NCBI RefSeq assembly: GCF_024643285.1
Contig: NZ_JAMSLW010000004.1
Coordinates: 186,001 to 250,000 of the forward strand
Direction of reading: 5' to 3'
Length of the DNA: 64,000 nt
Source: Parapedobacter lycopersici
GTDB lineage: Bacteria; Bacteroidota; Bacteroidia; Sphingobacteriales; Sphingobacteriaceae
Position 1 is the stretch's first letter, and every line of letters starts with the position of its first letter. Below, in pieces: positions 1 to 64,000 of this stretch. The notes below the pieces were generated by a model. It did not search any database, had not been told where the DNA came from, and saw only the letters and a program-made list of their open reading frames with translations. A program made the translations under genes and the position numbers.

Positions 1-755
1 TCTATCCGTATTACCTTTTGTGCAACGAAAGGTGTGGCCAAAAGTGCAACCACGACCAGCATTATTCGCCATCGAACAGAAAACACCAACCACAACAGAC
101 CGTAGACCCCAATGAGCAACGCGACTACCGGAGTCCGTGAAAGTGATAGCCAGGCCAACAGGAATACCAACAGGATCCGCCACCAAAGGATACGGTGTTG
201 TCGGATTACCGGCACCAGTAAATAGATGAACCCCAGTAAGGCAATGCGTGCACCAAACATATTCTTATCAATCAACCCCCAGAAATAGAGCACCGGCCGG
301 TATAGGGCACTGCCCTTGGCCGACGTAGAGCTACCAGCAATCCATTGGAAACCAGTTGCTTCGTGATAAACAAGCAGTTGAATGAGTGTCAACGCCAATA
401 CCACATGCAGCGTAAGATCAATACGGCGGATCAGGGCCGTATTATCCCGTTGCGTCACCCATCCAGCGGCAAAATAGAGGAAGCTAAAGTTTATCGGCAG
501 CTTAAGAAAATTGATAATTTCGGTATGGTTTGCAGGTAAATCAGTCAAAAAAATCCATCCGGCGTAAGCAGTAAATAAAGCTAAAAAAAACACCCAGTAA
601 TGGCGTAGCAGCCTGGGTGTATCGATATAAAAGCATAATGCAGCCAGCAGAAAGACTAATGGATAAATTTTGATGGGGATAAAAACGGACACAATGGAAA
701 AACAGCATAGTGCTTCAGCCATATTGCCTTTGTATTTTTCGATGATGTTATGCAT
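1..755 (-). CDS. O-antigen polymerase/ligase-like membrane protein (partial, C-terminus outside the window)
   Basis: An open frame starts at the ATG at 755 and runs without a stop to the window edge, giving 251 residues of a very hydrophobic protein with several predicted membrane helices. Near the end of the visible part is LSLSRTPVVALLIG, which resembles the SR(T/S)-containing helix of Wzy/WaaL-type O-antigen polymerases and ligases (PF04932). Such proteins join polysaccharide repeat units or attach them to a carrier at the periplasmic face of the inner membrane. The start lies 5 bp after the stop of the upstream glycosyltransferase, so it is probably co-transcribed with the polysaccharide genes. 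The family assignment is an inference from hydropathy, the SR motif and context; the C-terminal half cannot be checked. Confidence 0.7.
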   Translation of the reverse strand, partial: MHNIIEKYKGNMAEALCCFSIVSVFIPIKIYPLVFLLAALCFYIDTPRLLRHYWVFFLALFTAYAGWIFLTDLPANHTEIINFLKLPINFSFLYFAAGWVTQRDNTALIRRIDLTLHVVLALTLIQLLVYHEATGFQWIAGSSTSAKGSALYRPVLYFWGLIDKNMFGARIALLGFIYLLVPVIRQHRILWWRILLVFLLAWLSLSRTPVVALLIGVYGLLWLVFSVRWRIMLVVVALLATPFVAQKVIRI

Positions 756-760
756 CCGTT

Positions 761-1954
761 TTATTTCTTTATCGCTGCTTGTAATACCGCTTCATATTCG
801 CCCGCCATCCGATCCGGATTAAGCAATGGTGCGATAGATTGCCTCGCACACTGAGAAAGCTGATTATACAATACATTATCCTGCCACAGCGTGGTTAACG
901 CCTCACCGAGCGAATCGGGCTCGTTGGGCTCGCATAACAAACCGTTTACACCGTGGATAACCGTTTCTGGTAATCCACCACGGTTACTGGCTATAACGGG
1001 CAAATTATTTGCCAAACCCTCAACAGCAACCATACCAAGTGGCTCTTCCCAGCATGACGGCACTACAAGCAGGTCGATGCCTGCATAAAAATCCGCGGCG
1101 TCCACGTATCCGGCAAATGTGATGCGTGGGTCGGTCGCCACCAGGTTTTCCAGGTGGCGTACATATTCCGCCTGACCCCGGCCCGCAATATGCAGACTCC
1201 CCTCAATCCTGGACTTTCGAAACTGGGTGATTAACCACTCCACCCCTTTAATCAACGAGAGTGTGCCGATATAACCGATTTTCAGTGGTGAACCAGGTTC
1301 ACGTTTACGCGTGCCGGAAGCGGTGGGGATACGGCGCGCATTATAAATGACATGGCGGGGTACTCCCGCAAAATACCCAGCGGCCGTAAACCGGTCCAGT
1401 ATGTTTCGACTGATACCCACCACAGCACTTGCCTGCAGCGACCGACGCTCATGGCCGGTACGGAGCACGCGGCAACGGAAACATTGCCCGTGGCAGACCC
1501 CCTCTTCTTTATACATGTTGCTATTGGCACACATCAAATACATATCATGCAACACCTGAACGAATGGGATATTGGCCCTGGCAACTTCATCCCACACGGC
1601 GACAGACCAGCCGACCAGGTTATGGCACGATACCACATCCGGCCGCTCGATCTGGAGTACATGTTCAATATCCGACCCGATCGCAGCATTATATCGGTCG
1701 CGCAGGTGCCAAGCCAGTCGCCTGAACGCACCTGGACGTTCCTGCGAAAACGGCCAATAGTAGTTCCGCAAGCCAGCACGGTATACCCGGACACCGTCTA
1801 CCTGTTCGCTGTGAATACCTTCCCGCGGTGCCAGGCTTAACACTGCTACATCGTGTCCTCTCGCCTGCATACTTTCCACGATTAATTTGAGGGAGATTTC
1901 CGCTCCTCCTGCCACATAAGGACTATACAGCACATTAATATAGAGTATTTTCAT
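761..1954 (-). CDS. GT4-family glycosyltransferase
   Basis: 397 residues with the two-Rossmann GT-B layout. The N-terminus has the glycine-rich acceptor-side loop (SPYVAGGAEISLK, about residues 11-23). The C-terminal half has the nucleotide-sugar site, IGYIGTLSLIKG and an EX7E-type motif in WEEPLGMVAVEGLANN followed by GGLPE. This is typical of retaining GT4 enzymes acting on the cytoplasmic side during polysaccharide assembly. A four-cysteine stretch around residues 141-161 (LMC, GVCHGQC, FRC) could bind a metal or form disulfides and is present only in some GT4 members. The sugar donor and acceptor cannot be told. It sits between the O-antigen polymerase-like gene and another glycosyltransferase, with gaps of 5 and 12 bp. 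Confidence 0.88.
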   Translation of the reverse strand: MKILYINVLYSPYVAGGAEISLKLIVESMQARGHDVAVLSLAPREGIHSEQVDGVRVYRAGLRNYYWPFSQERPGAFRRLAWHLRDRYNAAIGSDIEHVLQIERPDVVSCHNLVGWSVAVWDEVARANIPFVQVLHDMYLMCANSNMYKEEGVCHGQCFRCRVLRTGHERRSLQASAVVGISRNILDRFTAAGYFAGVPRHVIYNARRIPTASGTRKREPGSPLKIGYIGTLSLIKGVEWLITQFRKSRIEGSLHIAGRGQAEYVRHLENLVATDPRITFAGYVDAADFYAGIDLLVVPSCWEEPLGMVAVEGLANNLPVIASNRGGLPETVIHGVNGLLCEPNEPDSLGEALTTLWQDNVLYNQLSQCARQSIAPLLNPDRMAGEYEAVLQAAIKK

Positions 1955-1966
1955 ATCACGGATAGC

Positions 1967-3046
1967 CTATGTGGTCTTCATTACTTCTTTTCTGATCAAT
2001 GCGCGATAAATATGGTCCAATTGCATGCCTATGGAGTGCCGGTCGTGTACTTTCTCAACATGATCATATAACCGGGTTCCCATTTCCTGCAACTTTAATG
2101 GATTTTCCTGTTTTAGTAACAGCGCTCCGGCAATTTGGTTGGTCAACGCTCCACGATGTTCCGCAGCATTTCCATATCGGTAATGAAATACCCTATCCTG
2201 CAACATGCCCAGGTCTGTGATGGTGCCGATTTCCGGGCATATCACGGTCTTTTTTAATGAAAACGCAAGGATAGCAGTCCCCGAATTCAAACTGCTTTCC
2301 AAATCATACGGAAGCACCAATACATCCGCTTTCGTGATCAAGCCTGCAAGTTTTTCATCAGGGATAAAATAAGGGAGGAGTTTCACATTCCCGGCTGATG
2401 CTGCTTGTTTCGCAACCTGTTTCTGATAAACCGGGTCAGTTGCCCGACCCGCGATAACCAGTTGTACTTCGTCATGAAATTGCTGGACAACCTCGATCAG
2501 CATTTCCAGATTTTTATACGGCTTTACCATACCCGTAAACAACAGGTGCAGCTGTGGAACAACTGGCGTTACCGGCGAAATAATATCACCATATACACCG
2601 ATAAAATTAGGGTGTGGGATGTATACTGTCTTCCGGGCCCTTTTACTGTTGATGTTTGCGAGCATATGTTCCGATTGATGCGTATGGATAACAATCCGGC
2701 GGGTCCATCGCAGCAGAAAATACACTAGGATCCGACTAAAAAAAGCCTTTCCTTTTTCATGCGATGTACGGTTATGCATAGTCCACACCAGTGGTTTTCC
2801 ACTTAGCCGGATGGCTATCAGCACAACCATTTTACGAAAGAAACTTTTTAATGCAGTAAAGAAATTGCTGTCGTCAATATTTTCAAACCAGTTTAGGTGT
2901 ACCAGTCTGATGGACTTAAAATGCCCAAAACTGGAAAAAAAGTTGTCCAGGGCATGTATTCGATAACCTTTGGCCTTTAATTCATCTACTATTAAACGGA
3001 TGTACTGGTTTTCACTATTGACGGGTGGGTTGAAAATAATATCCAT
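1967..3046 (-). CDS. Glycosyltransferase, GT-B fold (GT4-like)
   Basis: 359 residues. The C-terminal half shows the usual GT4 donor-domain order: LLFTGMVKPYKNLEMLIE, then LVIAGRA, then VLPYDLESSLNSGTAILAFS, where the Glu and following small residues stand in the EX7E position. The N-terminal half is diverged, as is common for the acceptor domain. Its role is presumably transfer of one sugar in the surface-polysaccharide repeat; specificity is unknown. It follows the GT2 gene by 6 bp and precedes the GT4 gene by 12 bp, consistent with one transcript. A capping or branching role cannot be excluded. Confidence 0.82.
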   Translation of the reverse strand: MDIIFNPPVNSENQYIRLIVDELKAKGYRIHALDNFFSSFGHFKSIRLVHLNWFENIDDSNFFTALKSFFRKMVVLIAIRLSGKPLVWTMHNRTSHEKGKAFFSRILVYFLLRWTRRIVIHTHQSEHMLANINSKRARKTVYIPHPNFIGVYGDIISPVTPVVPQLHLLFTGMVKPYKNLEMLIEVVQQFHDEVQLVIAGRATDPVYQKQVAKQAASAGNVKLLPYFIPDEKLAGLITKADVLVLPYDLESSLNSGTAILAFSLKKTVICPEIGTITDLGMLQDRVFHYRYGNAAEHRGALTNQIAGALLLKQENPLKLQEMGTRLYDHVEKVHDRHSIGMQLDHIYRALIRKEVMKTT

Positions 3047-3052
3047 GGCGAT

Positions 3053-3994
3053 TTAATTTTGTTTTTTCCGTCCGATGGATTTTGCCACGGCTAGCAGCAG
3101 GTCGCGATAAGTCAATCCGAATGTTTTCCGGTTCTTTAGCCACATCCCTATTTTACGCACCGGGGACTCCCGCATGGAAAGCATCAACGTATATCGTTTC
3201 CGTTCCCGCATCAGCGCAACCTGTTGCGCTAACAGCGTATGGTAAACAATCGCTTCATCTGGATGTGGCTGATAAGTCTTTAAAAACTCGCTAAGCCACT
3301 GTGCGTATTGCATATTAGCCTGCATTTTCTCCAGATCATTGCCGGATGATGTGATGGAGAGGCTATTGCTTCTGTAATGAAAGAGTGGCTTATTGGTGTG
3401 AGCTATACCCTTTTCATGGGATGCAAGAAACGCCGTTATATCATCTGAACCCCAAGCCAGCGGTAATGAATAAAAACCTCCCCTTCGACGAAGTGCGTCT
3501 GTCCGATATACAAAATCAGAAATATATTGTGCGCGTAATTGACGCAGCCGGTGCCAAATACTATCGCACACCCGCTCGTAGGCCGGCCAGGCGGGAGTCA
3601 GTTCAATGGGTTGACCAGTTTCATCGATGACGACGCTCCGGCAATGGTAAACATCCAACTCCGGATTAACTGCTATCAGTTCGGAAAACACTTCCAGGTA
3701 ATCCTGCCCCAGCCGATCATCGTCGCCCATAATCATCGTAAAAGCACCTTCAGCCAGAGAAAGGCACCTGTTCCAATTAGCGGTGAGCTGCGATGCCCCT
3801 ACATTTTCCTCATTTTCAAAATAGCGGATACGGGTATCTGTAAACCCCTCAACAATCTGCCTCACCGGTTGGGGCGAACAATCATTTAAAATGATCAGTT
3901 CGAAATCGCCAACCGATTGCTGTAAAATGCTCTGGATGCATTCCGCTAAAAAGCGACTTTTATATGCTGGTATGCAAATCGAAAACTGGGGCAT
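3053..3994 (-). CDS. GT2-family glycosyltransferase
   Basis: 313 residues. The N-terminus is a classic GT-A/GT2 domain: FSICIPAYKSRFLAECIQSI, ELIILNDCSP, NVGASQLTANWNRCL and the metal/nucleotide-binding acidic cluster MGDDD near residue 90. GT2 enzymes are inverting transferases using UDP- or dTDP-sugars. Its start codon shares one base with the stop of the flippase gene (TAATG), indicating translational coupling. The C-terminal 100 residues are basic and variable and may contact membrane or acceptor lipid. Sugar specificity cannot be read from the sequence. Confidence 0.88.
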   Translation of the reverse strand: MPQFSICIPAYKSRFLAECIQSILQQSVGDFELIILNDCSPQPVRQIVEGFTDTRIRYFENEENVGASQLTANWNRCLSLAEGAFTMIMGDDDRLGQDYLEVFSELIAVNPELDVYHCRSVVIDETGQPIELTPAWPAYERVCDSIWHRLRQLRAQYISDFVYRTDALRRRGGFYSLPLAWGSDDITAFLASHEKGIAHTNKPLFHYRSNSLSITSSGNDLEKMQANMQYAQWLSEFLKTYQPHPDEAIVYHTLLAQQVALMRERKRYTLMLSMRESPVRKIGMWLKNRKTFGLTYRDLLLAVAKSIGRKKQN

Positions 3995-5547
3995 TATTTT
4001 TCACTAATTAGTACCCTTTTAAGGTAGTGGATATCCGCCATTTTAATAACAAACACAGACAGGTAAACGGCGTACAACAATACAAAAATAGCAGAATTCA
4101 AAATCAACAGGCCATATCCGGTGGGTGCTGGCAGGTATCCAGTCACATAACGGGTAACCAGCATGCACAGCCCACCCCCAATTGCCGCAGGAAGAAAGGC
4201 CTTTGTAAAAAGCCTGAAACCATCCAGCCTTAAAACCTTCGGAATATAATAAGCATAAAAAAATCCAATCTGCAGGACCATATACACCAGATAACCAATG
4301 ACTGCCGCCCCTACCTGAAAACGTGTGGCGAACATCACGGTAATCGGCAGGGACAAGAGGCAGGCTGTAGCCGATGAATAAACCAAAAAGCGTGTTTTTC
4401 CTGTGGACAGCACCATACTGGCGACTGGTGTGTTGTGCATAGACAATAAAACCGTCAGCAGCCACAGCGACAGCCAGACGGTTAGGTGTCCATAATCATC
4501 GCCCATGTATAGCCGCAGGATGTCATTTGCATTCAATATCAACCCAAAGACCATCAAAGCCAGAAAAATGGAGATGTATTTCGTCGCTTCAAACATCAAG
4601 CGTTCTATCCGGTTATGATCGCCCTGCGCGTGGATTTTTGCGGACGATGGAAGCAATACCTGCATGAAAACTCCTCCAAACGCTACAATTAGCATGGCGA
4701 TCGTCTGAATAACCCGATAATCAGTCAGCACTTCAGTGCCGTCAGCGAATTTAGCAAGCAGCAATGGCCGCAGGTTATTGGCGGTAAGCTGAAATAACCC
4801 CATGACAAAAATAGCCAAGCTATAATTCAATATCTCCTTAAATGCCGCACCATGCCATCTCGGTGTAATTAATGTGTGTACAGGTAGCTGAAAAACGCGT
4901 AGCCGCCAAATATAAAACGGGATGGGAATCAGTGTGGATAAGGTATAATATATAAAATAGGTAATCAATGACCATTGAAAATAAATAGCAAGCAGGGCTA
5001 CTCCGAAATTAAATACACTGCTAAGCAACAGGACGCGATTGATATAACCGAGTTCATCCTTGGCACTTAGTAATTGTACGGCGACATTAGCAAGCCAGTT
5101 CAATACCGTTGAAAAGGCCAATATATACATGATCTCCCGGTATATTGGCACCTGGTTAGCGGTTATGTTGAATAAATCCGGACCAAAATCAGCCATCACC
5201 ACAAATATGAATGCGTTAACTAGGCCAACCACGCCATAAAAAATGATACTGGACCGTGACACTGCTCCTACTTTCTCCAGTTCTCCACTTTCCACCCACA
5301 TTGAAAAATACCGAACTGCGCCCACGTTAAACCCCAAATCCATGAGACGTAAATACGCGTTAAGCGAAAAAGCAAGTGCAATTAAGCCGTAATCTGCTTT
5401 ACCATAAAAGCTGACCAAAATAGGTATGGTGATAAATTTGGCCAGGGCATCCGTGATTTTAGCCAGGATACCCCATATAGACCCCGAGAAAATCTGCCTT
5501 GTCCGATTGCCGGGCTTTATGGACAACTTATCATTCCCTGTTTGCAT
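3994..5547 (-). CDS. Wzx-like polysaccharide flippase (MOP superfamily)
   Basis: 517 residues, hydrophobic throughout with about 12-14 helices, beginning with a basic tail followed by SIWGILAKITDALAKFITIP, as in PST/Wzx oligosaccharide flippases (Polysacc_synt families). These proteins move lipid-linked repeat units from the cytoplasmic to the periplasmic face of the inner membrane. It is the first gene of the visible minus-strand cluster and overlaps the GT2 gene by 1 bp. Together with the polymerase-like gene at 1-755 it suggests a Wzx/Wzy-dependent pathway. No priming transferase or chain-length gene is visible, so the cluster must continue beyond the left edge or lie elsewhere. Confidence 0.87.
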   Translation of the reverse strand: MQTGNDKLSIKPGNRTRQIFSGSIWGILAKITDALAKFITIPILVSFYGKADYGLIALAFSLNAYLRLMDLGFNVGAVRYFSMWVESGELEKVGAVSRSSIIFYGVVGLVNAFIFVVMADFGPDLFNITANQVPIYREIMYILAFSTVLNWLANVAVQLLSAKDELGYINRVLLLSSVFNFGVALLAIYFQWSLITYFIYYTLSTLIPIPFYIWRLRVFQLPVHTLITPRWHGAAFKEILNYSLAIFVMGLFQLTANNLRPLLLAKFADGTEVLTDYRVIQTIAMLIVAFGGVFMQVLLPSSAKIHAQGDHNRIERLMFEATKYISIFLALMVFGLILNANDILRLYMGDDYGHLTVWLSLWLLTVLLSMHNTPVASMVLSTGKTRFLVYSSATACLLSLPITVMFATRFQVGAAVIGYLVYMVLQIGFFYAYYIPKVLRLDGFRLFTKAFLPAAIGGGLCMLVTRYVTGYLPAPTGYGLLILNSAIFVLLYAVYLSVFVIKMADIHYLKRVLISEK

Positions 5548-6037
5548 AGTTTAGCCGATAGTTCACCCGGATACTGACGCCCGGTGCTGATAATGCGCTG
5601 CGCTTGTATCGTTTGCCGACAGCGATGGTTTAACACGGCTGAACTGCAAACACCGTGCCTTATCGGTTATTTACAGCGCAAGGCGATTAGCTATATCGCT
5701 CCTTATGCGTTAAAACTGCACACGGTGTGGTATAAGAATTGAAACTATTACCTCTTAGATCGTCAAATTGCCGTGCTCCACCGCGAACGGACCCCATCAT
5801 CGACGGCCGGTTTGTTGATTTTTTTCAGCAAAATGCTGATTTCCTCAGCAGCAACTTTCCAATGTTTAGCGAATCTCCGGACTGGAATAACCAATGTATT
5901 GAGATTCCGCATAGCGGAAATTAACTGAACATCAAAAATTGCTCGGTAACGAGTCGGCAAAAACTATGGATATCAATAATAGCGAAAGTGAATGGAACAG
6001 GTGGATGTGTAATAAGCCGAACTCGGGAAATATATAT
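5548..6037. other. Long intergenic region without a supported gene
   Basis: 490 bp between the flippase start and the end of the YgaP-like gene. A small plus-strand open frame at 5593-5742 (49 residues, starting MRCACIVCRQRW, two cysteines spaced CxxC) and a minus-strand frame at 5763-5960 (65 residues) exist, but neither resembles a family I know or has a convincing ribosome-binding context. The stretch around 5640-5730 has several short imperfect inverted repeats (for example GCGAT and ATCGC flanking TAGCTAT). The promoter of the polysaccharide cluster should lie in the left part; I cannot assign it. Confidence 0.4.
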
Positions 6038-6325
6038 TTAGGGCTCTTCCACGATCTCTTCAATGATGGTGATTTCCCGGTGATTTACTGCATCAGTGAC
6101 CGGGCAATATCCTGTTGCTCCACGCAAAATCAATGCGCTTCCCACAGCCAATTCCGCTAGCGCCGTTAATGGCCGCTTAAATATTAGAGTCATTCCTGTA
6201 TAGCATACAAAAGCACCGGCTGCTACCGACAATACGCGTTCTGATTTCGCAATATTCCGGTTTTCATTCGCCTCAATGAGCCGTTCTTTAACATCTTCGA
6301 ATATTTCTTTGGCTGTCGTATCCAT
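6038..6325 (-). CDS. YgaP-like/DUF2892 small membrane protein
   Basis: 95 residues. The N-terminal 25 residues are charged and probably helical. Two hydrophobic helices follow (about 30-47 and 53-67), ending in the signature RGATGYCPV, which matches the (R/K)GxTGxCP ending of the YgaP-like transmembrane domain (DUF2892). Proteins of this type sit in the inner membrane. In Bacteroidota many are small stand-alone proteins of unknown function. It has no close co-directional partner, with 490 bp downstream of it and a divergent TetR gene upstream. The fold assignment is good; the biological role is unknown. Confidence 0.75.
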   Translation of the reverse strand: MDTTAKEIFEDVKERLIEANENRNIAKSERVLSVAAGAFVCYTGMTLIFKRPLTALAELAVGSALILRGATGYCPVTDAVNHREITIIEEIVEEP

Positions 6326-6575
6326 GGTATTTTTAATAAATGATTCAGCATAGTTAACAATTGAAACCCGAACTTGTTTGAGCGCCCCTTGAGCAAAATA
6401 ATATTCACCAATCCGGAATACAGTAGCGTGGTTATTCTTCTGACCTGGCCGAAAAAAGCAATCTATTTCACCGTTTTGGTTGAAAAGTGGTCATCGATTT
6501 ACGAAATAGATCGATTGGCTTCAGTTACTGGATCCGGTGGCGTTGGGTTCATGATACGATTAACAGCACATAAAA

Positions 6576-6593
6576 TTTAATCATATGATTAAA
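6576..6593. promoter_or_regulatory. Candidate TetR operator, 18-bp perfect palindrome
   Basis: TTTAATCATATGATTAAA is a perfect 18-bp inverted repeat 5 bp upstream of the -33 element of the tetR promoter. A near-identical site lies at 7265-7280 before the export operon. Size, symmetry and position fit autoregulation by the TetR-type protein encoded at 6639. Confidence 0.7.
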
Positions 6594-6597
6594 ATAC

Positions 6598-6628
6598 TTG
6601 GTTAAACAAAAACTCTTATTTACCTTTG
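6598..6628 (+). promoter_or_regulatory. Bacteroidota-type promoter of the tetR gene
   Basis: A TTG at 6598-6600 is followed after 20 bp by TACCTTTG at 6621-6628, matching the -33/-7 pattern (TTG, then TAnnTTTG) of primary sigma promoters in Bacteroidota. The start codon is at 6639, so the leader would be only a few bases long. Confidence 0.6.
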
Positions 6629-6638
6629 CCTACAGTAT

Positions 6639-7244
6639 ATGGCAAAAACAAGTAAATCCGACCTCAGCACGGAAGAAAAGATAAAAGAAGCCGCGCGCAA
6701 GGTATTCACACAGAAAGGATATGCCGCCACGCGTACCCGGGATATCGCTGACGAGGCGGGCATTAACCTTGCGCTGTTAAATTATTATTTCCGCAGCAAG
6801 GAAAAGCTTTTTGAAATAATTATTCTGGAGAAAATGCATCTTTTACTCGGGCGGATTGCCCCCGTTTTAATGGATGAGAAGACGACAATTGAACAGAAAG
6901 TGGAACAGATAGCCGAACATTATATTGATACACTAATGGCCAACCCGGATATCCCGCTATTTGTGCTGGGCGAGATCAAGACAAATCCGGCTAAGTTTGC
7001 CACATTGATCAACACCAAAACCAAGATTGTCGATTCTGCATTTTTTAAACAGCTAAAAGCACGGCGTCCGGATGTAAACCCCATCCATTTTGTCTTCAAC
7101 ATATTGGGATTGATCATCTTTCCTTTTATAGGCAAGCCCCTGTTGCAACTGATTACCGGAGTCAAACCGGCGGAAATCCACATGTTAATGAATGAACGGA
7201 AAACCCACATTAAAATTTGGGTAGAAGCAATGTTAAACGCATAA
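6639..7244 (+). CDS. TetR/AcrR-family transcriptional repressor
   Basis: 201 residues. Residues 10-60 form the TetR_N helix-turn-helix: EEKIKEAARKVFTQKGYAA, TRDIADEAGINLALLNYYF, then SKEKLFE. The remaining helical domain would bind a ligand and dimerise. It lies directly upstream of and co-directional with a TolC/HlyD/ABC efflux operon, and both its own promoter and the 54-bp gap before the tolC-like gene carry the same ATCA-TGAT palindrome. It most likely represses itself and the exporter until a toxic substrate binds. In gene order it resembles E. coli CecR (YbiH) next to ybhGFSR. The ligand is unknown. Confidence 0.88.
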   Translation: MAKTSKSDLSTEEKIKEAARKVFTQKGYAATRTRDIADEAGINLALLNYYFRSKEKLFEIIILEKMHLLLGRIAPVLMDEKTTIEQKVEQIAEHYIDTLMANPDIPLFVLGEIKTNPAKFATLINTKTKIVDSAFFKQLKARRPDVNPIHFVFNILGLIIFPFIGKPLLQLITGVKPAEIHMLMNERKTHIKIWVEAMLNA

Positions 7245-7264
7245 TCGTTTTTTTTATCCAAACG

Positions 7265-7280
7265 TTAATCAAATGATTAA
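7265..7280. promoter_or_regulatory. Candidate TetR operator before the export operon
   Basis: TTAATCAAATGATTAA is a 16-bp palindrome with one central mismatch, identical in both arms to the core of the 6576-6593 site. It lies 19 bp before the tolC-like start. A further half-site (ATGATTAAC) covers the start codon at 7299. Confidence 0.68.
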
Positions 7281-7298
7281 TTCAAAATAATAAACTGC

Positions 7299-8570
7299 AT
7301 GATTAACTTTCGCTATATATCACTTAGTATTTGTAGCCTGATCGTTTACTATACAAGTGCCTTTGCGCAGACGCAATCGCTTTCGCTCGAGGAAACCCAG
7401 GCATTAGCCATAGCAAACTATCCAATGGTAAAGGAACGGAACCTGATTGCGCAAAGCAATGCTTACTCCATCGAAAAGGTAAATGCCGGTTACCTGCCAC
7501 AACTCACCATTAATGGTCAGGCTACGTATCAGTCTGCGGTGACTCAAATCCCGTTGCAGTTACCCGGAATGGATATTCCCGAGCTGAGTAAGGACCAATA
7601 TAAAATTTACGGAGAAGTAAATCAACTCCTGTACGACGGTGGGGCCACCAAACTCCAAAAAGACGCAATTGAAGTCAGTACCGATATTGAGAAGCAAGCC
7701 CTGGAAGTAGCACTGTATCAAATTAAGGAGCGCATTAATCAGCTATTTTTCGGCATTCTCCTCTTAAATGCGCAAATAGCCCAAAACGGGCTACTGAAAA
7801 GCGATGTGCAAGCTGGCTTGGATAAGATCAATGCCGCTATTGCAAACGGCATGGCGCTTAAAAGTAATGGCAGTTTATTGGAGGCCGAATTACTCAGGAC
7901 CCAGCAGCAGGCCATTGAATTACAGGCTACACGCAAGGCCTATTTACAGATGCTCGGCTTATTTGTCAACCGACCGTTAAGCGAGCATACTGTACTGGAG
8001 AAACCCGAAGCCGCAGTCCCAACTCAGGGAATCAATCGGCCCGAACTCCTATGGTATAATCAACAGCAGCGCGGAGTCGAAATTGAGGACCGCATGCTTA
8101 CTGTAAAAAATTTACCGAAACTGAGTTTATTTTTCCAGGGGGGTGCGGGGCGGCCTGCCTTAAACATGCTCAGTAATGATTTTGAGGCATATTACTACAC
8201 TGGTATTCGATTATCCTTCCCACTGACCGGTTTTTATACATTAAAAAAAGAACGGGCATTACTTCATATTAAAACACAGCGTATCGAAACGAAGAAAGCG
8301 GCTTTTTTATTTGACACCAACCTGTCGCTCCATCAACAAAATGCAGAAGCAACAAAATACCAACAGCTCCTGAAAACAGACGATGCTATTATTATACTCC
8401 GAACTTCGGTTAAGCAGGCGGCACTCGCACAATTGGAGAATGGAGTAATCAATACAGCTGAATACATGCGTGAGGTCAATGCGGAGGACACTGCCAAACT
8501 TTCAAAAATCATGCATGAAATTCAATGGCTGGCTGCACAGTACCGCATAAAAAATATATCCGGAAACTGA
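7299..8570 (+). CDS. TolC-family outer-membrane efflux protein
   Basis: 423 residues with an N-terminal signal peptide (cleavage likely after SAFA, about residue 23). Two repeats of the OEP domain follow, for example LSLEETQALAIANYPMV at the start and VNQLLYDGGATKLQKDAIE. It should form a trimeric beta-barrel/coiled-coil channel across outer membrane and periplasm, taking substrate from the HlyD-like adaptor and the ABC pump encoded next. It is the first structural gene behind the tetR gene and is followed by the adaptor gene after 16 bp. Length is normal for the family. Confidence 0.88.
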   Translation: MINFRYISLSICSLIVYYTSAFAQTQSLSLEETQALAIANYPMVKERNLIAQSNAYSIEKVNAGYLPQLTINGQATYQSAVTQIPLQLPGMDIPELSKDQYKIYGEVNQLLYDGGATKLQKDAIEVSTDIEKQALEVALYQIKERINQLFFGILLLNAQIAQNGLLKSDVQAGLDKINAAIANGMALKSNGSLLEAELLRTQQQAIELQATRKAYLQMLGLFVNRPLSEHTVLEKPEAAVPTQGINRPELLWYNQQQRGVEIEDRMLTVKNLPKLSLFFQGGAGRPALNMLSNDFEAYYYTGIRLSFPLTGFYTLKKERALLHIKTQRIETKKAAFLFDTNLSLHQQNAEATKYQQLLKTDDAIIILRTSVKQAALAQLENGVINTAEYMREVNAEDTAKLSKIMHEIQWLAAQYRIKNISGN

Positions 8571-8586
8571 TCATATCAACATCACT

Positions 8587-9495
8587 ATGAATAAGATAAA
8601 CACAATTATGCTGGCGCTTTTATTCGCTTCATGTACAGCTGATCAAGCGGACTACGATGCAATGGGTACTTTTGAAGCCGTGGAAACGATTATTTCAGCA
8701 GAAGCGAATGGCGTCATTAAAACACTGGAAATCCAAGAAGGACAAGAATTACGCTCAGGGCAGGTAGTCGGCTATATTGATAGCAGCCAACTTGTGTTTC
8801 AAAAACACCAGCTTCAATCACAGATGGAAGCAGTGCTCAGTAAAAGACCCGACGTTGCAGCGCAGGTGGCAGCTTTGCAGGCGCAACTCCAGCATGCCAT
8901 TCGCGAACAGCAGCGGATTTCCAATATGGTTAAGGCCGATGCCGCAACCCCTAAGCAATTGGATGATGCAAGCACACAGGTTGCCATTATTAAACGGCAG
9001 ATTTCCGCTCAACAGTCGACTTTGGGTATTACATCATCCAGTATTACAAAGGAGGCAGATCCATTAACCGTACAGATTGCGCAATTAGCAGATCTGCTGG
9101 CTAAAACCCGTATTGTCAATCCTGTAAACGGCACCGTACTGGTGAAGTATGCTGAGGTCAACGAAATGGCTACGGTGGGCAAACCGCTTTATAAAATTGC
9201 TGACCTCTCAACTATTATTCTCCGTGCATATATAACAGGCGTGCAATATCCACAACTTCGACTTAACCAGGAGGTAACTGTTTTGGTGGATGCAGCCGAT
9301 GGCAAGTACCGCGAATACCGTGGTGTAATTGAATGGATCAGTGACAAGGCTGAGTTTACGCCAAAAACCATTCAAACCAAAGACGAGCGGGAGAATCTGG
9401 TATATGCTACAAAAATCCGGATAAAAAATGATGGTTTACTGAAAATAGGCATGTATGGAGAAGTGAAGTTTAGCGGCCCTGACGATGAGCGATAA
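8587..9495 (+). CDS. HlyD/YbhG-type membrane-fusion lipoprotein
   Basis: 302 residues. The N-terminus ends in a lipobox (LLFASC, Cys16), so it is probably an inner-membrane-anchored periplasmic lipoprotein. A biotinyl-lipoyl-like half (IISAEANGVIKTLEIQEGQE) precedes a helical hairpin rich in Gln and Ala (about residues 75-160), the second lipoyl half (KTRIVNPVNGTVLVKYAEV) and a beta-barrel domain. This is the layout of YbhG-like adaptors. It would bridge the ABC permeases and the TolC-like channel. Its stop overlaps the first ABC ATPase gene by 11 bp. Confidence 0.86.
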   Translation: MNKINTIMLALLFASCTADQADYDAMGTFEAVETIISAEANGVIKTLEIQEGQELRSGQVVGYIDSSQLVFQKHQLQSQMEAVLSKRPDVAAQVAALQAQLQHAIREQQRISNMVKADAATPKQLDDASTQVAIIKRQISAQQSTLGITSSSITKEADPLTVQIAQLADLLAKTRIVNPVNGTVLVKYAEVNEMATVGKPLYKIADLSTIILRAYITGVQYPQLRLNQEVTVLVDAADGKYREYRGVIEWISDKAEFTPKTIQTKDERENLVYATKIRIKNDGLLKIGMYGEVKFSGPDDER

Positions 9496-10483
9496 CCGCC
9501 ATCAATTAAAAGGTAAAATGGTTGAACATTCCGCCAGTGGTGCCGGATCATCTAAAAAATCGTTAAACATGATTGCCGTAAATCACATTTCGAAAACATA
9601 CAACGGCGGAGCCGTAAAGGCCGTAAACGACGTGTCTTTTACGGTGGACCGGGGAGAATTATTTGGACTCATCGGGCCGGACGGTGCAGGGAAAAGCAGC
9701 ATTTTCCGTATGCTAACCACGTTATTGCTACCCGACAGCGGCACGGCCACTGTAAACGGCTACAATATCGTAACAAACTATCAGCAGATCAGAAGCAGTG
9801 TGGGTTATATGCCGGGCAGATTTTCACTGTATCAGGACTTAAGCATTGAAGAAAATCTCCATTTCTTTGCCACATTATTTAACACGACTGTTGAGGAAAA
9901 CTATCACCTTATAGCCGATATTTACGTGCAAATCGCTCCTTTCAAGAAACGCCGGGCCGGCAAGTTATCAGGAGGGATGAAACAAAAGCTGGCCCTGTGC
10001 TGCGCATTGATACACAAACCTACTGTGCTTTTTCTTGATGAGCCCACCACCGGTGTAGATCCCGTTTCACGCAAGGAGTTCTGGGAGATGCTTGGGCGGC
10101 TGAAACGGCAAGGTATTACCATTGTTGTGTCTACACCATATATGGATGAAGCATCGTTATGCGACCGGATCGCATTGATTCAGCAGGGGAAGATCCTTTC
10201 CGTTGATACTCCACAGCAGATTATAGCAGCTTACCCGGATCAACTATACGCGGTGAAAGCAGCTGATATGCTACGCCTCGTCCAGATACTACCCACTTTT
10301 CGGCCCTCGGTCAATAGTTATTTATTTGGCGAATATATTCATGTGGATGCGCTGGACATAAATGGAGATGGCCTAAAAGATGATCTGATTCGCTTTCTGG
10401 ACGCTGAAGGGTTTAAAGGAATTGAGGTGATACCGATATCACCTACAATTGAAGACTGTTTTATTAAAATGCTTACGTCATGA
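9485..10483 (+). CDS. ABC exporter ATPase, equivalent to the N-terminal half of YbhF
   Basis: 332 residues. Walker A is GPDGAGKSS with Asp in place of the usual Asn; the Q-loop lies in GYMPGRFSLYQD, the signature is LSGGMKQKL, Walker B is VLFLDEPTTGVDP, and the H-loop position is occupied by Pro in VSTPYMDEA, where a His is normally found. From memory, the GxDGAGKS and STPYMDEA forms are also typical of the first ATPase half of E. coli YbhF. The start at 9485 overlaps the adaptor gene by 11 bp; an internal ATG at 9569 just before IAVNHISKTY is the alternative. Its stop overlaps the second ATPase gene by 4 bp (ATGA). Confidence 0.87.
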   Translation: MSDNRHQLKGKMVEHSASGAGSSKKSLNMIAVNHISKTYNGGAVKAVNDVSFTVDRGELFGLIGPDGAGKSSIFRMLTTLLLPDSGTATVNGYNIVTNYQQIRSSVGYMPGRFSLYQDLSIEENLHFFATLFNTTVEENYHLIADIYVQIAPFKKRRAGKLSGGMKQKLALCCALIHKPTVLFLDEPTTGVDPVSRKEFWEMLGRLKRQGITIVVSTPYMDEASLCDRIALIQQGKILSVDTPQQIIAAYPDQLYAVKAADMLRLVQILPTFRPSVNSYLFGEYIHVDALDINGDGLKDDLIRFLDAEGFKGIEVIPISPTIEDCFIKMLTS

Positions 10484-11226
10484 ACTCCGGAGAAACCGTA
10501 ATTAAGACAGCAAACCTAACGAAACAATTCGGTGACTTTGTGGCTGTCAACCAAATCTCGTTTGAAGTATACAAGGGAGAAATATTTGGTTTTCTCGGTG
10601 CAAACGGTGCCGGTAAGACCACAGCAATGAGGATGCTTTGCGGATTATCCATACCCTCTTCCGGAAACGCTACCGTCGCCGGATTCGACATCTATCGACA
10701 ACCGGAGCAGATTAAACGCCAAATCGGTTATATGAGCCAGAAGTTTTCATTATATGAAGACCTCACTGTGAAAGAAAACATCCATTTCTTCGGTGGAATA
10801 TACGGATTGGATAATCAGGAGTTAAAAACGAAAAGTGATGCGTTGATTGCACAACTGGGGTTGCAATCGGAAGCAAAGACGCTGGTCAGGGAGTTACCTC
10901 TCGGCTGGAAACAAAAGCTGGCTTTTTCAGTGTCCGTACTACATAAACCGAAGATCGTATTCCTGGATGAACCGACCGGCGGCGTTGATCCGGTGACGCG
11001 GAGGCAATTCTGGACGCTGATTTATGAAGCTGCAAGCAACGGAATTACTGTATTTGTTACTACCCATTATATGGATGAAGCAGAATACTGTAATCGCGTC
11101 TCCATTATGGTGGACGGAAGTATTGAAGCCTTAGGGACACCCCAGGAGCTAAAAACACAGCTGAATGAAACAACAATGGACGGCGTATTTTATCAACTGG
11201 CCCGGGGAGCTAAAAGGGAAGCATAA
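10480..11226 (+). CDS. ABC exporter ATPase, equivalent to the C-terminal half of YbhF
   Basis: 248 residues. Walker A GANGAGKTT, Q-loop in GYMSQKFSLYEDLT, Walker B IVFLDEPTGGVDP and H-loop VTTHYMDEAEYC are canonical. The signature LPLGWKQKL departs from LSGGQ, which is also my recollection of the second half of YbhF-like proteins. In a heterodimer with the upstream ATPase, the canonical signature of one protein would face the canonical Walker A and His of this one, giving one good and one degenerate ATP site. It overlaps its neighbours on both sides (ATGA upstream, TAATG downstream). Confidence 0.88.
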   Translation: MNSGETVIKTANLTKQFGDFVAVNQISFEVYKGEIFGFLGANGAGKTTAMRMLCGLSIPSSGNATVAGFDIYRQPEQIKRQIGYMSQKFSLYEDLTVKENIHFFGGIYGLDNQELKTKSDALIAQLGLQSEAKTLVRELPLGWKQKLAFSVSVLHKPKIVFLDEPTGGVDPVTRRQFWTLIYEAASNGITVFVTTHYMDEAEYCNRVSIMVDGSIEALGTPQELKTQLNETTMDGVFYQLARGAKREA

Positions 11227-12335
11227 TGGAGCAGTTTATTGCATTCGTAAAAAAAGAATTTTATCATGTACTGCGCGACCGTCGGACATTATTCATTCTG
11301 TTTGGCATGCCACTTGCACAAATACTCATCTTTGGATTCGCCTTAACCAATGAAGTCAAAAATGCCCGTATCGCAGTATTCGACCAAGCGAAAGACGAAG
11401 CCTCACAGCAGCTGATCAGCCGCATAACAGCCAGCGGTTATTTCGAAATACAGGAAGATGTGATGGACAACTCCCTTATGGAGGATGCGTTCAAATCGGG
11501 TAAAATAAAACTGGCTATTATTTTTCCAAGGCATTTTGAAAATGACTTATTCCACCAGCATCACGCACAGATACAGGTGATTGCTGATGCTTCCGATCCC
11601 AATACAGCAACCACGCTAACCAGCTATATTTCATCGATCATCCAGGACTATCAGGCTGAGTTAGCCGGAGGTGCTGCGGTGATGCCTTACCAAATTATAC
11701 CCGAAATCCGCATGTTATATAACCCGCAGCTGAAGGGTGCCCCTAATTTTGTTCCCGGAGTGATGGCGCTGGTGCTTATGCTGGTTTCTGTCATGATGAC
11801 GGCCATATCCATTGTGCGGGAGAAAGAAACCGGGACGATGGAAGTTTTACTTGTGTCACCGTTTAAACCGACGTGGGTTATTCTGTCCAAAGCCGTTCCA
11901 TACCTGATTCTATCACTTGTTAATGTACTGACGATTCTCTTGATGAGCGTGTACGTTTTGGACCTGCCAATAGCCGGCAGCTGGGTGCTGCTGTTGGCAG
12001 AAAGCACCTTATTCATCATCACTTGCCTGACACTGGGAATCTTCATTTCCATCAAAACTAAATCCCAGCAGGTAGCGATGCTTATTTCACTGATGGGTAT
12101 GCTATTGCCGACCATTATGTTCAGTGGTTTTATGTTCCCTATTGAGAACATGCCCCTGCCTCTACAGCTGATCTCCAATGTGGTACCGGCCAAATGGTTT
12201 TACATCATCATTAAATCGATCATGATCAAAGGGCTCGGTTTCGAAGGAATATGGAAAGAAACCTTAATTCTGATTATGATTACCCTGTTTTTCTTTCTAC
12301 TCAGCCTGCGAAGTTTTAAAATCCGGCTGGAATAA
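11226..12335 (+). CDS. ABC-2 type exporter permease (YbhS/YbhR-like)
   Basis: 369 residues of the ABC2_membrane_3 type. One N-terminal helix (LFILFGMPLAQILIFGFALT) is followed by a large periplasmic domain (to about residue 175) and five C-terminal helices. Between the second and third helices lies the family signature REKETGTMEVLLVSPFKP. The start shares one base with the preceding stop. It should form the membrane pore with the next permease, powered by the two ATPases. The substrate is unknown; related systems export cationic drugs or dyes. Confidence 0.87.
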   Translation: MEQFIAFVKKEFYHVLRDRRTLFILFGMPLAQILIFGFALTNEVKNARIAVFDQAKDEASQQLISRITASGYFEIQEDVMDNSLMEDAFKSGKIKLAIIFPRHFENDLFHQHHAQIQVIADASDPNTATTLTSYISSIIQDYQAELAGGAAVMPYQIIPEIRMLYNPQLKGAPNFVPGVMALVLMLVSVMMTAISIVREKETGTMEVLLVSPFKPTWVILSKAVPYLILSLVNVLTILLMSVYVLDLPIAGSWVLLLAESTLFIITCLTLGIFISIKTKSQQVAMLISLMGMLLPTIMFSGFMFPIENMPLPLQLISNVVPAKWFYIIIKSIMIKGLGFEGIWKETLILIMITLFFFLLSLRSFKIRLE

Positions 12336-12380
12336 CTGTCAGTAATAAGCTAACCATTACGGAAAACTAAGGGCAACAAT

Positions 12381-13499
12381 ATGAAAACCATTAAGTTTTT
12401 GCTACAAAAGGAATTCAAGCAGATCTTCAGGAATAAAGCAATCCTGGTGCTAATTATGGTAATGCCAATCGTCCAGTTGATCATTCTACCGCTTGCTGCA
12501 GATTACGAAGTAAAAAACATCAACCTTTCCGTCGTAGATCAGGATCATTCACCTTACTCGAGGCAATTGATTTCAACCATCACGGCATCGGGTTATTTTA
12601 GGTTACAGGGGTACCATCCGTCGATCCAGGAAGCATATCCGTTGATTGAACAGGACAAATCTGACCTCATATTGGAGATACCCCAAGGGTTTGAACGTAA
12701 CCTGATCCGCGAAGGCAAACAGCAACTATATATTGCCGTCAATGCTATTAACGGCACAAAAGCTGGTTTAGGTGGAGCCTATCTCACCCGGATTATACGC
12801 GATTACAATCAGGATGTCCGGATGGAATGGATCCCGCCTACCCGTTTCCAAGCATCGCCTGCCATTGAAATTGTATCCAGCAACCGCTTCAATCCATTAC
12901 TGAATTACCAGTTTTTCATGGTACCGGGAATCCTGGCGATTTTACTTACCATGGTAGGCGGTTTTCTGTCCGCATTAAATATCGTAAAGGAGAAAGAAAT
13001 TGGCACCATTGAGCAGATTAACGTCACGCCGATTAAAAAACACCACTTTATCCTTGGCAAACTCATTCCTTTCTGGGTACTGGGAAACGTAGTGTTTACA
13101 TTGGGGTTACTGGTATCCTGGCTCGTTTATGGCATCTTTCTGCAAGGCAACCTGCTTGCAATGTATTGTTTTATCTGGGTTTTTCTCTTTGCAATATTAG
13201 GGTTCGGCTTGCTGATATCCACTTACACGGATACCCAGCAACAGGCGATGTTTATCATGTTCTTCTTTATGATGGTCTTTATCCTCATGGGTGGCTTATT
13301 TACCACAATCGAAAGCATGCCCGGTTGGGCAAAAATGATATCCCGGTTAAACCCGGTAAGTTATCTGATAACGGTAATGCGTATGATTATCTTGAAAGGA
13401 AGTGGCTGGATAGACATCCTGCCTCATATGGGGATCATGCTTCTGTTTTCGGGCATCTTAAATGGTTGGGCGATATGGAATTATCGAAAAACCAGCTAA
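12381..13499 (+). CDS. ABC-2 type exporter permease (second subunit)
   Basis: 372 residues with the same architecture as the preceding permease: N-terminal helix (AILVLIMVMPIVQLIILPLA), periplasmic domain, then five helices with the signature VKEKEIGTIEQINVTPIKK. It starts 45 bp after the first permease and ends the operon. The pair matches YbhS and YbhR. A short inverted repeat (CCCGT-AA-ACGGG) after the stop, near 13540-13551, may aid transcript end formation but has no T-run. Confidence 0.87.
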   Translation: MKTIKFLLQKEFKQIFRNKAILVLIMVMPIVQLIILPLAADYEVKNINLSVVDQDHSPYSRQLISTITASGYFRLQGYHPSIQEAYPLIEQDKSDLILEIPQGFERNLIREGKQQLYIAVNAINGTKAGLGGAYLTRIIRDYNQDVRMEWIPPTRFQASPAIEIVSSNRFNPLLNYQFFMVPGILAILLTMVGGFLSALNIVKEKEIGTIEQINVTPIKKHHFILGKLIPFWVLGNVVFTLGLLVSWLVYGIFLQGNLLAMYCFIWVFLFAILGFGLLISTYTDTQQQAMFIMFFFMMVFILMGGLFTTIESMPGWAKMISRLNPVSYLITVMRMIILKGSGWIDILPHMGIMLLFSGILNGWAIWNYRKTS

Positions 13500-13649
13500 T
13501 GTCGTGTCGAATGTAATTTAACCGTCATTATTATCGTCTACCCGTAAACGGGATACAAACATTTGAATAAAATTGTACATTTGACCTATATACAAAAAAA
13601 GTCAAAACGTCTGTTTCTCATTTCGCCGGTATGTTTTAATTTCAACATC

Positions 13650-14399
13650 ATGCAAACAAAAGGAATCTTATTAAACTACGAAGGCACTGTGGATACCAAT
13701 GGGCAACATTGGGGTGCCATACTGTGGCACAAGTTTCATAAATACATTACCGGTCTAGAGAAACCAGCATTTACCGGTGCCTATACTTATGCAGAAACGG
13801 TCCTGGTCACTGAAAAAATTATCCAGCCTAACCATGTATTTTTTGACGTCCTAGTCCATAAAATTACACAGCAGTTTCATTATTTAACTAAACAGGGTTA
13901 CCAGCTGGATTACACCGATGTATACGCCATCGCTACAGAGTGCAATGACCTGGCGCTTCGGACACTAAGAAAAACGAAGAGCATATTGGAAAGGTTGTCC
14001 CATACCTTTCCAATCGTACTGGTTGCCAATTTTTATGGCAATCTGGATACCGTACTTACCGAATTCAATATCAAACAGTATTTTACGGATATTATCGAAA
14101 CGGACGGTGCCTCCATGAAATTCCCTACCGAGGGCTATCAAAAAGGAATCAACCGTTTGGGTTATTTACCGGAAGAATGTGTGGCTGTGGGCGATTCGTA
14201 CCACTTGGACATCCTACCCTCCAAAGCGGCAGGGTGTAAAGTCGTATGGCTTAATGTCATGGGCTGGGAGGAATGGGGCATTGATGAACTGGAGATATCG
14301 GATGCTGAAATCGGCGACATCGACCAGCTGCCGGGCATACTTGAAACCTGGAATGCGCAACCCGGATCCACCCTGCATTCGCAGCTGGCGGTGCAATGA
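13650..14399 (+). CDS. HAD-like hydrolase family protein with substituted catalytic motif
   Basis: 249 residues from the ATG at 13650. An upstream in-frame ATG at 13563 lies before a TACATTTG promoter-like element (13576-13583) and is less likely. The fold is HAD: motif I region at residues 6-14, motif II region VLVANFYGN, and a well-kept motif IV (VAVGDSYHLDILPSKAAG). Motif I reads LLNYEGTVDT, where the standard is DxDGT: the nucleophilic Asp is Asn and the second Asp is Glu. Enzymes without the first Asp normally cannot form the phospho-aspartate intermediate, so this may be a binding or regulatory protein. It is followed after 84 bp by the ATP-cone gene. Confidence 0.78.
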   Translation: MQTKGILLNYEGTVDTNGQHWGAILWHKFHKYITGLEKPAFTGAYTYAETVLVTEKIIQPNHVFFDVLVHKITQQFHYLTKQGYQLDYTDVYAIATECNDLALRTLRKTKSILERLSHTFPIVLVANFYGNLDTVLTEFNIKQYFTDIIETDGASMKFPTEGYQKGINRLGYLPEECVAVGDSYHLDILPSKAAGCKVVWLNVMGWEEWGIDELEISDAEIGDIDQLPGILETWNAQPGSTLHSQLAVQ

Positions 14400-14483
14400 C
14401 AATACCCATTATCATTATCACCCATGGAAGCCCGCCGATAAAAATAAAAATGTGCATATTGCCATTCCAAAGGACATATACAC

Positions 14484-15320
14484 ATGAAAGTAAAAAAATA
14501 TTCCGGTGAGCTTGTTGAGTTCGATGTCGATCGCTTAAAAGGCTCATTGTCAAAATCAGGTGCAACACCGGATGTCGTCAATGAAATCTGGGAATCCATA
14601 AAACCCTCGCTCTATGAGGGGATGTCTACGCGGTCGCTTTATAAAATGGCCTTTCGGCTGTTAAAAAGCAAAGCCGATGTCTTTGCAGCCCGATACAGCC
14701 TAAAGAAAGCGCTGCGCGACCTCGGCCCCGCCGGCTATTACTTTGAAAAATGGATAGGACGGCTTTTTGAGCATGCGCAATACCAAACCGTTACGGGACA
14801 GTTACTGGAGGGGCACGCCGTAAGCCATGAAGTCGATGTGGTGGCGCAAAATGAAACGGAGATGCTGGTGATTGAGTGCAAATTCCGTAATACGGTAGAT
14901 GCAAAAATCAGCGTAACCACCCCCATGTACTTTCTTTCAAGAGTAAAAGATCTACAGGGCATCGATTTTACCTTCTTTGGCAACACACGGCAATTCACAG
15001 CGGGTTGGTTGGTTACCAACGCCTACATGACCACAGATTCCATTCAATTCGCAGCATATTACAACATCAACTTGTTATCCTGGGATTATCCTGTTGAAAA
15101 CAGCATCAAGCGCCGGGTAGATAATGCGGGGTTATATCCCGTGACTTGTCTCACTACCATTGCAAAAGCGGAAAAGGAACTATTACTGCAAAAAGGGTGT
15201 ATCTTGGTAAAAGATATTATTGGTCAGCCCGCTTATCTTCAGGCATTGAATCTTACCCCGCGCAAACAGCAACGGGTTTTACAGGAGGCAGTCGAATTGG
15301 TGAACCACCATAATCAATAA
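14484..15320 (+). CDS. ATP-cone domain fused to a restriction-endonuclease-like (PD-(D/E)XK) domain
   Basis: 278 residues. Residues 1-85 look like an ATP-cone (VKKYSGELVEFDVDRLKGSL, SGATPDVVNEIW, then MSTRSLYKMAFRLL), the nucleotide-sensing domain known from ribonucleotide reductase and NrdR. From about residue 90 there is a nuclease-like core: an acidic residue in SHEVDVVAQNE, followed by MLVIECKFRN (D then ExK, as in Mrr or Holliday-junction resolvase-type enzymes). The C-terminus (residues 190-278) is helical and ends in a possible helix-hairpin-type segment (LNLTPRKQQRVLQEAVEL). It could be an ATP- or dATP-responsive DNA-acting enzyme. The LOG gene begins 5 bp later. Function is not established. 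Confidence 0.78.
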   Translation: MKVKKYSGELVEFDVDRLKGSLSKSGATPDVVNEIWESIKPSLYEGMSTRSLYKMAFRLLKSKADVFAARYSLKKALRDLGPAGYYFEKWIGRLFEHAQYQTVTGQLLEGHAVSHEVDVVAQNETEMLVIECKFRNTVDAKISVTTPMYFLSRVKDLQGIDFTFFGNTRQFTAGWLVTNAYMTTDSIQFAAYYNINLLSWDYPVENSIKRRVDNAGLYPVTCLTTIAKAEKELLLQKGCILVKDIIGQPAYLQALNLTPRKQQRVLQEAVELVNHHNQ

Positions 15321-15325
15321 AAAAC

Positions 15326-16069
15326 ATGAGCAACAAATTTCATAAAGAGGAACGTAGTTTTTTACAGGGGGCCCGCGCCAGATGGAAAGAACTTAAATAC
15401 GTGGGCGGTGTAGTGATGCAGTTTTTAAAAGGATTCCGTACCTTACATTTTATAGGGCCATGTATCACGGTATTTGGCTCAGCCCGCTTTAAGGAAGATC
15501 ACCCGTACTACGAATTGGCCCGAAGCGTATCCAGGGAGGTCTCTAAACTTGGTTTTGCAATAATGACCGGTGGCGGACCGGGCATTATGGAAGCTGCTAA
15601 CCGTGGTGCAAAAGAAGCTGGTGGCTTTTCGGTTGGATGTAACATCCTGCTTCCACATGAGCAGGCCCACAACCCATACCTTGACCGCTATGTAACGATG
15701 GAATATTTCTTTGTGCGCAAGGAGCTGCTACGCAAATATTCATTTGCTTTTATTGTATTGCCCGGTGGTTTCGGCACATTGGATGAATTCTTTGAAACGC
15801 TGACATTAATCCAGACAGGTAAAATTGAACGGTTCCCCATCGTGGTGATGGGTGTGGGATTCCACCAGGATGTCATTGCACACGTCCAGCGGATGATGGA
15901 TGAAAAAACGATCAGCCCCGAGGACATGGATCTGTTGCTGTTTACGGACTCTGTCGAGGAAGTCGTCAATCACATCCGGAAACATGCTGAGGGCGACCCT
16001 TGCATCAAGCTTAATCCACCGCGCAGAGCTTCCTGGTTATTGGGTGAAAAACAGCTAAAGAGAGCCTAA
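15326..16069 (+). CDS. LOG-family protein (Lonely Guy-type phosphoribohydrolase)
   Basis: 247 residues with a Rossmann-like fold. The two hallmark motifs are GGGPGIMEAANRGA (about residues 86-99) and PGGFGTLDEFFE (about residues 147-158), matching the PGGxGTxxE site of LOG proteins (TIGR00730). These enzymes split nucleoside 5'-monophosphates, classically cytokinin riboside 5'-monophosphates, into base and ribose 5-phosphate; in bacteria the physiological role is often nucleotide salvage or unknown. It lies 5 bp after the ATP-cone/nuclease gene and 12 bp before an ABC exporter, so the three may share a transcript. Confidence 0.88.
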   Translation: MSNKFHKEERSFLQGARARWKELKYVGGVVMQFLKGFRTLHFIGPCITVFGSARFKEDHPYYELARSVSREVSKLGFAIMTGGGPGIMEAANRGAKEAGGFSVGCNILLPHEQAHNPYLDRYVTMEYFFVRKELLRKYSFAFIVLPGGFGTLDEFFETLTLIQTGKIERFPIVVMGVGFHQDVIAHVQRMMDEKTISPEDMDLLLFTDSVEEVVNHIRKHAEGDPCIKLNPPRRASWLLGEKQLKRA

Positions 16070-16081
16070 AACCGGCCTGGA

Positions 16082-17824
16082 ATGAAAATCCTATGGAAAT
16101 ACCTGAAGCCACAGCGCAAACACATTTATCTTGCGCTATTACTGGCAGGTATTGCCCAGCTACTCACGATGATCGACCCGCTCATTTTCGGGAAAATCAT
16201 TGATGATTATGCCAATAATATGCATAATCGGAGCGAACAGGAGTTAGTCCGTGGTGTCGTATTCTGGCTATCCATCGCAATCGGCATTGCACTGCTGGCA
16301 CGGCTCAGCCGCTCCTTTCAGGATTATGTCATGCGGCTTGCCACACAGCGGTTTGGGATGCAGATTTTCAACGATGGCCTACGACAAACGCTGCGATTAT
16401 CTTTTCAGGAATACGAAGAGCAGCGAAGTGGCGAAACACTGGCCATATTGCAGAAAGTACGTACCGATACAGAGCGCTTTATCAGCTCCGGCATCAACAT
16501 TCTATTTTCATCCCTCGTAGGTTTCGGGTTCCTCATCTGGTATGCGGTGACTAAACACTGGGCACTGATTCCAATCTTTCTCATTGGGTTTATCGTCATC
16601 GGTTCCATCACAGGAATGTTAAGTCGAAAAATCAAAATCGTACAGCGCAGCATCAACCGCGAAACCACGAAAATGTCAGGTATTATCACGGAGTCATTGC
16701 GTAATATCGAATTGGTAAAAAGCCTGGGACTTACATTTCCTGAAATACGACGGATGCGTGGTCATACGCAAACCATATACGAGCTGGAAATGCAGAAGAC
16801 CCGCCGGGTACGTTTCCTGTCATTCCTCCAGGGCACCACATTGAATCTCCTGCGCCAATCGATTCTCTTCACATTATTGTGGCTGATCTTTCGAGACATC
16901 CTCACACCGGGGGAATTGATCGCCATGCAGTTTATTTCGACGGCTATCTTTATGCCTTTGCAGGATATTGGCAACATTATCGTCCAATACCGGGAAGCCG
17001 AGGCATCCATTCAGCTATTCGACAACCTCATGAAAAAGCCCATTGAGCAACGACCCGCAGATCCTGTGCCGATTGGATCACTGGAAGAAGTGGTCTTTGA
17101 TCAGGTGGTTTTCCGGCATAAGTCGGCCGCATACAACGCCATTGACGAAATATCGTTTTATGCAAAAACCGGAGAGACCATCGCTTTTGTCGGTCCGTCG
17201 GGATCTGGCAAATCCACGCTGGTCAAATTATTAGTGGGATTGTATCGTCCTGTATCCGGCGAGATTCGGTTTAATGGCATTTCTGCCGAAAAAATCCGGT
17301 TTAATGAAATGCGCCGACAGATCGGCTTTGTTACCCAGGACACCCAGCTCTTCGCTGGCACCATTAAAGAAAACCTGCTTTTCGTGAAGCCGGATGCCAC
17401 CGACGAAGAAATCCGGTCGGCCTTATACAAGGCGAACTGCGATCAGCTATTGGCTCGAAGCAATAAGGATATCGATACGCTGCTCGGTGAAGGGGGACTG
17501 AAACTTTCCGGCGGCGAAAAACAACGGATCTCCATTGCACGGGCACTCATCAGAAACCCCCAGCTACTGATTTTTGATGAAGCTACCAGCGCCCTTGACT
17601 CGCTTACGGAAGAGGCAATCACCGAAACTGTAAGAAAAATATCCGGGGAACGCGAACAGATTACCATATTGATTGCTCACCGGCTCTCCACCATTATGCA
17701 CGCCGATCGGATTATTGTACTCGAAAAAGGAAGGATTGTGGAGACCGGAACCCACGATGAGTTAGTTGCTTCAAAAGGTCTATATTATGCCATGTGGCGG
17801 CAACAAATCGGTGAAAGAAGGTAG
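16082..17824 (+). CDS. ABC transporter, fused membrane and ATPase domains (MsbA/LmrA-like half-transporter)
   Basis: 580 residues. Six membrane helices in residues 1-310 form an ABC_membrane exporter domain. The ATPase domain has Walker A GPSGSGKST, the Q-loop in GFVTQDTQLFAGTI, the signature LSGGEKQRISIARAL, Walker B LLIFDEATSALDS and a His in LIAHRLSTI. All key residues are intact, so it should work as a homodimeric exporter of lipids or hydrophobic drugs in the inner membrane. It follows the LOG gene by 12 bp and converges on dnaX, whose stop lies 13 bp beyond. The substrate cannot be told. Confidence 0.9.
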   Translation: MKILWKYLKPQRKHIYLALLLAGIAQLLTMIDPLIFGKIIDDYANNMHNRSEQELVRGVVFWLSIAIGIALLARLSRSFQDYVMRLATQRFGMQIFNDGLRQTLRLSFQEYEEQRSGETLAILQKVRTDTERFISSGINILFSSLVGFGFLIWYAVTKHWALIPIFLIGFIVIGSITGMLSRKIKIVQRSINRETTKMSGIITESLRNIELVKSLGLTFPEIRRMRGHTQTIYELEMQKTRRVRFLSFLQGTTLNLLRQSILFTLLWLIFRDILTPGELIAMQFISTAIFMPLQDIGNIIVQYREAEASIQLFDNLMKKPIEQRPADPVPIGSLEEVVFDQVVFRHKSAAYNAIDEISFYAKTGETIAFVGPSGSGKSTLVKLLVGLYRPVSGEIRFNGISAEKIRFNEMRRQIGFVTQDTQLFAGTIKENLLFVKPDATDEEIRSALYKANCDQLLARSNKDIDTLLGEGGLKLSGGEKQRISIARALIRNPQLLIFDEATSALDSLTEEAITETVRKISGEREQITILIAHRLSTIMHADRIIVLEKGRIVETGTHDELVASKGLYYAMWRQQIGERR

Positions 17825-17837
17825 CAGAGGGCTATTC

Positions 17838-19682
17838 CTATTCCAATCCCAAATTAAATGTTTGCCGCAATAAATCCAGCGTGGGATTTTTGGCAGCCAT
17901 CGCCTGATATTTCTCCTGAGCCGTATAAGGCTTTCGTACGACATCGCCCTCCAGTTGCACGGGAATCAGGTCAATCGCAAAATTGCGCAGCTTTACCCGC
18001 AACTCATTGAGGATGTCAATCTTTGAAGTGTACAGCAATTCCTGTTGAATGGGGTTCTCTACCAATACCTCTATCCGGTAATCCGGCAGCAGTTTCGGCG
18101 CATTCGCCGTCATTAACGTGAACAGGTTGATTTTATTTTCAGCTTTCAGCCGGTCGGCAAAGGCATGCCATTGTTGCAGCAGCTCCTCATAGCCAAATGA
18201 TTCGCGCTGTTCACCACGGCGCAATTCAGGCTCAGCTGCCGTTGCCTCGGCCTCAGCCTGGTCGAGCATCCGATTTAAATCCGGAATCACATGTCCTAAT
18301 TTAACGTTTCCCCACGAGCCTGTTTCGCCGCTGGGCCGGTCGACATGGGCGGCATCCGGTGCTTTCACAGCATCAACCGATGCTGTGGCAACCGCTACCG
18401 CCTGTTGGATTGCCGGTGGTGGTGTCGATATGTCTGGTTGTAACTCCGCTCGGCCCGGCGGAACAACCGTCACGGGCTTATCCGCTCCGTTATCTTGTGG
18501 GGGAGTAACGGTGACGCGGGAATCAGGCTTTTTTTTTTCAGCTGGCACTGTCGCAGACGGTGCCGGCTGATGCTGTGCAAGCTGGATCGCCGAAGCAATA
18601 TGGCACATTTTCAATAATGCAAGTTCCACCTGCAGGCGCTGGTTTTTCGTCGTGCGGTAATTAATCTCACATTGATTGCCTATATTCAGTGCAGACAGCA
18701 ACACACCTGCCGACACCTGTTGCGCCTGTTGCAGGTACCGCTGCTTAATGGTATCGCTGGTTTCCAGTAGTTTGATTGTCGCCGGTTCTTTAACAACCAG
18801 TAGATTACGGAGGTGCGAGGCAAGGCCGCTGATAAAATGGCCGCCATCAAAACCATGTGCTAAAATCTCATCAAGAGCAAGCAGTGCTACCGCAGCATCT
18901 TCCTGGATAATGGCATCTGTTACCTTAAAATAATAATCGTAGTCGAGTATATTCAGGTTATCGATAACAGCCTGGTAAGTTAGCGCCTTATTGGAAAAAC
19001 TAACAATCTGATCAAACATCGACAGTGCGTCGCGCAGGCCACCGTCTGCCTTCTGAGCGATAATATGCAACGCGTCGTCGTCATAGGATACACCTTCCTG
19101 TTGCGCAATGGCGGCAAGATGCTGCGCCATATCATCCACCTTAATACGGTTAAAATCAAAGATCTGACAACGGGAAAGAATCGTCGGAAGGATTTTATGC
19201 TTTTCCGTGGTAGCCAAAATAAATATAGCATAGGATGGCGGTTCTTCCAATGTCTTCAAAAATGCATTAAACGCCTGCTGCGACAGCATGTGCACCTCAT
19301 CAATGATGTAGATCTTGTATTTACCGGTCTGCGGTGGTATGCGCACCTGATCAATCAGGCTCCGGATATCGTCTACCGAGTTATTGGACGCCGCATCCAG
19401 CTCATGAATGCTGAATGAATTACCATTTTGGAATGCGTTGCAGCTGTTACACTGTCCGCACGCTTCTACATCCGCCGTAAAATGTTCGCAGTTGATTGTT
19501 TTGGCTAAAATACGGGCACAGGTAGTCTTTCCTACCCCCCGCGGTCCACAAAATAAAAAAGCCTGCGCAAGCTGTTTATTTTTAATGGCATTTTTAAGCG
19601 TACCGGTGATATGTCGCTGGCCAACTACACTATCAAAGGTAACTGGACGGTATTTTCGGGCCGAAACAATAAAATTATCCAT
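17838..19682 (-). CDS. dnaX: DNA polymerase III subunit gamma/tau
   Basis: 614 residues. The AAA+ clamp-loader part has Walker A GPRGVGKTTCARILA (about residues 45-59), a zinc-binding set of four cysteines (NCEHF through CGQCNSC, about residues 64-81), Walker B IIDEVHMLS and a sensor region LATTEKHKILPTILSRCQIF. A Pro/Thr/Val-rich linker spans about residues 380-470. The C-terminal 140 residues would contact the polymerase or helicase. It loads the sliding clamp in the replisome. The linker DNA carries a run of A on the coding strand near 18530-18540 (TTTTTTTT on the plus strand), a place where slippage to a short gamma form could occur, but this is unproven. Confidence 0.95.
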   Translation of the reverse strand: MDNFIVSARKYRPVTFDSVVGQRHITGTLKNAIKNKQLAQAFLFCGPRGVGKTTCARILAKTINCEHFTADVEACGQCNSCNAFQNGNSFSIHELDAASNNSVDDIRSLIDQVRIPPQTGKYKIYIIDEVHMLSQQAFNAFLKTLEEPPSYAIFILATTEKHKILPTILSRCQIFDFNRIKVDDMAQHLAAIAQQEGVSYDDDALHIIAQKADGGLRDALSMFDQIVSFSNKALTYQAVIDNLNILDYDYYFKVTDAIIQEDAAVALLALDEILAHGFDGGHFISGLASHLRNLLVVKEPATIKLLETSDTIKQRYLQQAQQVSAGVLLSALNIGNQCEINYRTTKNQRLQVELALLKMCHIASAIQLAQHQPAPSATVPAEKKKPDSRVTVTPPQDNGADKPVTVVPPGRAELQPDISTPPPAIQQAVAVATASVDAVKAPDAAHVDRPSGETGSWGNVKLGHVIPDLNRMLDQAEAEATAAEPELRRGEQRESFGYEELLQQWHAFADRLKAENKINLFTLMTANAPKLLPDYRIEVLVENPIQQELLYTSKIDILNELRVKLRNFAIDLIPVQLEGDVVRKPYTAQEKYQAMAAKNPTLDLLRQTFNLGLE

Positions 19683-19843
19683 CGGTACGAAGATAGGGAT
19701 TTTTGTGATATTCTTACTTCTGATTTCGGCACTTAACCACGCACCCCTCCGGGTATCCCATCGTCATAAAAACACCAATTTTTTTGGATAATACACCCGA
19801 ATTACTTTATTTATTTTAAGTTTGCTTACCTAAGAGTACATTT

Positions 19844-20188
19844 ATGCATGTTTACGGAATCAAAAATTGCAACACAGTAAAAAAAGCACTTACCTGGCTG
19901 GAGGATGAAGGCATTCCCTTTACGTTCCATGATTTTAAGAAAGAGGGCGTGTCCAGGGAAAAGCTGGAAGCCTGGGAAAAGCAAACCGGGTGGGAGGCTC
20001 TGGTCAATAAACGCGGCACCACATGGCGCCAGCTTTCTCCTGTTGAACAACAGGTGGTAGTGGATGCACCATCCGCTAATGCGCTCATGCAAGCAAAAAC
20101 CAGTGTTATCAAACGACCGGTTATCGAAAGCCCCAACGGCATTATCCTGGGGTTTGACGAAGCAGAATACCGGAACAAACTGAAATAA
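19844..20188 (+). CDS. ArsC/Spx/YffB-family thioredoxin-fold protein
   Basis: 114 residues. It starts MHVYGIKNCNTVKKALTWL, the thioredoxin-like CXTVKK active-site loop with one cysteine (Cys9), and has RGTTWRQL and the conserved VIKRPVIE segment containing the cis-Pro region. The single cysteine and length match YffB-like members rather than true arsenate reductases, which form a redox cascade with further thiols, or Spx, which usually has CxxC. It is probably a cytosolic glutathione- or thiol-dependent reductase. It is divergent from dnaX and followed by the M1 peptidase after 32 bp. No arsenic genes are nearby, so an arsenic role is not supported. Confidence 0.85.
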   Translation: MHVYGIKNCNTVKKALTWLEDEGIPFTFHDFKKEGVSREKLEAWEKQTGWEALVNKRGTTWRQLSPVEQQVVVDAPSANALMQAKTSVIKRPVIESPNGIILGFDEAEYRNKLK

Positions 20189-20220
20189 CCAGACGAAGTT
20201 AGTCGATAAACTCTTACAAA

Positions 20221-22179
20221 ATGAAGCAATCACTTTTAGTAGGCCTAATTTGCACAATGGCTTGGGTTGTTCCCCATGAGGTGAAATCACAGCAAACAAA
20301 CAGCAAGTACAATTATACAGAAGCGTTTGATCCATTTTTCTACACACAGAACGGTAATCCATACCGGTCTGCAAGCGGCCAGCCCGGACCTGCGTATTGG
20401 CAAAATACAGCAGACTATAAAATTTCGGCACGGCTGAATGAGCAAACACATGAAATAACCGGTAGTATCACCGTTGAATACACCAATAATAGTCCGGATA
20501 AATTAGACTTTGTCTGGTTTCAGTTGGACCAAAACATGTTTTCACAACAGGGCCGGGGCCAGCAGATTGTGCCGCTGACCAATAGCCGATACGGCGACTC
20601 CATGTCTGATTTCGATGGCGGATATGCCATCAACTCGGTGCAGTTGGGAAACGGCACCGCGGCCAAACACCTCATTAATGACACCCGCATGCAGGTTTTC
20701 TTGCCTGAGCCGCTTGCAGCCGATGGTGGAAAAACGACCATCCGTATCGAATACGCTTATACCGTCCCTATGCATGGCGCCGACCGGACCGGTATTCTGG
20801 AAACACAGAACGGCAATATATTCGCTATTGCCCAATGGTTCCCCCGTGTAGCTGTATATGACGATGTACTGGGCTGGAATGTACAGCCTTATACCGGGCC
20901 CGGTGAGTTTTACCTGGAATATGGCAATTATGAAGTGGACATTACCGCTCCGGCAAACCACATCGTCGTCTTAGGTGGCGAACTCCTCAATCCCGAAGAA
21001 GTATACACCCCGACACAGCTGGAGCGACTGGAACGCGCCCGGCAAAGTGACAAAACCGTGCTTATTCGATCGGCCGAAGAGGTTATCAAACCCGATTCGC
21101 GTCCGCAGGGAAAGCAGGAGTTGACCTGGAAGTTCAGGCTCGAAAAAGCACATGATGTTGCTTGGGCCTCATCCGCAGCGTTTATCCTCGACGCGGCCAA
21201 GATAAACCTGGAGAGCGGGAAGACCGCATTGGCGATGTCGGCATATCCGGTTGAAAGTAATGGAGGAAATGCCTGGGAGCGATCCACAGAATATACAAAA
21301 GCGTCCATCGAATTTTATTCCAAAATGCTGATGGAATACCCCTATCCGGTAGCCATCAACGTAGCCGCTGATGTGGGTGGCATGGAATACCCCGCCATCG
21401 TATTCTGCGGTTACAAAGCTAAAGGTGCGTCGCTTTGGGGCGTAACAGATCATGAGTTTGGCCATATCTGGTTTCCGATGATTGTCGGAAGCAACGAAAG
21501 GTTTCACGCGTGGATGGATGAAGGATTCAATACATTCATAAACACATTATCCACCGAGGCATTCAATGGTGGTGAATATAACCGCCCCATGGGCGATGCC
21601 AATCGTTTAGCGCTGATATACACCCGGCCGGATCTTGAGCCCATTATGAGCACACCCCAAAGCATGCAGGAACGCAATATTGGCACCCTGGCCTATCGAA
21701 AGCCAGGTTATGGACTTACGTTACTGCGCAACGAAATCCTCGGTCCCGAACGATTCGATCGGGCGTTTAAAACCTACCTGCAATACTGGGCATACAAACA
21801 CCCGACTCCGGATGATTTTTTCAGGACGATCGAAAACGTTGCAGGGGAAAACCTCAACTGGTTCTGGCGTGGTTGGTTTCAGCATAACTGGCGGTTCGAC
21901 CAGGGAATCCGAGAAGTTGCGTACCTGGATGGGAATCCGGCCAATGGTGTAATCATTACCATTGATAACCTCGAAAAAATGCCAATGCCAGTAGTACTGG
22001 ATATCACGACCCAAAACGGTGAGACACACCGCGTGAAACTACCGGTAGAAATATGGGAACGTAATACGTCCTGGACATTCCGGTACCCGTCAACAGAAGC
22101 GGTTGTCGCGATACAACTCGATCCGGACAAAGTGTACCCCGACCACAATCCGGCAAACAATCGCTGGCAGGCCAAATAA
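20221..22179 (+). CDS. M1-family metallopeptidase (exported aminopeptidase-like)
   Basis: 652 residues with a signal peptide (first about 23 residues, ending near VKSQQ). The catalytic zinc site is HEFGH at residues 411-415 with Glu434 eighteen residues later (WMDEGFNTF). VGGMEYPAI is the exopeptidase GxMEN-like loop, here with Tyr instead of Asn. It should trim peptides in the periplasm or outside the cell using one zinc ion. The N-terminal beta domain (about 50-260) and C-terminal helical part are normal for this Bacteroidota subgroup. A CarboxypepD_reg gene follows 85 bp later. Confidence 0.9.
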   Translation: MKQSLLVGLICTMAWVVPHEVKSQQTNSKYNYTEAFDPFFYTQNGNPYRSASGQPGPAYWQNTADYKISARLNEQTHEITGSITVEYTNNSPDKLDFVWFQLDQNMFSQQGRGQQIVPLTNSRYGDSMSDFDGGYAINSVQLGNGTAAKHLINDTRMQVFLPEPLAADGGKTTIRIEYAYTVPMHGADRTGILETQNGNIFAIAQWFPRVAVYDDVLGWNVQPYTGPGEFYLEYGNYEVDITAPANHIVVLGGELLNPEEVYTPTQLERLERARQSDKTVLIRSAEEVIKPDSRPQGKQELTWKFRLEKAHDVAWASSAAFILDAAKINLESGKTALAMSAYPVESNGGNAWERSTEYTKASIEFYSKMLMEYPYPVAINVAADVGGMEYPAIVFCGYKAKGASLWGVTDHEFGHIWFPMIVGSNERFHAWMDEGFNTFINTLSTEAFNGGEYNRPMGDANRLALIYTRPDLEPIMSTPQSMQERNIGTLAYRKPGYGLTLLRNEILGPERFDRAFKTYLQYWAYKHPTPDDFFRTIENVAGENLNWFWRGWFQHNWRFDQGIREVAYLDGNPANGVIITIDNLEKMPMPVVLDITTQNGETHRVKLPVEIWERNTSWTFRYPSTEAVVAIQLDPDKVYPDHNPANNRWQAK

Positions 22180-22264
22180 ACGAAGCTCCGCTGCCGGTTC
22201 CCCCCTTTACATAGATAACCGGCAGCATGAAACAAAAACGAAACTGTACCGTTACTTGTGTAAG

Positions 22265-23035
22265 ATGCCACAAAATCCAAAAATCCCAGTTACCATCGGC
22301 CGGCTGATCCTGATGCAGCTGATACTGGCTGTAACCCTGCTACTACCGGATACCGGGGTGGCACAGCAAACGAACAATACCCTGAACGGCATTGTCCTTA
22401 AACTGGATAGCGGTGAACCGCTGCAATATGTGGAAATTACAAATATCAATACCGGAACGGCCACCGAAAGTGATGAAAAAGGAAATTTCAGCATCAAGGC
22501 AAGCAAAAATGAACGGCTGCGCTTCGAATACCCGGGATACCGTACCGATACCTTGGTGATCATTGAATTCGACTTAAAACGGGTATACCTGACGCCTGAT
22601 GGAAGCGCAATCCTGATTGATGAAGTACGAATCGAGGCGCTGTCCGACAACCAGCTGGCAACTGAGATTGAACGTGCGAAACGGGAAGGGCAGATCGCCG
22701 AGGCCTCCCAACATCGCGGCGGGATACGGATTTCACCATCCCGTTGGTTTGGACAACGGGGTAAACAGGCTCGTCAGCGCTACGAACTGCTGCTCGCCGA
22801 ACAGGAAAGAAGAAAAATCGACAGCCGGTTCACCCCGCAACTCATAACCTCTCTTACGCCATTATCCGGGCAGCAGCTTGGATTATACATGACCAAGTAC
22901 CGGCCGACGGTCGATTTTATTTCTTCGGCAAACGACGAAGCGCTCCGGCTTTACATCATGGACACTTATGCCGCCTTTAAAAAGTTAACGCCGGCAGAGC
23001 TTTCTGAAATTAAAGCACCTACGGAAGATCAATAA
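22265..23035 (+). CDS. Exported CarboxypepD_reg-like domain protein
   Basis: 256 residues from the ATG at 22265. The frame is open upstream to 22103 but that part overlaps the M1 peptidase and lacks protein character. A signal peptide (IGRLILMQLILAVTLLLP, cleavage near GVAQQ) precedes a seven-stranded carboxypeptidase-regulatory-like domain (LNGIVLKLDSGEPLQYVEI, then STESDEKGNFSIKAS-type loop, about residues 45-115). The C-terminal half is charged and helical with no family I recognise. Such domains occur in surface and periplasmic Bacteroidota proteins. It is probably transcribed with the M1 peptidase gene; its own role is unknown. Confidence 0.75.
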   Translation: MPQNPKIPVTIGRLILMQLILAVTLLLPDTGVAQQTNNTLNGIVLKLDSGEPLQYVEITNINTGTATESDEKGNFSIKASKNERLRFEYPGYRTDTLVIIEFDLKRVYLTPDGSAILIDEVRIEALSDNQLATEIERAKREGQIAEASQHRGGIRISPSRWFGQRGKQARQRYELLLAEQERRKIDSRFTPQLITSLTPLSGQQLGLYMTKYRPTVDFISSANDEALRLYIMDTYAAFKKLTPAELSEIKAPTEDQ

Positions 23036-23084
23036 TGAACTCGCTGGAGTTGCAATATGGCTTAATAACTGACAACAACCTGTT

Positions 23085-23288
23085 TCAACGCTCTACCCGA
23101 AAAGAGACTTTACAGATGGCGCCGTAAGAGGCGATCTCTCCGTTTTTTACATGGACTTTAAAGTCCTTTACGAATACCGAATCGATATGATCAACTGTGT
23201 TGGACACCTCTCTTACTGCATTTCGCACCGCATCGTCAAAACTTGTGTCGGATGAAGCAATCACTTCAATTACTTTTACAATAGCCAT
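23085..23288 (-). CDS. Dodecin family protein
   Basis: 67 residues from the second in-frame ATG at 23288 (MAIVKVIEV); an ATG two codons upstream at 23294 is possible. The sequence VKVIEVIASSDTSFDDAVRN followed by AVREVSNTVDHIDSVFV and a final beta strand matches dodecin, a small hollow dodecamer that stores flavin or flavin breakdown products in the cytosol. The usual Trp that stacks on the flavin (in the VKxW segment) appears as KDFKVHV with Phe instead, which could change ligand choice. It lies 149 bp downstream of the CLC-F gene, separated by a terminator. Confidence 0.87.
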   Translation of the reverse strand: MAIVKVIEVIASSDTSFDDAVRNAVREVSNTVDHIDSVFVKDFKVHVKNGEIASYGAICKVSFRVER

Positions 23289-23370
23289 AATCATTACGTT
23301 TAAAAATTAGCCATACAAACCCACCTTGGGTTCCATCAGTATAAAGACAAGTGATCAAGTAATTGGTTTT

Positions 23371-23395
23371 AAAAATTTCCCAAAGGTTGGGAAAT
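23371..23395 (-). terminator. Rho-independent terminator after the CLC-F gene
   Basis: On the minus strand ATTTCCCA and TGGGAAAT form a perfect 8-bp stem around a 5-nt loop (23375-23395), followed directly by a T-run. It ends the CLC-F transcript before dodecin. Confidence 0.75.
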
Positions 23396-23437
23396 CTCCC
23401 TTCGAAATTCCAGTTTATATACCGAGGCGGCCGAATA

Positions 23438-24748
23438 TTAAAGCTCACTTAGCCGCTTGCCGATGTAATGGGTAAATCGGCTATGCTTCGGCTCCCCAAT
23501 CATTTGCCGGGTATAAATGCTATAGTGTCCGGATAATAAATAGGATACGATACAGGCGATTGCAACATAAATACCGCATTCTACACCAAAAAGCTCAATG
23601 CCCATAAGCATGCAGGCAAGCGGTGTGTTGGTAGCTCCTGCGAACACCGCTACAAACCCCATACCCGCTAACAGTCCCATCGGCAATGGGATAAAAATTG
23701 ATAACGCATTACCTAATGCGGCACCGATGAAAAACAGGGGTGTTACTTCGCCGCCTTTGAAACCAGCTGCCAGTGTAACGATGGTAAATACCATCTTCAA
23801 TACGAAATCATACACAGGTAACTGTTGTTCGAACGATGCCACAATGGTAGGGATGCCTAACCCAATGTACTTCGTGGTACCCACAGCCAAAACAGCGAGG
23901 GCAACGATCACTCCCCCGACGAGCGAGCGCAGCGGCAGAAAGCCAATCCATGTTTTGAAGGCGGAACTCACGCTGTGCATCGCCCTGCTGAACAACGCTG
24001 CACATACCCCAAATGCAACACCTGCTATGATGGCATAGAGGACGTGCTGGAACGCTATATCGGGAATACCGCCGATCGCATAATGCGTATGTGGCGCATT
24101 CCACATCTTCGCCACCGAGTCGGCAAGAATGGCGGATGCAAAGGCCGGAAAAATAGCATCGTACTTAATTCGGCCAATTAAAAAAACCTCCATACCGAAA
24201 ACCGCACCGGCCAGCGGCGTGCCGAATACGGATCCGAAACCTGCTGCTACTGCTGAGATAATGAGTATCTTTCTTTCGTTGACAGTCAGCCTGAAGGGCC
24301 TGCTGAACTGGTCAGCTATAGCTCCGGCCATTTGAAGGGCCGTCCCTTCGCGGCCGGCCGATCCACCGAAAAGATGCGTTGCGATAGTACCGATGTATAC
24401 CAGTGGAGCCATTTTGAACGGGATGGTATCCCCTGGCCGGTGAATGGCATCAATAAGCAGGTTATTTCCCGCCTCAACGTTCCTGCCCAGGTAATGATAG
24501 AGCAGCCCGATGGCCAGGCCACAAAGGGGCAGTAATGTAATCAGCCACAGGTGGCTTTCCCTGGTAGCAGTTGCCCATTCAAGCGAAAACAGGAAACCTG
24601 CTGACACACTGCCCACGCAGATACCGATTACAGAACTAATAGCCAGCCACCTAGCAATATAGGGCACGACGGGATGTCTCCTAAAAAAAACGCTGATATG
24701 GATTTTGATTCCCCTGGCGAAAGATTTCCGCTGATTTTTTTTTTGCAT
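23438..24748 (-). CDS. CLC-F type fluoride/proton antiporter
   Basis: 436 residues from the ATG at 24748, which is preceded by AGGACGG. A GTG at 24781 in the same frame adds 11 residues but would sit at the 3' end of the riboswitch. The protein is a full CLC channel/antiporter with about 16 membrane segments. Two motifs mark the fluoride branch: the first anion-site loop is AGNNLLID (residues 93-100) instead of GSGIP, and the gating-glutamate loop is GREGT (132-136) instead of GREGP. GGEVTPLFFIGA forms the third loop. CLC-F proteins export fluoride in exchange for protons. The fluoride riboswitch just upstream supports this. It stands alone in its transcript. Confidence 0.9.
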   Translation of the reverse strand: MQKKNQRKSFARGIKIHISVFFRRHPVVPYIARWLAISSVIGICVGSVSAGFLFSLEWATATRESHLWLITLLPLCGLAIGLLYHYLGRNVEAGNNLLIDAIHRPGDTIPFKMAPLVYIGTIATHLFGGSAGREGTALQMAGAIADQFSRPFRLTVNERKILIISAVAAGFGSVFGTPLAGAVFGMEVFLIGRIKYDAIFPAFASAILADSVAKMWNAPHTHYAIGGIPDIAFQHVLYAIIAGVAFGVCAALFSRAMHSVSSAFKTWIGFLPLRSLVGGVIVALAVLAVGTTKYIGLGIPTIVASFEQQLPVYDFVLKMVFTIVTLAAGFKGGEVTPLFFIGAALGNALSIFIPLPMGLLAGMGFVAVFAGATNTPLACMLMGIELFGVECGIYVAIACIVSYLLSGHYSIYTRQMIGEPKHSRFTHYIGKRLSEL

Positions 24749-24785
24749 ATCCGTCCTGATTAAACGTGCTTGTTTATCCACTTAA

Positions 24786-24842
24786 CCAGGCGTCATCAGC
24801 ATCCACTAGGGGAGCGGTTGGGTAAGGAAGAACACCATTTCC
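24786..24842 (-). ncRNA. Fluoride riboswitch (crcB motif)
   Basis: On the minus strand the RNA begins with GGAA, then loop AUGGUGUU, C and UUCC (4-bp P1), then an ACCCAACCGC joining segment, a short stem (UCC with GGA), and GCUGAUGACGCC. These are the conserved blocks of the crcB/fluoride riboswitch as I know it, in the right order. The key pseudoknot is possible: GGUGU of the first loop pairs with ACGCC near the 3' end (one G-U). The element ends about 38 bases before the ATG of the CLC-F gene, so fluoride binding could control transcription or access to the ribosome site. Confidence 0.88.
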
Positions 24843-24953
24843 TTTTACTGGCGTAAAAGTAAAAATAAAATGTGATTAGGCAATAAGCCGGTTGCTTTTT
24901 CATATATGTAGAGGAAATCCACATTTGGCGACGCACCGTTACTTTGGCATTTT

Positions 24954-25004
24954 AACGGCAGTAAACAGCGACATGAATGCATTACGTCACGGTTTACTGC
25001 CGTT
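24954..25004. repeat. Long perfect inverted repeat (13-bp arms)
   Basis: AACGGCAGTAAAC at 24954-24966 and its exact complement at 24992-25004 enclose 25 bases that contain the palindrome AATGCATT. It lies between the riboswitch of the CLC-F gene and the end of the RraA-like gene (stop at 25020). There is no T-run on either side, so it may be a 3'-end stabilising or processing structure of the SusCD transcript rather than a classical terminator. Confidence 0.7.
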
Positions 25005-25019
25005 ATGGAACTAACGATA

Positions 25020-25955
25020 TTAATCCTCCCAGCGACTAAGGTATTTCTCGATATCTTCTTTCGTGACAGTTAGTTCTTCAGGGTATTGGTCAAACCAAGC
25101 GCGGAATTCACCCTTGATCTGCTCGCTCCATTTCCCGTGGATCTCTCCCGATGGATATTTTGACTGGCGCAGCAAATAACGCTCAAATTCATCCCGCAAG
25201 GCCGTCATCTCTGATGACGCCACCAATCCCCCAACTAAATGTGCAGGAATAAAGACTACCCCATAGTCATTTGCAAACACCACATCTCCTGGAAACACGG
25301 TAACTCCTTCAACCCGAATGGGTGCATTAATTGATATGGGTGTCATATCGCGAATGTATGATGGGTCGTGGCCTTTAATCCAGGCATTGAACCCTGCTGT
25401 TTCCTTCAGCTCCTGCATATCACGAATTGAGCCGTCAAAGACTACGCCCTTACCTGTTTTTCCGTAAATTGCATTTCCCAAACTCGAACCGATTAGTGTA
25501 CCGTCTTTCACTTTCCCGAATCCATCTGCTACGTAAACATCCCCTTTGGTCAATATGTCAATCGGCCAAATGTTATTCCCTCCGCTCTGTGAAAGCCCCT
25601 CCTTCTGGCCTGCAACCTTTACCAAACTATCAAGGTCAGGGCGCGCAGGCATAAAACGGGCAGTAACAACCCGACCGACCATTGTTTCTCCCGGATTCAG
25701 CATTTGCCAATCTTTTGCTACCTGATGATGGTAGCCGCGGCCCCCAAGGTATCCCCAGATCTGCTCCAACGTGCAATGTTCCAATCGTTTCAACATTGCA
25801 TCCGGAACATGGGGACGTCCATCGGGGAAGCGCTCACCTCGCCATTGTGCAGTTAACGACTGAACGTATTCCGGAGATGTACCAACACTCGGACGCTGAC
25901 CAAATGCATTGGCCGATAACAATAAGAAACAAAAAACTAAAATGAAATTATTCAT
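25020..25955 (-). CDS. Exported RraA-like protein (HMG/CHA aldolase-type fold)
   Basis: 311 residues with a signal peptide (FILVFCFLLLSANAFGQ, about residues 4-20), so it should act in the periplasm. The RraA/DlpA core covers about residues 50-270 and has the family region YGKTGKGVVFDGSIRD, whose Arg-Asp pair binds substrate and metal in 4-hydroxy-4-methyl-2-oxoglutarate aldolases; later comes GDVVFANDYGVVFIP. Cytosolic members are either aldolases or RNase E inhibitors; an exported one suggests a small keto-acid or sugar-acid substrate. It is the last gene of the SusCD locus, 57 bp after the YhcH-like gene. Confidence 0.82.
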   Translation of the reverse strand: MNNFILVFCFLLLSANAFGQRPSVGTSPEYVQSLTAQWRGERFPDGRPHVPDAMLKRLEHCTLEQIWGYLGGRGYHHQVAKDWQMLNPGETMVGRVVTARFMPARPDLDSLVKVAGQKEGLSQSGGNNIWPIDILTKGDVYVADGFGKVKDGTLIGSSLGNAIYGKTGKGVVFDGSIRDMQELKETAGFNAWIKGHDPSYIRDMTPISINAPIRVEGVTVFPGDVVFANDYGVVFIPAHLVGGLVASSEMTALRDEFERYLLRQSKYPSGEIHGKWSEQIKGEFRAWFDQYPEELTVTKEDIEKYLSRWED

Positions 25956-26012
25956 CGTTATATGATTTAATAAATGAATGGATTTAACAATAATAGGATA
26001 GCACCATGACGC

Positions 26013-26639
26013 TCATGGTACCCTTATCTTGATTAATATTTTTTTTACCGTATCGTACCCATCGGCTTTAAAAGCAGGGCGATGGATATCCTTAGGTGAA
26101 AAGATAAAAAACGTTCCCGGTCCAGCCTCATAATAGTCGCCCCCATCAACAACATACGTTTTCGTATCCTGTCTGTCATTATAAGGAGTTGCCACGCTAG
26201 CGTAAGGGTTGTTTACTGAGGTGATCCCCATGAACGTTTTTCCAGTGATTATGTACTGTAAGTCATTGAAATTAGCATGCGTTTCCCAATTAACCTCCCC
26301 CCTTTCTTTTGCCGGTCCATCAGCAACGAAGGCGATAACATGATCAGGAACAATGACATATCTTCCAGGTGCAAGTGCAATAAGATCTTCATTTTTCAAG
26401 AATTCAAATGCTTTATCCCACCATTCCGGATGCTGATGATACTGGCTACTAAACTCCTGACGATTAATGGATAAATGCGGGGTAAGTTTCAGTCCATTTA
26501 ACCATTGGTATGTTTCGTACCACGTGGTAACATCCTGCTCCCCCAATTCAACCCTGGCTGATTGTGCAAAAGCACTGGCGCACGTCAATATCATAGCGAT
26601 TATAGTCATCCTTATCTTTAAGGCAGCTGTTTTTTTCAT
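26013..26639 (-). CDS. Exported YhcH/YjgK/YiaL-family protein
   Basis: 208 residues with a signal peptide (MTIIAMILTCASAFAQ, near residues 11-26). The YhcH/YjgK/YiaL (DUF386) cupin-like domain covers about residues 60-208, with metal-ligand-type positions in ETHANFNDLQYIITG and GTFFIFSPKDIHRPAF. E. coli relatives are cytosolic and linked to sialic acid (YhcH/NanQ) or other sugar-acid pathways as anomerases. Here it would work in the periplasm on the compound taken up by the SusCD pair. It lies 21 bp after the susD-like gene, in the same transcript. Confidence 0.84.
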   Translation of the reverse strand: MKKTAALKIRMTIIAMILTCASAFAQSARVELGEQDVTTWYETYQWLNGLKLTPHLSINRQEFSSQYHQHPEWWDKAFEFLKNEDLIALAPGRYVIVPDHVIAFVADGPAKERGEVNWETHANFNDLQYIITGKTFMGITSVNNPYASVATPYNDRQDTKTYVVDGGDYYEAGPGTFFIFSPKDIHRPAFKADGYDTVKKILIKIRVP

Positions 26640-26660
26640 AGCAATTTTCCTATAAATACG

Positions 26661-28277
26661 TTAGAATTCCGGGTTTTGCGGAAATTCATCTTTATTCGTA
26701 AGTCGGTCGATCATATTGCTTGGGATCGGTCGCAATAGGAACTTCTCTCGGATATTATTGCGACCGGCGGGATTATATAGCTTCACCCGTTCGATAAGTT
26801 TTCCCGTACGCTTTAAATCAGCCCATCTCAACCTTTCACCCCCCAGTTCCAATGCCCGTTCATTCAGGATAAAATCAAGGTCTAACTGGCTGGCAGTAAT
26901 CTTCATCTGTTCTTCCTTACCGGGCCAAGCAGCTCTTTCCCTTACCCGATTAATATACTTGACCCCCTCGGCTGATCTATTTAGTTTCATCAACGCCTCC
27001 GCCGCAATGAGGTACATTTCAGCCAAACGGATTTCGATAACACTTCTCGTCCCGCTATTTGCATTGATCGATTCACGATTGGGGTCGTTCCACTTATTTA
27101 ACTTCGGATATATTTGAAGTGCCCCTACCGGATTTTCACCGTCATAATAGTCACGGATGTCCATCACTTTATAAGGTTTGGATGCCTTGTACTCGTCAGG
27201 CACCGCATATGGGAGGATTACAAACGCCGTATCACCGATATTCATTCCCTGAGGCAAAGTAGGTGTGTAATTTGCCAAATACGTATCCCGCCAGCTTTTA
27301 TCATAGCGCGAATCATTATCCCGATTCGCCTGCATCAAATCAAGGTAAAAGCGGGTAGCCATATATCGTGGATAAGGCCGATCATAGATCAAGCTACGGG
27401 TCATCCCCGGCTGAAGGTCATAACGGGGTGTAAAATAAAGGTAAATTGAAGTATTCGGCCCATTTAGTCGGTTGTTTTGTGAGAATTGAATCGACCAAAT
27501 TGTCTCCATATTCGTGGGAATATTCGGATCCCACAGTTCAGCATAATCCTGCACTAAATCGAATCCGTAGCCATCAATGACTTTCATCGCATATGCTGCC
27601 GCATCCTCGTCGCGTCCAAGTGTGAGGTAAACTCTTGCCAACAACGCCTCCGCTGCGGGTTTAGCTGCACGTCCCCAATCCGACTGTGTGGGCGGAAGTA
27701 AGTCTGCTGCCTTGAGTAAATCGGCTACAATTTGATCATACACCTGGCTTTGCGGTATTCGGGTCGCGGTAGTAGTCACTTCTTTTATCTCTTCGAGAGG
27801 CATGGGCAAATCACCAAAATGCATAACTAGGATATGGTAGTACCAGGCTCGCAGGAAGTAAGCTTCACCTAATTTTGCATTTAGTTCGCTTTCCGTTAAA
27901 CCATTCACGCCCGATGCACGGGAAATTGCCGTATTGCATGCGGAAATCCCGATGTAATAGCCTTCCCATAAATTATATAGGATATTATTACTTGCTTGAA
28001 GAGCAGGAGAATATGTATTGAACTCGTTCGCCTCCACATCAGATGCGCTCGTCCATAAATCCGTGCCATATAACATCGGTGCCAATCCACCCCCATTCAT
28101 TTGCGAGCGTGTCTGTGTATAACACGCATTAATTAAATCGCTAAACCCTGTTGCCGTATTATAGTAGGTATCCGCTGTGGGTTCATTGATATTTTCTTCA
28201 TCAAGCTGGTTGGTACACCCCTGGAGTAAGAGCAGGTTAGCTAAAGCGATTAATAATGTATTTAATATCGTTTTCAT
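26661..28277 (-). CDS. SusD/RagB-family outer-membrane lipoprotein
   Basis: 538 residues. The signal ends in a lipobox LLLLQGC (Cys21), so it is lipid-anchored at the cell surface. The N-terminal SusD-like part has ADTYYNTATGFSDLINACYT and the tetratricopeptide-like helices, and the C-terminal SusD_RagB part includes RLAEMYLIAAEALMKLNR and ending NPEF. SusD proteins bind the nutrient and close as a lid over the SusC barrel. It lies 17 bp after the susC-like gene. The ligand is not predictable, but the lack of hydrolases argues for a small molecule. Confidence 0.93.
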   Translation of the reverse strand: MKTILNTLLIALANLLLLQGCTNQLDEENINEPTADTYYNTATGFSDLINACYTQTRSQMNGGGLAPMLYGTDLWTSASDVEANEFNTYSPALQASNNILYNLWEGYYIGISACNTAISRASGVNGLTESELNAKLGEAYFLRAWYYHILVMHFGDLPMPLEEIKEVTTTATRIPQSQVYDQIVADLLKAADLLPPTQSDWGRAAKPAAEALLARVYLTLGRDEDAAAYAMKVIDGYGFDLVQDYAELWDPNIPTNMETIWSIQFSQNNRLNGPNTSIYLYFTPRYDLQPGMTRSLIYDRPYPRYMATRFYLDLMQANRDNDSRYDKSWRDTYLANYTPTLPQGMNIGDTAFVILPYAVPDEYKASKPYKVMDIRDYYDGENPVGALQIYPKLNKWNDPNRESINANSGTRSVIEIRLAEMYLIAAEALMKLNRSAEGVKYINRVRERAAWPGKEEQMKITASQLDLDFILNERALELGGERLRWADLKRTGKLIERVKLYNPAGRNNIREKFLLRPIPSNMIDRLTNKDEFPQNPEF

Positions 28278-28294
28278 GGTTCAATGTTGAAAAA

Positions 28295-31200
28295 TTAAAA
28301 GCCAATGTTGACCCCTGCAACCACCGTTCTGACCGCAGGATATGTTAAGGTGTCTTCCGCCCAATCGGGTTTCATATTAAATTTCCGCACCTCTGATTTC
28401 GTCCAATAAAACAAATTCATTGCTGAAAGATATATTCTCGCATTGGATAGGTGCAGTTGGTCAAGTGCCGATCGCGGAATCGAATAGCCCAGTGACACCT
28501 GCGGGATTGTGATGTAAGTGGCGTCCCGGTAAGTCAGTGTGCTACCATCAAGACCGCCACCTTCATACAATTGGTTTGGGCGGGGGTATGCATTCGTTGG
28601 ATTATCCGGTGTCCAATAATCAAAGACGAATTTATTGTATCGCTTCTTGGAATAGGGGGCGAAAGCGCCGACAGCGGTCATTCCACCCCACCGGATATAA
28701 GCAGTTACCGAAAAATCCCAGTTTTTATAAGAGAACTGGTTGGTCATATTGGCCACAAAATCAGGTTCACGATCGCCTAAGATCATACGATCTGCAGCCG
28801 ATATATTGCCATCATCATTTAAATCCAATACTTTTATTTGTCCCGGAACACGTCCATAGCTCGCAGCGTCTGTTGCTTCATCCAGCTGCCAGATGCCGAT
28901 CTTTTGGTAATCGTAATAGACATTTATCGGATGTCCGATAAACCAGCCATTTCCAATATCATCTATCTTACCATTGTACAGTTCAGTGATTCTGGATCTA
29001 TTGGTATACAATGTGAAATTTGTATTCCATTTGAAATCCGGGCGGGTGATGTTAACGGTACGAAGCCCTACTTCAAAACCTTTGTTCGTTGTGCTACCCA
29101 CATTTTCCAGCACTTGGTCGTAGCCAGATGTAATGGGTAGTTTCCGAAACATGAGCAAATCGTAGGTATTGGTATGATATACTTCGACGTTACCGCTGAC
29201 TCTTCCGGCCCATAGTCCGAAATCAACACCAACATTGTAAACTGCTGTGCTTTCCCATTTGAGGTTTTTGTTTGCCAAAGCCGCAGGTCGATAGCCAAAT
29301 CCCGCATTTTCGTTCCAGGAATAGGTCGTTCTTTCCAGACTTCCCTGTGTCTGATAAGGATTAATGGCCTGATTGCCGGTAACGCCATAAGAGAGCCTCA
29401 GTTTCAGGTTGGAAAGCCAATCCTGAAAACCGGCCATAAAAGGCTCTTCGGAGATATTGTAGGCAAAAGCGATAGACGGAAAGTATCCCCATTTATGATT
29501 GTCAGCAAATTGGGAAGCGCCATCAGCACGCATGGAAAGCGTTAATAAGTATTTGCTTTTATAGCCATAGAATATACGTGCGGCATAAGAGAGTAGGGTC
29601 CACTCCGATAAACTGGAGCTCACCTCATTCACGACATTTGCACTTCCAATATTATGATATCTAGAAGGCTCATAAGGCACGTCGGTCACACCTGCACCAC
29701 TGGTTTCTGTATGTGTGGCCTGAAAACCATGGACGCCCGTCACGGTTAATTGATGGTCTTCGTTAAACGTTTTATTGTACGTAAGAATACTTTCGTACAA
29801 CTTAAAGTTATTAATCGCGTTGTCTATATTTGCAGTCGGTAATCCAAGGTTTCGCATAATCGAATAATAACCTGCCGATTCTTTCTCCGTTGCTAACCTG
29901 AAATTCGTTCCCACACTCAAACGGTATGTTAATTCCGGTAGAATTTTCGCTTCTCCATAGGCATTTACAAATGCGTCCCAACGTTTATTATCATACCGAT
30001 AAGAATCAAACAAGTAATCGGCTAATGGGTTTATTTCAAAACCATCGGTGGTAAGTGCGAATCTCGGGGATCCGTCCTCATTGTATACCTGACCTAACGG
30101 GCTGCCATTAACGGCATAATAAGTCAATGCGCGGGGATCCGTTTTGTTGGAGTTTATACTGTAGTTCAGCTGGATCGATGTGCCCGCGGTGATAATTGGC
30201 GAAAGTGTAAAGTCCAGATTCGTTCGCATACTGATGCGATTAAAAATATCGTCTGGCAAAATCCCCTCCTCATTAAAATAATTCGCCGCAAAATTATATT
30301 TCACCGCTTCACTCCCACCCATAATCGATAACTGGTGCTTCTGCTGATGTCCATTTTGTAACAGTAAATCTTGGTAATCAAGCCCCGGCCCACCTGATTT
30401 TAACGTTTCCAATTCAATTGCATCAAAAACAGCGTCATCATATTTGGGGTTAACACCGGGGTCCGGATAGCCTCCCGAAGCACGAAATGCTTCCCGGGCC
30501 CAGTCTGCATATTGAGTTGCGTCAGCATAAGGCATTCTTCCGTAGCGGAATTGCGCCCCGGCGTAACTTTCTATCAGGAACCGTGGTTTGCCTGATTCAC
30601 CCCGCTTTGTGGTGATCATAATTACCCCATTTGAACCTCTTGAACCATAAATCGCCGTTGATGAGGCATCCTTTAACACGTCGACGCTCTTGATATCATA
30701 AGGATTAATGTCGTTAATGGTTCCATAAAAGGGCATCCCATCCACAATAATCAAGGGATCATTTGAAGCGGTAAATGAGCGGGTTCCGCGAAGCAAAATG
30801 GCAGATTCGCTACCGGGATCCCCACCGGAAGAAACAATATCCAATCCGGCTACTCGACCGCTCAGTGCCTGACTAACATTTGCAACAGGCATGTCTGCAA
30901 AATCCTCTGCCGAAACAGAACTTACTGCACCAGTTAAATCCTTCCGCTTTTGTGTTCCGTATCCAACGACCACAACCTCTTCTAATGCCCGTTGATCTGC
31001 ACTAAGCTGGACATTAATGACAAGTTGATTATTGATACTGACTTCCTGTGAAATAAAACCAATATAACTGATTTCTAAAACACCATCAGGTGCTGCGTCA
31101 ATAGTAAATTCACCCCGCTCATTTGTCAGTGTACTATGGGTTGTCCCTTTTAACGTAACTGTAGCACCGGTAATAGGTATATTGCTTTCGTTTGTAATTG

Positions 31201-31588
31201 TTCCGCTAACCTGTACTTGAACCGGCACCATAAACGTTGGTTTGGGATGTATAGTACTCCACTTCGGACGAATAAGTATGGTACGGTCGCTCAACTCGTA
31301 ATTAAAAGGTTGATTTTTTAGTGCCTGTCGCAGCGCTTCCTCTACTGAAGCACCTTTTATTTCGATGGTCACCGGATTGGCCATCTCACGTAATAAATCG
31401 GCGTTGTAAAGTAATTGATAACCGCTCTGGAGTCTGATTTTTTGCAGCACGGCCCCTAAAGACACGTTTTTTTCAGTTAAGACAATGTCCTGGGAAAAAG
31501 CAGCGGCCGAGACATGAAGGTTGACCGCCACTAATAAAACAGTTGTAAGCTTCATGATCAAAAGCCATTTCAATGTGCTTAAATTCAT
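28295..31588 (-). CDS. SusC/RagA-family TonB-dependent transporter with STN signalling domain
   Basis: 1097 residues. After the signal peptide, an STN (secretin/TonB short N-terminal) domain lies at about residues 35-108 (VSLGAVLQKIRLQSGYQLLY), then a CarboxypepD_reg-like domain (about 125-210), the motif EEVVVVGYGTQKRKDLTGAV of the SusC plug, the plug itself and a large beta-barrel ending in GVNIGF. It imports its ligand across the outer membrane using TonB energy. The STN domain signals occupancy to a FecR-type anti-sigma factor, which is encoded next upstream (31735-32976), followed by the sigma gene. Confidence 0.94.
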   Translation of the reverse strand: MNLSTLKWLLIMKLTTVLLVAVNLHVSAAAFSQDIVLTEKNVSLGAVLQKIRLQSGYQLLYNADLLREMANPVTIEIKGASVEEALRQALKNQPFNYELSDRTILIRPKWSTIHPKPTFMVPVQVQVSGTITNESNIPITGATVTLKGTTHSTLTNERGEFTIDAAPDGVLEISYIGFISQEVSINNQLVINVQLSADQRALEEVVVVGYGTQKRKDLTGAVSSVSAEDFADMPVANVSQALSGRVAGLDIVSSGGDPGSESAILLRGTRSFTASNDPLIIVDGMPFYGTINDINPYDIKSVDVLKDASSTAIYGSRGSNGVIMITTKRGESGKPRFLIESYAGAQFRYGRMPYADATQYADWAREAFRASGGYPDPGVNPKYDDAVFDAIELETLKSGGPGLDYQDLLLQNGHQQKHQLSIMGGSEAVKYNFAANYFNEEGILPDDIFNRISMRTNLDFTLSPIITAGTSIQLNYSINSNKTDPRALTYYAVNGSPLGQVYNEDGSPRFALTTDGFEINPLADYLFDSYRYDNKRWDAFVNAYGEAKILPELTYRLSVGTNFRLATEKESAGYYSIMRNLGLPTANIDNAINNFKLYESILTYNKTFNEDHQLTVTGVHGFQATHTETSGAGVTDVPYEPSRYHNIGSANVVNEVSSSLSEWTLLSYAARIFYGYKSKYLLTLSMRADGASQFADNHKWGYFPSIAFAYNISEEPFMAGFQDWLSNLKLRLSYGVTGNQAINPYQTQGSLERTTYSWNENAGFGYRPAALANKNLKWESTAVYNVGVDFGLWAGRVSGNVEVYHTNTYDLLMFRKLPITSGYDQVLENVGSTTNKGFEVGLRTVNITRPDFKWNTNFTLYTNRSRITELYNGKIDDIGNGWFIGHPINVYYDYQKIGIWQLDEATDAASYGRVPGQIKVLDLNDDGNISAADRMILGDREPDFVANMTNQFSYKNWDFSVTAYIRWGGMTAVGAFAPYSKKRYNKFVFDYWTPDNPTNAYPRPNQLYEGGGLDGSTLTYRDATYITIPQVSLGYSIPRSALDQLHLSNARIYLSAMNLFYWTKSEVRKFNMKPDWAEDTLTYPAVRTVVAGVNIGF

Positions 31589-31654
31589 TATATTTGTATT
31601 GTTTTAAGGTGATTAATCTGTTACTTATCATTGCGGAATTTTGCCTTAATCATA

Positions 31655-31678
31655 CCGGATACGTGGCTGCGTATCCGG
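31655..31678. terminator. Strong hairpin between the fecR-like and susC-like genes
   Basis: CCGGATACG and CGTATCCGG form a perfect 9-bp stem with a 6-nt loop. It lies 57 bp after the fecR-like stop and would separate the sigma/anti-sigma transcript from the susC transcript. The T-rich side faces the plus direction, so it may act as an imperfect terminator or attenuator for the minus-strand transcript. Confidence 0.55.
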
Positions 31679-31734
31679 CTTTATTTATTGTAAGGCACTG
31701 ATCGTTTCGTTTATACTACATAGGCATATCATTT

Positions 31735-32976
31735 TTAGGGTTTAACTTTAATGGTTCTGTTTTTTATCTCGAAGTGAGTATTGCCGGTCTTTTCAAACAT
31801 TTCCAACACACGGGACAGCGGCACATCTCTGGAGATAAAGCCATTATACCGGGTATTGGGTAGGTGCGTATAATCAACCTCCACATCATACCAGCGTGAT
31901 AATTGTCGCATGATCATATGTAATGGCTGATCGTTAAACAAAAAATTACCATCTTTCCATGAGTATTCATTTTCGACATTGACCTGAGTCACATCCAGTT
32001 GGTCGTTCGCTAATACCGCCTGTTCTCCGGGTTTTAAGACCTTTTGCTGTGGTCCAAGTGCCCCGGCTGCCGCAGAGACCGTAACGCGTACGCCACCTTC
32101 AAGTAACGTTGTCTTTACCGCTTCCTCATCTGCATAGGCATTGATATTAAACTTGGTTCCGGTCACTTCAACCTGTTGGTTCCTTGTTTTTACAATAAAA
32201 GGCACTTTATATTGATTCCTGTTTTTGGGTTTCGCAGAAAGGTGTCTTTCTGCATAAAAAGCGTTGGCTACCTCAAAGTAAGCCTCACCATCCAGTTCGA
32301 CTTCCCGTTTGTCGCTGGCAAATTTTGCAGGATATTTCAAGGAAGAAGCTGCATTAAGCCACACTTTGGTTTGATCCGGCAATATAACCTGATACTGGCC
32401 ACTTTTTGGTGTGGTCAATTTATGATACAACATACGGTTATCCGCAAATACAGATCGGCTATTGGCTACTTTATAGACCAATAATCCATCGGCTGTTTTG
32501 CTGATGGTCACATCACCTACCCGGGTAAGAAAACCTTCCTCCTGTTGTGCCAAGACTATTTCATGCCCATCAGCAAGTGTCAACACAGCTTTGTTCCCTC
32601 CGGGAGATACGTCTTCTATTACAATGCTGTTTTCGGATTCAACGGGTACAATTGTCTGATTCTTTTCAGGCCAATATAGGTAGCCGATGAGTGAAAATGC
32701 GATAAATACCACGGCTGCCACAGCAGCTATTTGTCTAAACTCAATGATTGTTGTCGTTTTCTCTCCGGCACTACCTGATTGCTGCTCGTCCAATCTTGCT
32801 AATATGGCTTGATATATGCGCTGACGTATCTCATCCGCATTTGCTGCATCGGGGATATTTACAAACTCCTCAGCGGCAATGATCTGTTCATCATACCACT
32901 TGTGCAGCAATTCCTTTTCTGCTAAAGAGGCATTCCCTGCAATAAATTTTTTTGCAATCTCCCTAATATGATTCAT
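31735..32976 (-). CDS. FecR-family anti-sigma factor
   Basis: 413 residues. The N-terminal 85 residues are cytosolic and bind the sigma factor. One membrane helix follows (IAAVAAVVFIAFSLIGYLYW, about residues 84-103). The FecR domain includes LTTPKSGQYQVILPDQTKVW and LNAASSLKYPAKF, and the end is a DUF4974-type domain (DQPLHMIMRQLSRWYDVEVD). In the absence of substrate it holds the sigma factor; the STN domain of the SusC-like protein relieves this. It lies between the sigma gene (90 bp upstream) and susC. Confidence 0.92.
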   Translation of the reverse strand: MNHIREIAKKFIAGNASLAEKELLHKWYDEQIIAAEEFVNIPDAANADEIRQRIYQAILARLDEQQSGSAGEKTTTIIEFRQIAAVAAVVFIAFSLIGYLYWPEKNQTIVPVESENSIVIEDVSPGGNKAVLTLADGHEIVLAQQEEGFLTRVGDVTISKTADGLLVYKVANSRSVFADNRMLYHKLTTPKSGQYQVILPDQTKVWLNAASSLKYPAKFASDKREVELDGEAYFEVANAFYAERHLSAKPKNRNQYKVPFIVKTRNQQVEVTGTKFNINAYADEEAVKTTLLEGGVRVTVSAAAGALGPQQKVLKPGEQAVLANDQLDVTQVNVENEYSWKDGNFLFNDQPLHMIMRQLSRWYDVEVDYTHLPNTRYNGFISRDVPLSRVLEMFEKTGNTHFEIKNRTIKVKP

Positions 32977-33066
32977 AATTGGTTGTCCAGTATTTCTGGC
33001 TTATCTATTAGGTAGAGTATGGCGATGGGGATTTACCCTTATCTAATTATCTAATTAATTAAAAAA

Positions 33067-33630
33067 TCAAATAAAAAGGGAATATAAACCTTTACCGAAA
33101 CGGCTCCGTATGATTCTAAGCGCCTTGGTAAGGTGCGCTTCCGCCGTCTTTGTTGAGATATGGAGTGTATCTGCAACTTCATGGAGTGGACGATCTTCCA
33201 GTTTATTATACTGAAAAACTAACCGGCATTTTTCTGGCAGATCATTTGACAGCGTTTCAATAATTTCAAGGAGTAGTTTATTTTCTAACGCCTCAGCAGC
33301 ATCTATTGATAACGTCTGATGTCGTTTCCAGTTCTGCTGGTATTCCTGAACCTGTTTTTCTTTGGCAATATAATGGTAAACAGCGTAGCGCACCATAGCG
33401 GCTAAATATACTGGTAACGACCGAATCTGAAGAATTGACTTTCGTTTCCACAGTGTTAGGAATACATCTTGAACGATCTCTTCTGCGGCCGCAGTGTCCT
33501 TTAATTTTTGATAGGCCAAAAAATATAGCTTGTCCCAATATCGATTATAAATTCCGGTGAATGCCGTTTCATCTCCATCTTTCAGGTGGAAGATTAATTC
33601 TGTATCGTTTTTCTCATTAAAATCAGGCAT
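33067..33630 (-). CDS. ECF-type RNA polymerase sigma factor of the SusCD locus
   Basis: 187 residues. Region 2 (AFTGIYNRYWDKLYFLAYQK followed by DTAAAEEIVQDVFLTLWKRK) and region 4 (LPEKCRLVFQYNKLEDRPLH, then EVADTLHISTKTAEAHLTKA) are clear. It directs RNA polymerase to the susC promoter when freed by the FecR-like protein encoded 90 bp downstream. It is the first gene of the locus. A promoter-like pair sits before it at 33645-33677. Confidence 0.93.
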   Translation of the reverse strand: MPDFNEKNDTELIFHLKDGDETAFTGIYNRYWDKLYFLAYQKLKDTAAAEEIVQDVFLTLWKRKSILQIRSLPVYLAAMVRYAVYHYIAKEKQVQEYQQNWKRHQTLSIDAAEALENKLLLEIIETLSNDLPEKCRLVFQYNKLEDRPLHEVADTLHISTKTAEAHLTKALRIIRSRFGKGLYSLFI

Positions 33631-34101
33631 AATTGGGTAGAAAGCTAAGATATAGAATTAAAAAGTTTATTTGCAAATATGTTTACTAAATCAACGCCGT
33701 ACATACATGCACTGTGATATAAGAGCATATTGCGACAGCGCACATGAGCCGATGACTGTAAATATTTTGATATTTAAGGTCACATCGGTTAGTGGTTTAA
33801 GTAAAAAAGGAAGAGCTATTTCAGGACCTAACCTATTATTGCATAGGCATTTCCCTATTGATAAGGAAGAGGAAATCCCGTTAACCCACGCTTGCCAATT
33901 TCGGTTCAGGTATGTGGCAGCTGTGGATATCTGTTAATTAGTCTGGGAGCAGGACACCATCGAGCGCTCTCGCTTTAACTTCAAGCGAATCTACGTCACG
34001 AATTACTATATTTCTGAATGGCTGTCTGGAGAAAAACGTGCAGCCGATCGTCGTCAGCAGCGGTTAAGCAAGACCGGTACACCTATGCATCGCCTGGTTA
34101 C
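33631..34101. other. Intergenic region with possible gene remnant
   Basis: 471 bp. The right edge of the sigma promoter lies here. A plus-strand frame is open from 33938 to about 34236 without a start at its left end, and its first 50 codons have protein-like composition (WEQDTIERSRFNFKRIYV, then TNYYISEWLSGEKRAADRR), ending over the permease gene on the other strand. It matches no family I know and could be a decayed gene tail or chance. A second frame at 33671-33937 ends in the stop just before it and looks random. I see no RNA gene. Confidence 0.3.
33645..33677 (-). promoter_or_regulatory. Putative promoter of the sigma factor gene
   Basis: On the minus strand TTTG (33674-33677) is followed after 21 bp by TATCTTAG (33645-33652), close to the TTTG / TAnnTTTG pattern, with one mismatch in the -7 element. 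The start codon lies 15 bp further at 33630. Confidence 0.45.
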
Positions 34102-36498
34102 CTACTCGTTCCGAAGCGTATTTACCGGATTCATCAATGCGGCCTTAACAGAATGGAAACCGATCGCTGCGAGCGTAATCACCAACATCAATACGGCCGA
34201 CAGCGCAAATATCCACCAGGATAACGGTGTACGGTAAGCAAAGTTTGCTAGCCAGCGGTCCATAACATACCACACCAGTGGCACGGCGATGACAGCCGCG
34301 ATACCCGCCAGCTTCAGGAAATCACGGGATATCAGCGCAACCACGCTTATCGCCGATGCTCCCAGTACCTTGCGGACGCCGATTTCTTTGGTACGCTGTA
34401 CGGTACTGTATGCAACCAGTCCCAGCATGCCCAAACAGGAAATGAAAATGGCCAGTACCGAAAAGTAGAAGAAGAGGCTACCGAACCGCTGCTCCCCACG
34501 GTACTGACTATCAAAGGAATCGTCGAGGAATTCATACGTAAACGGCTTATCCGGTACCTGGGCTTCCCAGACTGCCTTAACTGCATTCAGGCTGGTGCGT
34601 ACATCACCACCGGTAAGCTTCACTGAAATGTACTGAAAACCACTTGGATCGATACGCATGCTCAATGGCTGTATTTTAGTCTGTAGCGAATGGTAATGAA
34701 AATCCTTGACCACCCCTATAATTTGGCCTTCATGCCCCCATTGCTTGAACCGCCGACCTATAGCCTGCTGGGGCGAAGAATACCCGAGCATCGCTACGGC
34801 AGCTTCATTCAGCACCATCGCCTGCGTAGAGTCTGTCCCAAAATCCCGGGAGAATGATCGCCCTGCCGCCATCTCCAGATTATACAGGTCGAAGTAATCA
34901 AAATCCACAAAATACAGATCTACGTTGGACTGTTGCAACGATCCCTCCACATTCTCAATTTCTGAATAGGCGCTGGTATGGTCGCCGCCTGGGACACTGG
35001 AGGATAGACTCGCCGACCGGACACCGGGCAGGTTAGTAATGGCCTCCTTTACGGTTTCCTGGGCACGGTCTTCATAACCGTTGATAACCAATACCTGGTC
35101 TTTGCGGAAGCCCAGCTGCTGGCTGCGCATGTAGTCCATCTGTTTGTAGACCGTCAGCGTAGCAGCAATCAATGCAAGTGAGAGCGTGAACTGGCCTGCC
35201 ACCAACCCTTTCCGTAGCCAGGCCTTCGCCGGACCGCTACCGGTGATACCTCCTTTCAGGACTTTCACCGGCTTGAACGAAGACAGTACCCAGGCCGGAT
35301 ATATACCCGCGAGCAACCCCACTCCAAGTGCTCCAGAACAGAGCACCAGCAACGCCCCCGGATTACTGAATAAGCTCTCGGAAATCACCTTGCCTGCCAG
35401 TTGGTTGAATAACGGCAGCAATAGGGACGAAAGAATGATTGCAAGCACCATGGCAATCAGGCTTACCAGTAGCGATTCGCCGATAAACTGCCGCGTCAGC
35501 TGCCCCCTTGCCGCACCGACTACCTTGCGGATGCCTACTTCCCGCGCACGCTCTACTGCTCTTGCGGTGGACAGGTTAACGAAATTGAAGCAGGCCGTCA
35601 GCAGGATCAACAAGGCCACCGCACCAAAAATATAAACATGCACGACATTACCTGTTTGCCCGGCATACCGGTAATTACCGAAATGGAGGTATACCTCCTT
35701 CAATGGATACAGGCGGAGCGTATAGTGCATCTGCAGCTGTTTCATAAGGCTGCCGATATGCCGCTCAAGATAGTCCGGTAGTTTGGCTTCCAGTGCCCGG
35801 GGATCAGCGCCGGGATTCAGCAACAGGTACGTACTGGGATAATGATTGGTCCAGTTTTTGGCAGATTCCTTCTCGAGCACTTCGGTGAGTGTAGACATAG
35901 AGACCAACAGATCCCCCCTAATCTGCGAATTCGCCGGCATGTCGTGCATCAAACCCGTGATCCGGACCGTGAGCACGGTGTCCCCGGTAGGGAGAGTCAG
36001 TTCCCGGCCCATCGGGTCTTCTGTACCGAAATATTTTTTGGCTGCGCTTTCGCTGAGCACCACGCTGAACGGATCAACTAAAGCTGTGCGGGGATCTCCC
36101 TGCACAAGCCCAAAATCGAATACCTGGAAAAAGGAGGAATCGACCGCCAAGCCGTGGGGCTCGTTAATCTTCAGGTCGCCCTGCTTAACCAATAGATCGA
36201 TGTCCGCAACCCGCACAAAAGACGCTACCTCGGGAAAATCATGCTTGATATTCGGCCCATTCGGATAATTAGTAATAGCCCCCTCGAACGTTTCGGTGGG
36301 TGTACTGACTGTCGTGGTTAAGCGGTAGATGCGGTCGGCTTTGGTGTGAAAGCTGTCATAACTCAGTTCAAAGCTCACGTAAAGAAAGATCAGAAAGCAG
36401 GCAGTCATCCCAACAGAGAGGCCAGTGATGTTAATGAATGAAAATATCCGATGTTTCCGGAGGTTGCGCAGTGCGGTCTTAAGGTAATTCCTAATCAT
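34102..36498 (-). CDS. FtsX/MacB-type ABC transporter permease
   Basis: 798 residues. The protein begins MIRNYLKTALRNLRKHRIFS, a helix at about 20-42, a MacB-type periplasmic core (to about 245), then an FtsX domain of three helices. A second unit repeats helix, periplasmic core (residues 430-660) and FtsX domain (ERAREVGIRKVVGAARGQ in the first, RTKEIGVRKVLGASAISV in the second). This duplicated form is common and multi-copy in Bacteroidota. It needs a separate ATPase, not present nearby. Such systems act in mechanotransmission, lipoprotein handling or peptide export. Two inverted repeats lie upstream (36626-36674). Confidence 0.88.
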   Translation of the reverse strand: MIRNYLKTALRNLRKHRIFSFINITGLSVGMTACFLIFLYVSFELSYDSFHTKADRIYRLTTTVSTPTETFEGAITNYPNGPNIKHDFPEVASFVRVADIDLLVKQGDLKINEPHGLAVDSSFFQVFDFGLVQGDPRTALVDPFSVVLSESAAKKYFGTEDPMGRELTLPTGDTVLTVRITGLMHDMPANSQIRGDLLVSMSTLTEVLEKESAKNWTNHYPSTYLLLNPGADPRALEAKLPDYLERHIGSLMKQLQMHYTLRLYPLKEVYLHFGNYRYAGQTGNVVHVYIFGAVALLILLTACFNFVNLSTARAVERAREVGIRKVVGAARGQLTRQFIGESLLVSLIAMVLAIILSSLLLPLFNQLAGKVISESLFSNPGALLVLCSGALGVGLLAGIYPAWVLSSFKPVKVLKGGITGSGPAKAWLRKGLVAGQFTLSLALIAATLTVYKQMDYMRSQQLGFRKDQVLVINGYEDRAQETVKEAITNLPGVRSASLSSSVPGGDHTSAYSEIENVEGSLQQSNVDLYFVDFDYFDLYNLEMAAGRSFSRDFGTDSTQAMVLNEAAVAMLGYSSPQQAIGRRFKQWGHEGQIIGVVKDFHYHSLQTKIQPLSMRIDPSGFQYISVKLTGGDVRTSLNAVKAVWEAQVPDKPFTYEFLDDSFDSQYRGEQRFGSLFFYFSVLAIFISCLGMLGLVAYSTVQRTKEIGVRKVLGASAISVVALISRDFLKLAGIAAVIAVPLVWYVMDRWLANFAYRTPLSWWIFALSAVLMLVITLAAIGFHSVKAALMNPVNTLRNE

Positions 36499-36625
36499 AC
36501 CAATGTCTTATTTGGGCGCCATAGAAGGCTATCGGCTCCGCAGGCTTCCTTACGGCAACAACAAATTTGCCAATTGCAAAAAACACGTTGATCAGGTAAA
36601 AACCGAAGATGATCGTTTATTAAAG

Positions 36626-36641
36626 TGTCCGCAATCGAACA
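36626..36641. promoter_or_regulatory. Imperfect palindrome upstream of the permease gene
   Basis: TGTCCGCAATCGAACA has arms TGTCCG and CGAACA (one mismatch) around 4 bases, about 130 bp before the permease start. It could be a regulator-binding site; the regulator is unknown. Confidence 0.4.
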
Positions 36642-36656
36642 GTGGGTGTACGATCG

Positions 36657-36674
36657 CGGTCAGTGTATTGACCG
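36657..36674. repeat. Inverted repeat CGGTCA-N6-TGACCG
   Basis: A perfect 6-bp arm inverted repeat with a 6-bp spacer (GTGTAT), 16 bp to the right of the previous palindrome. It may be an operator or a small hairpin. Confidence 0.4.
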
Positions 36675-36799
36675 GGAGTAGCAATATCCGCTGGTGCACT
36701 GCCACTTGTCCTGCCGACCCGGTATGATGACTTCAAAAATCATCAACGACATCCAAAGCTGATGGGCATCCGCACGGATTTTGGAATACCCTATAAATG

Positions 36800-36829
36800 A
36801 AAAAGCCCTTGCTTTCGCAAAGGCTTTTT
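36800..36829 (-). terminator. Rho-independent terminator of tRNA-Leu
   Basis: On the minus strand AAAAAGCC pairs with GGCTTTTT, with an inner stem TTGC/GCAA closing a TTTC-type loop. The T-rich 3' arm lies a few bases after the tRNA 3' end. Confidence 0.8.
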
Positions 36830-36835
36830 GGTCGG

Positions 36836-36918
36836 TGCGGAAGAGCAGATTCGAACTGCCACGCCCGTAGGGCGCCACCCCCTCAAGATGGTGCGTCTAC
36901 CAATTTCGCCACTTCCGC
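36836..36918 (-). tRNA. tRNA-Leu (anticodon GAG)
   Basis: 83 nt on the minus strand. The acceptor stem GCGGAAG pairs with CTTCCGC, discriminator A at 36836. The anticodon stem CCATC/GGTGG encloses the loop TTGAGGG, giving GAG (Leu). A long variable arm (GCGCC-CTAC-GGGCG) and the T-arm GGCAG-TTCGAAT-CTGCT are present, as expected for a class II tRNA. CCA is not encoded (CCG follows). A terminator lies downstream. Confidence 0.95.
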
Positions 36919-36990
36919 AGGGATTAACGAATGCAAAAGTAGCGTATTTTTTTGTTTCTACAAGTCTTTTAATGCAATTGAAAAATCGCA

Positions 36991-37878
36991 TCAGGAACGG
37001 TTTTCATCCTGGTGTTGATCAATCAGTGTCTGTATAATTCCGTCTACCAGGCCTACCCTCGGTACAATGATCTGTCTCAGTCGGCCATACTTCATCAACG
37101 TAAGAAAAATTTCACACGCAGGGATAATCACATCAGCGCGGTCGTTATTCAATCCCAGTACATTGATACGGTCTTTCAGCGAAAACGAGTTAAGGTATTC
37201 GTAGATCGATTTCAGTTTCGTGTACGAGATCGGTTTGTCTTCCTTATCATTGGCCAGCCTGGATAATTTGTTGATGTTTCCACCCGTGCCCACCCCGTAC
37301 ACATTCTTAAACATCCCGGTATGGGTTTTTACCCAGTCTTTCATTTCATTCCACGTTTCTTCATCATCCTGATTGTCCAGTATCCGGATTGTGCCGATAT
37401 TGAACGATGCCGATGCCACCAGCCGGGTATCCGCAAACAGGGACAGTTCGGTACTTCCCCCGCCCACATCAATATACAGGTAAACCTTCTTTCCCCCCAG
37501 TTGCTGCTCTATATGACTGTTGTAAATAATTTCTGCCTCTTTCGCACCGTCGATGATCTGCAGGTCTATACCGGATGCCCTGATCTGTGCGACAAGCGAT
37601 CCACCGTTTTCAGCTTCGCGCATGGCCGACGTCGCGCACGCCATATAGGCTTCCACTTTATACACATCCATCAAATTACGGAAAGCAGACATGGTTTTCA
37701 CCAGATCGTCCGCTTTGGGCTGGGATATCGATTGCTCAATAAATGCATCGTCCCCTAAACGAAGCGGCACCCGCACCAGGGTATTCTTTTTGAAGGAAAC
37801 AACCTCGTTATTCTGGATAATATCCGCGATAAGAAGCCGTACGGCATTGGAACCGATATCTATTGCTGCATACCTCAC
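36991..37878 (-). CDS. ppx: Exopolyphosphatase (Ppx/GppA family)
   Basis: 295 residues starting with GTG. The ASKHA-type fold is shown by YAAIDIGSNAVRLLIADI at the N-terminus, the switch loop ACATSAMREAENG (about residues 80-92) and the phosphate-binding loop YIDVGGGSTELSLF (about 135-148). It removes phosphate from polyphosphate ends or hydrolyses pppGpp; this short form has the two N-terminal domains only. Its start overlaps the ppk1 stop by 4 bp (GTGA), so synthesis and breakdown of polyphosphate are coupled in one operon. Confidence 0.9.
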   Translation of the reverse strand: MRYAAIDIGSNAVRLLIADIIQNNEVVSFKKNTLVRVPLRLGDDAFIEQSISQPKADDLVKTMSAFRNLMDVYKVEAYMACATSAMREAENGGSLVAQIRASGIDLQIIDGAKEAEIIYNSHIEQQLGGKKVYLYIDVGGGSTELSLFADTRLVASASFNIGTIRILDNQDDEETWNEMKDWVKTHTGMFKNVYGVGTGGNINKLSRLANDKEDKPISYTKLKSIYEYLNSFSLKDRINVLGLNNDRADVIIPACEIFLTLMKYGRLRQIIVPRVGLVDGIIQTLIDQHQDENRS

Positions 37879-39947
37879 GTTGTACTTGTTTTATATTTTA
37901 AATAATGGTAACTGTCTTCCTGGGCACGGTGCTTAATTTTTCGCTTTGCACCGATGTAGCGGTTATTGTTAAGTTGGTTGATCTCTCTCGCCTTTGTATT
38001 ATCGCGGAGCTGGATATCAATCAGGTCGCGGATTTCGCTTTTTATTTCCGGATCATAAATAGGAAACGCTACCTCCACCCGCCGATCGATATTTCGGGTC
38101 ATCAGGTCGGCTGACGAAAGATATACTTCTTCGGCTCCGCCATTACCAAAAACCCACACCCGTGCATGTTCGAGATACCGATCCACAATACTTCTGACAG
38201 TAATCCGTTCACTAAACCCCTTGATCCCCGGCACCAGGCAGCACATACCGCGGATAATCAGCTGGATCGTCACCCCAACGTTATTTGCCTCATACAATTT
38301 TTCAATGATCTGGTCGTCCGACAGGCTGTTCATCTTCAGAATCATATACCCCTTACCACCGGCCTTTGCAATCTCCACCTCCCGGTCGACCAGCTGATAA
38401 AATTTATTACGGGTTTCCAGCGGGGATGTAATAATCGCTTTGTATGCGCGATGAAACACCTTATTCTCCAATCCCTTGAATAGTCGTTTGAGGTCCTTGG
38501 TAATCATCGGATTCACCGTAAAAAGGCTGTGATCGCCATACAGCTTAGCCGTTTTCTCGTTAAAATTACCGGTAGCCAGGTTCGCATAATAGACCATGCC
38601 CTGTTTTTCCCGGCGTGCAACCAGACAGATTTTAGCATGCACCTTATATTCCACGATCCCAATATTTACATTCACGCCCCCCGCCTCCAGCTTGTTCCGC
38701 CAGTAAATATTGGCTTCTTCATCAAAACGCGCTTTCAGTTCAAGAAGGCAGTTCACCCGTTTTCCATTCTGTGCTGCATTAATCAGTGCATTGATCACAC
38801 TGGAATTTTCAGCTAACCGGTATAACGAAATACTGATTTCCTTGACCTTCGGATCAATTGCAGCTTCCCGCAGAAAATGAACGATATAGTCGAATGACTG
38901 GTAGGGCAGGTTAACCAGGTAATCGCGCTGTGCCATCTGGCCAAAGATGCTCCGGCTGAGGTCGAGGTTGTGGACCCGCAATGGCGGTTGTACGGCATAC
39001 TCCAGCGCGTCACTTCCAACGTTGGGGAAATCAATAAAATCCTTAAAATTATGGTACCGCCCCCCGGGGATCATCGCGCCCGGATCGAGCCGCATCTGTG
39101 ACACCAGGTAATTCAATGCATCCAGCGGAATATCACTGTCATAGAGCAACCGCATGGGGCGCCCCTTGTCGCGGCGCTGGAGGCTTTGCATCAATGCGTC
39201 AACAAACCGGTCACTCATATTCACATCGATATCCAACTCCGCATCACGGGTCAGCTGGATACTGTAAGCCTCTATGGTATCATACTCAAAAATAAAAAAC
39301 AGGTCATCCAGGCAATACCGGATAATATCATCAAGCAAAATGATAAACTTCAGTCCCTTGTTTTCCGGTAATATCAGGAATCTTGAGATGATGGCCGTAG
39401 GGATTTCCAGCAGGGCGTACTTGATTTTCTTGCGGAAGGTAAGTTTTACAACAAAATAAATATGCCGGTCCTTCAGTTCGGGAAACGCGGAATGATCGTC
39501 GCGCTCCAGCATAATGGGAACCAGCGTAGGCAGCACCTGCCTCCTGAAATATTCACGCACATAAGTCCCGCGTGCCACATTGAGCTGCTGTTCATTAATG
39601 ATGAATATCTTCTGCGCCTCCAACTCCTTGATAATCTCATCCTCATACAGGTAATCAAAGCGGCGTTCTAACTTGACTACCAGATTTTTAATCTCATTAA
39701 GAATTTTTCGGGGATTAAATCCAAGCAATGTCTTGGTTTTGCTATTGATATCCACCAGCCGGTTAAGCGTAGCCACCCGTACCCGGTAAAATTCATCCAG
39801 ATTGGAGGAAAATATAGCCAGGAAACGAAGCCGTTCAATAAGGGGGACCGTTTTGTCCGCGGCTTCCTGTAGCACGCGTTCATTGAAATACAGCCAGCTG
39901 ATTTCCCGGTTAATAAATGGATATTTTCGCTTCACAATGGTCAACAT
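37875..39947 (-). CDS. ppk1: Polyphosphate kinase 1
   Basis: 690 residues, full length. The N-terminal domain starts FINREISWLYFNERVLQEA, followed by the head domain, and two phospholipase-D-like catalytic domains: the first has the autophosphorylated His in EYKVHAKICLV, the second has the supporting His in RYLEHARVWVF and ends near VEVAFPI. It makes polyphosphate from ATP, reversibly. It is the first gene of the ppk1-ppx pair; a possible Pho box lies 52-68 bp before its start. Confidence 0.95.
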   Translation of the reverse strand: MLTIVKRKYPFINREISWLYFNERVLQEAADKTVPLIERLRFLAIFSSNLDEFYRVRVATLNRLVDINSKTKTLLGFNPRKILNEIKNLVVKLERRFDYLYEDEIIKELEAQKIFIINEQQLNVARGTYVREYFRRQVLPTLVPIMLERDDHSAFPELKDRHIYFVVKLTFRKKIKYALLEIPTAIISRFLILPENKGLKFIILLDDIIRYCLDDLFFIFEYDTIEAYSIQLTRDAELDIDVNMSDRFVDALMQSLQRRDKGRPMRLLYDSDIPLDALNYLVSQMRLDPGAMIPGGRYHNFKDFIDFPNVGSDALEYAVQPPLRVHNLDLSRSIFGQMAQRDYLVNLPYQSFDYIVHFLREAAIDPKVKEISISLYRLAENSSVINALINAAQNGKRVNCLLELKARFDEEANIYWRNKLEAGGVNVNIGIVEYKVHAKICLVARREKQGMVYYANLATGNFNEKTAKLYGDHSLFTVNPMITKDLKRLFKGLENKVFHRAYKAIITSPLETRNKFYQLVDREVEIAKAGGKGYMILKMNSLSDDQIIEKLYEANNVGVTIQLIIRGMCCLVPGIKGFSERITVRSIVDRYLEHARVWVFGNGGAEEVYLSSADLMTRNIDRRVEVAFPIYDPEIKSEIRDLIDIQLRDNTKAREINQLNNNRYIGAKRKIKHRAQEDSYHYLKYKTSTT

Positions 39948-39998
39948 ATGGCCGCTTACAGTAAACAGGCCAATATTAACAATACAAGATTTTTTTAA

Positions 39999-40015
39999 TG
40001 TTAACTCGTTGTTAA
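39999..40015 (-). promoter_or_regulatory. Possible Pho box upstream of ppk1
   Basis: Read on the minus strand, TTAACA-N5-TTAACA forms a direct repeat with 11-bp spacing, the arrangement bound by PhoB/PhoP response regulators. It lies 52-68 bp before the ppk1 start, a suitable place for activation under phosphate starvation. An inverted repeat TGATAAC-N13-GTTATCA (40020-40046) lies just beyond. Confidence 0.5.
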
Positions 40016-40083
40016 TTCATGATAACCAACATCCTGTATGTTATCAGCCGTAAGCGGGTGTTAATTTCTTATTAAAGCGGTCT

Positions 40084-41118
40084 TCAGCCATTCCAGGCCG
40101 ACTGTTCCAGGATTTCCATTTGCCAAAGGATCTCTTCTTCTTTCACCGGAAAAGGTTCATCCCGGCGGATTTGGGCATAGACCGCGTTGAACAGGTCGTT
40201 ATAATCGCCCTTAAGCGCTTCCCTGTAACGCAATTCACGGTCGCCATTTGGCTTAATCAACGTAATCAACCCTTCTTTTCCTACGGGCTCAATACCATAC
40301 TCGGGGTCCTTGGGCGAAATACCGGCCTGCAGCTGATCTTCCTGTACATCGGCGCGTACTTTTTGGAAAGACCCCTTCATCCCGTGCAAAACGTAAGCAG
40401 GTAACGGATTGGCCACCAGCAGACTCGCGTGTATAAACACCGTAAGTCCATTTTGATAATTCAGTATCAGGGTGGCAAAATCAGCCACCTCGGAATTTGG
40501 GCGGTGTGTACTGGTGATCTTCAGGCTTTTCTCCGGTTTGCCAAACAGGCTAATGACCTGATCCAGCAAGTGCGGACCGAGGTCGTACAATACCCCGCTT
40601 CCGGGAATATCGGTTTCTTTAAATGTCTTTGCACTTTTTTCCATGCGATAGCGGTCGAACCGGACATGCAGTTCGATCAGTTCCCCCAAGGTATCGCGCT
40701 CCACCACACGCTTGAGCAGTTTAAAGTCGCTGTCCCACCTGCGGTTCTGGAATACCATCACATGCCTGTCCATCTTCCGGGCCAGCGCAAACAATTCCCT
40801 GGCCTCCGCGCTGCTGGTGGCAAAGGGCTTTTCAACCAATACGTGTTTCCCTGCCTTTAGTGCCTGTGTAGCATGCGCTACATGCAGGTTATTCGGCGTA
40901 TTAACGATGACCAGTTCAATCGCTTCGTCACGCAGTAGCTCATCCACCGAATCATAGCTGATAATACCCGGGTAGCGATGCTGCGCATGTTTCTCATGCC
41001 GTTCTACCACGGCTCGCAAATCAAAGCGCGTCTTCTGGTCGATAAAAGGCGCATGGAATACCCTTCCGGACATTCCATACGACAGGATACCTGTAACGAT
41101 GCTCTTCTTTTTGGCCAT
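40084..41118 (-). CDS. Gfo/Idh/MocA-family oxidoreductase
   Basis: 344 residues. The N-terminal Rossmann domain has GILSYGMSGRVFHAPF in the dinucleotide-binding loop position, and the conserved VLVEKPFATSSAEARELF (about residues 92-109) holds the EKP motif. The C-terminal alpha/beta domain has GVLYDLGPHLLDQVISLFG with the substrate-site Asp and His. It oxidises or reduces a sugar-type or inositol-like compound with NAD(P). The substrate is not predictable. Close relatives include YdgJ-type enzymes. It lies 14 bp after the DUF4142 gene. Confidence 0.9.
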   Translation of the reverse strand: MAKKKSIVTGILSYGMSGRVFHAPFIDQKTRFDLRAVVERHEKHAQHRYPGIISYDSVDELLRDEAIELVIVNTPNNLHVAHATQALKAGKHVLVEKPFATSSAEARELFALARKMDRHVMVFQNRRWDSDFKLLKRVVERDTLGELIELHVRFDRYRMEKSAKTFKETDIPGSGVLYDLGPHLLDQVISLFGKPEKSLKITSTHRPNSEVADFATLILNYQNGLTVFIHASLLVANPLPAYVLHGMKGSFQKVRADVQEDQLQAGISPKDPEYGIEPVGKEGLITLIKPNGDRELRYREALKGDYNDLFNAVYAQIRRDEPFPVKEEEILWQMEILEQSAWNG

Positions 41119-41132
41119 GGGATTTCTGTTTA

Positions 41133-41705
41133 TCAGTGGTGCGCCCCGTGGTCGGCTTCACCTCCCGCCAGCGCATACAATTCCTGGACAGCCGGAAGCT
41201 TCGCTGCTGCAAAGTTGCGCAGTTGCTTGTTGGTATTCCGGCTGGCACGGTTAAACTGTTCCAATATCATCGCCTGCTTATGTTGCACATGGGCGATATA
41301 ATCCTGTTCCGCAACTGTAATTGTACCGGCGGTAGACAGGCTGTCTGTCGTTGAATCTGCGGAAACACTTTCCAACGCCAACGCTCCCGGATCTGGCAGA
41401 ATAACATATTCCACCGTGGCGATCTCCACGAGTTCAGGTAAAATGGACTGATAGGTTTCGACCACCTGGCTTGCCAGTTTCTTCACTTCCGGCGAAGTAG
41501 CCGATGCTCCAACACGGTTGGCGAGGTCCACTTCATATGCTGCTGCCTCATGCACAGACTTAAAAAAGCTAAAGCCCTCGCTGTCCACACCTGTTTTATT
41601 ATTAAACAGGGAAGCCCGGCCCATCGGCTCTCCCGAATGCCGCACACAGGAACCTAACGTAAATACTGCACAGGCAGCAATGAGGGAAATCTTATCCAGT
41701 TTCAT
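41133..41705 (-). CDS. DUF4142-type lipoprotein
   Basis: 190 residues with a signal ending in the lipobox FTLGSC (Cys20). The remaining part is helical, with FFKSVHEAAAYEVDLANRVG and SPEVKKLASQVVETYQ matching the start of DUF4142, a ferritin-like four-helix bundle found in envelope proteins of many bacteria. The domain appears interrupted by a Pro/Ser/Thr-rich stretch (about residues 110-130), so it is a diverged member. The C-terminus ends in DHGAHH. Function is unknown; a stress or metal-related role is only a guess. It precedes the oxidoreductase gene by 14 bp. Confidence 0.65.
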   Translation of the reverse strand: MKLDKISLIAACAVFTLGSCVRHSGEPMGRASLFNNKTGVDSEGFSFFKSVHEAAAYEVDLANRVGASATSPEVKKLASQVVETYQSILPELVEIATVEYVILPDPGALALESVSADSTTDSLSTAGTITVAEQDYIAHVQHKQAMILEQFNRASRNTNKQLRNFAAAKLPAVQELYALAGGEADHGAHH

Positions 41706-41787
41706 AGTACTATTTTTATTTTTTGACAGGCAAACTTAGCTAAAATGTGCTTCTTATCAAACAAGTTCCTTGATCCATCAGCATGGA

Positions 41788-44352
41788 TTACGCCAGGTTC
41801 CGTCCGGCATTGACCACACCGTATATGGTACGCGTTACCAATTTGGCGTATACTTCATTGTCTGGCTCTTCCTGCAGCTGCCGGATGGCATAATGCTGGA
41901 TAATAAGCAACGGCAGCACAATTTTCTCCCGCATGGCAATGGACTCGCGTTCTACCGGGTAGTTTTCCATCAACGTGGTGCTTTGGCTGAGCTTCAGCAC
42001 ATAAGTCTTTGTCCGTTCAAACTCATCACACATTTTCTGCCAGAATGCACCAAATTCCTTATCTTTCTGAATATAGGATGTCAAATCAAAATTGGATTTG
42101 GACATCGACATCATGCAATTGTCGATCATTGTCTTAAACATCCCCGAAGTTTCATACAGCTCCACCACCTCATTCCACCGGCCATCCTTATCGGCCTGTT
42201 GCAGGGCCATGCCCACTCCGTAAAAACCGGGAATGTTTTGCTTCAACTGACTCCAGGAAGTAACAAAACTGATGGCACGGAGGTCCTCCAGACGCAATTC
42301 GCGATCGGCATTCCGCTTCACGGGGCGACTGCTGATGTTGATCTGCGAGAGAAACTTGAGTGGACTGAACCGTTCGAGGTATTTAAGAAACAGCGGATCA
42401 TGCCGCAGCTCCAGGAACTTTTCATGACTGACGTTAGCCATGTAGTCGATCAGCTCCTTTTTCTCTACGCTCAGCGTATCACCGTCTTTCTGGCCGATGT
42501 GCGAATTAAGTCCGGCATAAAGCAGCTGCTCAATATTGTAATGGGCCGTGTCCAGCGAACCATACTGACTGCTGATGGTCTGCCCCTGGATGGTCAGTTG
42601 GATGTGGTCATTGACCACCTCTTTTCCCATGGCTGCATAGAACCGCTGGGTTTTTCCTCCGCCGCGGGCAGGGGGTCCTCCCCTTCCATCAAAAAAGACC
42701 AGGTCCACATCATATTGCCGCGCGATGGCGGTAAGTTCAATTTTAGCTTTATAGATAGACCAATTGGCCATGAGGTAACCGCCGTCCTTGGTACTGTCGG
42801 AGAAACCCAGCATAATGGTTTGCCGGTTACCCCGGCGCTTCAGGTGTGCCGCGTACTGTTTATGGGTATACAGTGATTTCATCACATCTGCCGCCCGCTC
42901 AAGGTCATCCACCGTCTCGAAAAGCGGCACAAAATCCATGTGCAGGGAGTCCCGCTTCCAATCGCTCCAAAGGAACAGCTCCATCAGTTCCAGGATATCG
43001 GATGCCTGCTGGCAATTGCTGATGATGAACCGCTGCGCTGCGCGCTCCCCTCCCGACAACTGAATCTCCTTAATCAGGTGGATCACATCAAGCGTATCGG
43101 CCACCAGCGCCGAAGCAGCCGCATCGTGCCGTAGGTCCAGTTCCTGGAATTGCAATGCCGCTTGTTTGCCTGCCTCGTCCCGTTGTTCGAAATCGGCACT
43201 TATGCCGGCCAGGTCCGGGTATTTTTCACGCAGGTACCGGTGCGTTTGCCGTAGGATGCTGCTGTCCTGCCGAAGGTCCAGCGTGGCAAAAAAGCAGCCG
43301 AACGTCTTTACCTTCCGCGCCATATCGTCAACCAGTTCCACAAACAGCCCATCGTGGTACTCTACAAGCACCCGTTTTATCTCCCGCAGGTTTTGAAGAA
43401 TATGGCTTTTTTCATTCCTCGGGGTCTGGGGCGGATTAAAGCTATTTTCATACAACAGGTCGTACAGCTTATCCATGTATTTTTCCACACCCCGGAAGGT
43501 CAATCGCCTTTTCAGTACCCGGAAATCACGGTAGTAGCAGCGGAAGAGCACTGTACGGAGCAGCATCGCGACCTGCCGTGTACTTTCCACGGTAACGTTG
43601 GGATTACCGTCGCGATCGCCGCCCGGCCAGAAACCAAGTTCCACCACCGGATTAATATCTTCAGCAGATATATCAAACTCATCGTCTATTTTCGACTGAA
43701 TGGCCGATGCCACCGGATAAAACACGTTCTCCAGAAACCAGGCCAGGCTGATCGCTTCATCCACCGGCGTTGGTTTACGCTTATTCATAAACGGTGTTTT
43801 TCCCAGCTGCTGCAGCAGCAGGTGGGCGTTATGAATGTCGTTCTGTTTGAGGGCCTCCGTTAAGTCCGTGATGATGGACAGTACGGGCCCCGGATAGAAC
43901 TGTGTCGGATGCGCCGTCAGGACCAACCGAAGCGAAAAATTCTGGAGTTTATCGATGAGCTTTTTCCGGAGCGCCTTATTGTTTTCCGTTAATTTGAATA
44001 CGGAGTCAAGCATGCCGGCCTCGTCCGAACGGCCGGTTTTTTTAAATGCCGAATCTTCCACGGCATCGAAAAGCACGACCTGGCGTTCAATATACTGGAT
44101 AATCCGGAACAACAGGTCTATCCGGTCGGATTCGCCGATATACTGTTTATATTCGTTAAAGAAGCTCTCAAGAATGGTTTCCGGATCCAGCTTGTTTGCC
44201 ACCCCCCGTTCACAATGTGTAGTGAAGAATGGCAGGAGCGTTCCCGTATGCTTCACCTGATAAAACGGCAATGTCATAAATAGACTATTGAACAGCTCAA
44301 ACCGGGTGAGTACTTCGTTTTCAAAGACTGCTTGCTTTTTACTTAACTTCAT
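41788..44352 (-). CDS. ppc: Phosphoenolpyruvate carboxylase
   Basis: 854 residues. It converts PEP and bicarbonate to oxaloacetate, refilling the TCA cycle. Visible catalytic segments are LVLTAHPTQFYPG (the essential His; Gln replaces the common Glu), GFWPGGDRDGNPNVT, MLGFSDSTKDGGYLMANW and FFDGRGGPPARGGGKTQRFY. The protein ends in VNAGRNLA rather than the RNTG ending of most PEP carboxylases, in which the last residues line the active site. This is a diverged subfamily form, not a truncation. It stands alone, 82 bp before the DUF4142 gene start. Confidence 0.94.
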   Translation of the reverse strand: MKLSKKQAVFENEVLTRFELFNSLFMTLPFYQVKHTGTLLPFFTTHCERGVANKLDPETILESFFNEYKQYIGESDRIDLLFRIIQYIERQVVLFDAVEDSAFKKTGRSDEAGMLDSVFKLTENNKALRKKLIDKLQNFSLRLVLTAHPTQFYPGPVLSIITDLTEALKQNDIHNAHLLLQQLGKTPFMNKRKPTPVDEAISLAWFLENVFYPVASAIQSKIDDEFDISAEDINPVVELGFWPGGDRDGNPNVTVESTRQVAMLLRTVLFRCYYRDFRVLKRRLTFRGVEKYMDKLYDLLYENSFNPPQTPRNEKSHILQNLREIKRVLVEYHDGLFVELVDDMARKVKTFGCFFATLDLRQDSSILRQTHRYLREKYPDLAGISADFEQRDEAGKQAALQFQELDLRHDAAASALVADTLDVIHLIKEIQLSGGERAAQRFIISNCQQASDILELMELFLWSDWKRDSLHMDFVPLFETVDDLERAADVMKSLYTHKQYAAHLKRRGNRQTIMLGFSDSTKDGGYLMANWSIYKAKIELTAIARQYDVDLVFFDGRGGPPARGGGKTQRFYAAMGKEVVNDHIQLTIQGQTISSQYGSLDTAHYNIEQLLYAGLNSHIGQKDGDTLSVEKKELIDYMANVSHEKFLELRHDPLFLKYLERFSPLKFLSQINISSRPVKRNADRELRLEDLRAISFVTSWSQLKQNIPGFYGVGMALQQADKDGRWNEVVELYETSGMFKTMIDNCMMSMSKSNFDLTSYIQKDKEFGAFWQKMCDEFERTKTYVLKLSQSTTLMENYPVERESIAMREKIVLPLLIIQHYAIRQLQEEPDNEVYAKLVTRTIYGVVNAGRNLA

Positions 44353-44542
44353 GCCATATAAAATGAGGAACTAAATATAACGAATGTTGATATCTTCGGG
44401 TCAGCATCATTGGACAATTCCGCTAACCAAACCGCCAAATATAAAAATAGTTTGTTAAAAAATGGACAAAACGTTACTACAATAGCAATAATTACAGGAA
44501 TGTGTTGAAAAAAATCCAATATAGTTTTCGTGTTTCCCGACG

Positions 44543-44568
44543 GAAAAAGCCCCAGTTGTCCGCTGGGG
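44543..44568 (-). terminator. Rho-independent terminator
   Basis: On the minus strand CCCCAG-CGGACAA-CTGGGG is followed by CTTTTT. It lies about 190 bp after the stop at 44759 and about 190 bp before the ppc start. Confidence 0.7.
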
Positions 44569-44604
44569 AAAAACAAACCGGGAAACCGCCGGTCATTGCC
44601 TTAC

Positions 44605-44638
44605 TAAAAGCAAGACAGCGCCCGAAAGCGCTTGTCTT
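44605..44638 (-). terminator. Second hairpin terminator
   Basis: On the minus strand AAGACA and GCGC pair with GCGC and TGTCTT (one bulged base), followed by GCTTTTA. It is the first stop signal after the gene ending at 44759. Confidence 0.6.
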
Positions 44639-44758
44639 AAACGTGTTAAAGGTTATACTATACACTTTCATCGGTTACACCAACCTAACAGCTCGCCGTG
44701 CCGGAGAGCGGGAGTCACTGCCCTATCTGTCCTGCAAAAACGCCCAAGTTGGATGTAT

Positions 44759-45577
44759 TTAAAATGCGACCCCAATAGCCAGGCCCATACGGGCGCCCGC
44801 CCAGGGTCCCCTGAGCAATAGCCGGCCGCCGTTTGCATCCACGGACGCAGTGGTTTCTACCATCGGAATCTCCAGTTCGTTCAATGCCTCGCGTAATCCT
44901 TCCTGTTCCTGCGGACTCAGCGTGGCAGTCCCCTTCAGGTCGCCTCTTGCACCTCCGTATGCCGCACCCAATATCCACCAGTCGAGGTAAAACCGTTGCG
45001 CAATACGCCACTGCGCACCAAAAAGTATCCCTCCCGTAAAACTGTTGACCCGTCCCGTGAGCGGGATATTGCGGGTTTCTGATATTGTGCCGGATTCACC
45101 CGTCAGGCTCACCTCATATTCAAATTCCGCGAAATCCAGGCCATAAGTACTGTAACGGAAATAAGGTGCAAGATAGAATCCCCGTGGCCCATCGTGCTTG
45201 CCAAAATAAAAACGTGGTTCCAGCGTGATGGCCGTGCCGCCAACCCGTACATGCTGCAGGTCATCAAAGGTTTCCGCATCATCAATAATGGATTCAAAGC
45301 TGCCGAGCATTGGAAAACTACCCCGCGGAACCATGGCCAGACCCAGCCCAACGGATATCTTCCGCGCGACGAGCCGCTCATATTGGAATGAAAAACTACG
45401 CAGGGGAAGCGCCAGCAGATTGATTTTGGCAACATTCATATCATAATCGCCTTCTGCCTGCCCGGACTGTAGTATAGGATCCGGAACCGGTGCGGCACGC
45501 AGCTGATATTCCTGTGCGTAACTACACGAAATAAGGGCGGTTAATAAGAGAAAAAGGAATGTCTTTAAGCAGTTCAT
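44759..45577 (-). CDS. Outer-membrane beta-barrel-like protein (DUF3575-like)
   Basis: 272 residues from the ATG at 45577 (MNCLKTFLFLLL); an ATG three codons earlier at 45586 is the alternative. A signal peptide ends near CSYAQ. The mature part alternates polar and hydrophobic residues with many aromatic girdle positions (SFSFQYERLVARKISVGLGL, GFYLAPYFRYSTYGLDFAEF, RFYLDWWILGAAYGG) and ends in phenylalanine (GLAIGVAF), as outer-membrane barrels do. The family resemblance is to DUF3575 porin-like proteins. It is monocistronic, with two terminators behind it. Function unknown. Confidence 0.7.
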   Translation of the reverse strand: MNCLKTFLFLLLTALISCSYAQEYQLRAAPVPDPILQSGQAEGDYDMNVAKINLLALPLRSFSFQYERLVARKISVGLGLAMVPRGSFPMLGSFESIIDDAETFDDLQHVRVGGTAITLEPRFYFGKHDGPRGFYLAPYFRYSTYGLDFAEFEYEVSLTGESGTISETRNIPLTGRVNSFTGGILFGAQWRIAQRFYLDWWILGAAYGGARGDLKGTATLSPQEQEGLREALNELEIPMVETTASVDANGGRLLLRGPWAGARMGLAIGVAF

Positions 45578-45775
45578 TGCATCCATAGTGGGCTATTCAT
45601 TGTATCCACAACGCATTGTGATCAAAAAAGAAACAGTATTTATTGATTGTTGTTTTAGCTGTTTTCATGGAATCCCGATTTCAGCATCATGGATGGGTGA
45701 AGGTAAGGGTTTGTACAGGATCCCACAACGGGTTTTGCAAAAAATCCCAAAAGTCCAGCCATTAACCTGAAAAAA

Positions 45776-45805
45776 AACGGACAGCACAAAGTCAGGCTAT
45801 CCGTT
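45776..45805 (-). terminator. Rho-independent terminator after the PEGA-like gene
   Basis: On the minus strand AACGGATAGC pairs with GCTGTCCGTT (one mismatch) around 10 nt and is followed by an 8-base T-run. It lies 69 bp after the stop at 45874. Confidence 0.75.
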
Positions 45806-45873
45806 CTATTTTTCGATTTAGGCATTATCTTTTTGCAGTATTGTGGCGGCTATTCCACTGGGCAACCGGTCGG

Positions 45874-46557
45874 TTAGTTAACCGCCAAACGGCTCTGCAT
45901 ATCAGGAATAACGCTTTCATACGTCCTCAACACGCGGTCCCACCGGCGAAAAGATTCATCCGAATTAACACTGGTTCCCGGAGGCGCGATTTCAGATACC
46001 AGTTTCGCCTTGTATTCCAACGGATTGGAACTGGTTGTCCTGATAATCAAACGGGTACGGACGACACCGGAGTTAAACGCCTTGGCTGACCACGCCGTCG
46101 CCATATACCCTGTTGCCTTATCCATAATGGCGATGACATCAAATGAACCCGTAACGATGCGGTTCAATAACAGCCAGGATTCATCGGTATTTCTCGATGG
46201 CTTAATGTCTATGTCCTGGTTCGCCAGGTTGGTGACAAAGGAATTTTCGTATGCCTCATCTTTCGTAAGCTGGATAAAATCCGTTTTCGGGATCACGTTA
46301 ATGCCGTTGTTGTCGTAGTTACGGATCTCGGTAACGAATCCTACCTTTTCGACACGCACGTTTATAGCAGCCCGCTTGTCAATCTTAATCTTGGCGGGCG
46401 AGGTCACCTGATTGCCGTCAATGAATAAATTTGCACCGCTTTCCGTGCTGATGGTGAGGGTTCTCTTTTTCGGCTTCTGCGCCTGGGCAGGAGCGGCAAA
46501 TAGCGCAAAAGACATGACGAATGCCGCCATCATAATTGGTAGATGTTTAATTTTCAT
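45874..46557 (-). CDS. Exported PEGA-like domain protein
   Basis: 227 residues with a signal peptide (LPIMMAAFVMSFALFAAPAQA, cleaved after about residue 26). Residues 31-85 resemble a PEGA domain (LTISTESGANLFIDGNQV, then PAKIKI and VEKVGFVTEI), a small beta-sandwich often found in surface or periplasmic proteins. The C-terminal 140 residues are not recognised. It is divergent from the FUSC gene and ends at a strong terminator. Role unknown. Confidence 0.6.
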   Translation of the reverse strand: MKIKHLPIMMAAFVMSFALFAAPAQAQKPKKRTLTISTESGANLFIDGNQVTSPAKIKIDKRAAINVRVEKVGFVTEIRNYDNNGINVIPKTDFIQLTKDEAYENSFVTNLANQDIDIKPSRNTDESWLLLNRIVTGSFDVIAIMDKATGYMATAWSAKAFNSGVVRTRLIIRTTSSNPLEYKAKLVSEIAPPGTSVNSDESFRRWDRVLRTYESVIPDMQSRLAVN

Positions 46558-46712
46558 AGCAACTGTTTGTTTTTTTAATGATAAAATGAGTTAACGATCC
46601 ATCGCGATTTCACGTCAATTACTGTTGATTGATCACACAAAACTACGGATACCGAAAAACAACATATATACCCAAAAGTAAGTATTTTCTGTGCTGCCGG
46701 TGCCCAACAGGA

Positions 46713-46741
46713 AGGCCCTTCATTAACGGTATTGAGGGCCT
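46713..46741. repeat. Hairpin-forming inverted repeat
   Basis: AGGCCCT and AGGGCCT form a 7-bp stem with a 15-nt loop in the divergent region, just upstream of the FUSC -7 element. It has no T-run and could be an operator or a leader structure. Confidence 0.35.
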
Positions 46742-46761
46742 ACTATCACAATCTTTTTACA

Positions 46762-46769
46762 TATCTTTG
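46762..46769 (+). promoter_or_regulatory. -7 promoter element of the FUSC gene
   Basis: TATCTTTG matches the Bacteroidota TAnnTTTG element. It covers the GTG at 46769, which argues that translation starts at the ATG at 46829 instead. Confidence 0.5.
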
Positions 46770-46828
46770 TGGATACCGCCGATCTGCCGATAGGGGTACC
46801 GTTTCAGCACGCTTTCAGGCACAGAAAA

Positions 46829-48997
46829 ATGAAAAAGGCACAGGATATCCAGAATTTCTTTTATAGCCAGTACTTTGCCGACGGGATGCGCATCACTTTC
46901 GGCACGGTAACGCCTGCGCTTATTTTCTCGCTACTGGGTAACCTGCAGATCGGGATCACCATTTCACTCGGTGCCCTCGCCGTTGGACTTGTCGACACGC
47001 CGGGGCCGCCAAGCCATCGCCGCAACGGCATGTTTGCGTGTACGGCCGTCGTATTTGCCGCTGCACTTATCACGCTGCTGGTAAACAGCCAGCCGTTTTT
47101 GCTTGGCTTAACTATTGTTGGCCTGGGTTTTCTTTTTTCCATGTTTGCCGTGTATGGCGCGCGTGCCTCTTCTGTAGGCACGATGGGCATCATGATCATC
47201 ATCCTCAATACCGGAGCCGGCGATGTGGCGTCCGACGCCATATCCCACCTGGCCTACCTGCTGATTGGCTGCGTTTGGTATATGCTGCTCAGCCTGTCGC
47301 TTCACCAGGTGCGTCCCTATCGTCAGGCCCAGCAAGAGCTGGCCGAATCCATCCACAATGTGGCAGACTACATCCGGATCAAGGCTAGGTTCTATGATCC
47401 TTCGACAGACACCGATAAAAACTACCGCACCCTCATCGAACAGCAGATCGTTGTGAGCGAACATCAGGATAACGTACGCGACCAGCTTTTCCGAAGTAAG
47501 CGGATTATACGCGACACCACGAAAATCGGCCGGCTGCTGATCCTGATTTTTACGGATATCATCGACCTGTTTGAGCAGAGTATGGCAACCCACTACGATT
47601 ACGATTCCATACGGGATCAGTTTGGCAAGACCGGCATGCTCCAGCATTTCAAACGGACGATCCTGCGGATCAGCAACGAACTCGACCGATTGGCGTACCA
47701 GATTAATGCCAACAAACGACCCAAGCCACTGTATGATTTCAAGCAGGAGCTGGAACAGCTGCGCATGGCAATTGATCATACCGAGCAGACTTACGGTGTA
47801 AACACCCTGCCGCTGAAAAAGATCCTGATTAATGTACGCAACCTGGTCCAACGGATAACCAATATCTATGGTTACTTCGATGCAAAGCAAACCAATACGT
47901 TCCGACGGGAGGAAGCTGATTTAAAGCGATTTGTTGAACATAAGGAAATCGATCTCAAACAATTCAGGGAAAACCTCACGCTGAAATCGACCCAGTTCCG
48001 CCACGCGGTCCGTATGGCCATTGTGCTGGGCATGGGTTACCTGATCTCCTTTATGCTTGACATCGGTACACACAGCTACTGGATTCTGCTCACCATCATG
48101 GTGATCCTAAAACCAGGTTTCAGCCTCACTAAGCAACGGAACTTCCAGCGGTTGGTCGGCACGGTCATCGGCGGTATCGCAGGGGCATTGATCCTTCTGA
48201 TGGTCAAAGATGAGACTTCCCTCTTCATCCTGTTGCTGTTCCTGATGGTGGCCACCTATAGCCTGATCCGGATCAACTACATCGTGAGCGTCATGTTCAT
48301 GACACCTTATATCCTCATCCTGTTCAGTTTCCTCGATATGAATACCCTGTCGGTGCTCCGCGAGCGGATTATCGATACGTTTATCGGATCGGGACTGGCC
48401 TTTGTTTCCAGCTACATCATCCTGCCCAGCTGGGAGAGCGCACAGGTTCAGGGCGCGATGCGAAAACTACTGATCGCTAATTACCAGTATATCGCCCAGG
48501 CATTGAAAATCATTGCCGGCCAAACGCTCAGTGTCACGGATTATAAATTGGCCCGTAAAGAAGTGTACATCACCACTGCCAACATGGGATCGGCATTCCA
48601 GCGGATGATCACCGAGCCCAAATACAAGCAGCAGAATACAAAGGAAATGAATAAGTTTGTCGTATTTAACCACATCCTTTCCTCTTACTCAGTCACCCTG
48701 CTCAACAATGTGCAGGAGGCCGATAATTCCGCGTTGACCGGAGAGCAAATCAAAACGATCCGCAAGACGCTGTATATCCTGGCCCAATCAATCCACTTAT
48801 TCGAACCCGATGATGAGGCTGATGATTTTCACGAAACCGAGGTGGAAACACCTGCTGATATTGATGCAAACAATATCGATTCGGAAGAACTTAGGTTGAT
48901 TACCGAACAGCTCCAGTTCCTAAACCGCATCGCAGTTGATCTGCATAAAACCTGTGACCGGTTGGCGGAACAGCAAAAAAGCCGACATCCCGCCTGA
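46829..48997 (+). CDS. FUSC/YccS-family inner-membrane protein
   Basis: 722 residues from the ATG at 46829 (MKKAQDIQNFFYS); a GTG at 46769 in frame coincides with the promoter and is rejected. Six helices in residues 30-160, a long coiled cytosolic part (165-390) and a second membrane block (400-530) followed by a soluble tail give the duplicated YccS/YhfK/FUSC layout, with the second block containing GYLISFMLDIGTHSYWILLT and TLSVLRERIIDTFIGSGLAF. Relatives include aromatic-acid efflux proteins (AaeB) and aluminium-activated-type transporters. Substrate unknown. It is monocistronic or joined with the YpdA gene 58 bp downstream, which has its own promoter. Confidence 0.85.
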   Translation: MKKAQDIQNFFYSQYFADGMRITFGTVTPALIFSLLGNLQIGITISLGALAVGLVDTPGPPSHRRNGMFACTAVVFAAALITLLVNSQPFLLGLTIVGLGFLFSMFAVYGARASSVGTMGIMIIILNTGAGDVASDAISHLAYLLIGCVWYMLLSLSLHQVRPYRQAQQELAESIHNVADYIRIKARFYDPSTDTDKNYRTLIEQQIVVSEHQDNVRDQLFRSKRIIRDTTKIGRLLILIFTDIIDLFEQSMATHYDYDSIRDQFGKTGMLQHFKRTILRISNELDRLAYQINANKRPKPLYDFKQELEQLRMAIDHTEQTYGVNTLPLKKILINVRNLVQRITNIYGYFDAKQTNTFRREEADLKRFVEHKEIDLKQFRENLTLKSTQFRHAVRMAIVLGMGYLISFMLDIGTHSYWILLTIMVILKPGFSLTKQRNFQRLVGTVIGGIAGALILLMVKDETSLFILLLFLMVATYSLIRINYIVSVMFMTPYILILFSFLDMNTLSVLRERIIDTFIGSGLAFVSSYIILPSWESAQVQGAMRKLLIANYQYIAQALKIIAGQTLSVTDYKLARKEVYITTANMGSAFQRMITEPKYKQQNTKEMNKFVVFNHILSSYSVTLLNNVQEADNSALTGEQIKTIRKTLYILAQSIHLFEPDDEADDFHETEVETPADIDANNIDSEELRLITEQLQFLNRIAVDLHKTCDRLAEQQKSRHPA

Positions 48998-49017
48998 CGC
49001 AACATTCCGCCCGTGAT

Positions 49018-49049
49018 TTTTGTTTTCGCGCGATTGTCGTGTATCTTTG
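49018..49049 (+). promoter_or_regulatory. Promoter of the YpdA-like gene
   Basis: TTTTG (49018-49022) is followed after 19 bp by TATCTTTG (49042-49049). Transcription would begin at about the ATG at 49056, so the mRNA may be leaderless or nearly so. Confidence 0.6.
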
Positions 49050-49055
49050 CCCTGC

Positions 49056-50030
49056 ATGGAAATAGCTACCGATCGTTTTGATGTACTTATTATTGGTGGC
49101 GGGCCTATTGGGTTGGCCTGTGGCATCGAGGCGCAGGCGGCTGGCCTGTCGTACCTCATCATTGAAAAGGGGTGTCTGGTAAATTCCCTCTTTAATTACC
49201 CACAGACCATGACATTCTTTTCCACTTCGGAGCGGCTGGAAATCGGGGGTGTACCTTTTGCTTCCATTAATTCCAAACCCCGGCGCGCCGAAGCACTGGA
49301 ATACTACCGGAGGGTACAGCAGAAATTCAGTTTGAATATCCGGCTCTTTGAAGAGGTTGGAACGGTGGAAAAGCAGGACACGGGGTTTAAGGTAACCACA
49401 TCCAAGGCGGTTTACCGGGCCGAGCAAGTGATTGTGGCTACAGGATTCTATGATATACCGTGCATGCTGGATATCCCGGGAGAATCTTTGCCGAAAGTCG
49501 CCCATTATTATCATGATCCCCACTATTACGCCGGCCAGCGGGTCGTGGTGATCGGTGCCAGCAACTCATCGGTGGATGCCGCCCTGGAAACCTATCGCAA
49601 GGGGGCGGAAGTGACGCTGGTGGTACGGGATAGTGATATTGGAAAACGGGTCAAGTACTGGGTCAGACCAGACATCGAAAACCGGATTGCCAATGGAGAG
49701 ATAACGGCATTATTTAATAGCCGGCTTACCGAAATCCGGGCCGCTTCGGTGGACGTACTTACGCCTGCCGGGCCGATTACGTTGGATAACGACTTTGTGC
49801 TGGCACTAACGGGCTATCAGCCCAATTTCAGTTTTTTGGAACGTATTGGCATCGATCTCGCAAAAGATGCTTCAAGAGTACCATACCACAATCCCGAAAC
49901 CATGGAAACCAATGTCCCCGGCCTTTACCTCGCCGGGGTTGTCTGCGGCGGCATGAATACCCACCTGTGGTTTATCGAGAATTCCCGTATCCACGCCAGC
50001 CAGATCATCAGGCACATTACCGGCAGCTAA
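49056..50030 (+). CDS. ypdA: YpdA-family putative bacillithiol disulfide reductase
   Basis: 324 residues from the ATG at 49056; the frame is open to 49020 but the extra part lies within the promoter. The FAD-binding loop is VLIIGGGPIGLACGIEA (residues 9-25) and the NAD(P)H-binding loop is VVVIGASNSSVDAALE (about residues 165-180); the end GVVCGGMNTHLWFIENSRIH is typical of the YpdA (Bdr) group, which lacks the CxxC of thioredoxin reductases. It is proposed to reduce bacillithiol disulfide with NADPH. Bacillithiol synthesis genes are not in this window. It converges on a TetR-type gene, stop to stop 6 bp apart. Confidence 0.88.
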   Translation: MEIATDRFDVLIIGGGPIGLACGIEAQAAGLSYLIIEKGCLVNSLFNYPQTMTFFSTSERLEIGGVPFASINSKPRRAEALEYYRRVQQKFSLNIRLFEEVGTVEKQDTGFKVTTSKAVYRAEQVIVATGFYDIPCMLDIPGESLPKVAHYYHDPHYYAGQRVVVIGASNSSVDAALETYRKGAEVTLVVRDSDIGKRVKYWVRPDIENRIANGEITALFNSRLTEIRAASVDVLTPAGPITLDNDFVLALTGYQPNFSFLERIGIDLAKDASRVPYHNPETMETNVPGLYLAGVVCGGMNTHLWFIENSRIHASQIIRHITGS

Positions 50031-50036
50031 CGGCCC

Positions 50037-50657
50037 TTACGCGCGAAGTCCCTTAAGCAGTATGATAGCCATCTTTTTCTGCAGGGTCAGGATGCGGTCG
50101 AATTCCTCCTTCGTCGGAAACAGCAATCCCTTAATGTCACTCAGTACGCTGAACCGCATACCAACCAGCGCATACAGGATAATCTCTGCTGTTTCGGCCA
50201 CATCATCCACCTTTAACTGTCCATTCCCGTTGCCTTTACGCAATATTGCACTGATGAGCTCTATTTCTTCATCCTTGGCTTCACCCATTACACAGGCCAT
50301 TTCATCCGGCATCTGCTGGACCGCCGACATGGAATATTCCAACAGGGTATAGTATTTGGTGATAAACGCAATACGCTTATCCAGCATATACATCATGGCC
50401 TCTTCGCAGTCGTTGATGGCACTTAAGCCCGCTTCAATTTCCTGGAATGTCTTTCGCATGACGTGTTCCAGTACCGCGGCATATAGGCTGTTCTTATCCG
50501 GAAAGTAGTAATATAACAACGCCTTGGAAAACGAAAGGTCTTTCGCAATCTCCGCCATCGTCGTCTTGGTTAGTCCAAAATGAGCAAATCTACGGGTAGC
50601 CGCCTCCAGGATCAATGTGCGTTTTTTATCTGCATTAATCATATCATCAAAATCCAA
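50037..50657 (-). CDS. TetR/AcrR-family transcriptional regulator
   Basis: 206 residues; an ATG five codons downstream (50642) is also possible. The DNA-binding domain is at residues 8-60: ADKKRTLILEAATRRFAHFG, TKTTMAEIAKDLSFSKALLY, then YYFPDKNSLYAAV. The C-terminal domain is all-helical. It is divergent from murB, with two inverted repeats between them (50685-50699 and 50701-50717) that could be its operators. Its target besides itself is not evident; murB is housekeeping, so control of distant genes is likely. Confidence 0.85.
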   Translation of the reverse strand: MDFDDMINADKKRTLILEAATRRFAHFGLTKTTMAEIAKDLSFSKALLYYYFPDKNSLYAAVLEHVMRKTFQEIEAGLSAINDCEEAMMYMLDKRIAFITKYYTLLEYSMSAVQQMPDEMACVMGEAKDEEIELISAILRKGNGNGQLKVDDVAETAEIILYALVGMRFSVLSDIKGLLFPTKEEFDRILTLQKKMAIILLKGLRA

Positions 50658-50660
50658 TTA

Positions 50661-50689
50661 TTTGCTCTCAGGTCAATCGCGTATCTTTG
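50661..50689 (+). promoter_or_regulatory. Promoter of murB
   Basis: TTTG at 50661-50664 and TATCTTTG at 50682-50689 are separated by 17 bp and face murB, whose start is 66 bp downstream. The -7 element overlaps the inverted repeat at 50685-50699. Confidence 0.55.
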
Positions 50690-50717
50690 GAAACCAAAGC
50701 TAACTGAGCTAAAGTTA
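50685..50717. promoter_or_regulatory. Two adjacent inverted repeats between tetR and murB
   Basis: CTTTGG-AAA-CCAAAG (50685-50699) and TAACT-N7-AGTTA (50701-50717) lie side by side in the divergent region. Either could be the operator of the TetR-type protein at 50037-50657. Confidence 0.45.
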
Positions 50718-50754
50718 AACATACTTTTGAATAATTGAAAATATCCGTCAATAT

Positions 50755-51780
50755 ATGAGGCTTTTGATCCAGGAAAACTTCCCGTTAAAATCCTATAATA
50801 CCTTCGGCGTTGACGCCAGGGCACGTTATTTTGTCGAAATTAATGATGAAGCGGAACTGAAGCAGCTATATACACAGCACGAAGACCTGCTGCGTCTGCC
50901 TGTGCTGATTCTGGGCGGTGGGAGCAATATCCTGTTTACACGGGACGTTGACGGACTGGTCATCCATATGGCCATCCAGGGCATTGACCACCGAATCACC
51001 GGAACTTCCGTGGAGGTCGTTGCAGGTGGCGGCGTGATCTGGAACGACCTGGTATGGTACTGTGTGGACCGCAGGTTCGGCGGCATCGAAAACCTGGTGC
51101 TGATCCCCGGAACGGCGGGAGCGGCGCCGGTTCAGAATATCGGCGCCTACGGTGCCGAGCTCAGCGGGGTCTTTCGCCAATGCCGCGCATTTGATACACA
51201 TACTGGGGAAATGATAACCTTCTCCCGGGAGGAATGTGGGTTTTCCTATCGCGACAGCCGCTTCAAAAGAGAAAAGGGAAGGTATATCATTACCCAGCTG
51301 TCGCTGAATCTGACGCTCACCCCGGCGCTGAATACCGGCTATGGTGCGGTCCGTTCGGCACTGGAAAGCCGGGGAATCCATGAACCTACCCTGTCGGACG
51401 TTGCCGAGGCGATTTCCAGCATACGGACCGAAAAACTGCCGGATCCCGCAACCATAGGCAATGCAGGCAGTTTTTTCAAGAACCCCGTTATCACTGTACA
51501 GCATTTGGGTCAGTTACAAACGGCGTTCCCCCACCTGGACTTCGTGTATTTCCCGGCAAATAAGGACCATGTTAAAATAGCCGGCGGATGGCTGATCGAA
51601 CAATGTGGCTGGAAAGGGAAACAAGTCGGCGATGCAGGCACCTGGAAAAACCAGGCGCTGGTATTGGTGAATCACAAAAATGCCTCAGGGTTAGACATAT
51701 ACAATCTGTCTACACAGATTATTGACGATGTAAAAGAGACCTTTGGAATTCTATTGGAACGGGAAGTAAATGTGGTATAG
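50755..51780 (+). CDS. murB: UDP-N-acetylenolpyruvoylglucosamine reductase
   Basis: 341 residues. It reduces UDP-GlcNAc-enolpyruvate to UDP-MurNAc in peptidoglycan synthesis, using FAD and NADPH. The FAD-binding part has NTFGVDARARYFVEI-type start, LILGGGSNILFT and IPGTAGAAPVQNIGAYG; the catalytic Ser is in GNAGSFFKNP, and the C-terminal Glu in LLEREVNVV. Length and the presence of the extra Tyr loop fit the E. coli-like type I enzyme. It has its own promoter at 50661-50689. Confidence 0.95.
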   Translation: MRLLIQENFPLKSYNTFGVDARARYFVEINDEAELKQLYTQHEDLLRLPVLILGGGSNILFTRDVDGLVIHMAIQGIDHRITGTSVEVVAGGGVIWNDLVWYCVDRRFGGIENLVLIPGTAGAAPVQNIGAYGAELSGVFRQCRAFDTHTGEMITFSREECGFSYRDSRFKREKGRYIITQLSLNLTLTPALNTGYGAVRSALESRGIHEPTLSDVAEAISSIRTEKLPDPATIGNAGSFFKNPVITVQHLGQLQTAFPHLDFVYFPANKDHVKIAGGWLIEQCGWKGKQVGDAGTWKNQALVLVNHKNASGLDIYNLSTQIIDDVKETFGILLEREVNVV

Positions 51781-51990
51781 TATTTTCAAAACCTTATTAA
51801 TATCTTAGCATTAAATTTACCAACATCATTTCTTTTTAGCACGATACTTGCAATACGAAAGGCGACACTAGATAAACCGAAGCAAAACGTCACGTTTTCT
51901 TCAAGTAAGCGACAGACCGCTTATTTGTACATAAAAAAATGTTTAACCCGGAGATCCAGCGCAACCTGGAATCCATTAAACCGTAAAGAA

Positions 51991-52506
51991 ATGACGAAAT
52001 TTGAGTTTAACACCTTAGTGGTTCAGCACACCGATTCCCTTAAAGGTTATGCCCTGCATTTCACGCACGACAACGAAGACGCTAATGACCTGGTACAGGA
52101 CACGGTACTGAAGGCGGTAACCTATTACGGCAAGTTTAAAGATGGAACCAACCTCAAAGGCTGGCTATATACCATCATGAAAAACACGTTCATCAACCAC
52201 TACAGGCGTTTCGTAAAAACGAATGCGCTGGTTTCCAAGTCAGATGAAATTTCCCACGCCAGCCTTTTGCATAGCGCTACACGGAACGGCGGGGAAAATA
52301 AATTTATCATGGAGGATATTTCGGGGGCGATGACGCAGCTATCGGATGAATATTACGTACCATTCAGCATGTATTTCGAGGGATATAAATACCACGAAAT
52401 TTCCAAGCACCTGGATATACCGATCGGAACGGTTAAAACACGCATACATGTAGCCAGAAAGGCGATGAAAAAAGCATTGGCACCCTATAAATACGAACGG
52501 AACTGA
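51991..52506 (+). CDS. ECF-type RNA polymerase sigma factor
   Basis: 171 residues from the ATG at 51991 (MTKFEFNTLVV); the frame is open to 51925 but the extra 22 residues lie outside the sigma domains. Region 2 is LKGYALHFTHDNEDANDLVQ with DTVLKAVTYYGKF, and region 4 is LSDEYYVPFSMYFEGYKYHE followed by ISKHLDIPIGTVKTRIHVAR. No anti-sigma gene is adjacent. Its stop overlaps the start of a cytochrome b5-like gene (TGATG), so the two are translationally coupled. The regulon is unknown. Confidence 0.9.
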   Translation: MTKFEFNTLVVQHTDSLKGYALHFTHDNEDANDLVQDTVLKAVTYYGKFKDGTNLKGWLYTIMKNTFINHYRRFVKTNALVSKSDEISHASLLHSATRNGGENKFIMEDISGAMTQLSDEYYVPFSMYFEGYKYHEISKHLDIPIGTVKTRIHVARKAMKKALAPYKYERN

Positions 52507-52778
52507 TGCCCGCTGCTTCCCAGGAAACTACCTGTATGCCGGATCCGCCGCTACCTACCTATTCACGGTCCCAACTGGCGCTGCGAAATGGACAGGACCG
52601 CCCCGAAATATGGGTGGCCTACCGCGAGTATATCTACGACGTTTCAGGCAGCCGCCTTTGGCGAAGGGGCATGCATTATGAGCATTGGGCCGGACAGGAC
52701 CTAACAGCCGAACTGGCGGATGCCCCACATACGGACCGGGTATTCGCTGCGTTTGAAGTGGTGGGAAAGCTGGTATAA
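52506..52778 (+). CDS. Cytochrome b5-like heme/steroid-binding domain protein
   Basis: 90 residues; the ATG at 52506 overlaps the sigma stop, and an internal ATG at 52536 is an alternative. The small domain shows YSRSQLALRNGQDRPEIWVA, YREYIYDVSGSRLWRRG, MHYEHWAGQDLTAEL and APHTDRVFAAFEVVGKL, the pattern of the prokaryotic/MAPR-like cytochrome b5 family (Cyt-b5, steroid-binding type). It lacks a signal peptide, so it is cytosolic. Heme binding is likely but its axial ligands are not certain. It is convergent with the kinase gene, stop to stop 14 bp apart. Confidence 0.82.
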   Translation: MPAASQETTCMPDPPLPTYSRSQLALRNGQDRPEIWVAYREYIYDVSGSRLWRRGMHYEHWAGQDLTAELADAPHTDRVFAAFEVVGKLV

Positions 52779-52792
52779 TGGAAGCAATCTAC

Positions 52793-53707
52793 TCAGATAT
52801 CAAACCTGCTCAACGCAGTAAAGCGCGCAATCCGCTGATTAATATCTTCCTGGGTCAGTTCCCGCAGCCGCTCGGTTCCAAACTTCTCCACACAGAACGA
52901 AGCCAGTGCTGAGCCCAGTATTACCGCATTCCGCATGTTGTTGAAGTTGATCGTCCCTACCTTAGCTAGGTAGCCAATGAACCCGCCTGCAAAAGCGTCG
53001 CCTGCGCCGGTTGGGTCATATACATCAGCCAGCGGCAATGCTGGGGCAGAAAAAATCTGGCCGTCGCCGAATAGCAGCGCACCATGCTCGCCCTTTTTAA
53101 TAATCAGGTATTTCGGTCCCAGCTTCAGAATGTGTTCCGCTGCCTTGACCAATGAATATTCACCCGAAAGCTGGCGGGCTTCTGCATCATTGATCGTCAG
53201 CACGTCTACCTGTTTCAACACCTGCAACAGGTCGTCCCACGCCGTATCCATCCAGAAATTCATGGTGTCCAGCACCACCAGCTTCGGCTTTTTGCGCAGT
53301 CGGCTCAGGGTCGTTGCCTGCACCTGGGGAGTCAGGTTTCCGAGTAACAGGTAATTGCAATCCTGATAGGATTCCGGAACAACGGGATCAAAATCAGCCA
53401 GTACGTTAAGTTCCGTAGCCAACGTATCCCGGTTATTCATGTCGTTATGGTATTTGCCCGACCAAAAAAAGCTCTTTTCTCCTTTCTTGATCTGAACACC
53501 GTCGAGCTGGATATCCCTTGATTTAAAAATGCCGAGGTTTTCATCACCGAAGTCTTCTCCAACCACGCCGACCAGCTTCACAGGGTTATACAGGTAAGCC
53601 GCCGCCAGGCCGGCAAACGTCGCCGCTCCCCCTACAATTTTATCTGTCTTGCCAAAAGGGGTTTCAATGGCATCGAAAGCAATGGTACCGATGATTACTA
53701 AACTCAT
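52793..53707 (-). CDS. PfkB-family carbohydrate/nucleoside kinase
   Basis: 304 residues of the ribokinase fold. The N-terminal IVGGAATFAGLAAAYL corresponds to the GG substrate loop and the C-terminal VYDPTGAGDAFAGGFIGYL holds the anion hole and catalytic Asp (DTxGAGD). It phosphorylates a sugar or nucleoside with ATP in the cytosol. The pattern SLVIIGTIAFDAIETPFG and IIKKGEHGALL is typical of a conserved Bacteroidota group usually labelled sugar or adenosine kinase. Substrate not known. It stands alone. Confidence 0.88.
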   Translation of the reverse strand: MSLVIIGTIAFDAIETPFGKTDKIVGGAATFAGLAAAYLYNPVKLVGVVGEDFGDENLGIFKSRDIQLDGVQIKKGEKSFFWSGKYHNDMNNRDTLATELNVLADFDPVVPESYQDCNYLLLGNLTPQVQATTLSRLRKKPKLVVLDTMNFWMDTAWDDLLQVLKQVDVLTINDAEARQLSGEYSLVKAAEHILKLGPKYLIIKKGEHGALLFGDGQIFSAPALPLADVYDPTGAGDAFAGGFIGYLAKVGTINFNNMRNAVILGSALASFCVEKFGTERLRELTQEDINQRIARFTALSRFDI

Positions 53708-53830
53708 AATGATCTATCAAACTGTTTTACGCATTTTTTAAACTGGGCCTAAAGGTATGCCTTTTTTGAGAAATAATCCAACAGACGCACGCAAGCTGCC
53801 GCGATCTCCGCAGCGGGCCGGTTATCCGGG

Positions 53831-54724
53831 TCAGTTGCTCCGGAATATTCCCGGCGTCAGGCCTGTCTGTTTTTTAAAGAAATTGCTGAAGTGGGCAGGT
53901 TCTTCAAATCCAAGGCTGTAGCTTACCTCCGCAATATTCCAGTCCGTATGCTTCAGCAGCGCCTTGGCTTCACTGACCAGGCGGTCTGTAATGTGATGTG
54001 TGGTTGTTCTTCCTGTGCTGTGTTTTACCGCCCGGTTCAGGTGGTTTACATGCACATTCAGCTCCGCAGCAAAGTCCTTCGCCGAACGGAGTATCAGGTG
54101 CTGTTCGATGCTCTCAATGGGAAATTGCCGCTCGAGCAGTTCAATGAACACGGTGGTGATCCGCGTGTTTGCGTCAATATAATCATACCGGCTTTCCGCC
54201 GGCTGCATTTTCAACGCATAATGCATGATTTCCATCACGTAGTTCCGCATCAGGTCATACTTGAACCGATAGTCGGATTGCATGTTATCAAGCATCCTTT
54301 CAAATACGGCCCCAATTTCCTGCGCCACCGCTTCATCCAGTGTATACGCCGGCTTTCCTCCCGGCGCATACATGGGAAAGTCCCGCAGGTTGCCCCGCAG
54401 GTACTCGCTGAAAAATGAAGTCTTAAAAATACAGAAATACCCATCGCCGCGCTCACCTATCGACTCAAAGGTGTAGGGTACCTGCGGGTTAAAAAAAAGC
54501 AGTGTGGTACCCTGCACCTCAAAACTCTTATCGGCATAGTGAATGGCATAATGCCCGTGCAGAAACGATATTTTATAATAATCTTTACGGCTGTACCGGA
54601 TCGGCTTTTTATGCGTGGCGCAGTTCATCGGGAATACATTAAACTGCCCGAGATCCGGTTTAACGCCTGTGGCGGTTATATTGAACTTATTCCGGTAAAA
54701 ATCCTCGAACGTTTCGATGTCCAT
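53831..54724 (-). CDS. AraC-family transcriptional regulator
   Basis: 297 residues. The N-terminal cupin-like sensing domain (about residues 30-130) has HYADKSFEVQGTTLLFFNPQ. The C-terminal double helix-turn-helix covers about residues 195-297, with KDFAAELNVHVNHLNRAVKH in the first and WNIAEVSYSLGFEEPAHFSN and FFKKQTGLTPGIFR in the second. It lies 23 bp after the aldo/keto reductase gene on the same strand, so it is likely co-transcribed with it and may regulate it in response to the reductase substrate or product. Confidence 0.9.
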   Translation of the reverse strand: MDIETFEDFYRNKFNITATGVKPDLGQFNVFPMNCATHKKPIRYSRKDYYKISFLHGHYAIHYADKSFEVQGTTLLFFNPQVPYTFESIGERGDGYFCIFKTSFFSEYLRGNLRDFPMYAPGGKPAYTLDEAVAQEIGAVFERMLDNMQSDYRFKYDLMRNYVMEIMHYALKMQPAESRYDYIDANTRITTVFIELLERQFPIESIEQHLILRSAKDFAAELNVHVNHLNRAVKHSTGRTTTHHITDRLVSEAKALLKHTDWNIAEVSYSLGFEEPAHFSNFFKKQTGLTPGIFRSN

Positions 54725-54747
54725 GCCGATGGGATTAGGCCATAAAG

Positions 54748-55764
54748 TTACAATTTTCTGTCGCTTCCCTGACGGTCAAGCATCCAGCCCGGATATTCCG
54801 GCGTCAGCCTGCTCACCTCGTCCAGAGCCTTCAGCTCATCGTCCGTCAGCGTTACCGTTGTGGAATGCATGTTGTCGTGCAGCTGCGACTGCTTGTTTGC
54901 TCCAATAATTACTGAAGTGACCACCGGCTGATGCAGCAGCCAGGCCAGTGCTATTTGTGCAACACTGACATCCTTTTCGGTCGCCAGCCGCTGCATTACA
55001 TCGATGATGTCGAAAGCCCTGTCTTTGTTGACGGGCGGGAAATCAAAGCTGAGCCGGCGCCCTTCAGTTGTTTCCGAATGGCGACTGTATTTGCCGCTGA
55101 GAAACCCGCCCGCCAGCGGGCTCCACACCATCAGGCCCACTTTTTGGTCGAGCAGCAATGGTGTAATCTCCCGTTCCAGTTCACGGCCAGCCAGTGTATA
55201 ATATGCCTGCAATGAAACGAATTTTGATAGGCCTTTAAGTGCCGATATACCCAGGGCCTTCATCAGTTGCCAGGCGGCGAGGTTACTGCAACCGATGTAA
55301 CGCACCTTGCCGCTTTGCACCAGGTTATCCAATGCATACAGGGTTTCTTCCAAAGGTACCAGGGGGTCAAAGCCGTGGATCTGGTACAGGTCAATGTAAT
55401 CGGTGTCCAGGCGCGTCAGGCTTTCCTCGGCCTGCTGGAGGATATGGCGGCGGCTCAGGCCGATGTTATTCGGCCCATCACCCATGCGCCCCCGTACTTT
55501 CGTAGCCACCACCAGTTCCTGCCGCTTAATACCCAGGTTCCGTATGGCGGCGCCCGTCATCTGTTCACTCAGCCCTTCGCTGTAAACGTTTGCCGTATCG
55601 ATAAAATTAATACCACCGTCCACCGCTGACTTCACCAGTTTGTCGACCTCATCCTGCGGCAGGGTACCGATGGAAGTCCACATGCCCTTGCCACCGAAAG
55701 TCATGGTGCCCAGGCACAATTCAGATACCGCTAAACCGGTATCACCAAGCATTTTTAATCGCAT
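54748..55764 (-). CDS. Aldo/keto reductase
   Basis: 338 residues, a TIM-barrel NADPH-dependent oxidoreductase. It starts LGDTGLAVSELCLGTMTFGG, has the catalytic Asp and Tyr in FIDTANVYSEGLSE, the Lys in VVATKVRG and the His in YIDLYQIHGFDP. The coenzyme-binding end is VTSVIIGANKQSQLHDNM. Closest general type is the YajO/IolS-like or perakine reductase-like group. The real substrate is unknown; it probably clears reactive aldehydes. It heads a two-gene unit with the AraC-type regulator. Confidence 0.92.
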   Translation of the reverse strand: MRLKMLGDTGLAVSELCLGTMTFGGKGMWTSIGTLPQDEVDKLVKSAVDGGINFIDTANVYSEGLSEQMTGAAIRNLGIKRQELVVATKVRGRMGDGPNNIGLSRRHILQQAEESLTRLDTDYIDLYQIHGFDPLVPLEETLYALDNLVQSGKVRYIGCSNLAAWQLMKALGISALKGLSKFVSLQAYYTLAGRELEREITPLLLDQKVGLMVWSPLAGGFLSGKYSRHSETTEGRRLSFDFPPVNKDRAFDIIDVMQRLATEKDVSVAQIALAWLLHQPVVTSVIIGANKQSQLHDNMHSTTVTLTDDELKALDEVSRLTPEYPGWMLDRQGSDRKL

Positions 55765-55938
55765 ATGATCATGATTTAAAAGATAAATTCGCTGGATACA
55801 TTAGCACCTCTTTGGGGTTTTCATGATATCCAGACAAAAGTAGCGTGTTATCCATGCAGTGCGCTTGCGGAGCGCAAACAGATCATTGCAAAATTCAAAC
55901 AAATTTCCTGTAAAGCAAAAAACAATCCCTTCGTATTA

Positions 55939-58056
55939 TTACCTGATTTTACTCATTTTGAGCAGGCTCGCGTTAAATGCGACCACAATGGTACTTGCAC
56001 TCATCAAAACAGCGCCCAGGGCCGGACTGAGCATAAAATGCGGATAGAGCAGTCCGGCTGCCAACGGAATCGCCACCACGTTATAACCCACTGCCCATAG
56101 CAGATTCTGAACCATCTTCCGATAAGTCTTTTTGCCAAAAGCGATCAATTTCACCACGTCCCGCGGATCACTGTTCACTAAAATGACATCTGCGGTTTCG
56201 GCTGCTACATCTGTCCCAGATCCTACTGCAATTCCGACATTGGCCTGTGCTAACGCAGGTGCGTCATTGACCCCGTCTCCGGTCATTGCCACAATTTCTC
56301 CGCGATCCTGATACTCCTTTATCTTTTCCAGTTTGTTGTGCGGCAGGACGTTGGCCAAATAACCGGACATTCCGAGATTACCGGAAACCGACGCTGCTAT
56401 TTTTTCATTATCACCTGTTAGTAAGAATGATTTTATTCCCATTTCCTTCAGCTTAACTATCGCTTCCCGCGAACCTTCCCTTATGCTGTCGGCTAAGCTG
56501 ATGATGCCAACAACCTTGCCGGCTATCAGCACGTAATTAACGGTTTCCGCACGCTGGTCAATTTCAGGTGGGATTTCAGGAAGCTCCAATTTGTTCTCAG
56601 AAAAATAATTAGGCCCTGCAGCGACCACCTCTTTTTTGTCAACTGTGCCTTTGACACCGATTCCCTGCATATATTGAAAATTTTCAGACTTCCACAACGC
56701 CAGTCCTCGTTCCTTTAACAGCGTCATGATGCCCTTTGCAATGTGATGTTCTGAATTTTGCTGAATTGCAGCGGCATACTGGATAAGCTCATCCTCGCTA
56801 TAATCGCCTAGAACGACGATCCGCTGCACGGCATGGGCCCCTTCTGTCAGGGTACCTGTTTTATCAAATATAACCGTGGTCAGGTTTCTCGTGGTTTCAA
56901 ACGCCGTACGATTACGAATCAGCAGGCCGTTAGTCGCCGATAACGTGGTTGAAATGGCCACCACCAAGGGAATCGCCACGCCTAGCGCATGCGGGCATGC
57001 AGTAACCATAACGGTAACCATTCTTTCCAGTGCAAACGACAGGTTCCCTTCCGCACTATACCAGTAAATAAAGGTGCAGACTCCCACCGCTATCGCAATG
57101 AAGGTAAGCCACTTGGCAACCTTGTCCGCCAGGTTCTGTGTATTCGATTTCGCGGACTGCGCATCCTGCACAAGGTTAATCACCTTGTTGAGGTAGCTGT
57201 CCTTCCCTACTCCTGTTGCCTTAATTTTTAACGCCCCGTCGCCGTTGATTGACCCGGCAATCACGCTGGATGCCGATTCCTTCCTGACAGGGATGCTTTC
57301 ACCGGTCAGCATACTTTCGTTGACATAAGAAACACCTTCAATGACACTTCCGTCTGCCGGTATCTTTTCGCCGGGTTTGATGATCACCGTTTCATTATTG
57401 TTCAGCTGATCCAGCTTAATCTTAACGGCTTCTCCGGCCCGCTCCACAGTCACCTCATTTGGCAGGAGTGCCACTAAAGACTGGAGTGCCTTGGAAGCCG
57501 CCATTTGAGAACGCATCTCCAGCCAGTGCCCAAGTAGCATAATCACGATCAATGTTGCCAGTTCCCAGAAAAAATCCATTCCCTTAAGGCCAAACACCAC
57601 GGCTGTCGAATAGCTGTAAGCTACTGAAATGGCAATAGCGACCAGCGTCATCATTCCAATAGCCTTTGCCCGGATTTCACCAACCATGCCCTTCAGGAAT
57701 GGCATTCCGCCATACAGGTAAATAAAAGTACCAAGCGCAAACAACAAGTACTTATCTCCCGTAAATTTCAGATCGAAACCGGCCCAATGCTGGATCATTG
57801 GCGAAAGCACCAGGATGGGAATGGTGATGAGCAGACTGATCCAGAATTTCTTCAGGAAATCATTTGTATGATGACCTTCATGCTTGTCGTGCGGGTGCGC
57901 TGCCTGCTGGGAACCGTGCGCATGACTACCATGGCGATTATTTTCCGTCTGATGGTCTGGCTTTCCAATAGGAATTAAAGCCATTCCGCAAATCGGACAT
58001 TTCCCCGGCTCATCTTTAAGCACCTGGGGATGCATCGGACAGGTATATTTCTTCAT
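55939..58056 (-). CDS. CPH-type P1B copper/heavy-metal ATPase (CopB-like)
   Basis: 705 residues. The N-terminus carries a heavy-metal-binding domain (CPMHPQVLKDEPGKCPICGM), then a His-rich stretch (about residues 38-66, with HGSHAHGSQQAAHPHDKHEG). Eight helices include the metal-site TACPHALGVAIPLV (Cys near residue 354), the CPH form of class IB-3 (CopB) pumps rather than CPC. The phosphorylation motif DKTGTLTEG, the TGES actuator loop and the TGDGVNDAPALAQANVGIAV hinge are intact. It exports copper (or silver) from cytosol to periplasm. It is the last gene of the efflux operon, starting 4 bp after the heme-domain gene. Confidence 0.94.
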   Translation of the reverse strand: MKKYTCPMHPQVLKDEPGKCPICGMALIPIGKPDHQTENNRHGSHAHGSQQAAHPHDKHEGHHTNDFLKKFWISLLITIPILVLSPMIQHWAGFDLKFTGDKYLLFALGTFIYLYGGMPFLKGMVGEIRAKAIGMMTLVAIAISVAYSYSTAVVFGLKGMDFFWELATLIVIMLLGHWLEMRSQMAASKALQSLVALLPNEVTVERAGEAVKIKLDQLNNNETVIIKPGEKIPADGSVIEGVSYVNESMLTGESIPVRKESASSVIAGSINGDGALKIKATGVGKDSYLNKVINLVQDAQSAKSNTQNLADKVAKWLTFIAIAVGVCTFIYWYSAEGNLSFALERMVTVMVTACPHALGVAIPLVVAISTTLSATNGLLIRNRTAFETTRNLTTVIFDKTGTLTEGAHAVQRIVVLGDYSEDELIQYAAAIQQNSEHHIAKGIMTLLKERGLALWKSENFQYMQGIGVKGTVDKKEVVAAGPNYFSENKLELPEIPPEIDQRAETVNYVLIAGKVVGIISLADSIREGSREAIVKLKEMGIKSFLLTGDNEKIAASVSGNLGMSGYLANVLPHNKLEKIKEYQDRGEIVAMTGDGVNDAPALAQANVGIAVGSGTDVAAETADVILVNSDPRDVVKLIAFGKKTYRKMVQNLLWAVGYNVVAIPLAAGLLYPHFMLSPALGAVLMSASTIVVAFNASLLKMSKIR

Positions 58057-58060
58057 AACT

Positions 58061-58537
58061 TTACGGATTTAGTTTCGAATTAAAATAATCAAGCAGGGCA
58101 CGCCGTTCCTCCTCGTCCAATCGGGCATTTCCGTGTATCCACAGGTAACTGTCCAAGGGCATCTCGTCCGCTTCGACCTGACGGATGATCTGCGTAAACT
58201 TCGACCGGATTCTCCGCGGTCCGTAGCCGGGCAATTCATCGAAATTTAATTTTTCCCTGCCATCGTTTACGTGCCTTGCCATCAACCAGCCAACAGGCTG
58301 TATCTCACTGTACCAGGGGTATGCTGTACTATTGCTGTGGCAATCGTAGCAGGAAACAGCCAAAATCGTATTAACGCGTTCATCAACCTTAAAAGTATCG
58401 ACAAAGACCTTCCCTGCGGGAATGGGTGATTTATTTTTTTGAGGCCGGACCAGCTGCATAACTAACAGAACAGCCAGCAGGACCATAAAGATTCGGCTTA
58501 TGGTCATTATTTTGTTTTTTTTGCGTATCCGTTCCAT
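58061..58537 (-). CDS. Membrane-anchored heme-binding domain protein (CxxCH)
   Basis: 158 residues. A basic N-terminus and one helix (about residues 12-30) anchor it, with the rest in the periplasm. CYDCHSNS (Cys63, Cys66, His67) is a c-type heme attachment site, followed by YPWYSEIQPVGWLMARHVND, the pattern of the Haem_bd family (PF14376). It would carry one heme c and could act in electron transfer or redox sensing. It lies between the CusB-like adaptor gene (20 bp) and the CopB-like ATPase gene (4 bp), within the copper operon. Its link to copper is inferred only from position. Confidence 0.85.
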   Translation of the reverse strand: MERIRKKNKIMTISRIFMVLLAVLLVMQLVRPQKNKSPIPAGKVFVDTFKVDERVNTILAVSCYDCHSNSTAYPWYSEIQPVGWLMARHVNDGREKLNFDELPGYGPRRIRSKFTQIIRQVEADEMPLDSYLWIHGNARLDEEERRALLDYFNSKLNP

Positions 58538-58557
58538 GGTAATGTGGGGGCAAGAAG

Positions 58558-59859
58558 TCAGTGATCATGCTGATGTCCGCTGAGTGCCGTGGGTTCGCCG
58601 TTGTTCATCATGCTTGCCTTGCCCTCAAGCTGCGCACTCGCATCGATGGTAAATGCACCGTTTGTCACAACTTCCTCCCCGTTTTCCAGTCCCGACATGA
58701 CCACATATTGATCGCCTAACGAAGGTCCCAGCACAACTTCCCTGAGCTTAAAGGCTGCCGCGGAAGTATGCGGCTGCTTTACGTAAACAATGGAACGTTT
58801 GCCGGTCCATAATACAGCAGACTGGGGAATGACTATTTCATTCGCATGCCCTTTTAACGGTGCAGCGATGCGGGCGGTCGCGTACATCTCAGGTTTGAGG
58901 TTACGGTCGCTGTTATCCGCTTCTACGCGCACCTTAGCCGTTCGCGAAGCTGCGTCAATCATCGGATTGATAAATGCTATTTTTCCCTTATACACTTTCC
59001 CGGGAACACCCTGCAGGGTGTATTCCAATTGATCACCGGTCTTTAAAAACGGGAGATCCTTTTCATAGGCGTCAAAAATTGCCCACAGCTTTGAAAGGTT
59101 TGAAATGTTGTACAGTACGGTGCCCTGTGTAATATAGTCTCCCTGATTCACATTCTTCGTAATCACTACCCCGCCCGTATTGGCGTGGATATTTACCAAG
59201 GGCGACACTTCGCCTGAGGTAAGGACTTCAGCTACCTGATCCTCGGACATTTTCCAAAGGCGAAGCTTTTCTTTGGCTGCCTCCAGCAACAACGGCTGCA
59301 GGTCTGTTAATTTGGCCGCCTCCAGCAACTCCTGCTGTGCTGTCAGCAGTTCCGGAGAATAAACGGTTGCGATCAGCTGGCCCTGTTTCACCGTTTCGCC
59401 GGTGAAGTTGACATACAGGTGTTCGATCCGGCCGTTCACGTGCGAAGTTTGTGATTGTTGCAGTCGTTCGTCCACCTGAATAGTACCGTATAGCTGAACG
59501 TCCTTGACTGCCGCCTGATGGCCCACAACCGAAGTCTGGATATTGGCCAGCGCCATTGCTTCTTTTGATAGTTGGATAGCGTCGTCGTCAATAGCATCGC
59601 CCCCGTCTGCTGATTTCAAGGGAATCAAATCCATGGCGCATAACGGGCATTTGCCGGGTTTGTCCATCCGGATCTGCGGATGCATCGAGCAGGTCCATAT
59701 CATACCATGCTCCTCGTTTCCGGCAGATTCACTCCTGTGGGCATCTTCATGCGTATGGCCGCCACCACCAAGGACCAACCATCCCAGCAATACGCCGGCC
59801 AATAATACCGTACCATATCTTACGGCATTGCTGCTCATTATATTTTTGAGTTTATTCAT
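58558..59859 (-). CDS. CusB-like RND efflux periplasmic adaptor
   Basis: 433 residues. One N-terminal helix (YGTVLLAGVLLGWLVLG) is followed by a His-rich patch and a heavy-metal-binding domain (WTCSMHPQIRMDKPGKCPLC, about residues 54-73), then barrel-sandwich, hairpin and MP domains (VNGRIEHLYVNFTGETVKQG, GEVSPLVNIHANTGGVVITK). The C-terminus ends in GHQHDH. It joins the CusA-like pump and the TolC-like channel and may pass metal ions on. It starts 2 bp after the tolC stop and is followed by the heme protein gene. Confidence 0.92.
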   Translation of the reverse strand: MNKLKNIMSSNAVRYGTVLLAGVLLGWLVLGGGGHTHEDAHRSESAGNEEHGMIWTCSMHPQIRMDKPGKCPLCAMDLIPLKSADGGDAIDDDAIQLSKEAMALANIQTSVVGHQAAVKDVQLYGTIQVDERLQQSQTSHVNGRIEHLYVNFTGETVKQGQLIATVYSPELLTAQQELLEAAKLTDLQPLLLEAAKEKLRLWKMSEDQVAEVLTSGEVSPLVNIHANTGGVVITKNVNQGDYITQGTVLYNISNLSKLWAIFDAYEKDLPFLKTGDQLEYTLQGVPGKVYKGKIAFINPMIDAASRTAKVRVEADNSDRNLKPEMYATARIAAPLKGHANEIVIPQSAVLWTGKRSIVYVKQPHTSAAAFKLREVVLGPSLGDQYVVMSGLENGEEVVTNGAFTIDASAQLEGKASMMNNGEPTALSGHQHDH

Positions 59860-59861
59860 TA

Positions 59862-61346
59862 CTAATCAATTAAAATATGCTCATATGTTGCCGTTAATTT
59901 TCTGATTGACGCGACCATCGTATTGTAATTGGTGATCGCTTCCGCTTTCTTAAGCTGATAGTCCAGCAATTGCCGCTGTACCTGAATGACGTTCGTCAGA
60001 TCGCTTCTGCCGGTTACGAACTCTTTGATGATCAATTGATAGGTGGTATGGGCAAGTGCGGTCTGTTTTTCATATAGCCGGATCATGCGCCCCGCGTCAT
60101 CCAGCTGGCTTTTGAAACCATAATAGTCACCTTTTAGCCTATTGAAGGTATTCCTGAAATTTTCCTCGCTGGATTTCCACCAAAGCCTACCCTCACGCTG
60201 TTGGGCGTCGTACTTTTTTCGGAAAACCGGCAGGCTCATCGTAACCATTGGCATAACCATGTCCCGGCCATTCATGCCGTCCATGGCAAACATGGTGTTA
60301 CTGCTTTTTCCAACTGCCATGTATGCAACTCCCAATCCAATCATGGGATAGCTCATCTTCCTGTCCATTTCGGCCTTCGCTTTGTAAGCCAGTCCTTCTT
60401 CTGTAATCATACCCAGCATCGGATTACGGATCTGAATAGCGGATAAAGCTGCTGTCTCATCGGCTGAAAAAGTTACCTGGTGTATTTCGTCGCCCAGCTG
60501 CACCTCCTCACCGGACGCTCTGTTTAACAACGTGTTAAACCTTGCTTTCTCCGCTTTTATCTGGGAATGCAGGCTCTCGATACTGTTTTCAATCGCTACG
60601 AGTTCCAGCTGAATCCGGAGAACCTCCGACATTCCGGACTGCCCACCATTCGACATTCCGCCCATAGCCGGCCCCGAAGACATATTCATCGCCGGGTCGG
60701 CCACCGAAGCGGCCCGGGTATTACTGCCCATACTCATCCCTCCCATCGCAGAGGGTGACAGGGCGGAAACGGGTGCCGCAGCAGCTTCGCTGCGCGCCGG
60801 CGGAGCAGAGCCCGGTGTAGTGCCTCCCGACGGGGCGGAAAATTTCCGTATGGCCAATTGTTCCAATTGTTCCAGGAGTTTCCTGTTTTCCTCGTTGTTC
60901 CTCAGCTGTTCCTTCAGCTGCTGCATCGCATACCACTGTGTGCTCACCTGAAGGATCAGGTCATCGACCGTTTCCCGGTATTGCCGATCCTGCATATTAG
61001 CCATATGACCAGCTTCTGTACGGGCCGCCTTTCGGGTGCCGAACCAAGGGAACATCTGCATAATACTGGCCGTGCCAAATGACCTGCCGCCAATGATTTC
61101 CATGGGCATGGTGTACGCTTCAATGGATAACTCGGGGTCCGGATAAGCCCCCGCCTGCGGAATTTTTTCAAGGAAAGCCTCGTAGGCAAACTGTTGCGAT
61201 TTCACACCGGGATTATTCGCTATCGCCACTTGTATATAATGGGTCAGTGAATCCGATGAATGTTCCTGTGCCCGTATGCGCGGAGCGAAACCCATCATTA
61301 CGAGGAGCACAGTTATTGTATATAAACAGATCTTATTCATTTTCAT
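59862..61346 (-). CDS. TolC/CusC-like outer-membrane channel with Met-rich insert
   Basis: 494 residues from the ATG at 61346 (MKMNKICLYT), or 61340; the frame is open further to 61427 but that part overlaps the pump gene. A signal peptide ends near IRAQ. The OEP repeats are present (SQQFAYEAFLEKIPQAGAYP and MSYPMIGLGVAYMAVGKSSN). Between the two halves, about positions 60628-60840, there is a low-complexity Gly/Ser/Ala insert with many methionines (AMGGMSMG, then PAMNMSSGPAMGGMSNGG). Met-rich segments bind Cu(I) and Ag(I) in CusF/CopK-type proteins. It overlaps the cusA-like end and precedes the adaptor gene. Confidence 0.9.
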   Translation of the reverse strand: MKMNKICLYTITVLLVMMGFAPRIRAQEHSSDSLTHYIQVAIANNPGVKSQQFAYEAFLEKIPQAGAYPDPELSIEAYTMPMEIIGGRSFGTASIMQMFPWFGTRKAARTEAGHMANMQDRQYRETVDDLILQVSTQWYAMQQLKEQLRNNEENRKLLEQLEQLAIRKFSAPSGGTTPGSAPPARSEAAAAPVSALSPSAMGGMSMGSNTRAASVADPAMNMSSGPAMGGMSNGGQSGMSEVLRIQLELVAIENSIESLHSQIKAEKARFNTLLNRASGEEVQLGDEIHQVTFSADETAALSAIQIRNPMLGMITEEGLAYKAKAEMDRKMSYPMIGLGVAYMAVGKSSNTMFAMDGMNGRDMVMPMVTMSLPVFRKKYDAQQREGRLWWKSSEENFRNTFNRLKGDYYGFKSQLDDAGRMIRLYEKQTALAHTTYQLIIKEFVTGRSDLTNVIQVQRQLLDYQLKKAEAITNYNTMVASIRKLTATYEHILID

Positions 61347-64000
61347 TTGCAATATGATGTTGTGGTTTGTTCTCCTTTTCTTTCCGGGTCGCCCATTCCC
61401 TCCACCAGCATTGAAACACGGGTACAACGAACATGGTCATGGATTGGATCAGCATCCCCCCGAATGTCGGGATGGCCATCGGCACCATGATCTCAGCACC
61501 CTTTCCCGTCGACGTGAGTACCGGCAATAACGCAATCAACGCCGTAGCCGTGGTCATTGCGGCCGGTCTTACCCGTTTCAACCCTGCATAAACCACAGCT
61601 TCCCGGATTTCCTCCCTGGTCCTTGGGTTCCGCGCGACGAACGTATCGTGGATATACGTGCCCATCAACACGCCGTCGTTGGTAGCCAGGCCAAACAAGG
61701 CGATAAAGCCTACCCACACCGCGATGCTCAGATTAATATTGTGCATCTGGAATAAATCCCGCATGTTCATGCCCCCAACAGCAAAGTCCATAAACCAAGG
61801 CTGCCCGTAAAGCCACAGTAAGATAAACCCACCCGCAAAGGCAACGAATACGCCGGAGAAATGGATCAGGGAAGCGGTCACGGTCCGGAACTGGAAATAA
61901 AGGATCACCAAAATAGCCAGCAAGCTCAGGGGAATAACGAGCATCAGCCGGTTGGCTGCACGTTCCTGCTGTTCGTAGTTACCTGCGAACTGATACGTTA
62001 CGCCCTTGGGCAAATTCAATTCTCCCGATGCGGCTTTCTCCTGTAAGATGCGGTCCGCTTCGCGTACGACATCCACTTCCGCCCTGCCACTGATCTTGTC
62101 GAATATGACATAGCCCAGCAAAAACGTGTTTTCACTCTGGATCATCTGGGACCCTTTGGCATATTCAATGTCAACAACGTCACCCAATGGAATCTGTATA
62201 CCGGTAGCGGTTGGCACGATGATCCTGGCCAGGGCATCCGGGTCATCCCGCAATTCGCGCGGATAGCGCAGGCGGACAGGGAAACGTTCCCGACCCTCAA
62301 CCGTGGTCGTCAATGCCATCCCTCCCACAGCGGCACTGATCACCTCCTGCAAATCCGCCACGGTGATCCCGTATCGGGCCATTTTATGCCTGTTCAGGTG
62401 GATCTCAATATAGGGAGCGCCAACGGCACGGTCGTAAAACACCGTGGAAGGCATAATGGATGGGATATCCTTCAGGGCCGCTTCCAGGGCTTTGCCTCCC
62501 GCTTCGATGGACTCCAGGTCCGGACCGGAAACCTTTAATCCCATTGGTGCCCGCATACCGGTAGAAAGCATGACCAGCCGGGCCTCGATCGGCTGTAATT
62601 TGGGAGCGGACGTCAGTCCGGGCAGGTGGGAAACATTGACAATCTCCTGCCAGATGTCATCGGCTTTCCTGATTTCGGGGCGCCACCTGCGGAAGAACCT
62701 GCCATTTTTGTCGATGATCAGGCTATCCCGCGGTATCGGCCGGAATCCGTGGTCGGGGTGATAGGCATTTCCGCCCTTCAGCTCAAATGCACCGTCTTGG
62801 TTTACCTTAAAGCGCTCCCGATGACCGTTTTCGTCCAGGAAGTATTCGGAGATGTAATTGATCGTGTTTTCAAACATCTGTGTCGGGGCCGGGTCAAGGG
62901 CGGAGTTTACCCGTCCCCATTTCCCAACTGTAATTTCCACCTCCGGGATGTTTTGGATACGCTTATCCAGGGTGCGGATAAACTGGAGGTTCTGTTCAAT
63001 GCCCGTATGGGGCATACTCGTCGGCATCAGCAAGTAAGATCCCTCATTTAAGCTCGGCATAAACTCCGCTCCGATACCCGGAAAAGCTGCTACTGATTTC
63101 TGCCAGAATGCGGTTTCCTTAAATGATTTCCAGCCAACCGTTTCAAAGCCCCTGGCTACAAAGCCGAAAGTCTTGTCTGCACCAAGCCAGGCCAGCATCC
63201 CGAATAACAGGGTTACGATAGGTATGGCCATGAATTTCCACCGGTGCGAAAGCGACCAGCGCAGCAGCTGCTCGTAGTAGATTACCAGCAGCCACAACCC
63301 ACCCAGGATCACCCCGATGGCCAGCAATACAAACACGAAATTCAGTACCGTATGTGCCCCTGTTCCAAGCGGCAGCCACTCCACGGTCAGGTAATACAGG
63401 GCGACGAACAAGGCTACGGCGACATTGATGTAATTGGCCGTTTTTTCTCCTTTCCAGCGGGGAGTAAATAGGTTGTTGATCCCAATAAGTGTGATCGCAA
63501 CGGAAGCTAGCACACCGGTATACAGCCAAAGTCCGATACCCGCGGCCACTAATAGATAATTGGCGATTTTACGGATCTTCCTGCCGTTTATCCGGATGGA
63601 ATAGATGTAGTAGGCCAGTGTCGGCAGTATGATGATTCCCAGAATAAAAGCAGCGGTTAGGGCAAACGTTTTGGTATAGGCCAATGGTTTGAATAGCTTT
63701 CCCTCCTGGGCTTCCATGGCAAATACCGGCAAGAAGCTGATGATGGTAGTCAGCATAGCGGTAGACAGCGCTCCCGAGACTTCGGAAACGGCCCTTGTAA
63801 TCAGGTTAACAAATGCCTGGCCCCGGCTCTCCACGCCCCTTGCCCGCTCTTCCTCCATATAGCGGATAATGCTCTCCACAAAGACAACTCCCACGTCTAC
63901 CATGACACCGATGGCAATTGCGATACCCGAAAGGGCAACAATATTGGCCTCTACACCGGTATATTTCATCACGATGAACGTGGCCAGCACCCCAATGGGA
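61333..64000 (-). CDS. CusA/CzcA-family heavy-metal RND efflux pump (partial, N-terminus outside the window)
   Basis: The frame is open to the right edge and gives at least 888 residues of the C-terminal part of an RND pump. Visible are the proton-relay helix IAIAIGVMVDVGVVFVESII, a second pore domain (TTVEGRERFPVRLRYPRELR, then GDVVDIEYAKGSQMIQSENT) and the last helices with FGLATNDGVLMGTYIH. After the first visible helices there is an insert with extra hydrophobic helices (about positions 63240-63600), absent from E. coli CusA. It takes metal from the periplasm and drives it out through the channel using proton motive force. It is the first visible gene of the operon. Confidence 0.93.
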   Translation of the reverse strand, partial: PIGVLATFIVMKYTGVEANIVALSGIAIAIGVMVDVGVVFVESIIRYMEEERARGVESRGQAFVNLITRAVSEVSGALSTAMLTTIISFLPVFAMEAQEGKLFKPLAYTKTFALTAAFILGIIILPTLAYYIYSIRINGRKIRKIANYLLVAAGIGLWLYTGVLASVAITLIGINNLFTPRWKGEKTANYINVAVALFVALYYLTVEWLPLGTGAHTVLNFVFVLLAIGVILGGLWLLVIYYEQLLRWSLSHRWKFMAIPIVTLLFGMLAWLGADKTFGFVARGFETVGWKSFKETAFWQKSVAAFPGIGAEFMPSLNEGSYLLMPTSMPHTGIEQNLQFIRTLDKRIQNIPEVEITVGKWGRVNSALDPAPTQMFENTINYISEYFLDENGHRERFKVNQDGAFELKGGNAYHPDHGFRPIPRDSLIIDKNGRFFRRWRPEIRKADDIWQEIVNVSHLPGLTSAPKLQPIEARLVMLSTGMRAPMGLKVSGPDLESIEAGGKALEAALKDIPSIMPSTVFYDRAVGAPYIEIHLNRHKMARYGITVADLQEVISAAVGGMALTTTVEGRERFPVRLRYPRELRDDPDALARIIVPTATGIQIPLGDVVDIEYAKGSQMIQSENTFLLGYVIFDKISGRAEVDVVREADRILQEKAASGELNLPKGVTYQFAGNYEQQERAANRLMLVIPLSLLAILVILYFQFRTVTASLIHFSGVFVAFAGGFILLWLYGQPWFMDFAVGGMNMRDLFQMHNINLSIAVWVGFIALFGLATNDGVLMGTYIHDTFVARNPRTREEIREAVVYAGLKRVRPAAMTTATALIALLPVLTSTGKGAEIMVPMAIPTFGGMLIQSMTMFVVPVFQCWWREWATRKEKENKPQHHIANENE

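Follow-up and report, generated by a model that had tools for sequence, protein, structure and literature searches.

We identified a six-gene locus on the minus strand of the window (the whole 64,000-nucleotide stretch of DNA that was analysed), at 25020-33630, in which genes for an ECF sigma factor, a FecR-type protein, an STN-bearing SusC and a SusD are followed by genes for a DUF386/YhcH protein and an RraA-like protein. SusCD loci are commonly interpreted as polysaccharide loci. We tentatively suggest that this one may well serve the inducible uptake and processing of a small sugar acid; the likeliest ligand is a hexuronate or a short uronide that other organisms liberate. The features of the locus are as follows.

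33067..33630, minus strand: ECF sigma factor of the Bacteroidetes Sig70 subfamily, TIGR02985-like (Pfam Sigma70_r2 and r4)
31735..32976, minus strand: FecR-type anti-sigma factor (Pfam FecR and FecR_C)
31648..31685, no strand: inverted repeat in the FecR-SusC gap
28295..31588, minus strand: SusC/RagA TonB-dependent transporter with an STN signalling domain (Pfam STN, CarbopepD_reg and Plug)
26661..28277, minus strand: SusD-family protein (Pfam SusD_RagB, 3.5e-30, and SusD-like_3)
26013..26639, minus strand: DUF386/YhcH protein, putatively exported, likely a sugar-acid anomerase (Pfam DUF386, 1.7e-28; Sec-type leader)
25020..25955, minus strand: probably exported RraA-like protein with a likely role as lyase or decarboxylase of 2-keto-(3-deoxy) sugar acids (Pfam RraA-like, 9.3e-20)
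24953..25005, no strand: 20-nt inverted repeat, 90% complementary, directly downstream of the RraA gene

The intergenic gaps are 90 bases (sigma-FecR), 146 (FecR-SusC), 17 (SusC-SusD), 21 (SusD-YhcH) and 57 (YhcH-RraA), and the flanking genes are unrelated: 238 bases downstream lies a gene for a CLC chloride channel, and 471 bases upstream one for an ABC-type permease. SusC scored 830.9 bits against TIGR04056 (cut-off 368.25), and the sigma factor matched TIGR02985 at 9e-36 and 123.5 bits, under the cut-off of 126.4. The sequence-only reading had claimed a sigma/FecR/STN-SusC/SusD chain without any hydrolase, lyase, sulfatase or peptidase, and both the coordinates and the Pfam domains agree with this; in the Pfam scan, none of the six genes matched a glycoside hydrolase, a lyase, a sulfatase or a peptidase. 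Of the marks of a polysaccharide-utilization locus (PUL), the SusC/SusD pair is present (Pfam, TIGR04056), and a carbohydrate-active enzyme was not found when the six genes and their neighbours were scanned with Pfam.

The nature of the ligand was approached through the gene neighbourhoods of relatives, the reference proteins for the counts being drawn from the same locus sets. Among 28 loci of leader-bearing YhcH proteins, selected from matches in 72 of 251 genomes, 11 held uronate-catabolism genes by strict markers and the other 17 lacked a strict marker; UxuA-type genes of the leaderless form occurred in six, and some leader-bearing YhcH proteins were lone lipoproteins adjoining housekeeping genes. 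Pectin or galacturonate genes lay beside eight of 20 selected SusD relatives (39-44% identity), the other 12 having no pectin marker; a sulfatase or GH92 was present in two of these neighbourhoods and sigma/FecR genes in three. For RraA, 35 distinct neighbourhoods remained from 37 loci after removal of L166, identical to L012, and of L177, in which the RraA ORF was not picked. An MR/MLE sugar-acid dehydratase was present in 21 of them (23 when UxuA-type proteins were included), compared with none in the YhcH (0/28) and SusD (0/20) neighbourhoods used as controls. A twin-arginine (Tat-type RR) motif was detected by regular expression in 30 of the 37 MR/MLE proteins, and the remaining seven show RR leaders by eye. 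SusC lay within 7 kb in 15 of the 35 RraA neighbourhoods, on the same strand in 11, an SBF carrier was found in 11, and uronate markers other than UxuA were found in none. Taken together, the YhcH (11/28), SusD (8/20) and RraA (21/35) lines suggest that the ligand is a sugar acid, perhaps a hexuronate. The sequence-only reading had named close homologues lying consistently beside polysaccharide-degrading enzymes as evidence against itself, and this applies in part: it is seen for the eight SusD relatives beside pectin or galacturonate genes and for six of the 28 YhcH neighbourhoods, which hold a GH88, GH28, CE8 or alginate-lyase-family gene.

The window RraA-like protein (311 residues with its leader) scored well above the family cut-off (71.8 versus 24.5, Pfam), and its predicted model (mean pLDDT 83.5) gave RraA-fold proteins as best structure matches. 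Its Arg178-Asp179 aligns to Arg123-Asp124 of the HMG/CHA aldolase (3noj), in which Arg123 has been termed essential (PMC5065237), and the pair is kept in 50 of 51 RraA sequences. The fold and the Arg-Asp pair are thus shared with 3noj and with RraAS2 (5x15), whereas identity to these two in the structure search is only 17% and 24% respectively, the score lies far under the LigK cut-off, and a leader is present here. Regulation of RNase E by this protein was considered and dismissed, since leaders occur in its relatives and the Arg-Asp pair is preserved. The leader of the window protein, MNNFILVFCFLLLSANAFGQ, has no Lys or Arg ahead of the hydrophobic core and so fails our heuristic, which demanded such a residue in the n-region and on which the Sec and lipoprotein calls are based. 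However, 48 of 50 RraA-type ORFs in the sampled loci passed it (47 Sec, one lipoprotein; paralogues and one duplicate are included), and a paralogue in the same genome (contig C22), 84% identical, starts MKNLILL. RraA is probably exported, and so, by the heuristic, is YhcH, which has an ordinary Sec-type leader. The earlier claim that both small proteins carry signal peptides holds for YhcH and is less direct for RraA. Within the family searched, other long YhcH and RraA proteins with leaders are found repeatedly, so such proteins are not peculiar to the window locus.

The YhcH protein exceeded the curated DUF386 cut-off (99.9 versus 26.5) and that of TIGR00022 (56.7 versus 45.5). Glu119, His121, Asp126 and His186 are invariant in 29 of 29 sequences, and these residues may be metal ligands. 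E. coli YhcH is a Zn-containing, chelator-inhibited N-acetylneuraminate anomerase (PMC8141875); the window protein belongs to the same DUF386 family as this YhcH/NanQ enzyme, although it bears a leader, is ~50 residues longer and does not reach the equivalog cut-off for the anomerase. We abandoned a firm assignment of the window protein to the uronate-linked copies, because the tree was too poorly resolved, with no starred set and an end branch of 1.43 for this protein.

The two small proteins do not form a conserved pair. YhcH adjoined RraA in the window locus only, and elsewhere in none of 45 YhcH and 39 RraA distinct places (from 62 and 60 locus records, many with 1.5 kb flanks only). A phylum-wide YhcH search matched nine of 395 genomes at E up to 1e-25, its own genome included, and RraA was absent from the five new loci. 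As the two never co-occur in the other loci examined, the link is not conserved, and a conserved order SusCD-YhcH-RraA was dismissed.

This isolated adjacency fits an alternative that we consider rather unlikely, namely that the locus is an orphaned core of a pectin-type PUL, whose SusCD takes up oligogalacturonides or further uronide oligomers that community neighbours, or enzymes encoded at other places in the genome, have cut, with YhcH as a leftover of uronate catabolism and RraA as a copy made recently within the genome that came to lie downstream and has no special role here. The pectin setting of the SusD relatives and the close C22 paralogue point the same way, as does base composition, the G+C of the RraA gene (0.478) being higher than that of the sigma, FecR, SusC, SusD and YhcH genes (0.399-0.452). 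Against it, the 57-base gap on one strand is consistent with co-transcription of YhcH and RraA, the catalytic residues of RraA are kept, and neither GH28 nor KduI was found in the genome search. The locus does resemble the pectin/galacturonate PULs of Bacteroidota in its SusC and SusD relatives, but is without their GH28, CE8, PL10 and GH88.

Uptake of sialate or another nonulosonate, with a NanOU-like SusCD, ring opening by YhcH and RraA as an extracytoplasmic aldolase, would draw on the E. coli anomerase and on NanOU of Tannerella forsythia, a SusCD pair taking up free sialic acid (PMC3969230); as in that system, a SusCD pair would serve a free sugar acid, and DUF386 proteins work in sialate pathways. 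This ligand is less likely since the window SusD reached only 44.8 bits against the NanU model NF033072 (cut-off 425) and YhcH only 49.8 against the anomerase model (cut-off 160). Uronate or aldonate genes were seen in the neighbourhoods inspected, and the locus differs from NanOU in its two additional leader-type proteins and in relatives that point to uronates. We therefore regard sialate as improbable. We give slightly less credence still to action of RraA on a non-sugar keto-diacid (aromatic-derived HMG/CHA or oxaloacetate), with SusCD importing an aromatic-sugar conjugate. The HMG/CHA aldolase 3noj is a relative in both sequence and structure and the LigK (HMG/CHA aldolase) equivalog model matches RraA, but at 51.3 bits, short of its cut-off of 304.5, and no aromatic-ring-cleavage gene was recognised by eye in those RraA neighbourhoods that were inspected.

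Under the preferred sugar-acid reading, the STN domain, FecR and the ECF sigma factor would sense the SusCD-bound ligand, as their domain make-up suggests. SusCD would carry the sugar acid to the periplasm, where exported YhcH may open or anomerise the ring, and the RraA-type lyase may then act on a 2-keto-3-deoxy sugar acid by aldol cleavage or by dehydration/decarboxylation; the order of these steps is likewise presumptive. The locus holds neither a dehydratase nor an inner-membrane carrier, and so the RraA substrate must arise elsewhere. No exported dehydratase was found in the window locus (Pfam), and such proteins are present elsewhere in the genome. Other exported enzymes, such as PQQ dehydrogenases and MR/MLE or UxuA-type dehydratases, could supply the substrate, and small products might cross the inner membrane via BASS/SBF- or ExuT/D-galactonate-type carriers. 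Candidate partners are encoded in this genome: an ExuT-like carrier, adjacent UxuA and UxaC (both without leaders), a Tat-leader protein that passes the NCBIfam galactonate dehydratase cut-off (445.5 versus 311), and additional SusCD loci in which Tat-leader dehydratases and PQQ dehydrogenases are encoded. In several SusCD loci of this genome, Tat-leader sugar-acid dehydratases, PQQ dehydrogenases or carriers are present and no hydrolase was recognised, and the C22 paralogue of RraA itself has a PQQ dehydrogenase, a SusCD pair and two UxuA-family proteins as neighbours.

A precedent for the RraA step is FlDet of Flavobacterium sp. UMI-01, a cytosolic RraA-family 2-keto-3-deoxy-D-glucarate dehydratase/decarboxylase of a uronate pathway (PMC8563752). 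By its description it is alike in family, phylum and uronate-derived substrate, whereas it has 237 residues, a determined N-terminus that starts with Met and adjoining alginate genes. It was inactive on DEHU, KDG, KDPG and 4-hydroxy-2-oxoglutarate and EDTA had no effect (PMC8563752), so members of the RraA family can be narrow in what they accept, and a dependence on metal is not assured. With this precedent and the three neighbourhood lines, the earlier proposal of uptake and periplasmic processing of a small acid is supported in part, for a uronate-like compound, and its sialate part is disfavoured by the NanU and anomerase scores.

With less confidence, we consider it possible that, in Sphingobacteriaceae and their relatives, the upper steps of a non-phosphorylative (Entner-Doudoroff/De Ley-Doudoroff-like) route for sugar acids take place extracytoplasmically, in a system of which the window locus would be a uronate-tuned branch. 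Sugars or sugar acids would be imported by SusCD and oxidized by PQQ dehydrogenases, Tat-exported MR/MLE and UxuA-type dehydratases would yield 2-keto-3-deoxy acids, exported RraA lyases, with YhcH ring-openers, would split or decarboxylate these, and only small acids would pass the inner membrane, via BASS- or galactonate-type carriers. SAR202 bacteria, with non-phosphorylative sugar-acid catabolism, likewise have many MR/MLE sugar-acid dehydratase paralogues per genome (PMC10444878); here, in contrast, the dehydratases bear Tat leaders and adjoin SusCD, and a term search of the SAR202 text returned neither 'periplasm' nor 'RraA'. In the open-licence PMC literature, no report was found of RraA with SusD, of a periplasmic RraA aldolase or a twin-arginine galactonate dehydratase in Bacteroidetes, and no title among those surveyed described such a system. 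Within this literature, the earlier statement that no described system of this make-up was known stands for the exact make-up and needs qualifying for SusCD uptake of a free sugar acid, known from NanOU. Precedents exist in NanOU and FlDet; greater novelty lies in the proposed wider extracytoplasmic system. If it is true, many 'enzyme-less' SusCD operons of environmental Bacteroidota would serve to scavenge sugar acids. The periplasm would then be a site of substantial carbon metabolism (dehydration, decarboxylation or aldol cleavage), and both the prediction of function and notions of how bacteria cross-feed on residues of pectin and hemicellulose would shift.

A scan for sigma-70-type promoters gave a result near chance (25 found versus a mean of 21.5), and 14 terminator-like sites were found versus 9.1.

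The six-gene row proposed from the sequence alone proved to be real, contiguous and confined to one strand, with gaps of 90, 146, 17, 21 and 57 bases in the order from sigma to RraA, and it is separated from a CLC channel gene by 238 bases and from an ABC-type permease gene by 471 bases.

33067–33630, minus strand, ECF sigma gene
31735–32976, minus strand, FecR gene
28295–31588, minus strand, SusC gene with STN domain
26661–28277, minus strand, SusD gene
26013–26639, minus strand, DUF386/YhcH gene
25020–25955, minus strand, RraA-like gene

Pfam and NCBIfam searches matched none of the six genes to a hydrolase, lyase, sulfatase or peptidase family, in agreement with the initial claim that degradative enzymes are absent. 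The G+C contents of the sigma, FecR, SusC, SusD and YhcH genes (0.399–0.452) are below those of the surroundings (0.467–0.523 in four nearby genes; 0.476 across the window), and the RraA gene is higher at 0.478; thus the locus may be a recent arrival with an RraA gene of separate origin. Downstream of the RraA gene, a 20-nt inverted repeat (24953–25005; 90% complementary, 13-nt spacer) is a candidate terminator or operator.

Both small proteins had been credited with signal peptides. Using a simple and crude heuristic (hydrophobic core, positive n-region, and cleavage or lipobox pattern), this was upheld for the window YhcH and not for the window RraA, whose leader MNNFILVFCFLLLSANAFGQ contains no Lys or Arg. 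In the sampled loci the heuristic was passed by 27 of 29 YhcH-type ORFs and by 48 of 50 RraA-type ORFs (47 Sec and one lipoprotein; the 50 include paralogues and one duplicate). The corresponding counts for cytosolic controls were KduI 0/8, KdgA 0/4, UxaB 0/5, KduD 1/14 and KdgK 1/5; unlike most of these, Ppx of the window also passed.

The window RraA-like protein matches the Pfam RraA-like family (9.3e-20) and reached no NCBIfam cut-off, LigK included. Its AlphaFold model (mean pLDDT 83.5) was structurally closest to RraAS2 (5x15), followed by 3k4i and 3noj. Arg178–Asp179 align with Arg123–Asp124 of the HMG/CHA aldolase 3noj (numbering counted from the alignment), in which Arg123 is described as essential in the excerpted text of PMC5065237. 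This pair is kept in 50 of 51 aligned RraA sequences, and the catalytic Arg–Asp is lost solely in a P. lycopersici copy at locus L006. Four RraA-like genes are present in this genome; the closest paralogue, 84% identical to the window copy, lies on contig C22 beside a PQQ dehydrogenase, SusD, SusC and two UxuA-family proteins. Further paralogues (L006:7951–11463 and L008:6462–12232) lie beside amidohydrolases and Tat-leader SelA-like PLP proteins (Pfam-checked in L006, called by eye in L008), and the L008 locus also encodes a leader-bearing RidA/YjgF-like protein.

A scan of genome contigs gave 17 relatives of the window RraA at 66–72% identity, and a family-level search (E up to 1e-90) found a match in 23 of 251 genomes, P. 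lycopersici included. We analysed 35 distinct RraA neighbourhoods (7 kb each side), with genes called by BLAST to Pfam-checked reference proteins. An MR/MLE sugar-acid dehydratase was present in 21, a UxuA-type protein in six, and either or both in 23; SusC was found in 15 (same strand in 11), an SBF carrier in 11, an MFS carrier in six, a DUF4440 protein in ten and a PQQ dehydrogenase in four. With the references used, YhcH, GH28, CE8, PL10, GH88, KduI, KduD and Uxa genes were found in none of the 35. The control sets gave MR/MLE 0/28 and UxuA 6/28 (leaderless form) around YhcH relatives, and 0/20 for both around SusD relatives, although absence in other sets may be overstated, since the reference proteins were partly drawn from the same locus sets. 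A Tat-type motif was detected by regular expression in 30 of 37 MR/MLE proteins, the remaining seven also having an RR leader by eye, and in nine of 15 UxuA-type proteins, the six without it all coming from YhcH loci. A striking paralogue array was seen in Adhaeribacter aquaticus (L011:912–17836), with eight MR/MLE genes bearing RR leaders around three RraA-type genes.

The window YhcH is a member of a long, leader-bearing form of DUF386, and no other DUF386 gene was found in P. lycopersici; a long or short form was matched in 72 of 251 family genomes (E up to 1e-10). A tree gave no firm placement of the window copy. Glu119, His121, Asp126 and His186 are invariant in all 29 YhcH sequences and may bind metal; E. 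coli YhcH is a Zn-containing, chelator-inhibited anomerase according to the excerpted text of PMC8141875. Several of the best relatives adjoin KduI, KduD, KdgK, KdgA, an ExuT-like MFS carrier, UxuA, GH88, a cupin or an alginate-lyase-family protein. By strict uronate markers (KduI, UxuA, GH88, KdgK, KdgA, UxaC, alginate lyase and cupin), 11 of 28 YhcH neighbourhoods were uronate loci and 17 fell outside, lone lipoproteins at housekeeping sites among them; the same markers minus UxuA were found in 0 of 35 RraA neighbourhoods. Another SusCD locus with a predicted exported YhcH occurs in a congener (L074:2–10779), as a row of SusC, SusD, an 880-aa protein, a malate-synthase-like protein, a lipoprotein-like YhcH and a permease. 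A further row (L073:8897–17589) comprises SusC, SusD, a lyxose-isomerase-like protein (by eye), a lipoprotein-like YhcH and an MFS carrier, from which exported YhcH may have a role with neutral sugars as well.

All 62 records of YhcH loci (45 distinct places) lacked RraA, and all 60 records of RraA loci (39 distinct places) lacked YhcH, many of these having only 1.5 kb flanks; the YhcH–RraA pairing thus did not recur when a conserved gene order was sought elsewhere. No counterpart of the window SusD was detected in RraA loci at 1e-30. The locus seems to bring together parts that serve sugar acids separately elsewhere. In the open-licence literature, screened by title and abstract start, we found no description of this make-up, of an exported RraA or of exported sugar-acid dehydratases in SusCD loci. 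The sequence-only reading that no such system had been described therefore stands, within that literature, for the exact make-up; it does not extend to the import of free sugar acids by SusCD, of which NanOU (PMC3969230, in excerpt) is a known case.

The chief competing explanation is a SusCD core of the pectin type that has been orphaned, with RraA as a stray copy. SusD relatives (E up to 1e-90) were found in 15 of the 395 genomes searched at class level and in 21 of the 201 searched at family level, both counts including P. lycopersici, and the best apart from itself is 44% identical. Pectin or galacturonate genes (GH28, CE8, PL10, GH88, UxaA, UxaB, UxaC or KduI) occur in eight of 20 SusD neighbourhoods; a sulfatase is present in L130 and a GH92 in L122. 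In the P. lycopersici genome, leaderless UxuA and UxaC genes lie next to each other, and our searches of it found neither GH28 nor KduI; hence, as judged from gene content, glucuronate-type catabolism has candidate enzymes and polygalacturonase-based pectin use has none. Sialate, which had been proposed along with a small keto-acid or uronate, and an aromatic compound are weaker readings; the parts of the locus point jointly to a sugar acid, for which a hexuronate is the likeliest candidate.

FlDet offers the closest biochemical precedent for an RraA protein working in a sugar-acid setting. In the excerpted text of PMC8563752, it converts 2-keto-3-deoxy-D-glucarate into 2-ketoglutarate semialdehyde and is inactive on DEHU, KDG, KDPG and 4-hydroxy-2-oxoglutarate; Mg, Co and Ni activate it, and EDTA has no effect. 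We therefore propose that the window RraA would act on a 2-keto-3-deoxy sugar (di)acid, which exported oxidases and dehydratases encoded elsewhere would supply. We give inducible uptake and extracytoplasmic processing of a small sugar acid, as a whole, slightly less than an even chance, an estimate lowered a little because FlDet is unaffected by EDTA and UxuA is present in the YhcH control set.

Nine MR/MLE matches over cut-off are present in P. lycopersici, and several of its SusCD loci, the first two listed below among them, have no recognised hydrolase. The loci on contigs C16 and C12 were read by BLAST to references and by eye, with a profile scan covering ten of their proteins.

C16:1–9k, SusCD, MR/MLE, SBF and UxuA; the contig begins there
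C16:472–491k, MR/MLE, SusCD, PQQ dehydrogenase, ExuT-like carrier, MR/MLE, SusCD, MR/MLE, kinase-like gene and KdgA-like gene
C16:262–271k, SusCD with PQQ dehydrogenase and MR/MLE
C12:459–463k, PQQ dehydrogenase with MR/MLE

A Tat-leader MR/MLE protein at L211:4453–5718 (G000:C16:477501–497000 of this genome) has SusCD pairs on both sides and shares the region with a PQQ dehydrogenase and an ExuT-like carrier. It scored 445.5 against the NCBIfam galactonate dehydratase equivalog cut-off of 311, making it a candidate exported galactonate dehydratase.
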